Source of the DNA: a virus
DNA: 28,093 bases
Direction: 5' to 3' (one strand)
IMG/VR virus record: IMGVR_UViG_3300045049_000121
Span: 1 to 28,093 of that record
This document shows, piece after piece, positions 1 to 28,093 of this stretch (the first letter of the stretch is position 1; each line of letters starts with the position of its first letter). A program made the translations under genes and the position numbers. The notes beneath the pieces were generated by a model that searched no databases, was not told the DNA's origin, and was given only the letters and a program-made list of their open reading frames with translations.

Positions 1-223
1 CCAGAAAGCGACCTGTAGGATTACTCGTTACTCCGGTCAAAGCTGTAGGAGGTTGCGAAGCCGCGTTCCATGTCGCACTGATGTTACCCGCGCTCAACAA
101 GTCAATCTGACTCGCCATTTTGTTTAAGATCAACTGCAACTGCGGTGTATCGGCGTAAGTAACGTTCTGACCGTTGATGCTCGCCGTGATAGTTGGTAAG
201 TTGATGTTCCCAATGCGCGACAT
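1..223 (-). CDS. Partial phage structural protein (N-terminal 74 residues)
   Basis: This open frame starts with ATG at 223 and runs off the left edge of the window, so only the N-terminus is visible. It begins MSRIGNINLPTITASINGQN. A GGGGAG ribosome binding site lies inside the last codons of the upstream gene. That gene ends at 225, leaving one base between them, so the two are surely co-translated. I do not recognise the family. Its place directly after the tail-hub-like gene in a minus-strand virion operon suggests a virion or tail component, but this rests on context only. Confidence 0.7.
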   Translation of the reverse strand, partial: MSRIGNINLPTITASINGQNVTYADTPQLQLILNKMASQIDLLSAGNISATWNAASQPPTALTGVTSNPTGRFL

Positions 224-224
224 A

Positions 225-1958
225 TTAATTTCTCCCCAACTTAATCATTGACGGCACCCATTCCATAGCCTCGAAATCCCCATTGAATTTCAAAATTAGG
301 CTATGCCAGCGATTGCTTTGGTCAACGTCAATACGGCTATCACCAAGCACAAGCGGCCCAGCGTTCACGCTGGTAATAGCTGATGGGTCGTTGCTGCCCA
401 GCGTTGTTTTCCCTTGCCATAAAGCAGTACCAGAAGTGGGCTGCGTTTTGAATCTGATTCTGAACTGCTGCATGGCGGAATATGCCGTGTCGTCCCCAAA
501 AGCATTTGTGGTGATCGTTGCGCCGCTCGACGTACCTGCTAAAGCTTGAAGCGTATTGGTTGCATCGAAGTAACCAGGCGTTGTGCGGAAGTTATTCCAG
601 AACGAACTGTTATAGGAGATACCAGGCAGGTCGTTATACGTGTTCCACTCAGTACCCAATGAGTTGTACGTTATCTCACCATTAAGGATAGTCACGAAGC
701 ACTGCATGCTTGTATCCATTACACCCCATGTACCGGTTGCCCAGTTGTAGCAGATGCAAGTATCGATGGTTCCGTTCAGCGAGTTATTACTTGCAAATCC
801 CCAATAGATAACCTTTTGATCTTTGTCGTAGAAGCTACTGATGCTGTTCTTGCTGTTTGGATTCAATGTGTTAAAGAACCATCGACGCACGTTTTGGCCA
901 ATTGGGACGGGCAAGCCGTTACCCTGGTATGCGTAGAAGTCGTCAGGACCAATGAAGTAAAGTGTGTTAGCTACAGTCACTACGCTTTCATGGTTAAGTG
1001 CGCCAACTGACTTACTGACAGCTTGGAAGTCCCACCCTACTGGGTATCCCGTTTGAGTACCCAGATACATACTGTTCTCTTTGAAGATCACTGCGTTAGG
1101 GCCGATAGACGCACCCGCTGTAATAGGGCCCGGCGTATCGATTAGCTGTCCATACGCGCACAACGTTTGCAAGTTGCTTGTGTCCCATTGTGTATAGTCG
1201 TAGATACCTGAGCAGAACCAAAAGTCACCACCAGCTACTTGCGGTGGATTCGAACAGTTGCAGACGAAAACTTGACCGTTCGCAACGAAGATGATCTCCC
1301 CAATCGGAGCGGCTACAAGCTGTGCTGTTGCTGATGCTCCACTACCCGAGCTATCGGTGATGGTTACAGTTGGCGCGCTTGTATAACCGCTTCCCCTGTT
1401 AGTGAGTGTGATTGCCGTAATTACCCCGCCTACTACTGTTGCTGTTGCCGTAGCTTGGATGCCGCTGCTGATGTTAGGCGCGGAGATAGTGACCGTCGGG
1501 CCGACGTAACCAGTACCACCGTTGTTCACAGTGATCCCTGAGAGCGCGACAGGAACATTCGTAAACTTGCTTGACAGCGAGCTTTGCAAGACTGTCTGCC
1601 CGTTCACAGCGAGGCTGACGTTACCAAATGCCGCGAAGCGCCACTTGCTGTCTGTGCCTAGCGAATAGCCGCCCGCTGCTGACTGATCTACCCATGCTCC
1701 GTCTACGTCTTCATACAAGCTGCTTGACGTACCGGCGAACATACGAGCAGTACCATCAAGCAACAGAAGCAAAGCAGAACCAAGAGCAGGCTTCGAGAGT
1801 GTGGTTAGCCCGCCGTTAATTGGACTTGCTGCGCCCTTAAAACCAATGAGGGTTGGAACTACGTTGTTGCAGTCCTGAAAGATACCCGGCGTACTTGGAT
1901 CTAAATCAGGAGCAAAACCTACTAGCTTTTGTGGCTCAATTTCCATGCGTGTTGCCAT
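225..1958 (-). CDS. Putative tail hub/nozzle-type structural protein
   Basis: The protein has 577 residues and is rich in beta strands. It begins [20 protein letters not shown], a style typical of podovirus tail-accessory proteins (P22 gp10-like or nozzle proteins) that seal the portal-adaptor complex; I infer that role. Residues of about 139-212 hold two tandem glycine-rich repeats of the form [12 protein letters not shown] and [12 protein letters not shown], each followed by an alternating Ala/Thr strand. These look like an inserted repeat domain of a type common in phage virion proteins. The gene lies 8 bp downstream of the adaptor gene and 1 bp upstream of the next virion gene. Order portal, two small genes, adaptor, this gene fits a head-to-tail assembly operon. 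The exact role is uncertain. Confidence 0.65.
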
Positions 1959-1966
1959 ACTTCACC

Positions 1967-2581
1967 TTAGCTTCTTTTAATTGTTAGTTTGGTGCGCTCA
2001 GGTGTCATTTCCTTAGTTGCGGCCAACTTCACTTCTTCCAAACCAGCTTCCAGCATACCTTCCCATACCTCGATACGTTCATCGTCAATGAGGTAAGGCG
2101 TTGCCTCAAGCAACGTTGCATACAAATAGAGGTTTGGATAATCCTCAAGCAACCAGTTCGATTCGTTGGAGTCTGATAGTCCCTCCAATTCCTGGTAGTA
2201 GTACATCGTCAATGACGAGCTACCATCCACATAGGTCTGCAACAGTAGGTTGGTGCCTATGATTGTGTACTCATACAGGTAATCGTTAGCCTTCTCCAAC
2301 TGCAATTGATCGGGCGTGATATACGTCATTGGAATGTTGTTGTATGTCACACGGATCATCGCACCGTAATCAGAAGGCAAAGCGATAACGTGTGAGCCTT
2401 GACCTGGAACCAGTGTGTATGGAAGCTGTACCTGCTGTGGTAATGTTCGAATGACGTTGCGTAGACGCACTTCTGCTAGTTGGATGAATAACGGAATCTG
2501 CGCAGTCAGGTTTGCACGCTGCAAGTATGTCGCCACGACCGACTGGAAATCGTCGTATGAACTGAAGTCTAGTGATGCCAA
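1967..2581 (-). CDS. Phage adaptor (head-tail connector) protein, SU10-like
   Basis: The 204-residue, mostly helical protein contains FSSYDDFQSVVATYLQRANL near the N-terminus, then a hydrophobic strand region (IALPSDYGAMIRVTYNNIPM) and helical C-terminal segments. This pattern resembles adaptor proteins of SU10-like podoviruses, which form a dodecameric ring under the portal. The start is TTG at 2581 (TTG GCA TCA CTA). It is supported by a very strong AAAGGAGG site 8 bases upstream, and there is no better ATG. The rare start codon with a near-perfect Shine-Dalgarno is worth noting. The gene is part of the virion operon, 8 bp from the next gene. Family call is by resemblance only. Confidence 0.7.
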   Translation of the reverse strand: MASLDFSSYDDFQSVVATYLQRANLTAQIPLFIQLAEVRLRNVIRTLPQQVQLPYTLVPGQGSHVIALPSDYGAMIRVTYNNIPMTYITPDQLQLEKANDYLYEYTIIGTNLLLQTYVDGSSSLTMYYYQELEGLSDSNESNWLLEDYPNLYLYATLLEATPYLIDDERIEVWEGMLEAGLEEVKLAATKEMTPERTKLTIKRS

Positions 2582-2624
2582 TTTGTGGCCTCCTTTCTTA
2601 TTATTTTTCTAGGCCGGTTGCTAC

Positions 2625-3035
2625 TTACACACCGCTTGGACGCAAACGGAAGTACGCTAAGTCTGGGTCTTTCAATACCCGGCGAATATGTTCTTTGTTA
2701 CCTATAAACTCATGCAATGTGATGCCGTGAATGTTGCAATACTGCTCGACGATCGCTTCTGGAATCTCCATTACGGGACGGAACTCTTCGCCATAGCTTG
2801 ACTTGCTTTCCAAGTTCGTGCGCCATGCTTTGACTTGTTCCAATGTATCCCCGAGATCGAAGGTACGCTTGACGATGATCTTTTCACCTGATACATCGTT
2901 GTCGAACAGCAGTTCGGTTGAGCGGTCTGCGTGCAATGGTGCGTTCGGGTCAGTGATGATCTGTGGTGCTTCTTGCTTTACACCTGATAAGTCGAATGTT
3001 GCGTTGCTGCCAGATACAAAAAACTGCTTACTCAT
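2625..3035 (-). CDS. Hypothetical virion-operon protein
   Basis: The 136-residue protein starts MSKQFFVSGSNATFDLSGVK and ends in a helical, charged half with the segment EQYCNIHGITLHEFIGNKEH. I recognise no domain. Its ATG overlaps the stop of the upstream gene by one base (TAATG at 3035), so translation is coupled. It lies between portal and adaptor genes, where SU10-like and related podoviruses often carry small unknown genes. It may be a minor head protein, a scaffold-associated protein or an assembly factor. No membrane segment or signal peptide is visible. Confidence 0.6.
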   Translation of the reverse strand: MSKQFFVSGSNATFDLSGVKQEAPQIITDPNAPLHADRSTELLFDNDVSGEKIIVKRTFDLGDTLEQVKAWRTNLESKSSYGEEFRPVMEIPEAIVEQYCNIHGITLHEFIGNKEHIRRVLKDPDLAYFRLRPSGV

Positions 3036-3310
3036 TACTGTGCTCCTGCTGTCTTTTTCTTTTCTGCTGCAATACGACCAGTTGCACTGATAGTCTTCAG
3101 TTCTTGCTTGAAGTCACGTACAGCACGTACCTTGTGCCATTGCAGCTCGCGTTGAATTTGATCTAGTGAGTCGATCATCTTTTGTGTTGCATCGCTTTCC
3201 ATTTTGTCGAGGATCTCGTTCAAGATATGGTTAGCCAACAAAGCATTAGCTTCATTGGCGCGTGCGATCTGGGCATCATATTCATGCGTGCTTTTTACTT
3301 TTCGTTCCAT
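3035..3310 (-). CDS. Hypothetical helical protein next to the portal gene
   Basis: The 91-residue protein is highly charged and almost certainly helical throughout (HEYDAQIARANEANALLANH, then LDKMESDATQKMIDSLDQIQ), and could form a coiled coil. Its C-terminus is Lys/Ala rich. The Shine-Dalgarno GGAGAG lies in the last sense codons of the portal gene, five bases before the ATG, and the two genes are 2 bp apart. This strongly suggests co-expression with the portal. The function is unknown; an assembly or core-forming role would fit the position. Confidence 0.6.
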   Translation of the reverse strand: MERKVKSTHEYDAQIARANEANALLANHILNEILDKMESDATQKMIDSLDQIQRELQWHKVRAVRDFKQELKTISATGRIAAEKKKTAGAQ

Positions 3311-3312
3311 GT

Positions 3313-6018
3313 TTACTCTCCGTTATATGGATTATTTTGCTGTGAGCCGTCTGGTTCTGGTGCAGCAATAACGCTGTTCAAGAAGTTATCGTACTCACCA
3401 CTTGCATGTAGGTTAATCTTGGTCAACGCAGCGTTCATTGATTCTGTTGTGCTCTGGAATGTCTCATTGAACATTGCCGCTTCCGCTTGTGGATCGACCA
3501 TTGCTTTAAGTGCTGCCGCCTCACGTTGAATTGCAGCTTGCAGATAAAGCTTCTCTAGCTCGATCTTTTGCTGCATTTGCAGCTTGGCTATTTCACGTTG
3601 ATGGGCAAGCATTGCCTGTTGATCGTCGCTCTTAGCTTGCGCTTCGATACGCATAGCATCCAACTGCGCTTGGCGTTCCTGACGTGCGCTATCGTTCTGC
3701 GCTTGCATCTGCTCAATTTGAATCTTTGCTTGCACCTCAGGCGGAACTTGTGGTTGTGGAGGCTGTGGCATTGGTGATTGTGGCTTCTTAAAGAACTCAT
3801 CCACGTTAGTAAAGTTCATAGCATGGACCAGCTTTTCGATTGTGTTGTGTACATTGAACAGGTCAGCCATACCTGACGATGTTTGAATTGCTTGCATCTG
3901 CAATTGCAGAATTTGGTTAAGGTAAGCAAGTTCACGTGACTTATCGCCAGTACCCAAGCCAACACGTACACAGGCGTCGTATTGGTGCGCAGCATCCATT
4001 GGATCAGCCTGGACGAGCTGACCGTTTAAACGGATCTGCATCATCTCGTTTTGGTACTGCGCTAACAGCTTTTGAATACGCAAGAAAAGTGGTTTAAAGC
4101 CGTTCTCTGCAAACTCACGTGCCATCAACTTAATTCGTTGCTCAGCACGCTCTGTCATTGCTTGATAGCCCGTTGCTGTCTCATTGATAATGTCAGCATC
4201 AGAGCCTTGCGTAAGCTTTTGAACGCCTGTGCGCTCCTGCTTCATTGTGTCGATAAGCTCAAGCAGGGTGGTTACTGATGAAACGTCGCCTGAGCCGGTG
4301 CTTAATACACCAACTGCTGCCGGGTCTTTAACGCGCACAATACCGCCAGGACGGCCATCTAACAGGTCGTCTAGGTTCACTTGCCCTTCTACTGCAAACA
4401 TCTGTGCGTTAGCACCCAAGCTGATGTTATCGACCAATGCGCGCATCAACTGTGTCTGATTAAGCTGTGCGTTCTGTGCTTGCTCAGCTACTGATACACC
4501 GAATGACAAGTGAGGCAATGGGTTAGCAACAAGCATGATGAACGGGTTGCCATCACATGGCTCGTTCTCAAGAATGGTGTTACCGCATCGAATGATCTTT
4601 CGCCATTCGGCAATGCCTGTTTGCAGGTAGTCCAGCTTTACATACGCCTCAACAATGATTACTTGACGCATGGACGGATCAATTTGGTTGTTCATGTATG
4701 ACCACGCATAAGCCCCTTCTAACTCCTTACGGGTTAGATAAGTGCGTGTCATTTCTGGGTCATACGCTGTATTGCTGATCTCTTCCAACACGTCAGGATC
4801 AAAGCCCATCGCACGTAAATCGGAAATCGTTATACGGCGTGCGTGAGCCGCGTAATGCGCTTCGTCCAAGCTGCGTGCTTGCGGATCGATGTAGAACTCT
4901 TCAAGCGGTACGTTGACGATCTTTACTTTGCCGCGCGTACTGTTTTTGTGGTCAACGTCTTCATGCACAACAATGTCATGCAAGTATTGGCTGATAGCTG
5001 GCTCGGATGGATCAATCTGTACTGTCGCCGCTTGCTGCAATACTTGAACAGGGTTCGCGCCTTGCTGAATGGCCTGTCCGGCTTGTGCTACTTGCGGAGA
5101 AAGCAACTGTGGTTGCTGTCCGATCGCTTGTGCCTTGGCGATCGCTAGGCCATGCTGGATAGTTGTAAGAGGCTCGAAGTCGGGGTTCTCATAGATGCGG
5201 TGTTTGATAATTGCAAACTCACCAGCCTCTGCTTCCTCTTTGAGCAGTTCAAATTGTAGGTCGGTCAATCCGCGATACTGTGTGGTCTTAGCTGTTAAAT
5301 CAGGCTCCCAATACACCTTGATAATGCCGCCTGGGGACATTAATGCATCGTGAATCCATGTGCGCGCGATCTTGTAACCGTGGTTCTGTTCGTTGAACAC
5401 GTAGTTGCACATAGCTGTAGTCAGCGCTGCGCTTTTGTTCTGCTGTGGCTGGCGTGCTTGGAACTCAACAACGTTTTGCGTGCCGCAAAACACGTCAAGC
5501 AACGGTGGCAACAGCCAGTTGATGGTGTCGGCTACAGAGCTATCAACCCAGTTAGAACGACCAGGGCTTAATGGAGGCGTAAAGATGCCCTCCGGCTGCG
5601 CTAGGTAGAACTCATTGCTGACAGCAGCACGGATGCTGATCTCGTCTTGCACATATGCACGTGCGCGAGTTTCGAACACGTTCAGGAACGCAATGACTTC
5701 TTCGTCGGTCATTGGGCCTACTTCGTTACCCTGCTCGTCTGTACTTACCTCGTTCGCTGACACGTCAAAGTCTGTTTGCTCAGGCTGAGGTAGTGCGCCC
5801 GGCAGCAGTTCGTTCATTTGCTGCACTAGCGCGTCCGTACTATCTCGGTCCTTACGCTTGGCGAACAGTGGGTTGTTATCGTCGAGATTTTGAACAAGCG
5901 CGTTTCTGCGCTTCTTTTGTATAGGCTGACCGTTTAGGTCTTTTTGTTGTCCCGCTCCGTCTGAGTTGCTTTGATTGTCAACGGGCAGAGTTGGACGTGG
6001 TGTTTTTTTATTAGCCAT
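3313..6018 (-). CDS. Portal protein, SU10-like podovirus type
   Basis: This 901-residue protein has the size and makeup of a large podovirus portal, the dodecameric ring through which DNA is packaged. The N-terminal 95 residues are polar and acidic. The body holds the clip/stem/wing-like region, including SYMNNQIDPSMRQVIIVEAY and NGNPFIMLVANPLPH-like segments, then LTQGSDADIINETATGYQAM, which is typical of this portal class. The last 200 residues are Gln/Ala-rich helix (about 740-850), probably a barrel or crown coiled coil, and then a polar tail. It is the first gene after the capsid terminator and has its own leader with a TAAATA motif and a hairpin that holds the ribosome site. Confidence 0.85.
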   Translation of the reverse strand: MANKKTPRPTLPVDNQSNSDGAGQQKDLNGQPIQKKRRNALVQNLDDNNPLFAKRKDRDSTDALVQQMNELLPGALPQPEQTDFDVSANEVSTDEQGNEVGPMTDEEVIAFLNVFETRARAYVQDEISIRAAVSNEFYLAQPEGIFTPPLSPGRSNWVDSSVADTINWLLPPLLDVFCGTQNVVEFQARQPQQNKSAALTTAMCNYVFNEQNHGYKIARTWIHDALMSPGGIIKVYWEPDLTAKTTQYRGLTDLQFELLKEEAEAGEFAIIKHRIYENPDFEPLTTIQHGLAIAKAQAIGQQPQLLSPQVAQAGQAIQQGANPVQVLQQAATVQIDPSEPAISQYLHDIVVHEDVDHKNSTRGKVKIVNVPLEEFYIDPQARSLDEAHYAAHARRITISDLRAMGFDPDVLEEISNTAYDPEMTRTYLTRKELEGAYAWSYMNNQIDPSMRQVIIVEAYVKLDYLQTGIAEWRKIIRCGNTILENEPCDGNPFIMLVANPLPHLSFGVSVAEQAQNAQLNQTQLMRALVDNISLGANAQMFAVEGQVNLDDLLDGRPGGIVRVKDPAAVGVLSTGSGDVSSVTTLLELIDTMKQERTGVQKLTQGSDADIINETATGYQAMTERAEQRIKLMAREFAENGFKPLFLRIQKLLAQYQNEMMQIRLNGQLVQADPMDAAHQYDACVRVGLGTGDKSRELAYLNQILQLQMQAIQTSSGMADLFNVHNTIEKLVHAMNFTNVDEFFKKPQSPMPQPPQPQVPPEVQAKIQIEQMQAQNDSARQERQAQLDAMRIEAQAKSDDQQAMLAHQREIAKLQMQQKIELEKLYLQAAIQREAAALKAMVDPQAEAAMFNETFQSTTESMNAALTKINLHASGEYDNFLNSVIAAPEPDGSQQNNPYNGE

Positions 6019-6056
6019 AAAGGGATTGCTCCAATGGAATCCCTTTTATTTATTTC
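6019..6056 (-). promoter_or_regulatory. Portal leader: TAAATA motif and hairpin with the Shine-Dalgarno in its loop
   Basis: Reading the minus strand, GAAATAAATA (6056-6047) is followed directly by a perfect 8-bp inverted repeat, AAGGGATT and AATCCCTT. Its 10-nt loop holds ATTGGAG, the only plausible Shine-Dalgarno for the portal ATG at 6018. The stem therefore lies between the ribosome site and the start codon. The motif end is 28 nt from the ATG. The hairpin could limit or tune translation, for example as a binding site for a virion protein. Confidence 0.6.
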
Positions 6057-6069
6057 AGCAGTACAGATG

Positions 6070-6097
6070 AAAAAAGGGAGCCGAAGCCCCCTTTAGC
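6070..6097 (-). terminator. Rho-independent terminator after the capsid gene
   Basis: On the minus strand AAAGGGGGC and GCTCCCTTT pair around a TTCG tetraloop (9 bp, one G-U pair), followed by T residues. It lies 22-49 nt downstream of the capsid stop and just before the portal leader, so it separates capsid and portal transcription or lowers read-through. Confidence 0.85.
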
Positions 6098-6118
6098 TGT
6101 TGCGTGTCCAACCAACGA

Positions 6119-7066
6119 TTAAACGTTGTTCAGGTCTGCAATTGTGAAGCTTGATGCTTGGTTACGCGCTTCCAATGTACCTTCCCAACGGATTTGGAAG
6201 TTACGTGCGTCACCAGTTGTAGCCAGTTCTTCTGTATCGAAGCCACGCAGAACAGCTAGTGACCACATTTCTGTGTCGATACCGAACACTTCCTTAGCAC
6301 CAGTGATAACACGGTTTGGAACGCAAGTTACTTCACCGAAGTCAGATTGGTAAATTGTGTAGGAAGTCTTCAATGTAACTTTGCCGTCGTTGTTGACGTC
6401 TTGCATACGTGTGATGTTGCCTGTGAAGCCTGACTGTACTTGCTTACCTGCTGGTGTCAGGATAAGCATGTCAACATTACCGCCAGCAATGTATGCCTCT
6501 TGCAGAGCTTGTTTCAACAGTGTTTCTGTATAAGGTTGCAATGTACCTGCTACTGGCGCTGTACCTGGATTACCTGCTACTGGAGCGGAACCACCTGTAC
6601 CGCCGAGATAGTTGGTTGAGTTCCAACCGAAAACACCCTTCATCTGACGTGCTACTGAGCTTGAACCTGTTGCTGAAGTAGTATTGAGCAATGCAGCGTA
6701 CTCAATGTCTTTCTTCAATTGCATCATGGTTTTAGCTTGCAAACGTGCAATCTGGTTAGGACCAGCGTGCTTCACTGCTTCCTGTGTGTTTGATACTGAG
6801 AAAGCATCACCGACGATCTGGCTGTAGTTGCCCAGACGTACTGTTGGCGCTTCGTTTGTGTAGCTGGCGTCTGCACCTTCCAGCAACGCAACGTTAGCTG
6901 GTGCTGACAAAGCATCTGTTTGCCATTCGTGGTAAATGGCTGTTGCGCCTGTTTGTGAGATTGCTGATACAAATGGTGTATCAGTTGGCGAGATCATGAA
7001 TACTTTGTCGATCAAGTCTTCACGATTACCTACTGTAGAGTAGGTTGTTACTGTATTGCTTGGCAT
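6119..7066 (-). CDS. Major capsid protein (DUF5309 / SU10-like)
   Basis: The 315-residue protein opens with the segment NREDLIDKVFMISPTDTPF at about residues 13-31, a hallmark of the SU10-type major capsid family (HK97-like fold). Further typical parts are WQTDALSAPANVALLEGADA, the LKKDIEYAALLNT helix, AGGNVDMLILTPAGKQV, and a C-terminus matching RWEGTLEARNQASSFTIADL. A flexible Gly/Pro/Ala stretch around residue 160-175 may be a surface loop. The ribosome site is AAGGAAAAC before the ATG. It lies between the scaffold gene upstream and a strong terminator downstream, as expected for the most abundantly expressed virion gene. Confidence 0.9.
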   Translation of the reverse strand: MPSNTVTTYSTVGNREDLIDKVFMISPTDTPFVSAISQTGATAIYHEWQTDALSAPANVALLEGADASYTNEAPTVRLGNYSQIVGDAFSVSNTQEAVKHAGPNQIARLQAKTMMQLKKDIEYAALLNTTSATGSSSVARQMKGVFGWNSTNYLGGTGGSAPVAGNPGTAPVAGTLQPYTETLLKQALQEAYIAGGNVDMLILTPAGKQVQSGFTGNITRMQDVNNDGKVTLKTSYTIYQSDFGEVTCVPNRVITGAKEVFGIDTEMWSLAVLRGFDTEELATTGDARNFQIRWEGTLEARNQASSFTIADLNNV

Positions 7067-7119
7067 GATTTGTTTTCCTTATTATTATGCCATCCGGGTT
7101 GACCGGAAATTGTTTATGG

Positions 7120-8271
7120 TTATTTCTTCTTAGCCCATTGGCTCGCCAAATAAGCTTCAAAGTTTTTAGCTGTTGGTTCGTTACGCAAGGTATCGTTCCA
7201 AGCTTTAGCTTCACGTGCATTTGCTGTTTGAGCCTGTCTACTTCTAAAGCCAGGATCACCAGTAGTTGCTGTTCCGCTACTCAAAGTTTTCTTAGAAGGA
7301 GCAACCTTTGCCTTCTTGGCATTGTTGTCCTTTACCAATTTGTCGTACATCGCAGCCTTGTGCGCAACTTTCAACAAACGAGCATCAACCAAAGTGTTGA
7401 GTTCATCAGCAGTGAATCCTTCTTCGGTCAGGTAGGTATTAACTCTTGATACCGCCTTTGCCGCTACATCCGGGTTCTTCCACTGTGGAAAGAAATCTAG
7501 AATGGCTTTCTTTTGCTGCTCTAGATACTCAGTCTGTCTCTTTTGGAGTTCAGCCTGCTCTTGCTTTGCAATGTTCTCTTGTATAAGTTTCGCTTGTTGT
7601 GCTTGATAAGCTTTTGCCTGGTACAGTTCCTTTTGCTTGAAATATTCAAGTGGATCTGTATCGTACAAAGTTTGCCAGTCAGGCTCTTGCTGTGTTGTCT
7701 GACTATCAATAAATGTCTGGTATTGCTCGATCAAGTTCTTCAATACGCTACGCTCCTTAGCGTAAGCCTCTTGAATCTCCGTAGCTTCTTTGCGCATTTT
7801 TGAAGCTTCAGTGAACTTGTCGTTTGATGCACGCCATTTTTGTGCATCAGCGATCAATTCAGACTTCTTAACCTCGATTTTCTTACCATCAACTTGAATC
7901 TCGAAAACTGGTTCAGAGTCGCTATCATCATTGCTGTTAGTTTCGGTAGCTTCATCAGCATCTAGTTCTAACAGGTCAGGATCAAGCTCGTCGGAATCAG
8001 CATCGGATTCGGCATTGCTATCAGAAACTTCATCATCCCTAGCGGAATCTTGTTCTTGGGTGAAACCAAAAGGATCAGGCAGTTTCTTGCCGCCTTTAAA
8101 TTCCTCGGATTTGCGCCCTTCAAATTTCTTAGGGATAGGCTTTTCGTTCAAGTATTTCGCAAGGTCATACTCAGTATCGCCGTTAAGGGATACGCCGTCA
8201 CTAGCGCCGCTGTCAACTTGACTTGCGCTGTCTAAGTTGTCATTGGTGGCATCGTTAACATTAGTGTCCAT
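7120..8271 (-). CDS. Putative scaffolding protein
   Basis: This 383-residue protein has a very acidic N-terminal third (Asp/Glu/Ser-rich, about residues 1-135) and a long charged helical region rich in Gln, Glu and Lys (about 140-275) that should form a coiled coil. The C-terminal part is basic and ends ASQWAKKK. This composition, and its place directly upstream of the capsid gene, are typical of head scaffolds, whose basic C-terminus binds the capsid shell from inside. The start ATG has the site AAGGAAAATAAATAATC. That stretch contains a TAAATA, but it is too close to the ATG to be a promoter. The call rests on composition and position. Confidence 0.75.
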   Translation of the reverse strand: MDTNVNDATNDNLDSASQVDSGASDGVSLNGDTEYDLAKYLNEKPIPKKFEGRKSEEFKGGKKLPDPFGFTQEQDSARDDEVSDSNAESDADSDELDPDLLELDADEATETNSNDDSDSEPVFEIQVDGKKIEVKKSELIADAQKWRASNDKFTEASKMRKEATEIQEAYAKERSVLKNLIEQYQTFIDSQTTQQEPDWQTLYDTDPLEYFKQKELYQAKAYQAQQAKLIQENIAKQEQAELQKRQTEYLEQQKKAILDFFPQWKNPDVAAKAVSRVNTYLTEEGFTADELNTLVDARLLKVAHKAAMYDKLVKDNNAKKAKVAPSKKTLSSGTATTGDPGFRSRQAQTANAREAKAWNDTLRNEPTAKNFEAYLASQWAKKK

Positions 8272-8303
8272 GATTATTTATTTTCCTTATTCATCTGGAA
8301 CGT

Positions 8304-9755
8304 TTATCTACGGTCAAACACCGTAGTGTTTTTGTAGTTAATGGGTTTACCCCATGAACTAACTTGGTTACTACTTTGCAATGACTCTATGTTCACTGCT
8401 AGGTATCTAAATGCGTCGGCACCGTGGGAATAGTTGTCATGCACTGGCTTACCTAAGCTGCCATCCGGCCGCTCTGCATAGTGGTAGCGCTTAAGGTTCT
8501 CCAATAACAGCGCCGTGCTGTCTTTATCAAAGATGACGTTCGAGAACATTTGCTTGGCCGCGCGAATACCCGCCTCAATCGTCAAGCTTGGCGTTATCTC
8601 GACTTTCCAGCCGAATGTTTCAAGTATCTCTTGTGCTGATTGTCCCGTCTTAAAGTCGCGATGGGCGCCGTCATGAGGTAGGTAACAGGTGCCCCAGCTT
8701 ACCTTATGCTGTCTACCCCACTCTCTAAGTTCCTCGTTGTACTCAGATAGTGTTTTGCGGTTACTTTCGATATATCCAACAAGCCGTGCGTCCGAGTAAA
8801 TCTTTTGCACGAGTATGATCGCTGTTTGGTCCGCCCAACCTAAGTCCCATATCGCATGGACTGGGAGCTTTGGATCAACGCTCAAGCGAGTTACGCGATC
8901 TTCCTCGTATGTCCTGCTCAACTCACGGAAGTAGACCGCACCAACCTGGGCTGGCAGTATTTGCCCTTCCCAGATGTTTTTGTATTCATCCTCTGGCAAG
9001 CGAGCTTTGTCTGCTCTGCGCTCTACATCAAGGACCGATGGAAACCAAGGGTTGTGGTCCCAATTGACTGCTACGTCTTTGACGTCCTCTCGCGTGTTTA
9101 ACACATAGCGTTGATATACCGCGTCTGTGTCTAGGCTCGGGTTCCAGGTAAAGAAGAAGCGCGAGCCATCCGCACGGATAGTAGGGATTAGAATTTTCAG
9201 CGAACGCTCGGTAAGCCCTGCTGCTTCTTCTCCCCAACATAAATCGATACCTTGGAAGGACTTGATACTCTCAACAGTTTGGTCCGACAGCCCTTTGAAG
9301 ATAAACACTGAGCCGTTATTGCAACGTATCTCGTTCAGTGTTGAGCTAAATGCGTGACTAAGCCCTAGCTCTTGTATCAAGTCCTGCAAGCTTTGATAGA
9401 CTGAATCCTTAATGCTGTTCTGTACTTCGCGAAAGCAGAGAATCTTTAGTGGTCGGTTGTATGCAAGCAGGATCAGTATCTTTGCCACTGTCACGGACTT
9501 ACCAGAACCACGGCCGCCACGCATTGATACGAAGCGGTACTTGGGGTCCAGCAGCGGAAGGAAGTCTTCTGTGATGCTGGTGTCGTGCTCAGTGCCCTGT
9601 AGTGGTTTGCCGTCTATGTCTACGACACCCACTAGCTCAGGCTCTGCGCTCGACTTGTAGACGCCGATACGGAACTGCTTTGGTGCTTTGATCTGTTGCT
9701 GCTTCTTGACCAACTCTTCCAAAGCACCGAGGCGCTTTAGAAGTTGTGTTGTCAT
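8304..9755 (-). CDS. Terminase large subunit (PBSX/Terminase_3-like)
   Basis: The 483-residue DNA-packaging motor has a Walker A motif GGRGSGKS at residues 80-87 and a Walker B-type segment IDLCWGEEA at about 170-178. A coupling-type segment, FFTWNPS, lies near 201-207. The nuclease half starts with AIWDLGWADQTAI around residue 301-313, whose Asp304 is a likely metal ligand. It ends with DNYSHGADAFRYLA, the usual C-terminal nuclease motif. The protein cuts concatemers and pumps DNA through the portal using ATP. Its ATG overlaps the stop of the upstream small-subunit-like gene by 4 bp (ATGA), so the two are coupled. Confidence 0.92.
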   Translation of the reverse strand: MTTQLLKRLGALEELVKKQQQIKAPKQFRIGVYKSSAEPELVGVVDIDGKPLQGTEHDTSITEDFLPLLDPKYRFVSMRGGRGSGKSVTVAKILILLAYNRPLKILCFREVQNSIKDSVYQSLQDLIQELGLSHAFSSTLNEIRCNNGSVFIFKGLSDQTVESIKSFQGIDLCWGEEAAGLTERSLKILIPTIRADGSRFFFTWNPSLDTDAVYQRYVLNTREDVKDVAVNWDHNPWFPSVLDVERRADKARLPEDEYKNIWEGQILPAQVGAVYFRELSRTYEEDRVTRLSVDPKLPVHAIWDLGWADQTAIILVQKIYSDARLVGYIESNRKTLSEYNEELREWGRQHKVSWGTCYLPHDGAHRDFKTGQSAQEILETFGWKVEITPSLTIEAGIRAAKQMFSNVIFDKDSTALLLENLKRYHYAERPDGSLGKPVHDNYSHGADAFRYLAVNIESLQSSNQVSSWGKPINYKNTTVFDRR

Positions 9756-10243
9756 ACTTTGTGATAGATGCTCAGATCCATCACACCCATGTGATGCGGT
9801 TGGTTGAGGGTGCTGCTAAGAAGCGCCTCAAGTTGCTCGATGCGCTTCACAAGCTGCTCTTGTTCGTGGACAGTCGCGATATGCTTGATGCTGTTGATAA
9901 TGTCTAGCGCTACGTCTGGGGGTATGTCGCCCTTTGACATTGCTTCCATAACCACTTCTGCTTTCTCGTGGTATGGCGCGTTCCGGTCGTACTGGAAGTT
10001 GACAGGTTGCAGCGTTGTTTTAGGAATTGGAATGGCAGTCTTAATAACAATCTCGATCATGTCTTTGTTGTTATTAACGAAAGCCTCGTTGACAATATGC
10101 TCAAACAGGTCATCTTCTGACCAGTTCATTTTCTTTTTTAAAGCATTCAGGATTTTTGTCTTGCTTGACTTGCCGCGCGTATTGCCCGGAGTTGGTTGGT
10201 TGCCGGGACCAAATGCGTTTGATGGGGCTTTAGTGTTAGCCAT
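9752..10243 (-). CDS. Putative terminase small subunit
   Basis: The 163-residue protein has an N-terminus of the form FGPGNQPTPGNTRGKSSKTK. This resembles the DUF5681-like start of many phage packaging-initiation proteins. Middle helices follow, then a C-terminal Leu/Glu/Gln-rich segment (VHEQEQLVKRIEQLEALLSS) suited to oligomerisation. Its 4-bp overlap with the large terminase gene supports a DNA-recognition role in packaging. The ribosome site is GAGGAAAACAC before the ATG. It is the first gene of the virion operon and is preceded by a TAAATA motif. A small terminase is the best reading but is not proven. Confidence 0.65.
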   Translation of the reverse strand: MANTKAPSNAFGPGNQPTPGNTRGKSSKTKILNALKKKMNWSEDDLFEHIVNEAFVNNNKDMIEIVIKTAIPIPKTTLQPVNFQYDRNAPYHEKAEVVMEAMSKGDIPPDVALDIINSIKHIATVHEQEQLVKRIEQLEALLSSTLNQPHHMGVMDLSIYHKV

Positions 10244-10303
10244 GTGTTTTCCTCGTTCATTCGCCGACTGGTAGAGGTCGCGAGTTTTATTCTTTTATTT
10301 ATG
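10244..10303 (-). promoter_or_regulatory. TAAATA motif and leader before the packaging/virion operon
   Basis: On the minus strand CATAAATAAAAG starts at 10303. The TAAATA ends 52 nt before the small-terminase ATG. The leader contains a possible hairpin, CGCGAC...GTCGGCG, and then the GAGGAAAAC ribosome site. This is one of eleven TAAATA copies that head transcripts in this window. No convincing -35 box accompanies it. Confidence 0.5.
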
Positions 10304-10339
10304 ACGGGAATTAATACGGGCGGCTAACCGGAAATACGA

Positions 10340-10367
10340 AAGCCCCAAGCTGTTACACAAGGGGCTT
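10340..10367 (-). terminator. Rho-independent terminator
   Basis: The arms AAGCCCC (10340-10346) and GGGGCTT (10361-10367) form a 7-bp stem. On the minus strand it ends ...GGGGCTTTCG, just after the gene that stops at 10385. It isolates that gene from the virion operon. The T tract is short, so efficiency may be modest. Confidence 0.65.
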
Positions 10368-10384
10368 GTTTGCTACAGCGTAAC

Positions 10385-10912
10385 TTACGCTGCTTTGCTT
10401 TTCGGCCAAGGCCAAGGGCCGGGTTCTCCTTGCTTTGCGGTCTTGCGTGCAGGTGCTTTCTTTGCCGCCGGCGCAGCTTGTGGTGTTGGTGCAGCTTGAA
10501 CGGGTTGCACTGGCTGTTCCGCGGGAGCTTTGGCGCGTTGATCGACCTTCCCCTCAGCGAGTACAGCTTTGTACTTGTCGAACAGTGATTGCGGCCAGTC
10601 AGCGCCAAGCAACTCAGTCTGCTTGCTCGCATCGAGGTCTATGTGCTTGAGCTTCTTCGCGTCGGTGCCATCAAGCTTCTGTTTGTACAGCGCTAGTGCC
10701 TCATCCATGCTGTCGGCAAACTTGAAGCGCAACGCACCACCGCGTCGGCCGAAGAACTTGACCACCTTGTCGCCCGCTTGCAGCAAGCCCCAGAGACTGT
10801 CCTTCTTTGGCTTGTCGTTGCCCTTACCTTTGACGAATGCGTGACCAACCTTGACCACTGCGAATTCCACTTTGGTAGCGGTTGCTTTGGTGCTCTTACG
10901 CGCTGTTGCCAT
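10385..10912 (-). CDS. Basic DNA-binding-type protein with WGR-like segment
   Basis: The 175-residue protein starts with a Lys/Ala/Thr-rich basic stretch. Residues of about 45-85 include KVVKFFGRRGGALRFKFADS followed by MDEALALYKQKLDG. These resemble a WGR domain, known from PARP and bacterial proteins and implicated in nucleic-acid binding, with Phe replacing the Trp. The last 50 residues are a disordered Ala/Pro/Gln linker and a Lys-rich tail, a form seen in small nucleoid-associated proteins. It is a single-gene unit divergent from 11102, flanked by a terminator and a complex control region. The start ATG has AAGGAGAAGGCAC upstream. A nucleoid or regulatory role is an inference. Confidence 0.6.
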   Translation of the reverse strand: MATARKSTKATATKVEFAVVKVGHAFVKGKGNDKPKKDSLWGLLQAGDKVVKFFGRRGGALRFKFADSMDEALALYKQKLDGTDAKKLKHIDLDASKQTELLGADWPQSLFDKYKAVLAEGKVDQRAKAPAEQPVQPVQAAPTPQAAPAAKKAPARKTAKQGEPGPWPWPKSKAA

Positions 10913-11101
10913 GTGCCTTCTCCTTGCTGTTGATTAGGACTGCTTACCATGCTGCGATGGTAGCGAGACCAACCAATTAGTCGCTAAAGAATTCCTATTG
11001 AACCTGACATGCTCAATTGGAAACCACAATTGGCACAGTCTTGTTACCACCAACCATATCAATAGACTTGGTTATGCGGTAACTAACTAGGAAAACTAAC
11101 C
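10913..11101. promoter_or_regulatory. Divergent control region A with repeated operator-like sites
   Basis: This 189-bp region separates two divergent genes. It holds an inverted repeat, TACCAT-6-ATGGTA (10946-10963), and two copies of CAATTGG 13 bp apart (11014-11020 and 11027-11033). It also carries CCTATTGAAC (10994-11003) followed by TGCTCA, and AACTAACTAGGA (11081-11092) just before the plus-strand start. The last two elements recur in control region B (12379-12582). A regulator shared by both regions is likely. I cannot place the promoters with confidence. Confidence 0.5.
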
Positions 11102-11332
11102 ATGTCGTATGAGCTACCACGCGCTGCAAAGTTGTTGGTCGAGGTGCAAAGCAAGTACATCGGCAAAGACGAGGGACGCAAGCACAAAGCTGGAAAGGTC
11201 GTAAAGGTTCAGCGTAGCCCCGCAGATCCCGGCGTGTTCATCATATGGTTCGGGAAAGCTGAGATTGCGAAGGTTCCCGCACTGCAACTCAGCGCAACCA
11301 TCGAGTACACCGACGGTCGCCCACAGCTTTGA
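11102..11332 (+). CDS. Small basic hypothetical protein
   Basis: The 76-residue protein starts MSYELPRAAKLLVEVQSKYI, has a Lys-rich middle (EGRKHKAGKVVKVQ) and ends with beta-type sequence (FIIWFGKAEIAKVPALQLSA). It may be a small beta-barrel, but I do not recognise the family. The ribosome site is TAGGAAAAC. The gene is first in a short plus-strand unit. The -35 box of the next gene's promoter overlaps its stop codon, which suggests the two genes can be expressed separately. Confidence 0.6.
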   Translation: MSYELPRAAKLLVEVQSKYIGKDEGRKHKAGKVVKVQRSPADPGVFIIWFGKAEIAKVPALQLSATIEYTDGRPQL

Positions 11333-11357
11333 ACACCACGCACATTTTTGCTATAAC
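11329..11357 (+). promoter_or_regulatory. Sigma70-type promoter, TTGAAC-17-TATAAC
   Basis: The -35 TTGAAC (11329-11334) and -10 TATAAC (11352-11357) are spaced by exactly 17 bp, with TG near the extended -10 position. It drives the gene at 11376. The -35 overlaps the TGA stop of the upstream gene. Confidence 0.75.
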
Positions 11358-11375
11358 ATACAAGGAGCTAACGCT

Positions 11376-11585
11376 GTGAGAGATCAAATGGACCTGATGA
11401 AGTTCGAGGCCGACCTAGTGCTGATGCGCACGACCAATGACAAGCTTGCGGCTGAGACGGCCAAGCTGGTCGATGAAACGCTCAAGCTGCGCACTGAGCG
11501 GCTTTGGATGCCGTTCGTATGGGGCGCTACCTTTGCCTCAGCAGTGTTTGGTGTTGTGATCGCGTTGATCAAAGTGCTGCACTGA
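11376..11585 (+). CDS. Small coiled-coil protein with C-terminal membrane anchor
   Basis: I chose the GTG start at 11376 because AAGGAG lies 8 bases upstream; this gives 69 residues. Residues of about 5-42 are a charged helical segment with heptad-like Leu (FEADLVLMRTTNDKLAAETA). One membrane span follows (FVWGATFASAVFGVVIALIK). The layout, coiled coil then a single C-terminal span, matches that of the protein at 19014-19235, although the sequences are not clearly homologous. Such small phage proteins are found in lysis, superinfection or membrane-targeting roles; none can be assigned here. A sigma70 promoter precedes it and a strong terminator follows. Confidence 0.65.
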   Translation: MRDQMDLMKFEADLVLMRTTNDKLAAETAKLVDETLKLRTERLWMPFVWGATFASAVFGVVIALIKVLH

Positions 11586-11609
11586 TAATCGAGCAGATTT
11601 AACGAAACT

Positions 11610-11640
11610 AAAGCCCTAAGCTTGTGCTTGGGGCTTTTTC
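11610..11640 (+). terminator. Strong rho-independent terminator
   Basis: AAAGCCCTAAGC and GCTTGGGGCTTT pair over 12 bp (one wobble) around a 4-nt loop and are followed by a T-rich tract (TTTTTCTTTT). It closes the plus-strand unit that ends at 11585. Confidence 0.9.
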
Positions 11641-11659
11641 TTTTGCTACATGAGGCCGC

Positions 11660-11782
11660 ATGAATAATACAACGACGCCGAAAGACCCCTATTTGAAAGA
11701 CCTTTCACCCGAGGCGCAAACAGCATTGACACGGCAGCTTACTCCCTGTTGTCTACCATGTTTAAATGAACGTACCATTTAA
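11660..11782 (+). CDS. Possible 40-residue protein with C-C-x2-C
   Basis: An ATG at 11660, with GAGG five bases upstream, opens a 40-codon frame. It begins MNNTTTPKDPYLKDLSPEAQ and contains TPCCLPCLNE near the end. The three clustered cysteines might bind a metal. The stop lies inside the second arm of a 14-bp inverted repeat. It comes after a strong terminator, and no clear promoter is seen. It is real only if expressed; I rate it plausible. Confidence 0.35.
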   Translation: MNNTTTPKDPYLKDLSPEAQTALTRQLTPCCLPCLNERTI

Positions 11783-11789
11783 ACATGGT
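11755..11789. repeat. Perfect 14-bp inverted repeat
   Basis: ACCATGTTTAAATG (11755-11768) and CATTTAAACATGGT (11776-11789) are exact reverse complements with a 7-nt spacer (AACGTAC). There is no T tract, so it is not a normal terminator. It ends 32 bp before the stop of the minus-strand gene at 11822. It may be an operator, or an RNA hairpin at the end of one or both transcripts. Confidence 0.75.
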
Positions 11790-11821
11790 TGCAAGACTTA
11801 TTTGAAGATGGTTGCAATCGT

Positions 11822-12004
11822 TTATTGAGCAATGAGCGCAGCCAACACTTCGTTGCGATCCTTCATGAATGCCGCCGCCAATACTTTAGCGGCTTTAAAA
11901 GCGTCCAACGCCTCCGGGTCGCCTTTTTCAACCAGGCGGCGATTTTCATCACCACGGAGGAATGCTTTTGTATTGTTGATCGCGAATTGATAGGGCGTAA
12001 TCAT
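11822..12004 (-). CDS. Small helical hypothetical protein
   Basis: The 60-residue protein is mainly helical (MITPYQFAINNTKAFLRGDE, then DAFKAAKVLAAAFMKDRNEV) with no membrane span or known motif. The ribosome site GGGAGAAAAAC before the ATG is convincing. It lies downstream of the gene at 12142 on the same strand and shares its likely promoter in control region B. The function is unknown. Confidence 0.65.
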   Translation of the reverse strand: MITPYQFAINNTKAFLRGDENRRLVEKGDPEALDAFKAAKVLAAAFMKDRNEVLAALIAQ

Positions 12005-12031
12005 GTTTTTCTCCCGAAAGTCCGTGAATTT

Positions 12032-12109
12032 TCACTTCATGTAAACAGCAAGGCGACGTGTCTTCGAATCTGCATAGAAGCACTTTGCTTTTGCATCATA
12101 CTGCGTCAT
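12032..12109 (-). other. Possible 25-residue ORF or coding remnant
   Basis: The frame from ATG 12109 to TGA 12032 reads MTQYDAKAKCFYADSKTRRL and a few more residues. The same frame stays open and protein-like for about 25 codons further upstream but has no start codon there. No ribosome site is visible. It may be a remnant of a longer gene cut short by the gene at 12142, or chance. Confidence 0.25.
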
Positions 12110-12141
12110 AGGATCACGCAGTAGCTTGCCTGCAATGATCT

Positions 12142-12378
12142 TTACGCTACGTTGCGATTCACTGGGCTTGCTGTATTTGCCGAGGCAACCTTACCCGCGA
12201 CGCTGGCAACAATGCGACCGTTGAGCTTATAGTTAGCGCGGTAGTCACATTCTGAGATTGCGCACTCAAACGGGCTGTTAAGCACTGCAAAGATTGCGTT
12301 AGTACGTGCCTCGCGCAACGTAGCGCCCTCCTTTGTGACGATCGTTTCGCCTTGGAGTTCAATGCTCAGTTCGTACAT
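12142..12378 (-). CDS. Small hypothetical protein
   Basis: The 78-residue protein begins MYELSIELQGETIVTKEGAT and looks like a small alpha/beta fold with an extended Ser/Ala/Val-rich C-terminus. It has a helix at about 20-34 (REARTNAIFAVLNS) and the segment CAISECDYRANYKLNGRIVA. No family is recognised. The leader contains AACTAACTAGGA, shared with the gene at 11102, followed by GAGG upstream of the ATG. It is divergent from the H-NS-like gene across control region B. Confidence 0.65.
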   Translation of the reverse strand: MYELSIELQGETIVTKEGATLREARTNAIFAVLNSPFECAISECDYRANYKLNGRIVASVAGKVASANTASPVNRNVA

Positions 12379-12582
12379 GCTGTAACCTCGTCCTAGTTAG
12401 TTGATCGTTGCGTTGCCGCAAAAACCAGTCTAAAGACATGGTTTGGTGGATCAACTACCAAGCCAGTTGTATTTGCCTATTGAACTTGGTTGCTCAGTTA
12501 ACGAAAACTGGTGCATACTTGGCCCACTTTGCTACTATCGCGGCTGGCAACACCGTTCAACTTTTAAGAGGAGAAGCAAGGT
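12379..12582. promoter_or_regulatory. Divergent control region B upstream of the H-NS-like gene
   Basis: This 204-bp region separates the gene at 12142 from the H-NS-like gene. It contains the reverse complement of AACTAACTAGGA (12391-12402) and CCTATTGAAC (12476-12485) followed by TTGCTCA, both shared with control region A. It also has several TTGGT/ACCAA and CCAGTT/AACTGG half-sites. A candidate promoter toward the H-NS-like gene is TTGCTC-18-CATACT, which is weak. Autoregulation by the H-NS-like protein is possible but unproven. Confidence 0.45.
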
Positions 12583-12897
12583 ATGGCAACGAAGAAGGAC
12601 AACCGCACGCTCGACGAACTGCTCGCAGCACAAGCGGAACTTGAAGCAGCTATTGAGGAACGTCGTCAAGCCGAAGCTGGCGAAGCGCTCGAGCAGATCG
12701 CTGCACTGGTAGCAAAGTTTGGTTTCACCAGCGAACACATTTTCCCGACCCGGCGCACACGTCGCCCGTCCGATCCGTCGAAAGCAAAGCTGTACCGCAA
12801 CCCCAAGACTGGCGAGGAATATCATGGTCGCGGCAAGCCTCCGCGTAGCTTCGCAGAGGTAGGCAAGGAAGTTTGGCAGTCCTGGCTTGTGCAGTAA
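12583..12897 (+). CDS. H-NS family nucleoid-associated protein
   Basis: The 104-residue protein has an N-terminal helical, Glu/Ala/Leu-rich oligomerisation part (about 8-45). A basic linker follows, then the C-terminal DNA-binding motif YRNPKTGEEYHGRGKPPRSF at 71-90. This matches the H-NS consensus with the GRG-x-P minor-groove loop. The spacing resembles betaproteobacterial H-NS/Bv3F-type proteins. Such proteins silence AT-rich foreign DNA; a phage-borne copy may mimic or counter host H-NS or silence phage genes in the lysogen. The ribosome site is GAGGAG with AAGG closer to the ATG. It is the only plus-strand gene among minus-strand neighbours and has its own promoter region and terminator. 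Confidence 0.88.
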   Translation: MATKKDNRTLDELLAAQAELEAAIEERRQAEAGEALEQIAALVAKFGFTSEHIFPTRRTRRPSDPSKAKLYRNPKTGEEYHGRGKPPRSFAEVGKEVWQSWLVQ

Positions 12898-12913
12898 GCT
12901 GTGCTGCAAAACT

Positions 12914-12942
12914 ATGGGGAGCTTAAAGCTCCCCATTTCTTT
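12914..12942 (+). terminator. Rho-independent terminator, possibly two-way
   Basis: ATGGGGAGC and GCTCCCCAT pair over 9 bp around TTAAA, and the plus strand continues TTTCTTTT. It ends the H-NS-like transcript. The minus-strand gene that stops at 12942 converges here, so the hairpin may also stop that transcript. Confidence 0.88.
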
Positions 12943-15686
12943 TAGAGCGTGTTGCCTGCTGCTAACCATTCCAAGTACAGACCAAGCCCGCGGAATATCT
13001 CACCCGCCCAAAAGCCGTAGAAGTAGTGCCCGTTAGCCCAGCTCGAGAACGAACCCGTCATGTCAGCGTCAGAGCCTTGCGCTACAACGTAGGTCGAGTA
13101 CAACTGCTGTAGCAGGTTGCGCATGACTTGCTTGGGATACCCAGACGTATCGCCCGCGTTCAGCATCTCCACACAACCGGCGAGGAACAGGCCGGTCATG
13201 TGCCCTACATTGGTCGGGTTGCTCTGCGTAGGGTCAGGGCTGTATCCGTTGTTGAACGGAGGCGCGTTGCTCGGGAAGTCGGTGGGCGTCAAACCACCAT
13301 TGTTCTGCTGGAAAGTGTGTAGGAACGACGCAAAGTTCTGGCACACGGTAACGAGCTTAGGATCAACAGTCTGCCCCTTGCGCACAAGCTCGGCCCACAG
13401 GTGGCATGCGGACCAAAACGCGCGTGCTTCATAGCCGCCCCACGGATACGGTTGATCCGATCCCCATGAGAATGTGCCAACTGTCCCCTCTCCTAAGTCG
13501 TCGTAGCGCGGCCATACGTACACCGGCGCAAACGGACCTAGCACACCAATCTTTGTGTTGTATGCCTGCTGTGCGTCGTACCAAAACTGAATAACGTTTG
13601 CGTAGTAGCTTGGCAAGCTCGCGTCGACCCAGTTTACAGGGTACTGATAACCTGAGTACGGTGTACCGCGCCAAAACTCATTACGTCTTAGTGAAGGCGA
13701 ATATTGGTTAGAGAAAGGTACTACGCCAGGAGTGTACTTTAGTGCCGCTGTACCTGAGTTTTGAATCGTTACGTCACCAACTGACCACGTAAAGGCGTTC
13801 ACGTCGTTAGCGTGCATATACCATTGTGTGGACCACTCATAGTTTGGACTATAGTACGTTGGCACTTGCCCCCAGCAATAAACAGCGATAGATGCTGCGC
13901 TGTTGGACGTCTCAAAAATAACCTGCGTTAGCGCGTTGTTCGGCGTTGGAGTAGGTGAAGGGTTTCCACTTTGGTATGGCGCCAACGTGAACAAATTCCA
14001 GCTTAATGATATTGTGGTCCAATCGTTTGCCTGCGGAAGTTGATACCAATAGTTTACACCAAGCGCATCAGCGACTTTGATGTACATTGTTCCTGAAATA
14101 GTCTTGTATGTCAGCGATTCAAGCGGCGCAGTGCCACCAGGGACATGCCAAAAACCAGCGACAACACCCGAGTTGTTATCAGGCACGTCAGCAATGCCAA
14201 TATAGTCAGCATAGCTAGTGCCACCGATACTAAACGTTGCGTATTGGCTACTACCGGTTCCGTTACCGTATGCGGAAAAGTTATTCCCATCAAACATGAT
14301 GATAGGCGTGCCGTCCGAACGATCAACCGTCAACATTTGGTTGAAGTTAACATTCATAGGTGCGGGAACGCCATTAACACCAGGAGGCGCAGAGTAACGG
14401 TACTGTGTTCCCGTTGATGCATCTACCGCTGACTTAATCAATGTCAAAAAGTCTAAACGGGCGGTCGGGCTTGTCATTGCCGAATTGACCTGCATATAGC
14501 TGCTAGGCGCTATTTGATTGAATACTGCGATTTGCTCAAGCGCAACAGTACCTACGCTCGTTCCAGACGACTCAGCAGTTTTTGTAGCTTGAATATAGCC
14601 ATTAACATCGCGGGTTACTGTTGCCACGCTCGTTGTTGGCGTATAACTCCACCAGTATGAGATACCGTAATCCGTCGGATCAGCGCCCACTTCTTGGCGG
14701 AAGTAATACGTCACGTCGTCAACGACAGAGGCTTCAAGGCACGTTTGCAATGCAGACTGATACACCTGGTTGTAATAGCTGTTGCCCGTTGCGTTGTAGA
14801 GCAACAGAGCAGCTTCCGTAAACCATTGTTCCGCGTCGATAGCATTACCATACTCATCTACCGTCACAGAGCGCCATGTAGGCCATACGTCGAATGGTGT
14901 GTTACGTGAAACCATTACACCCGCTGGTATTACGTAGCTCACGTTAGCAACGCCATTGAACGTCGTGTTTTGCAACACAACAGTACCTACCGCTGGTGTT
15001 GGTGATGGTGCTGGGCTAACCGCATCATTGTTTGAATCCCAAGCGCCATTTGTTGCCATGTAATAAGAGAACGGTAAGCTTGTACCACCTGAGGCAGGAC
15101 CAGCGCGCACTGAATTGTAGGCGTTCTTACCTGTGTATACTTCATACACCTTTACAAGCTGATCGCCGTATGTTGGGCCACCTGCTGGGATTACGCCAAC
15201 ACCGTTGTTAAACAATACTGGCTGCGCATAAAAACCTGGGCTTTGGTCGTCGAGCGGATTGGGTGGACCATACACACCAAACGGATTCTTACCGTTTAAG
15301 ATCCAGTTCGAACGATAAACTTGCGGGGTTGACGGAACAGGTTGACCGCCATAGAAGTAGTTAACATAGGCTTGGAAGTAATATTCCGCTTTTTGCAAAT
15401 AAGCAGGATTGCCCGTCCCTTTCCATGCATAGTAATAACCGAGTATCAAAAGCGATTGGCCTTCAGTTGTGGCGCACTGTGTAGGCGTATAGCCCTGCGG
15501 TCCACCCTCAAAGTGCAGGTTATTCGCAATCACACCCTCGTTATTAATGATGTATTTGTTGGCAACGTTATCACCGTTATCGTCAACATCACCGGTATGA
15601 CGAGCAAGAAAGCCGTCGAGGCCATTTATGATACTGACCGCGTTCTGGGCCAGTGCGTGATTTGCCGCTAATAGTCCTGGTCTCAT
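12942..15686 (-). CDS. Large putative glycan-active tail protein with alpha/alpha-barrel character
   Basis: This 914-residue protein shows repeated helical hairpins rich in Trp, Tyr and Leu, for example LLILGYYYAWKGTGNPAYLQ near residue 80 and YEARAFWSACHLWAELVRKG near 755. This is the pattern of six-hairpin (alpha/alpha) toroid glycosidases and lyases. Two Pro/Ser/Thr linkers, near residues 225 and 578, mark domain edges. The part between about 430 and 640 looks like an inserted beta-sandwich, possibly carbohydrate-binding. DVDDNGDN near residue 33-40 fits a calcium-binding loop. Lying next to the fibre gene, it is probably a depolymerase or receptor-binding protein. I cannot name the enzyme family or catalytic residues. 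Confidence 0.6.
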   Translation of the reverse strand: MRPGLLAANHALAQNAVSIINGLDGFLARHTGDVDDNGDNVANKYIINNEGVIANNLHFEGGPQGYTPTQCATTEGQSLLILGYYYAWKGTGNPAYLQKAEYYFQAYVNYFYGGQPVPSTPQVYRSNWILNGKNPFGVYGPPNPLDDQSPGFYAQPVLFNNGVGVIPAGGPTYGDQLVKVYEVYTGKNAYNSVRAGPASGGTSLPFSYYMATNGAWDSNNDAVSPAPSPTPAVGTVVLQNTTFNGVANVSYVIPAGVMVSRNTPFDVWPTWRSVTVDEYGNAIDAEQWFTEAALLLYNATGNSYYNQVYQSALQTCLEASVVDDVTYYFRQEVGADPTDYGISYWWSYTPTTSVATVTRDVNGYIQATKTAESSGTSVGTVALEQIAVFNQIAPSSYMQVNSAMTSPTARLDFLTLIKSAVDASTGTQYRYSAPPGVNGVPAPMNVNFNQMLTVDRSDGTPIIMFDGNNFSAYGNGTGSSQYATFSIGGTSYADYIGIADVPDNNSGVVAGFWHVPGGTAPLESLTYKTISGTMYIKVADALGVNYWYQLPQANDWTTISLSWNLFTLAPYQSGNPSPTPTPNNALTQVIFETSNSAASIAVYCWGQVPTYYSPNYEWSTQWYMHANDVNAFTWSVGDVTIQNSGTAALKYTPGVVPFSNQYSPSLRRNEFWRGTPYSGYQYPVNWVDASLPSYYANVIQFWYDAQQAYNTKIGVLGPFAPVYVWPRYDDLGEGTVGTFSWGSDQPYPWGGYEARAFWSACHLWAELVRKGQTVDPKLVTVCQNFASFLHTFQQNNGGLTPTDFPSNAPPFNNGYSPDPTQSNPTNVGHMTGLFLAGCVEMLNAGDTSGYPKQVMRNLLQQLYSTYVVAQGSDADMTGSFSSWANGHYFYGFWAGEIFRGLGLYLEWLAAGNTL

Positions 15687-15697
15687 TTACCCACCTG

Positions 15698-17116
15698 TTA
15701 GTTAATTTGACCGACGTAGTAGCCAGCGAATGTAGTACCGTCGATGCTTTCGAATTCAACGACGTTTCGATTGCCTACGGTGTAGCCTAAAACTGGTGGA
15801 GAACCACCGACCCAATGAATACGTGAATCCCATGTGCTGATCGTGTTGGAACCCGTACCTTGCTCAAAGTAGAAAGTAAGACGCAGCGCCTTACCAGTTG
15901 GCAATGAGAAGTTGGTAAAGTTAAACGTAGCCGTAGCCGCGTTCAAGACAACGTGGTAGGCAGGCGATGGAGTAGTTAAGTCGATATTGATTGTCGAAGA
16001 ACCGCTGACTTGGACTAGATCGTAGTAGCTATCTGCGCTCAGTTGGCCCTGCGCATTGACGACTAAGCCTGAGCCTGCGGAAACAATGCCCGGCGTTGCT
16101 GCTGTCGCATATGGCACGACATAGTGGTATGCGTCGGCTGTCCAAGCTTTGTAGCCTGTCGGCATTGTTGCAACGAAGTTGCCGGAGAAGTTGCCTGTAA
16201 ATGTAATCTGGGTGTCGGAACAGATTGCGGGGAACATCGCGCTACCAGTTGTGAAAGATATACCGCCGACTTTCGCCACTGGGTCAGCACTACTTGTCGC
16301 ATTCCACCAACCGTTGTTAAGGCGATACCAGATAAGCCCATCATCAAGATCAACAGCAACACCGACGATGTTGCCTACGGTCGTAAATGGTGTAGTTCCG
16401 CCCTTGTTGGAGCCATTCACGTAGATATTGCCGCTACCTTGGAACGCACCCACTGCCCCCGTACTGTCGTTATAACCTACCTGACTGTTCAAAGGTTCGT
16501 TGGCGGGCGCAATGCCGATACTACAGTTGTTGCTGACGCTACCTGCTGCATATGTCACTTCGAAATAGTATTTCCCGCTTGTGTATCCAACACTACCAAG
16601 TGCTACAGCTTGTCCGCCCGAAAACGCAGCAGTCAGGTTGTTGTTACTCAGGGTTACAGCAGCGCTTTTCTTTGCAATGTCCCATGCGGCAGTGATTGAA
16701 ACTACGGCTTGAGATACGCCAGCCCAATACTGCGATTGCTCGGAGTAGTAGTAGGACGAATATGATGTTGTGCCGTTAACTGGGCCACTAGCTTGCGACG
16801 CCCAGCTTTGCGCGAGTGTCGAGTAATTGCTTGCGGTCGTCGCTGATGTGCTTGCCGCTGTTGCTGACGCTGCTGCATTGTTGGCGCTAGTGTTAGCGTT
16901 AGTCGCGGATGTAGCAGCGTTTGTAGCTGACGTACTGGCTGCACTTGCCGAGTTGATCGCGCTCGTTACAGAGCTTTCTGCGTTGTTAACCAAGTTGAGG
17001 ACATTCTGCAATGTCCCACTAATAGGGAGTGGCAAAAACGGGCCGAAGTTTGCGACCAACGTTGATTGATCGCTTTGCATTGTGAAGATTAATCTTGTTG
17101 TTCCATCGCTGCTCAT
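15698..17116 (-). CDS. Tail fibre protein with coiled-coil stalk and SPRY-like domain
   Basis: The 472-residue protein begins with an attachment-type N-terminus, then a long Ala/Ser/Thr/Asn repeat region (about 48-110) typical of trimeric fibre stalks. Residues of about 150-320 contain YYFEVTYAAGSVSNNCSIGI, VGYNDSTGAVGAF and VGVAVDLDDGLIWYRLNNGW. This order is characteristic of a SPRY/B30.2-like beta-sandwich, a ligand-binding fold found in some phage fibres. The C-terminal 120 residues form a beta-rich tip with NRNVVEFESIDGTTFAGYY. The gene is 11 bp upstream of the 914-residue protein and 21 bp after the gene at 17138, so they form one operon. Confidence 0.8.
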   Translation of the reverse strand: MSSDGTTRLIFTMQSDQSTLVANFGPFLPLPISGTLQNVLNLVNNAESSVTSAINSASAASTSATNAATSATNANTSANNAAASATAASTSATTASNYSTLAQSWASQASGPVNGTTSYSSYYYSEQSQYWAGVSQAVVSITAAWDIAKKSAAVTLSNNNLTAAFSGGQAVALGSVGYTSGKYYFEVTYAAGSVSNNCSIGIAPANEPLNSQVGYNDSTGAVGAFQGSGNIYVNGSNKGGTTPFTTVGNIVGVAVDLDDGLIWYRLNNGWWNATSSADPVAKVGGISFTTGSAMFPAICSDTQITFTGNFSGNFVATMPTGYKAWTADAYHYVVPYATAATPGIVSAGSGLVVNAQGQLSADSYYDLVQVSGSSTINIDLTTPSPAYHVVLNAATATFNFTNFSLPTGKALRLTFYFEQGTGSNTISTWDSRIHWVGGSPPVLGYTVGNRNVVEFESIDGTTFAGYYVGQIN

Positions 17117-17137
17117 AGCGTTTCCTTGTTGTTTTTA

Positions 17138-17500
17138 TTAAGCTAAAGGCGATGCCTTAATACGGAACCAAATTGGATCGGCGTACATGACCGATCCATC
17201 AGCAGCGATTACCTTTAGGGCTAACTGTGCTTTCCCTACCGGCCATGCGCTAGTTTGAGTTGTGGTTGCTGTAAGCGAATACATGCCGTTAGTCGCTGAC
17301 GATCCACCGGACAGGTTTGTTACGTTGATAGCGCCGTAGGTTTTTACACCTTCTTGGTCGAACATCGCTGCCGTGATAGCCCACTGGCTAAAGTCAGGTT
17401 GGTTGCCATTGACGCCTGAAGTACCACCGATCACGTCCCCAGTAAGCTGAAGCGTGCCGGTAAAATTGAAAGTTGCGCCTTGGTAGAAGTCGTAGGCCAC
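17138..17500 (-). CDS. Small structural protein upstream of the fibre gene
   Basis: The 120-residue beta-rich protein starts with GTG at 17500, chosen because AGGAGA lies seven bases upstream and no ATG fits. It begins YDFYQGATFNFTGTLQLTG and has FSQWAITAAMFDQEG and a C-terminal strand YADPIWFRIKA. This resembles the N-terminal beta domains of baseplate or fibre-associated proteins, but no firm family is recognised. It is the first gene of the fibre operon, preceded by a TAAATA motif and a short hairpin leader. Confidence 0.65.
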   Translation of the reverse strand: MAYDFYQGATFNFTGTLQLTGDVIGGTSGVNGNQPDFSQWAITAAMFDQEGVKTYGAINVTNLSGGSSATNGMYSLTATTTQTSAWPVGKAQLALKVIAADGSVMYADPIWFRIKASPLA

Positions 17501-17560
17501 TTGCTTTCTCCTGCATGGATCCCTGCAATTCGGGATTGATTGTTATGCTTCTATTTATTC
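17501..17560 (-). promoter_or_regulatory. TAAATA motif and hairpin leader of the fibre operon
   Basis: Minus strand GAATAAATAGAAG starts at 17560; the TAAATA ends 51 nt before the GTG start. The leader contains the hairpin ATCCC-8-GGGAT before the AGGAGA ribosome site. No clear -35 box is seen. Confidence 0.5.
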
Positions 17561-17595
17561 GCAGGATGAAAGCTTTACACCGAACGTTTAGCCGT

Positions 17596-17625
17596 AAAAA
17601 AGCCCTGAGGTTTTACGCTCAGGGC
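17596..17625 (-). terminator. Rho-independent terminator after the holin-like gene
   Basis: On the minus strand GCCCTGAG and CTCAGGGC pair perfectly around an 8-nt loop and are followed by six T. A second small hairpin (AAGAGC...GCTCT, about 17630-17652) lies just upstream. It separates the accessory region from the fibre operon. Confidence 0.9.
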
Positions 17626-17659
17626 AAGAGAGCTTACTACTGCTCTTTCCGAGGGGAGC

Positions 17660-17962
17660 TTAAAGCATGTGAAATAGTGCTGCGCCAAGCGCAACACAAA
17701 ACCCGATCGCTATCCACGGCAGCGCTTCCGCTATACCTAAAGCAGCGAGCAGCGCCACTAGCTTGAGTATTTGACCCAAGAAGTCGAAGACGTACAGTGC
17801 AACAAGACCACCAGCAAGAATAACGACGAAAAAGCCAAGCGCAACAAGTCCAATTTCCACGTGACCGAAGTTCTGGGCAATGTTGAATCCTACAGGTATC
17901 AGCCCTAGTAGGATGCTTATGAACAGCCCGCCTACGATCAGCTTGTCCTTGGTAGATTGCAT
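17660..17962 (-). CDS. Small polytopic membrane protein, holin-like
   Basis: The 100-residue protein starts at ATG 17962, where AAGGAG lies six bases upstream. An in-frame ATG at 17992 lacks a ribosome site and abuts an inverted repeat. It has a short basic N-terminus (MQSTKDK) and three or four hydrophobic spans (LIVGGLFISILLGLIPVGF; IGLVALGFFVVILAGGLVAL; a long hydrophobic stretch to the C-terminus). The last residues are FHML. Size and topology fit a class I holin, but many small phage membrane proteins look alike, and no endolysin is recognised nearby. A strong terminator follows. Confidence 0.55.
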   Translation of the reverse strand: MQSTKDKLIVGGLFISILLGLIPVGFNIAQNFGHVEIGLVALGFFVVILAGGLVALYVFDFLGQILKLVALLAALGIAEALPWIAIGFCVALGAALFHML

Positions 17963-17992
17963 TTTTTTCTCCTTCGTCTCTTGCTGGTCCAT

Positions 17993-18038
17993 TGGTAGTC
18001 TTTACAATTTTTGTTGTGTTAGCAAGTAAAGACTACCA
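17993..18038. repeat. Perfect 13-bp inverted repeat between two minus-strand genes
   Basis: TGGTAGTCTTTAC (17993-18005) and GTAAAGACTACCA (18026-18038) are exact reverse complements with a 20-nt spacer. There is no T tract on either side. It lies between the antirestriction stop (18050) and the holin-like start (17962), so in RNA it would form a stable hairpin there. It could be an operator, a processing site or an attenuator. Confidence 0.75.
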
Positions 18039-18049
18039 GCTTCTAGCGA

Positions 18050-18475
18050 TCAGTCAATAGCGCGGTAAATCGCTCTCCGCTCTGCGTGCTGTGCTGCGAA
18101 GTCGCGTAGCTGCTCCCAGTGATCGACCATCTTTTCCGCCAGATCAGTTTGACGACGCGCAGCGCATTCGTGCGCTAGTTGGTTGAGCACAAACAGCGTG
18201 AACACGATGCCAGCCGCGTCGTTACTCATGTCACCTTCGAAGCCGTTGCCGTCGACGTTCACATTCAAGCGCGCAGGCACTATTGGTGCAGCGTAGCCAC
18301 CGCCGTTGCTCAGTAAGTAGAACTCCCATACGCCACCGTTGTAGGTGTCGGGTGCCAACCGTCCCGCGTATGTGTACAGCAGCGCTTCGGCCCGCATCAT
18401 CAACTTCGGACCGAACAGCTTGGGCAGGAAGCCCAAGCGCTTTACCACGGGTACGGCTGTTGCTGTTACAGTCAT
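18050..18475 (-). CDS. klcA/ardB-like: Antirestriction protein, KlcA/ArdB family
   Basis: The 141-residue protein matches the KlcA/ArdB pattern. It has LGFLPKLFGPKLMMRAEALL (14-33), GGVWEFYLLSNGGGYAAP (47-64), NVDGNGFEGDMSNDAAGI (73-90) and the C-terminal LRDFAAQHAERRAIYRAID. Family members block type I restriction without mimicking DNA and are common on plasmids and prophages. Here it should protect incoming phage DNA or the lysogen's mobile DNA. Length is normal and no key segment is missing. The site AGGAG lies six bases before the ATG. It lies between a terminator upstream and the 13-bp inverted repeat downstream. Confidence 0.9.
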   Translation of the reverse strand: MTVTATAVPVVKRLGFLPKLFGPKLMMRAEALLYTYAGRLAPDTYNGGVWEFYLLSNGGGYAAPIVPARLNVNVDGNGFEGDMSNDAAGIVFTLFVLNQLAHECAARRQTDLAEKMVDHWEQLRDFAAQHAERRAIYRAID

Positions 18476-18542
18476 TTCGTACTCCTAACTTGTTGTTGGG
18501 AGCCAGATGGTAGTACCGACCACGCGCGGCGTAACCTGCATG

Positions 18543-18565
18543 AAAGGCAGCCGAAGCTGCCTTTT
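18543..18565. terminator. Hairpin terminator with tetraloop
   Basis: AAAGGCAGC and GCTGCCTTT pair over 9 bp around CGAA (TTCG on the minus strand). On the minus strand it follows the gene at 18644 but is followed by CATGC and has no T tract. On the plus strand it is followed by TGTTT, with no gene upstream. It may end the minus transcript imperfectly before the antirestriction gene. Confidence 0.65.
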
Positions 18566-18567
18566 GT

Positions 18568-18654
18568 TTAGCGCACCACATAGTGCTGGATAAGAAAACC
18601 AATGGTTCCGACCAGTCCTAGAATCACATAGTCAACAGCACCATCAAAACGAAA
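18568..18654 (-). pseudogene. Remnant of a membrane-anchor C-terminus
   Basis: This open frame has no start codon and reads VILGLVGTIGFLIQHYVVR followed by a stop. The end resembles the C-terminus of the protein at 19014-19235 (AWYLIQHFVLR and stop). The preceding gene (18644) ends in another frame across the same bases. The best reading is a decayed or frameshifted copy of the 19014-type membrane anchor. Confidence 0.4.
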
Positions 18655-18904
18655 TCACCAAAGGACTTGGGTCATTGAGTACCCACTGCTCCGCGAGAAA
18701 GGCCTTAAGCCGTGTCTCAATGTCTTCGTTTATACCATGTAAACCATGCGGCAGCGCAAAACCCATCGCTACAATCTTGGCTTCAGTGTAGATACCAAAA
18801 TCAGATATGTACACGGTGATTGGGCCGCTTACGTCTTCCACTGTAGAAACGGTGTCAAACTCGCCGTTATCTTGATCTTCGTACTGTTCAAAGTCGTTTT
18901 TCAT
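18644..18904 (-). CDS. Small acidic hypothetical protein
   Basis: The 86-residue protein begins MKNDFEQYEDQDNGEFDTVS, a strongly acidic N-terminus. It continues with a predicted strand-helix region (GPITVYISDFGIYTEAKIVA) and the helix IETRLKAFLAEQWVL. It resembles no family I can name; acidic phage proteins of this size are often DNA mimics or host-enzyme inhibitors, but nothing specific supports that. The ribosome site is GGGAG before ACTAAAA-ATG. A TAAATA motif lies 34 nt upstream with a small hairpin (AACGC-6-GCGTT) in the leader. Confidence 0.65.
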   Translation of the reverse strand: MKNDFEQYEDQDNGEFDTVSTVEDVSGPITVYISDFGIYTEAKIVAMGFALPHGLHGINEDIETRLKAFLAEQWVLNDPSPLVISF

Positions 18905-18946
18905 TTTTAGTCTCCCAACGCTTCATTGCGTTTCTAGTATTTATCT
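18905..18946 (-). promoter_or_regulatory. TAAATA motif and hairpin leader
   Basis: Minus strand GATAAATACTAG starts at 18946; the motif ends 34 nt before the ATG at 18904. The hairpin AACGC-AATGAA-GCGTT lies between the motif and the GGGAG ribosome site. Confidence 0.5.
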
Positions 18947-19013
18947 AGCGCATCTATCAAGCTGGTCTGGTGTCAACACGAAGTCATCGGTAGGTACGAG
19001 CTGCTGAATTGCG

Positions 19014-19235
19014 TTACCTGAGCACGAAGTGCTGTATCAGGTACCACGCTACTGCGACTGCGCCGAGGAACGTATAAAAGAATGCTGTTTTCTGGCGATT
19101 GTCCATGTCGTGGATCTTTTCAACCAGTGTGTCGATCTTTGCGTTCTGCAGTGCCACTTCGTTTCGAAGCTCGCCGTAGTTTGTGGCGCATTCCAAGATG
19201 TGGTCTTGGAGCGCTCTTGTTGTGTCCTCGCTCAT
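19014..19235 (-). CDS. Coiled-coil protein with C-terminal membrane anchor
   Basis: The 73-residue protein has a long amphipathic helix (residues 5-48, LRNEVALQNAKIDTLVEKIH) and one C-terminal span (FFYTFLGAVAVAWYLIQHF). This is the architecture of XhlA-type lysis accessory proteins, though homology is not shown. The ribosome site is GGGAGGTG before AAGC-ATG. A TAAATA motif lies 27 nt upstream. A remnant of a similar C-terminus lies at 18568-18654. A role at the membrane during lysis or superinfection is possible. Confidence 0.65.
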   Translation of the reverse strand: MSEDTTRALQDHILECATNYGELRNEVALQNAKIDTLVEKIHDMDNRQKTAFFYTFLGAVAVAWYLIQHFVLR

Positions 19236-19271
19236 GCTTCACCTCCCAACAAAGCCACCAAATATTTATTG
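19236..19271 (-). promoter_or_regulatory. TAAATA motif upstream of the 19014 gene
   Basis: Minus strand CAATAAATATTTG starts at 19271; the motif ends 27 nt before the ATG at 19235. A GGGAGG ribosome site lies in the short leader. Confidence 0.5.
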
Positions 19272-19296
19272 GGTCAGGTGAAGGTGTAAGCGGGTG

Positions 19297-20001
19297 TTAC
19301 TGGCTTCTCTGATCGTTGCGGTCAAAGTCACGCAGCGCTCGTTCCAGTGTCGCTTGTCGTAGCCGGTCGAATTGCTCAGTGCCAAGCGTTGTGCGAAGCT
19401 GGCTCAAGAGGCTTGAAACTGCAAGGTCTTCTGTCAAGTTCTCGTTTTTCCACTCAGTCAAACCACCTAGCTGAGAGAATAGCTTCATCATTCGGTTGAC
19501 AGATTCTTCCCGAGCTACCGCGTTCGGATCACTTTGCGTTCGCTCAACGTACCAAGCGTGGCTTCCGATCTCCATCATTGCGTCTTCGAACTTTTTCAGG
19601 GCTTTCTCGACCTCGGGAGTCAGCCACAATGACCACTTCTGGCGCAATCTAAACAGTGCTACAGAGTGTTCCACTGCTTCCTTGCATGGCCCTCTCCGCA
19701 TAATGTCCAGCAATGCTTCGCGGTACATCGCCCCGTACGCTTCACAGAACTCCACGTACTTGTCAAAGGCCACAGTCGCCATATGTGAGCCTGCGGTGTT
19801 GAACGCGCGGCTGATGGCATCTTTGCGTGCGTCGGCACTGCGGTTCCTGTGCGCAATGAACAATGCTGCTCCTTGGGCCAATGCAGCACCCACAACAGTA
19901 CCTCCGAACCCGATCAGTGCTGGATAAAGACCACTGGTTGCCGTCGCTGCAACGCCACTAACAGCAACGGCGCTTGCTGCAACAACAGCAGACGCCGCCA
20001 T
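19297..20001 (-). CDS. Membrane-anchored hypothetical protein
   Basis: I chose ATG 20001 because GAGGTG lies just upstream; an in-frame GTG six bases earlier falls inside that site. The 234-residue protein starts with a hydrophobic Ala/Val-rich segment (about 1-50) that includes LYPALIGFGGTVVGAALAQG, forming one or two membrane spans. A basic stretch, AHRNRSADARKDAI, then enters a large cytoplasmic helical domain. Long charged helices continue to the C-terminus. No family is recognised. It diverges from the exported-protein gene at 20143. A membrane-linked accessory or exclusion role is a guess. Confidence 0.6.
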   Translation of the reverse strand: MAASAVVAASAVAVSGVAATATSGLYPALIGFGGTVVGAALAQGAALFIAHRNRSADARKDAISRAFNTAGSHMATVAFDKYVEFCEAYGAMYREALLDIMRRGPCKEAVEHSVALFRLRQKWSLWLTPEVEKALKKFEDAMMEIGSHAWYVERTQSDPNAVAREESVNRMMKLFSQLGGLTEWKNENLTEDLAVSSLLSQLRTTLGTEQFDRLRQATLERALRDFDRNDQRSQ

Positions 20002-20142
20002 ATTCACCTCATGTTGTGTGGTTGCGCTGAGTTTAGCAGACCGACGAGTTCGGCTGTATGTATGTACAGTAGTTTTTGGGATTTGCCGCGCCGGTTGTTA
20101 TCGGCTAGTCTTGTCGGACAAATATCTCAACAGCGAGAGACC

Positions 20143-20835
20143 ATGCGCAACGCCCTCCTTCTGCTCTTCGCCCTGGTTGCGATCTCGACTAGATGCTATG
20201 CGGAGGACACGCCGCATTACGCAGTGGTGTCGGAATTTGTACAAGAGCTTGTCGAGACCAAGGAGTATCAGGATCTCGCTAAACGCGAGTTTGATTCCGC
20301 GCGCAAGGAAAACGCCCAAGAAGTCATGATGGCGATCATCCGAAATGGTACACGAGTCAAGCTAAGGCTTGCGGCTACTGTCGGTCGGTTGGAGGAGATG
20401 CATCTCGATCACCCGTTCGAAACACTCCTTCCCACGTTGACCGAGTTTTACAACAAGAAGATTGCGCTATACGACGAGATGGTGACAACAGCGCAAACGT
20501 TCGTTGAAGGGCCGAAACCCGGTGTTGACTACGCAAAGCTCTCTGCGCATATGCCTGAAATCACCGCACAGGTAGAGTATGTCGACGAATCTATCTTCAA
20601 GATGACGCCGCTGGTGTTCGCCCTACTGATCTCACAGAAGCCGGACAGTCATAACCACCTTAGCCACATGAGCATAACGCATCAACAGGCAAACGAGTTG
20701 GTGAGTTCATTGCAGCGCGGCTTCGGCAAGTCACTGGACGCAAAAGATCAAGACTGGACGGTAAGTTCCGCGTCCGTATTGCGCTACTACTTGAGAGACA
20801 AGGGTTACAAGTACGCAGACGACCCTTGGCAGTAG
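20143..20835 (+). CDS. Exported hypothetical protein (signal peptide)
   Basis: I chose ATG 20143, which has GAGAG upstream, over longer frames because it gives a clear signal peptide. This is MRNALLLLFALVAISTRCYA with cleavage after Ala20, followed by EDTPHYAVV. The mature part (about 210 residues) is helical and charged, with no further membrane span. Cys18 lies inside the signal and is not a good lipobox. The start frame shadows the opposite strand upstream, so earlier starts are unlikely. A lone, oppositely oriented gene with its own promoter region is typical of prophage cargo (morons), which often alter the host envelope. Family unknown. Confidence 0.65.
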   Translation: MRNALLLLFALVAISTRCYAEDTPHYAVVSEFVQELVETKEYQDLAKREFDSARKENAQEVMMAIIRNGTRVKLRLAATVGRLEEMHLDHPFETLLPTLTEFYNKKIALYDEMVTTAQTFVEGPKPGVDYAKLSAHMPEITAQVEYVDESIFKMTPLVFALLISQKPDSHNHLSHMSITHQQANELVSSLQRGFGKSLDAKDQDWTVSSASVLRYYLRDKGYKYADDPWQ

Positions 20836-20871
20836 CTATTAGGAGAGGATAAGCGCCGCTTTCCGTGCCCA

Positions 20872-21060
20872 TTACAGCCCTTCGAAGTGCTCTACGAATT
20901 CGCCTGCGTGCTTTGTCTTCTGGAATAGCAGTGTGACGCGGTTACGGTGCGGATGTATCACTATCTCCAGTGGAACCTTTGTGGTGAACAGCCACGTACC
21001 GATCTGTTTGCGGTACTTCAAAAAGGTTTCGCCATCAACAGAGAGAAACATCCGCACCAT
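20872..21060 (-). CDS. 62-residue hypothetical protein
   Basis: The 62-residue frame starts MVRMFLSVDGETFLKYRKQI and ends RVTLLFQKTKHAGEFVEHF-EGL. The open frame continues upstream to 21288, but ATG 21060 is preferred because a separate small gene ends five bases upstream of it and coupling is likely; no strong ribosome site is visible. The C-terminus loosely fits the F-x4-A-x2-F-x3-F pattern of the plus-strand cluster at 23352-25441, so it may be a distant member. It is rich in beta strands. It converges with the exported-protein gene. Confidence 0.55.
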   Translation of the reverse strand: MVRMFLSVDGETFLKYRKQIGTWLFTTKVPLEIVIHPHRNRVTLLFQKTKHAGEFVEHFEGL

Positions 21061-21065
21061 AGTCG

Positions 21066-21173
21066 TTACTTGATGTTGAATAGGCGTTTGACGAAGGCTG
21101 CGAAGCGGGCGTAGAAACTGACGTCTGCTGGCTTTGCCGTATCTGTCGCTGTTGGTGTTGTGTTGTCTGACAT
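21066..21173 (-). CDS. 35-residue hypothetical peptide
   Basis: A short frame from ATG 21173 to TAA 21066 begins MSDNTTPTATDTAKPADVSF and ends with a basic amphipathic helix (YARFAAFVKRLFNIK). AAGGAC lies just before the ATG, and a TAAATA motif lies 38 nt upstream. This fits the pattern of its neighbours and supports it as a real gene. The amphipathic C-terminus could bind a membrane. Confidence 0.55.
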   Translation of the reverse strand: MSDNTTPTATDTAKPADVSFYARFAAFVKRLFNIK

Positions 21174-21277
21174 GTCCTTGTCCTTTATCTGGCGTGAGTG
21201 CCGGATACCGGTATTTATTGACTGACAAAAGCAGACTATGATAAATCAGTCGCACTACGGAAAAACGGGGAAGCGCG
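21174..21277. promoter_or_regulatory. Divergent promoter region
   Basis: On the minus strand CAATAAATACCGG starts at 21220 and ends 38 nt before the ATG at 21173. On the plus strand TATGAT (about 21237-21242) could be a -10 box for the gene at 21278, with a poor -35 (TTTATT) 17 bp upstream. The two promoters would overlap. Confidence 0.45.
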
Positions 21278-21757
21278 GTGGAATACACTCAGTCAAAGAT
21301 GTGGTGGAGCTGTGTCGCATTCATCCCCTACCTGCTGCTTGCTGGCGTGTACACGTTCGTGACGAACGGCCATCAGCGCGACTTCGAAGTCGCGCTTGGC
21401 GTGTTGCTGGGAGGCCGCGCATTGTTTGGCGTGGTAGACACCGTCACTTCGGCCATTGCGTGGCGCCTGTATGCCCGTAAGCGCACCACCGAAAGTATGC
21501 TCAAGCTGTTCAAGGATGCAGGCATGCCAACGCGTGAGCCTGCCGACGAGAGCCTTTCGATGTACTTGCTGCGTCTGGATGAAGATCGCGAACACCCTGT
21601 TCAGGTCAAGTGCGCAGCACGCCAGCTTTCGACGCTGCTTGAGCAGACCAAACATGACGGGATTGCCATAGGGATGCGAACGGAGGAAGCAATAAAAGCG
21701 GCTTTCGAGCAGTACACAGCAAAAGAGCCGGTCGGCGCACACGCAGCGCCAAATTGA
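21278..21757 (+). CDS. Small membrane protein
   Basis: The 159-residue protein uses GTG at 21278, supported by GGGGA eight bases upstream; ATG 21299 is an alternative. It has two hydrophobic spans, WWSCVAFIPYLLLAGVYTFV and a weaker one around LGVLLGGRALFGVVDTVTSA. A charged helical cytoplasmic domain follows, with HPVQVKCAARQLSTLLEQTK. The family is unknown. It is the last gene before a long gene-free control region and is read toward it. A hairpin with trailing T residues about 160 nt downstream could terminate it. Confidence 0.6.
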   Translation: MEYTQSKMWWSCVAFIPYLLLAGVYTFVTNGHQRDFEVALGVLLGGRALFGVVDTVTSAIAWRLYARKRTTESMLKLFKDAGMPTREPADESLSMYLLRLDEDREHPVQVKCAARQLSTLLEQTKHDGIAIGMRTEEAIKAAFEQYTAKEPVGAHAAPN

Positions 21758-22025
21758 CCGGCGGCACCGCTCGCCGGGTACACTTTCGCTTTTCGATTAA
21801 TACATTCTTTGGGATCTGCGGAAGCAAAACCAGAAATCAAATAAATCGAAGACGCCGCCGCGCTGACGAATCTGCGTGCGAGCGAAGCGAGTTAGCAGTG
21901 AGTCGAGCGAGCGGCACCTGGCTCTGCGAAGCAGATGCCAGACTAAGATTTTTAGTATCTTATTATTTCATAATCCATAGAATCAGAGTAATCTAATAAG
22001 ATACTAAAAACCAAAAACACGAATT
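21758..22025. repeat. Gene-free region with a hairpin and a 17-bp inverted repeat
   Basis: No convincing gene lies between 21758 and 22060. The first 140 bp are GC-rich with repeated GCGAGCGA-type runs. At 21918-21941 CTGGCTCTGC-GAA-GCAGATGCCAG forms a hairpin with one bulge, followed by ATTTTTAG. Then TTTTTAGTATCTTATTA (21949-21965) and its exact reverse complement (21994-22010) form a perfect 17-bp inverted repeat with a 28-nt spacer. It could act as a two-way terminator insulating the early promoter, or as a protein site. Confidence 0.7.
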
Positions 22026-22054
22026 TTGACGCTTATTCGCTTCGTCCGTATAAT
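22026..22054 (+). promoter_or_regulatory. Strong sigma70-type promoter TTGACG-17-TATAAT
   Basis: The -35 TTGACG (22026-22031) and a consensus -10 TATAAT (22049-22054) are spaced by exactly 17 bp. Transcription would start near 22061, where TAAATA begins, so the first product is the structured RNA at 22061-22197. Read-through would express the early genes. This is the best promoter in the window. Confidence 0.88.
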
Positions 22055-22060
22055 CTAGTG

Positions 22061-22197
22061 TAAATAAAGAAGAACAAGCAACATGCAGGTTGCGTAGGTT
22101 CCGACACAGAATTCATTAGGAATTGCACCGCAATGGTGCATAAGGTTGAGAACCCCGTATGTCGCTGCATCGATGTACGGGGTTTTCCCTTTTTAAC
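22061..22197 (+). ncRNA. Structured RNA 1, kissing-loop architecture
   Basis: The start is set by the promoter just upstream and the end by a terminator-like hairpin with T-rich tail. The 5' hairpin is GCAAC-ATGCAG-GTTGC (22078-22093). The middle holds AATTC/GAATT and GCACC-GCAAT-GGTGC hairpins. The 3' hairpin pairs 22151-22164 with 22171-22184 (14 bp, two wobbles) and leaves the 6-nt loop CTGCAT. That loop is the exact complement of the 5' loop ATGCAG. No ORF is seen. A related RNA with other loop sequences lies at 23219-23334. Function unknown; it could be a trans-acting RNA or a leader that controls read-through. Confidence 0.7.
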
Positions 22198-22215
22198 TGA
22201 TAACAATAAGAAAAT

Positions 22216-23160
22216 ATGCAGATTTTCGATCTCCCCAAGAAATCAAACCTGGCTTACCTAGACTGCCAGTACTTCCACAACGATCCTAAGCCGGGCGTTG
22301 CAGAACACATCATCAAGGTACAGTACCGCACAAAGCGCGGTGAGCCACAAAGCTTTGTCATTCCAATTACGTGCGACCAGTACCGTATAACGCGCATTGC
22401 TAAAAATGCGATCGGCATAGACGGCAGCAAGCTTGTGAAAGCAAAATCTGCAATGTTGCGCGACTCTGGTATTCCACACTACTTCGGCTTCCGCCTCGTG
22501 TCCTTTGTGCAGATGGCTGGTCCTAAGAAGCGGTTTAAGAAGAAGTCAGACGCCAATACACAGTGCTGGGTGTATGTACACGACGACAACCACCTCGAAG
22601 TCGAACTGCTTTGGGCTGGTGAAACCATCAACGTCCACCTGAACACCATCGAAGATCGCACGAACGATAAGCAGAGTTGGGCTATTGGTCGTTATGACGC
22701 AGAAGAAGAACTACTACAAGCAATCGAGACAAGACGAAATGGAAGAAGTGACACTCGCGCAACTATTGCGCATGACCAAAGCCGAGAAGAAAGCGTTTGC
22801 AACGCGGAAGCAACAACAGCGCGAAGCGGAACGAGCAGTGAGCCAACAACAGTACGACAAAGCGGTACACGAAGCCGAACGATGGGCGCTGACCAACTCG
22901 TTGCCAGCATTGCAGGGAACGGTGAAGCAGATCGCCTATGCACAAGTCATCAGATACAACTGGCTTCACAAGCGCGTCAACAGCAAGTACCAGCAGAAGC
23001 AGTTTCTGCAGATCGTGACCGAAAGCCAGCTCGAAGCTTTTCTCAGTCTTTTAAGGAAAGAGCAAGACAGTACATGGTGGATCGTGACCAATGGGGAGTA
23101 TGGGCACCCGAGGAAGTATCTCCAACACATGATGGACTCGGAACCCGCTTTCGTTTTTAA
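22216..23160 (+). CDS. Early-region hypothetical protein; 3' half overlaps the next gene
   Basis: The frame from ATG 22216 is 314 codons. The first 165 or so look like a real globular protein (MQIFDLPKKSNLAYLDCQYF; CWVYVHDDNHLEVELLWAGE). From about 22694 the frame overlaps the next gene for 467 nt and turns into Arg/Ser/Thr/Ala-rich sequence that looks like a shadow of that gene. The protein may truly be this long, or a +1 shift between 22643 and 22694 may join it to the next gene, since that frame is open there. The ribosome site is weak (AATAAGAAA). It follows structured RNA 1. Family unknown. Confidence 0.55.
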   Translation: MQIFDLPKKSNLAYLDCQYFHNDPKPGVAEHIIKVQYRTKRGEPQSFVIPITCDQYRITRIAKNAIGIDGSKLVKAKSAMLRDSGIPHYFGFRLVSFVQMAGPKKRFKKKSDANTQCWVYVHDDNHLEVELLWAGETINVHLNTIEDRTNDKQSWAIGRYDAEEELLQAIETRRNGRSDTRATIAHDQSREESVCNAEATTARSGTSSEPTTVRQSGTRSRTMGADQLVASIAGNGEADRLCTSHQIQLASQARQQQVPAEAVSADRDRKPARSFSQSFKERARQYMVDRDQWGVWAPEEVSPTHDGLGTRFRF

Positions 23161-23221
23161 GATTGCTTTCGAAGAAGTGGATTTGGCGCGGATTGCCAGT
23201 AGTCCTATAGCAGACAGCTAA
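22694..23221 (+). CDS. Early-region helical hypothetical protein
   Basis: I chose ATG 22694 (MTQKKNYYKQSRQDEMEEVT); there is no strong ribosome site, so translation may be coupled to, or frameshifted from, the gene at 22216. The 175-residue protein has a Lys/Glu/Gln coiled region (about 25-65). LPALQGTVKQIAYAQVIRYN follows, a G-T/S-x-KQI-x-A-x2-IR pattern that I recall from unknown plasmid and phage proteins. The C-terminal MDSEPAFVFKIAFEEVDL resembles the shared motif of the genes at 23352-25441. The codons read like real protein throughout. The stop overlaps the TAAATA that heads structured RNA 2. Confidence 0.65.
   Translation: MTQKKNYYKQSRQDEMEEVTLAQLLRMTKAEKKAFATRKQQQREAERAVSQQQYDKAVHEAERWALTNSLPALQGTVKQIAYAQVIRYNWLHKRVNSKYQQKQFLQIVTESQLEAFLSLLRKEQDSTWWIVTNGEYGHPRKYLQHMMDSEPAFVFKIAFEEVDLARIASSPIADS
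23183..23211 (+). promoter_or_regulatory. Candidate promoter for structured RNA 2, TTGGCG-17-TATAGC
   Basis: TTGGCG (23183-23188) and TATAGC (23206-23211) are spaced by 17 bp inside the end of the gene at 22694. TAAATA begins 13 nt after the start of the -10 box, against 12 nt at the strong promoter of RNA 1. The equal layout supports a real but weaker promoter. Confidence 0.5.
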
Positions 23222-23334
23222 ATAGAAATGCGACGGACGAGGTTGCAGGATCTCCACAATTACTTTTGTACCGTTCCTTAACAGGAACACCGAAAGGCCT
23301 ATTACATCTCGTCCGTGTAATAGGCCTTTCACTT
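23219..23334 (+). ncRNA. Structured RNA 2, kissing-loop architecture
   Basis: The 5' hairpin is TGCGAC-GGACGAG-GTTGCA (23229-23247). The middle holds ACAA-6-TTGT and GTTCC-6-GGAAC hairpins. The 3' hairpin pairs AAAGGCCTATTACA (23293-23306) with TGTAATAGGCCTTT (23316-23329). Its loop contains CTCGTCC, the exact complement of the 7-nt 5' loop GGACGAG. After GTTGC both RNAs share AGG, TC, CC, CACA and AATT in the same order. The T tail is weak (CACTTTT), so read-through into 23352 is likely. It may be a leader, a separate RNA, or both. Confidence 0.68.
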
Positions 23335-23351
23335 TTAGGAGAATAAGAATA

Positions 23352-23564
23352 ATGACAACAACATACATGGTTACGCTGCAACACATGTCTTACGGTGCTG
23401 GCTACGAAACGTGGTCATGGTTGAGGGAACGTAGCATCGAGCACGAGATGAATCTGGGCAAATTGCTTAACGAAGGCGGAATAGGCTTTGACCATGTTTC
23501 ATACGGCTTCAGCAACGACGCCGACGCAGTGCTGTTTAAATTGACGTTCTCAAAGTATCTATAA
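23352..23564 (+). CDS. Small paralogue 1 (DA-x2-FKL motif family)
   Basis: The 70-residue protein begins MTTTYMVTLQHMSYGAGYET and ends FSNDADAVLFKLTFSKYL. The C-terminal pattern F-x-ND-x-DA-x2-FKL-x-F-x2-YL recurs in neighbouring genes, so they form a tandem family of likely common origin. The N-terminal half is a strand followed by a helix (TWSWLRERSIEHEMNLGKLL). The ribosome site AGGAGAATAAGAATA before the ATG closely matches that of the next gene (AGGAGAATAACAAC), which also supports duplication. It lies just after structured RNA 2. Function unknown. Confidence 0.75.
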   Translation: MTTTYMVTLQHMSYGAGYETWSWLRERSIEHEMNLGKLLNEGGIGFDHVSYGFSNDADAVLFKLTFSKYL

Positions 23565-23586
23565 GCGGCCAAGGAGAATAACAACA

Positions 23587-23868
23587 ATGACAATGAAATC
23601 CGTCACAGTAAGACTGTCAAATATAGTAAGACTGTCAAATGACTGGAATGTACTCTTAGACGCGTTGGAAGTTATGCGTGACTGGTGCAAAGCGAACGCG
23701 GACACTTTCTTATGCGATATACCGCTAGACTGCATTACTCCGCGAACAAATAAACTAACAAATGAATTCGTAGAGGCTCTAATCGCATGTAAATCGAAGC
23801 CAACATTCACGTTCGGAAACGACACAGACGCAGTTGCATTCAAACTGACGTTTGCCGACTACCTATAA
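23587..23868 (+). CDS. Small paralogue 2 (DA-x2-FKL motif family)
   Basis: The 93-residue protein has the C-terminus FTFGNDTDAVAFKLTFADYL, the clearest match to paralogue 1. Its N-terminal part contains a short internal direct repeat: the codons for TVRLSNIVRLSN repeat VRLSN. A helix with Trp and Cys follows (LLDALEVMRDWCKANADTFL). A strong AAGGAG site precedes ATG 23587, with a second in-frame ATG two codons on. There is no membrane span. It sits 22 bp after paralogue 1 and 44 bp before the next. Confidence 0.75.
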   Translation: MTMKSVTVRLSNIVRLSNDWNVLLDALEVMRDWCKANADTFLCDIPLDCITPRTNKLTNEFVEALIACKSKPTFTFGNDTDAVAFKLTFADYL

Positions 23869-23912
23869 TAACCAAGATGCCACACCTTAAGTGACACTGA
23901 TAGTAAAAGACA

Positions 23913-24221
23913 ATGACAACAAATACTAAAAACCTGCGAGACGCAGCAGCAGCACCACAACAAGAGATTGAATGGATCAAGCTCGAAAAGACGGATAATC
24001 CCGACAATCTGTTTCCCATTGAAGTAGGATTCTCAGTCGGCAAACTGAATCTCGACCATTGGCTGAATCTGCACAGAGACGCAGTCAGCTACATGGAAGT
24101 GACCGCGAATCAAACAGTAATCGTATTCTTCAAAGAAATAGTTGCGGCGAACAAATTCCGCTACACGTTCATGGATCACGTTTGGGTACGTGCAGAAGCG
24201 TCACAGGGAGACAAACAATGA
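23913..24221 (+). CDS. Small paralogue 3, divergent
   Basis: The 102-residue protein has a polar N-terminal extension and the C-terminal segment VIVFFKEIVAANKFRYTFMD. This matches the shared motif more loosely, with FKE in place of FND, Ala kept and FRYTF for FKLTF. A short tail, VWVRAEASQGDKQ, follows. Only a weak ribosome site (AAAAGA) precedes the ATG. Its stop overlaps the next start by 4 bp (ATGA), so the two are translated together. Function unknown. Confidence 0.7.
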   Translation: MTTNTKNLRDAAAAPQQEIEWIKLEKTDNPDNLFPIEVGFSVGKLNLDHWLNLHRDAVSYMEVTANQTVIVFFKEIVAANKFRYTFMDHVWVRAEASQGDKQ

Positions 24222-24499
24222 CAATGGTTTATGTATATGAAATCCGCAACACAAAGGTTACCCCACAAGTGCGCATTGACATCGAGACTGAGGCCAAGAC
24301 ATGGGCAATACACAATGGCATTTGCTTTCACCACAATGATGCCAACGGTATTTCTTTGTTAATGCTAAAAGGCGACACCGAGGCAATCGCATTTCATCTT
24401 ATGTTCGGCGAAAAGATGAGGCTTTGTTTCAAGCAAGACGCCTCCGAGATGGTTAAGTTCAACTACGGTGCCGCTTTCAATAACTGGATACAACAATGA
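24218..24499 (+). CDS. Small paralogue 4 (variant motif)
   Basis: I chose ATG 24218, coupled to the previous stop and preceded by GGGAG, although the frame is open back to 24059. The 93-residue protein begins MTMVYVYEIRNTKVTPQVRI. The variant motif LKGDTEAIAFHLMFGEKMRL lies near the middle and is followed by a 30-residue tail, unlike the other members. The helix ETEAKTWAIHNGICF aligns in position with the Trp/Cys helix of paralogues 2 and 5. The stop overlaps the next ATG by 4 bp. Confidence 0.72.
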   Translation: MTMVYVYEIRNTKVTPQVRIDIETEAKTWAIHNGICFHHNDANGISLLMLKGDTEAIAFHLMFGEKMRLCFKQDASEMVKFNYGAAFNNWIQQ

Positions 24500-24786
24500 C
24501 CGACACCTATGAAGTAACCGTACATCCAAAGCTTGTCGCAACTCTGGTAGAGATGCATAAATGGTGCGACGAGAACACCAACGAATTTGGTCATTCAATC
24601 TCACTTTCAACAGATGATGCCGGGCTTATTCTTGCCGATGGCGGAGGCGACGATTGCGCTATCGTAGTCGCCGCTCGGCGCGAGGGTTATGTTGAGGTGC
24701 TCAAATACCTTAACGAGGTGCAGTTCTACTTCTTCAACGATTTAGACGCCATGCATTTCAAGCTGCGGTGGTGCGAGTACCTGTAA
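24496..24786 (+). CDS. Small paralogue 5 (DA-x2-FKL motif family)
   Basis: The 96-residue protein begins MTDTYEVTVHPKLVATLVEM, has the helix VEMHKWCDENTNEFG, and ends with FYFFNDLDAMHFKLRWCEYL, a full match to the family motif. A Gly/Asp-rich turn (ADGGGDDC) lies in the middle. It overlaps the previous gene by 4 bp and the next by 1 bp (TAATG), so it sits in the centre of a tightly coupled operon. Function unknown. Confidence 0.75.
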   Translation: MTDTYEVTVHPKLVATLVEMHKWCDENTNEFGHSISLSTDDAGLILADGGGDDCAIVVAARREGYVEVLKYLNEVQFYFFNDLDAMHFKLRWCEYL

Positions 24787-25028
24787 TGCGAAGCAATCGA
24801 GAGTACGTCTGCAAGTATTGCGGCACAGTTAGCAAGAGGATCGACACGCATAGAAACTGGCATGACGAGAACTGCCAAGCCGGGCCGACACCAAGAGCGA
24901 AGCCCAAGAAGAGATACAAGAGCAAGCCATATGTACCAAGGCCACGCTATCCAAGCATTCCTGACGCAGTGACGGTCAAGTACAAGGACTATGTGGAACT
25001 GCTACGAGAACAGAAGGCTAGTGGATAA
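24786..25028 (+). CDS. Small zinc-finger-like protein
   Basis: ATG 24786 overlaps the previous stop by one base; a longer frame exists but the overlap makes this start the best. The 80-residue protein carries Cys9, Cys12, His22, His26 and Cys30 in YVCKYCGTVSKRIDTHRNWH and the following DENC, a likely zinc-binding C2H2/C2HC finger. A basic Lys/Arg/Pro linker (KPKKRYKSKPYVPRPRYP) and a short helical tail follow. This suits nucleic-acid binding. It is the last gene of the paralogue operon and is followed at once by a terminator. Confidence 0.7.
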   Translation: MRSNREYVCKYCGTVSKRIDTHRNWHDENCQAGPTPRAKPKKRYKSKPYVPRPRYPSIPDAVTVKYKDYVELLREQKASG

Positions 25029-25031
25029 GAC

Positions 25032-25059
25032 AAGAGGCCCGGAATAACCGGGCCTTCTT
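25032..25059 (+). terminator. Rho-independent terminator of the paralogue operon
   Basis: AAGAGGCCCGG and CCGGGCCTTCTT pair around AATAA with one bulge. The stem is very stable and GC-rich with a T/C tail. It lies 3 bp after the stop at 25028. Confidence 0.85.
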
Positions 25060-25075
25060 GCGTTCGGAGAGACAA

Positions 25076-25177
25076 ATGACAAACACCATGACTAAGTATT
25101 TGCATGTCTATTTATCTCCCGACTTACTCGTCTTCTGTGTCGTAGATAGAATATTCAAACTTATCGCCAAAAACTAG
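25076..25177 (+). other. Possible truncated paralogue start (33 codons)
   Basis: ATG 25076 has GGAG eight bases upstream and opens MTNTMTKYLHVYLSPDLLVF, similar in style to the starts of the plus-strand paralogues (MTxTY-x-V). It runs antisense into the end of the gene at 25124 and stops soon after. It may be a paralogue start broken when the inverted copy arrived, or chance. Confidence 0.25.
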
Positions 25178-25441
25178 CTTGAACTGTAGTGCGTCTAGCT
25201 CGTTGTAGAACGCCCATGTAGGTAGCTCGAAGCCCCATACGCCTTTCTCGCCTTTATGCTCAATGTATGGTGTCTTCACGAAGTTCCCAATGTCGTTTGA
25301 TGCGATCCACGCATCGGCCTCTTCTTCTTCCGGTGTCTTGAAATATTCGGGTGGGCGGCCGAACACCGTGTATAGCGCCACGCCGTTCAGCACCGCGGCG
25401 ATTTCCTGCACTTTGATGGTGAATAGATGTAGTTGTTTCAT
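25124..25441 (-). CDS. Inverted paralogue 6 (DA-x2-FKL motif family)
   Basis: The 105-residue protein has the near-C-terminal motif WAFYNELDALQFKLVFGDKF, clearly the family motif, followed by an acidic tail (YSIYDTEDE). The N-terminus (MKQLHLFTIKVQEIAAVLNG) is a strand then a helix; an acidic EEEEADAW segment lies in the middle. It is on the opposite strand from the other members, with its own AAGGAG site and TAAATA motif. This suggests an inversion or a separate acquisition within the family. Confidence 0.75.
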   Translation of the reverse strand: MKQLHLFTIKVQEIAAVLNGVALYTVFGRPPEYFKTPEEEEADAWIASNDIGNFVKTPYIEHKGEKGVWGFELPTWAFYNELDALQFKLVFGDKFEYSIYDTEDE

Positions 25442-25544
25442 TGTGTCGTCTCCTTGTTATGACCTCAATATTTAGCTTCGAAGTTGATCTGTGCCGCGCG
25501 CTTTCCGGCTAAATAAAGGCGGGCATTTAATTGGAGGGAACACA
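25442..25544. promoter_or_regulatory. Divergent TAAATA pair
   Basis: Minus strand GCTAAATATTG (TAAATA at 25474-25469) lies 27 nt before ATG 25441. Plus strand GGCTAAATAAAGG (TAAATA at 25510-25515) lies 29 nt before ATG 25545. Both leaders carry GGAG-type ribosome sites. Two back-to-back copies with near-equal spacing to their starts are good evidence that the motif is functional. Confidence 0.6.
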
Positions 25545-26048
25545 ATGCAATTCGACCCACAAAAGAAAAACAACCTCATAGTCATTGAGAAGCCAGAGCT
25601 ACGCAAGTATTGGTCGTTAGTTCGACCAGCGCTTGAGAAGATGCAAAAGGACCGCAAGAGCGCTGATAAGTGGACACCCGAAGACGTCTACCTGTCACTC
25701 CTAGAAGGACGTTCAACCTTGGTTCTGACTTCAATTGTTCCTGGCGAAAACACTGGTTTGCGTTACGCGGATAGAGAGACCGCAATACAAAACTTTACAG
25801 GCTTTATGGTTTTGCAAAAGACCAGTACCTATGAAGACGCTGCGCTACACATTTGGATCGCTGCCAGCAATGAAGGGAAGGCAGAAGCCTCGAATATCCT
25901 TACATTCAACAGCGAAATGGACGAGCTTGCAAAAAACATTGGATGCACACGTATCACGTTCAATAGCAACCGCGATTTCTGGAAAAGGGTAGCACCACGC
26001 TTTCGATTTGAAGAGCTAGACGTGAAATGGTCACGCGACGTGAAATAA
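25545..26048 (+). CDS. Hypothetical protein
   Basis: The 167-residue protein starts at ATG 25545 after a strong GGAGGG site. It begins MQFDPQKKNNLIVIEKPELR. The body, with WTPEDVYLSLLEGRSTLVLT, TGFMVLQK and LHIWIAASNEG, then ITFNSNRDFWKRVAPRFRFE, resembles a GNAT-like or small alpha/beta fold. Similar phage proteins with a VYxxLLEGRSxLVL-type segment are known to me as unknowns in virion-region neighbourhoods, but I claim no function. It overlaps the next gene by 22 nt. Confidence 0.7.
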   Translation: MQFDPQKKNNLIVIEKPELRKYWSLVRPALEKMQKDRKSADKWTPEDVYLSLLEGRSTLVLTSIVPGENTGLRYADRETAIQNFTGFMVLQKTSTYEDAALHIWIAASNEGKAEASNILTFNSEMDELAKNIGCTRITFNSNRDFWKRVAPRFRFEELDVKWSRDVK

Positions 26049-26251
26049 CAGGTGAGCCTGCGTCTATCTTTGATGTAGAAGTGGTCGTTAAGCTAGACAA
26101 AGCACGTAGCGGCTTTGTCTTCAACATCAAAGTAAGGGATGAAAACGGTGCAGACATAACAAGCTTGTTCCGTTTCTACGCCAAGCAGGAACCATCAGAC
26201 ATAGGCAGGACAGACTGCCTGGATGCGGTCATCAAGAAATTAATTGACTAG
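26027..26251 (+). CDS. Small hypothetical protein
   Basis: The 74-residue protein begins MVTRREITGEPASIFDVEVV and continues with strands (KLDKARSGFVFNIKVRDENG) and a C-terminal helix (DCLDAVIKKLID). The start lies inside the previous gene and overlaps its end by 22 nt; only a weak GAG precedes it, so it relies on coupling. A strong terminator follows 11 bp downstream. Function unknown. Confidence 0.62.
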   Translation: MVTRREITGEPASIFDVEVVVKLDKARSGFVFNIKVRDENGADITSLFRFYAKQEPSDIGRTDCLDAVIKKLID

Positions 26252-26262
26252 CCGCAAGCACT

Positions 26263-26287
26263 AAAGGCCACCAACGGTGGCCTTTTT
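26263..26287 (+). terminator. Strong rho-independent terminator
   Basis: AAAGGCCACC and GGTGGCCTTT form a perfect 10-bp stem around a 3-nt loop, followed by a T tract. It separates the two-gene unit from the HNH gene. Confidence 0.92.
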
Positions 26288-26298
26288 CATTGGTCCGC

Positions 26299-26357
26299 TA
26301 AATAAAGATAACAAAACGCTCGAATTGGAGAGCGGCATGCAGCGGAAACCAAAATGA
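26299..26357 (+). promoter_or_regulatory. HNH leader: TAAATA motif, hairpin and 6-codon upstream ORF
   Basis: TAAATA (26299-26304) lies 32 nt before ATG 26337. The leader has the hairpin CGCTC-GAATTGGA-GAGCG with the ribosome site GGAG in its loop edge. That site fits ATG 26337, which encodes only MQRKPK and stops at TGA 26355-26357, overlapping the HNH start by 4 bp. The HNH gene itself has only a poor site (CGGAAAC), so it is probably translated by coupling to the upstream ORF. Confidence 0.55.
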
Positions 26358-26845
26358 AAACAATTACACAGCAAGCGCTCAAAAGCGCACTGCACTACGA
26401 CCCCGAGACAGGTCTTTTTACCCACATTTGCGACACGCGATACAAGAAAGCCGGTGAACAAGCTGGCTATGTAGCGAGGAACGGATATAGATGCATCTAT
26501 ATTCAATCTAGCGATAAAATATACTACGCGCACAGACTAGCGTTCCTGTACATGACGGGTGAGCTTCCGAAGGAACAGGTAGACCATATCAACCGTGTCA
26601 AAACTGATAATCGTTGGGACAACTTACGAGAAGTAAGTCAAGCAGAGAACAATAGGAATTTGAGTCTGCGCAAGGACAACAAATCAGGTTATCGAGGTGT
26701 GCATTGGGCTAAAGCTAACCAAAAGTGGCATGCGTCAATCTGTGTTGACGGTAAATCTATATCGCTTGGTTACTTTACAGATGCAGCAGAAGCTGGTGCA
26801 GCAGCAGAAGAAGCACGTAAGCGATATTTTGGTAAGTTCGCATAA
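26354..26845 (+). CDS. HNH homing-type endonuclease with AP2 DNA-binding domain
   Basis: The 163-residue protein has an HNH_3-type nuclease part, AHRLAFLYMTGE (59-70) then VDHINRVKTDNRWDNLREVS (76-95). Asp77-His78 and Asn90 are likely active-site positions. The AP2-like domain follows at about 111-160, with SGYRGVHWAKANQKWHASI and SLGYFTDAAEAGAAAEEARK. This two-domain form is common in free-standing homing endonucleases of phages. It cuts DNA at specific sites and spreads itself, or may aid packaging as other HNH proteins do. It has its own leader and terminator, typical of a mobile single gene. Confidence 0.9.
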   Translation: MKTITQQALKSALHYDPETGLFTHICDTRYKKAGEQAGYVARNGYRCIYIQSSDKIYYAHRLAFLYMTGELPKEQVDHINRVKTDNRWDNLREVSQAENNRNLSLRKDNKSGYRGVHWAKANQKWHASICVDGKSISLGYFTDAAEAGAAAEEARKRYFGKFA

Positions 26846-26859
26846 GCAGCAGTTAGGAC

Positions 26860-26878
26860 GGCCCCCAATTTGGGGGCC
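26860..26878. terminator. Two-way terminator between HNH and integrase genes
   Basis: GGCCCCC and GGGGGCC pair around AATTT between the convergent HNH and integrase genes. No long T tract follows on either strand, but the stem is very stable. Confidence 0.72.
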
Positions 26879-26887
26879 ATTGCACCT

Positions 26888-27877
26888 TTAGCCTATCTTC
26901 AATGCCAGTTCTTGCGGTGTGGTGTGGTAGTACCGTTTTAGGTTAGTTGGATTGCTATGCCCTGTCACAGCACTTAGCTCGATAATGTTAGGCAGCTTTT
27001 TCGCAAGCCTAGTCGTGGCCATGTGCCGCAGATCATGAAAGTGGAAATCTTCGATACCTGCGCGTTTGCATGCCCGCCACCATGCGGCATCAACTGCTAC
27101 GCCTGTAAGCGGGAATACGCGCTTATCAGTACGGGGCATGCTATATAATATCTCGACTGCTTTCGTGCTTAGCGGTACTGTCCTCGCTTTGCCGTTCTTG
27201 GTGATGGGCAAGAACGCTGTACGCTGCTCCAAGTCCACGTTATCCCAGGTCAGCTTCAACAACTCGCCACGCCGCATCGCTGTTTCGAGAGCCAAACGCA
27301 CTAGCGGTAATATCAGTGGGTTGCGTAATGCGTGACCACCTGGACGGAACTCGTGCAGCAACAGAGCCATTTCCTCATCAGACAATATGCGATTACGCCC
27401 AGGCGGTAGTTTCGGCTTCTTGACCTTGTAGCAGGGGTTCTCGATGTTTAAACCCCACTCTCTACGCGCGTGATTGATAATGCCTTGGATGTTTGCAAGC
27501 TCTCGGGCAACAGTAGCTGGTCCCACTTCCTTAGAACGCTCATCCCGGTAGTTTGCGATGACCATTGGTGTCAGGTTGTGGATGCTGTACTGGCCTATCT
27601 CACGTTCGGCCATTGCGCCGAGTCGATACCACTCGCTCTTGTTGTCGTAATTGCGCTTGGGTAGCTCGACTTTGCGGTAACGCTCGATCAGGTCTTTAAG
27701 CAACACGTCCTTCTCTTGCGAGATGTCAACGTAGGACCTGTTGTACATGGCAGCTTCTATCTCTGCTGCCCACGCTTTGGCTTCGGCCAGCGTGTCGAAC
27801 GTTTTGTTTTGCTTGGGGTAGCCCTTTACTGCGATGCGCGCCAACGTCTTGCCGTTGCGCGGGACAAAGCTTGCCAT
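26888..27877 (-). CDS. int: Tyrosine-recombinase integrase
   Basis: The 329-residue enzyme has an N-terminal arm-binding part (about 1-55), a core-binding SAM-like domain (about 55-150) and a catalytic domain. The likely catalytic set is Arg202 (AMRRGEL), Lys230 (TKNGKAR), His281 and Arg284 (HDLRH), His307 (VTGHS) and Tyr316 (LKRYYH), all present. It catalyses site-specific integration and excision between attP and attB. The ribosome site GAGG lies before CTTACAAA-ATG. The gene starts 62 bp from the end of the ferredoxin remnant, as expected for an integrase beside its attachment site. Length is normal. Confidence 0.95.
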   Translation of the reverse strand: MASFVPRNGKTLARIAVKGYPKQNKTFDTLAEAKAWAAEIEAAMYNRSYVDISQEKDVLLKDLIERYRKVELPKRNYDNKSEWYRLGAMAEREIGQYSIHNLTPMVIANYRDERSKEVGPATVARELANIQGIINHARREWGLNIENPCYKVKKPKLPPGRNRILSDEEMALLLHEFRPGGHALRNPLILPLVRLALETAMRRGELLKLTWDNVDLEQRTAFLPITKNGKARTVPLSTKAVEILYSMPRTDKRVFPLTGVAVDAAWWRACKRAGIEDFHFHDLRHMATTRLAKKLPNIIELSAVTGHSNPTNLKRYYHTTPQELALKIG

Positions 27878-27891
27878 TTTGTAAGCCTCAT

Positions 27892-27913
27892 TTGCACTCT
27901 CGTTGCACTTTCG
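27892..27913. repeat. Tandem 11-bp direct repeat upstream of the integrase
   Basis: TTGCACTCTCG (27892-27902) and TTGCACTTTCG (27903-27913) differ at one base. They lie just upstream of the integrase start, where arm-type integrase sites or an excisionase/repressor operator are expected. Confidence 0.55.
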
Positions 27914-27938
27914 AGGTACTTTGGCAAGGAAACTTGGT

Positions 27939-28019
27939 CTAAGTCCTTGTTAGTAAAGGTGAAAAGAAAGGCTCAGCTACGTCGCAATTGATGCACTCGT
28001 CGGTAATGAATAAAGCCAT
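27939..28019 (-). pseudogene. fdx/yfhL-like: Host YfhL-type ferredoxin gene cut by the prophage (5' end only)
   Basis: On the minus strand ATG 28019 opens MALFITDECINCDVAEP, then FFSPLLTRT and a stop. The first 14 residues match the start of YfhL-family 2[4Fe-4S] ferredoxins, which usually read ALxITDECINCDVCEPECPN. The first cysteines are kept, but after Val14 the sequence leaves the family and ends after 26 residues instead of about 80-110. The change of sequence marks the phage-host junction. DNA to the right, with the gene's leader, is then bacterial. The fate of the 3' part depends on the other prophage end, which is not in the window. Confidence 0.78.
27970..28005. other. Probable attachment site (phage-host junction)
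   Basis: The switch from ferredoxin codons to unrelated sequence occurs around the codons for INCDV-AEP, about 27970-28000. The att core is probably within ATGCACTC-adjacent bases and the TTGCGACGT-type codons. The exact core needs the other end of the prophage or an empty site. It lies about 100 bp from the integrase start. Confidence 0.6.
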
Positions 28020-28093
28020 GCTGTCACCGGAAAAACGATCACGAACGGTCCGCGACAGGCGAAACGCTCACTGCAAGCTCGATATTTTACGCC
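28020..28093 (-). other. Probable host leader of the ferredoxin gene
   Basis: These 74 bases lie upstream of the ferredoxin start. On the minus strand they contain GGTGAC close to the ATG as a possible ribosome site and an AT-rich TAAAATAT near the window edge as a possible -10 element. They should be bacterial chromosome, if the window is an integrated prophage. Confidence 0.5.

Follow-up and report, generated by a model that had tools for sequence, protein, structure and literature searches.

Two putative RNAs of a phage genome, RNA1 and RNA2, were found to share a layout in which the loop of a 5' hairpin (H1) is fully complementary to the loop of a terminator hairpin (H3) located 35-110 nt away. 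The window, i.e., the whole stretch of DNA that was analyzed, spans 28,093 nucleotides of the virus record IMGVR_UViG_3300045049_000121. Based on sequence comparison, RNA1 and RNA2 very probably belong to a structural RNA family. The best explanation, to which we assign a probability of about 0.45, is that these elements are cis-acting leaders (attenuators) with an intramolecular loop-loop clasp that would also release a compact terminated RNA. By this mechanism, the nascent RNA would fold H1, and the loop of H3 would then pair with it during terminator formation, such that the H1 loop, of 7 nt or, in RNA1, 6 nt, and the terminator loop would form an intramolecular kissing clasp. With the leader positioned between promoter and start codon, termination before the gene would be the default, and the downstream gene would be made only upon read-through of the terminator by RNA polymerase. 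The clasp may fix one leader shape that sets read-through or may let a factor or condition alter it, and the terminated product would be compact, with a hairpin closing each end. We infer transcription and termination of the leader, the regulation of this termination and a signal or factor for it. The elements and their neighboring genes are as follows.

22026..22054, + strand: sigma70-type promoter TTGACG-17-TATAAT driving RNA1 (11/12 consensus matches)
22061-22195, + strand: RNA1, whole element
22061..22066, + strand: TAAATA motif at the 5' start of RNA1, late-promoter-like, with predicted purine start at 22072
22078..22093, + strand: RNA1 hairpin H1, stem GCAAC/GTTGC, loop L1 ATGCAG at 22083-22088
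22125..22139, + strand: RNA1 middle hairpin H2, stem GCACC/GGTGC, loop GCAAT
22148..22187, + strand: RNA1 terminator hairpin H3, loop L3 CTGCAT at 22165-22170, then a U-rich stretch that reaches about 22195
22216..22740 (end approximate), + strand: gene gA, function unassigned, starting 29 nt past H3 of RNA1; its open frame continues to 23160, overlapping gB
22694..23221, + strand: gene gB, overlapping the gA frame and ending in a TAA stop with which the RNA2 TAAATA begins
23219-23337, + strand: RNA2, whole element
23219..23224, + strand: TAAATA motif of RNA2; if it is a promoter, RNA2 is predicted to start at 23230, the base of H1
23229..23247, + strand: RNA2 hairpin H1, stem TGCGAC/GTTGCA, loop L1 GGACGAG at 23235-23241
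23273..23288, + strand: RNA2 middle hairpin H2, stem GTTCCT/AGGAAC, loop TAAC
23292..23330, + strand: RNA2 terminator hairpin H3, loop L3 CTCGTCC at 23308-23314, then ACTTTTAGG
23352..23564, + strand: small gene directly 3' of RNA2, with a Shine-Dalgarno AGGAG just beyond the terminator

The 5' hairpin, the 3' terminator-like hairpin and the full complementarity of their loops are present in both RNAs as a preliminary description of this DNA had reported, and in RNA2 the complementarity reaches 8 nt if the flanking C/G is included. Loop-loop duplex energies of -8.2 (RNA1) and -14.6 kcal/mol (RNA2) were calculated, and no comparable loop energy was detected in any other TAAATA-led hairpin pair of the window. 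Folding z-scores were -5.2 for RNA1 and -4.7 for RNA2. In a scan for an H1-loop k-mer whose reverse complement lies 35-110 nt further on in the loop of a strong hairpin, plus a T-run, not one structure of RNA1/RNA2 grade was found in 300 Markov-shuffled windows (8.4 Mb). Taken together with the relatives presented below, the folding and shuffle analyses support the proposal of structured elements with an internal loop-loop helix, which look like real ones. Some details of the preliminary description were modified: of the two middle hairpins proposed, RNA2 has one that is clear and one that is weak, and the short words said to be common to both RNAs after GTTGC are weak, with MAFFT revealing little primary-sequence similarity. 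Thus, the label 'paralogues' for RNA1 and RNA2 rests on their layout.

A 17-bp-spaced promoter had been proposed for both RNAs. The RNA1 promoter is strong and is also conserved ahead of the leader of contig G003, but none was reported by the scan for RNA2, for which the sequence recognized by eye (TTGGCG-17-TATAGC, 8/12 matches) is weak. The TAAATA motif is likewise common to both RNAs, as had been noted, but is unspecific, as it occurs throughout the intergenic DNA of this phage group. The window has 13 such sites, on the + strand (e.g., 22061, 23219, 25510 and 26299) and on the minus strand (25474, 25114, 21217, 19268, 18943, 17557, 10301, 8280 and 6052), and the motif is enriched in several relatives. 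Intergenic TAAATA ahead of genes was also observed in G001-G004, G008, G251 and G300. The motif usually has A or C just before it, and a purine is found 6 nt after it in 87% of 83 intergenic sites of the phage group. Late promoters of phage T4 have a TATAAATA-like motif and a purine start 6 nt past the last A, a geometry that the TAAATA sites fit. A second recurrent TAAATA-led small RNA candidate was observed in the window (minus strand 25114-25035), L087 (+ 4188), L090 (minus 10479), L374 (+ 5634), L376 (minus 15329) and L381 (minus 9936), with a terminator where checked and a shared word GTCAT (GTCATGGTGTTTGT in some); its pyrimidine stretch (CTCTCC, CCTCCC) could pair with ribosome-binding sites.

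The terminase of the window is 71% identical to that of a Burkholderia guangdongensis prophage and 74-88% identical to the terminases of five IMG/VR contigs. With the gA protein as sole query, no relative was recovered among viral contigs, and BLAST of the region against isolated phages returned nothing. The RNA2 design, consisting of H1, usually H2 and the terminator H3, was detected in about 12 phages of unrelated sequence (GC 31-59%), most with one copy, as leaders of 90-140 nt with a spacer of 46-76 nt between the loops. The leaders of G003_1, G008 and L510/L511 were reached without use of a loop pattern. G003 has a leader with GGACAAG/CTTGTCC loops at the RNA1 site, after the same promoter, and an RNA2 orthologue (GGACGAG/CTCGTCC); the small gene downstream of this orthologue starts ATGACAACA, like its counterpart in the window. 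G008, a prophage of Burkholderia guangdongensis DHOM02 that was reached via its terminase, carries an RNA2 in synteny, again with GGACGAG/CTCGTCC loops. A search with gA homologues (found in L436, L510, L511, G004 and G251) led to L510 and L511, which are 95% identical to each other and carry a gA leader with GGACAAG/CTTGTCC; L511 is the same contig as L436. At the RNA1 site of G002, G004 and G251, H1 and the terminator are kept while the loops, TGCAAYG/TGTGGTG, pair poorly (energies of -1.4 for G004 and, for the best alternative hairpin pair, -2.9 for G251). Thus, homologues with non-complementary loops, which the preliminary description had named as grounds for refuting it, do exist, at this one site. 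The leaders of gA homologues hence come in three forms: ATGCAG/CTGCAT, GGACAAG/CTTGTCC and non-complementary. RNA2 matches the loops GGACRAG/CTYGTCC, and RNA1 departs from them, either as an outlier or as a member in a looser sense. Non-complementary leaders at the RNA1 site of related phages were observed in L086 (minus 10172-10050), L090 (6985-7090) and L380 (minus 15608-15500); both TGCAAYG and TGTGGTG loops are kept while the stems change, and 6/7 positions pair with wobbles, leaving one A-G mismatch.

The remaining members were collected with loop-pattern queries (TAAATA..GGACGAG..CTCGTCC and TAAATA..GGACRAG..CTYGTCC), for which matches were mostly chance or tRNA-like. Those with H1 and H3 stems, which the patterns did not request, were L385 (GC 31%), L394, L395, L473, L468, L436 and L448 (GC 59%). 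L122/L150/L191 came from an earlier loop pattern, and L433 and L477 from an unrestricted scan of the pattern-fetched contigs, the latter two with no TAAATA on the proposed strand. tRNA-like matches (L386-L390 and L397) were excluded by eye. By BLAST against isolated phages, L473 had a weak methylase match to cyanophages and nothing else, and the pattern scan of T4, eight cyanophages and HTVC008M detected no family member. Samples of 65, 399 and 399 genomes from the genus, order and phylum of the Burkholderia host (some overlapping, the genus search being limited to the GGACGAG form) were matched by the TAAATA-form pattern only in G008 and G774, the latter an apparent chance match, and the kissing-leader family is thus rare outside phages.

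Since MAFFT of full RNAs aligned the loop anchors only, the analysis relied on a descriptor scan, controlled by shuffling, in place of a covariance model. Thirteen members were aligned as 38-nt skeletons (five H1, seven loop and seven H3 pairs, with linkers and bulges removed). All 19 counted pairs were found to be standard in the 13 members, which for the stems is given by the cutting of the skeletons, such that the information comes from the loop helix and from how varied the pair types are. By this approach, 5/5 H1 and 7/7 H3 pairs were observed to change on both sides, among members that are not fully independent, as stems are common to G009, G010, L436 and L468. The loop helix was 100% paired, with six of seven pairs invariant and the seventh either G-C (7 members) or A-U (6 members), with 0 mixed. 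Most members were collected with loop patterns, and this invariance is therefore partly imposed, while the R-Y covariation and the stems are not. Mixed loops, which the TAAATA pattern allowed, were detected in 0/12 stem-bearing matches compared to 11/60 stemless ones, in which matched loops are inflated by tRNA acceptor stems. The RNA is also more conserved than its surroundings: between L510 and L511, the RNA has 0/138 differences compared to 27/800 upstream and 17/800 downstream, and between G009 and G011 it has 5/127 compared to 408/864 and 136/903 in the flanks.

These comparisons refine the covariation that had been proposed between the two loops. The G-C/A-U switch at one position across phages bears it out, but six of the seven loop pairs of the RNA2 type are invariant, and strict covariation of the loops as a general rule was rejected, as loop pairs are mostly invariant while every stem pair changes. 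Compensatory change is similarly seen as a full loop replacement between RNA1 of the window and the homologous-gene leader of L436/L510/L511, but beyond RNA1 the loops are mostly conserved. It is very improbable that the elements are ordinary strong terminators whose loop complementarity reflects chance or local inheritance, a reading already disfavoured. Although the same layout with non-complementary loops in G002, G004 and G251 would suit ordinary terminators, the shuffle test, the recurrence in about 12 dissimilar phages, the covariation and the local conservation argue against them.

We examined the placement of the elements relative to genes. In 11/15 members, an ORF starts 17-45 nt past L3 and TAAATA is absent from the interval; no recognizable promoter motif was found between the terminator and this ORF. 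The other four members (G003_1, G009/G010, L468 and L477) have no gene directly downstream. Many other terminators in these phages are further from the next gene or lack one; for example, a terminator at 26263 of the window is followed by a TAAATA at 26299 and then an HNH gene at 26354. The genes downstream of the leaders are unrelated and include gA and small ORFs in Burkholderia-type phages, a TnpB-like gene (L385), HNH-like genes (L394 and L448) and a nuclease-like gene (L473), the latter three names being read by eye from sequence and not by profile search. Nuclease-like neighbors (TnpB-like, HNH-like, T7 endonuclease I-like and VRR-NUC-like, by eye in L385, L394, L448, L473 and L373) are frequent.

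The hairpins, terminator, loop complementarity, covariation and gene-proximal position that characterize the proposed cis-acting leader thus all come from comparing sequences. Weighing against this leader, the unrelated downstream genes reveal no common regulated pathway, and the leaders of G002, G004 and G251 retain H1 and the terminator but have non-complementary loops. The members revealed no antiterminator that would be mutually exclusive with the terminator; the kissing interaction is compatible with the latter. Possibly, although this is a tentative extension, the elements form a phage-specific RNA class in which the near-invariant 7-bp loop-loop helix is a receptor for a common signal or protein that sets read-through. 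It is equally tentative that the partner of this receptor would be a host factor, a phage factor or RNA polymerase, and that the class was acquired across phages of very different GC.

A less likely alternative to the cis-acting leader is that the terminated transcript is a stable, trans-acting small RNA with H1 at its 5' end, the terminator at its 3' end and the clasp serving as protection or as a surface for a protein. The promoter-like TAAATA, the start predicted at the foot of H1 or close to it, the terminator at the end, the four members without an adjacent downstream gene, the unrelated genes downstream of the others and the loop sequence kept across dissimilar phages are all in keeping with such an RNA. 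By contrast, in most members an ORF follows immediately and no promoter motif intervenes, and there is no conserved single-stranded seed, as the conserved loops are occupied by each other.

The elements are improbable as DNA-level sites, in which two inverted repeats with complementary tips would be recognized by a protein or in single-stranded DNA; that they are transposition, homing or replication sites, considering the TnpB-like and HNH-like genes among the neighbors, is just as improbable. The topology is unchanged in the reverse complement, several members have comparable T-runs on the two strands and nuclease-like genes often adjoin the element, as a DNA element would predict. However, the placement between promoter motif and ORF is consistent, and only the loops are conserved as the stems drift through compensatory changes, which is unusual for double-stranded protein sites. 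Because of the comparable T-runs in several members, the orientation assigned to the RNAs rests partly on TAAATA and the downstream ORF.

Three other candidates were rejected. Attenuation by a leader peptide was set aside as short ORFs begin in H1 of some leaders (RNA2, G008 and L394) and not of others, as judged by eye; CsrA-type binding of GGA in the loop, as the RNA1 loop has no GGA; and tRNA mimicry or a tRNA-like element, as GGACGAG and CTCGTCC sit in hairpin loops and a tRNA search of the window detected none.

The loops could also pair between molecules to form RNA dimers or rings, as the preliminary description had suggested, but this is quite unlikely. Each RNA has both complementary loops, an arrangement known from kissing dimers and from the phi29 packaging RNA (pRNA), a small phage RNA with two complementary loops that forms a ring on the portal with the packaging ATPase. 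However, the spacer of 46-76 nt should favor intramolecular pairing of a 6-7 bp helix, and neither a recurring symmetric feature nor an Rfam match was found. In phi29 the loop pairing is shorter, whereas the RNAs of this TerL/TerS terminase phage have a terminator hairpin and a gene-proximal position, and the window RNAs had no match to pRNA in Rfam at the gathering threshold. RNAI and RNAII of ColE1 likewise form a loop-loop helix through fully complementary 7-nt hairpin loops, but that pairing is intermolecular, between sense and antisense RNAs from overlapping opposite strands, whereas both loops are in one RNA here. As to an antisense partner of the ColE1 type, the opposite strand of the RNA locus folds too, and the promoter scan found no promoter on it. 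The related suggestion that different loops prevent RNA1 and RNA2 from cross-pairing is, like dimers and rings, unsupported: most phages have a single copy, and in G003 the RNA with GGACGAG/CTCGTCC could partly pair with the one that has GGACAAG/CTTGTCC.

A search of Rfam 15 revealed no family at the gathering threshold, the best weak matches being far below it (e.g., 18.4 of 41 bits), and literature searches gave no description, in agreement with the earlier statement that no described RNA class matches. A structured leader with a terminator and tertiary loop pairing is of a known kind; the kissing-leader family itself is absent from Rfam and from the literature found. Terminator loops are usually irrelevant to termination, and one hint that led to the HMP-PP riboswitch was a terminator whose loop is unusually conserved (PMC6478431). 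The conservation of such loops here argues for a role of the loop-loop helix. Like the HMP-PP (thiS) riboswitch, the kissing leaders lie just upstream of a gene and have a terminator with an unusually conserved loop, where a pseudoknot was proposed for HMP-PP (PMC6478431). By contrast, P1 and the terminator of HMP-PP are mutually exclusive whereas the kiss is compatible with the terminator, the HMP-PP genes are all for thiamin synthesis whereas the phage genes are unrelated and thus show no one-pathway association, and the kissing leaders have a separate H1, usually H2 and a 7-bp loop-loop helix (PMC6478431). Inspection of the members revealed no alternative pairing of the terminator base of the HMP-PP type, complementarity being confined to the loops.

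The put RNAs of phage HK022 (putL and putR) are likewise two related structured leaders per phage, one directly after an early promoter, and RNA-level control of termination is similarly plausible for RNA1 and RNA2 (PMC9378689). A put RNA of about 70 nt forms two stem-loops, suppresses downstream termination via the zinc-binding domain of the RNA polymerase beta' subunit and has no terminator of its own, as described in PMC9378689, whereas RNA1 and RNA2 end in a strong terminator hairpin. GOLLD and ROOL are also structured bacterial and phage-associated RNAs of unknown function but are large and homo-oligomeric, compared to the 90-140 nt of the kissing leaders (PMC12286853). By the defining features compared, the family is distinct from the put RNA, pRNA, ColE1 pair and HMP-PP riboswitch. 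In about 12 dissimilar phages, a terminator loop matches the loop of an upstream hairpin, and all stems differ. This shared design, usually located between a promoter and a gene, suggests a kind of phage gene-control RNA that has not been described before. Should the clasp govern read-through, it would act as a compact switch made of RNA alone and potentially as a reusable genetic part; should the terminated RNA function in trans, it would represent a new phage small RNA family. Either outcome would offer a way into the early gene control of temperate phages that are not of the lambda group.

Several additional features were observed near the RNAs. Small proteins with a DADAVxFKLTF-like end adjoin them in several phages (window 23352-24786 and 25124-25441; L191 4777-5082 and 8244-8576; L436; L087), and for the window copies tested, Pfam gave no match and PHROG a weak one at most. 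Beside the kissing RNA in L087 (minus 8610-7980, with no Rfam match) and L191 (minus 5900-5650) lie several hundred non-coding bases with possible structure. Upstream of the early leader, inverted repeats with perfect arms of 17-19 bp and a loop of about 30 nt are found at the same place with different sequence in the window (21949-22010), L510 (2706-2767), L090 (6871-6938) and the equivalent position of L380, and may be a terminator, attachment or regulatory site. In L090, a repeated leader, GAGTCGCAACGATGCGGCCAYAAGGAG, is located at about 8450 and about 8868, ahead of two small G004 genes.
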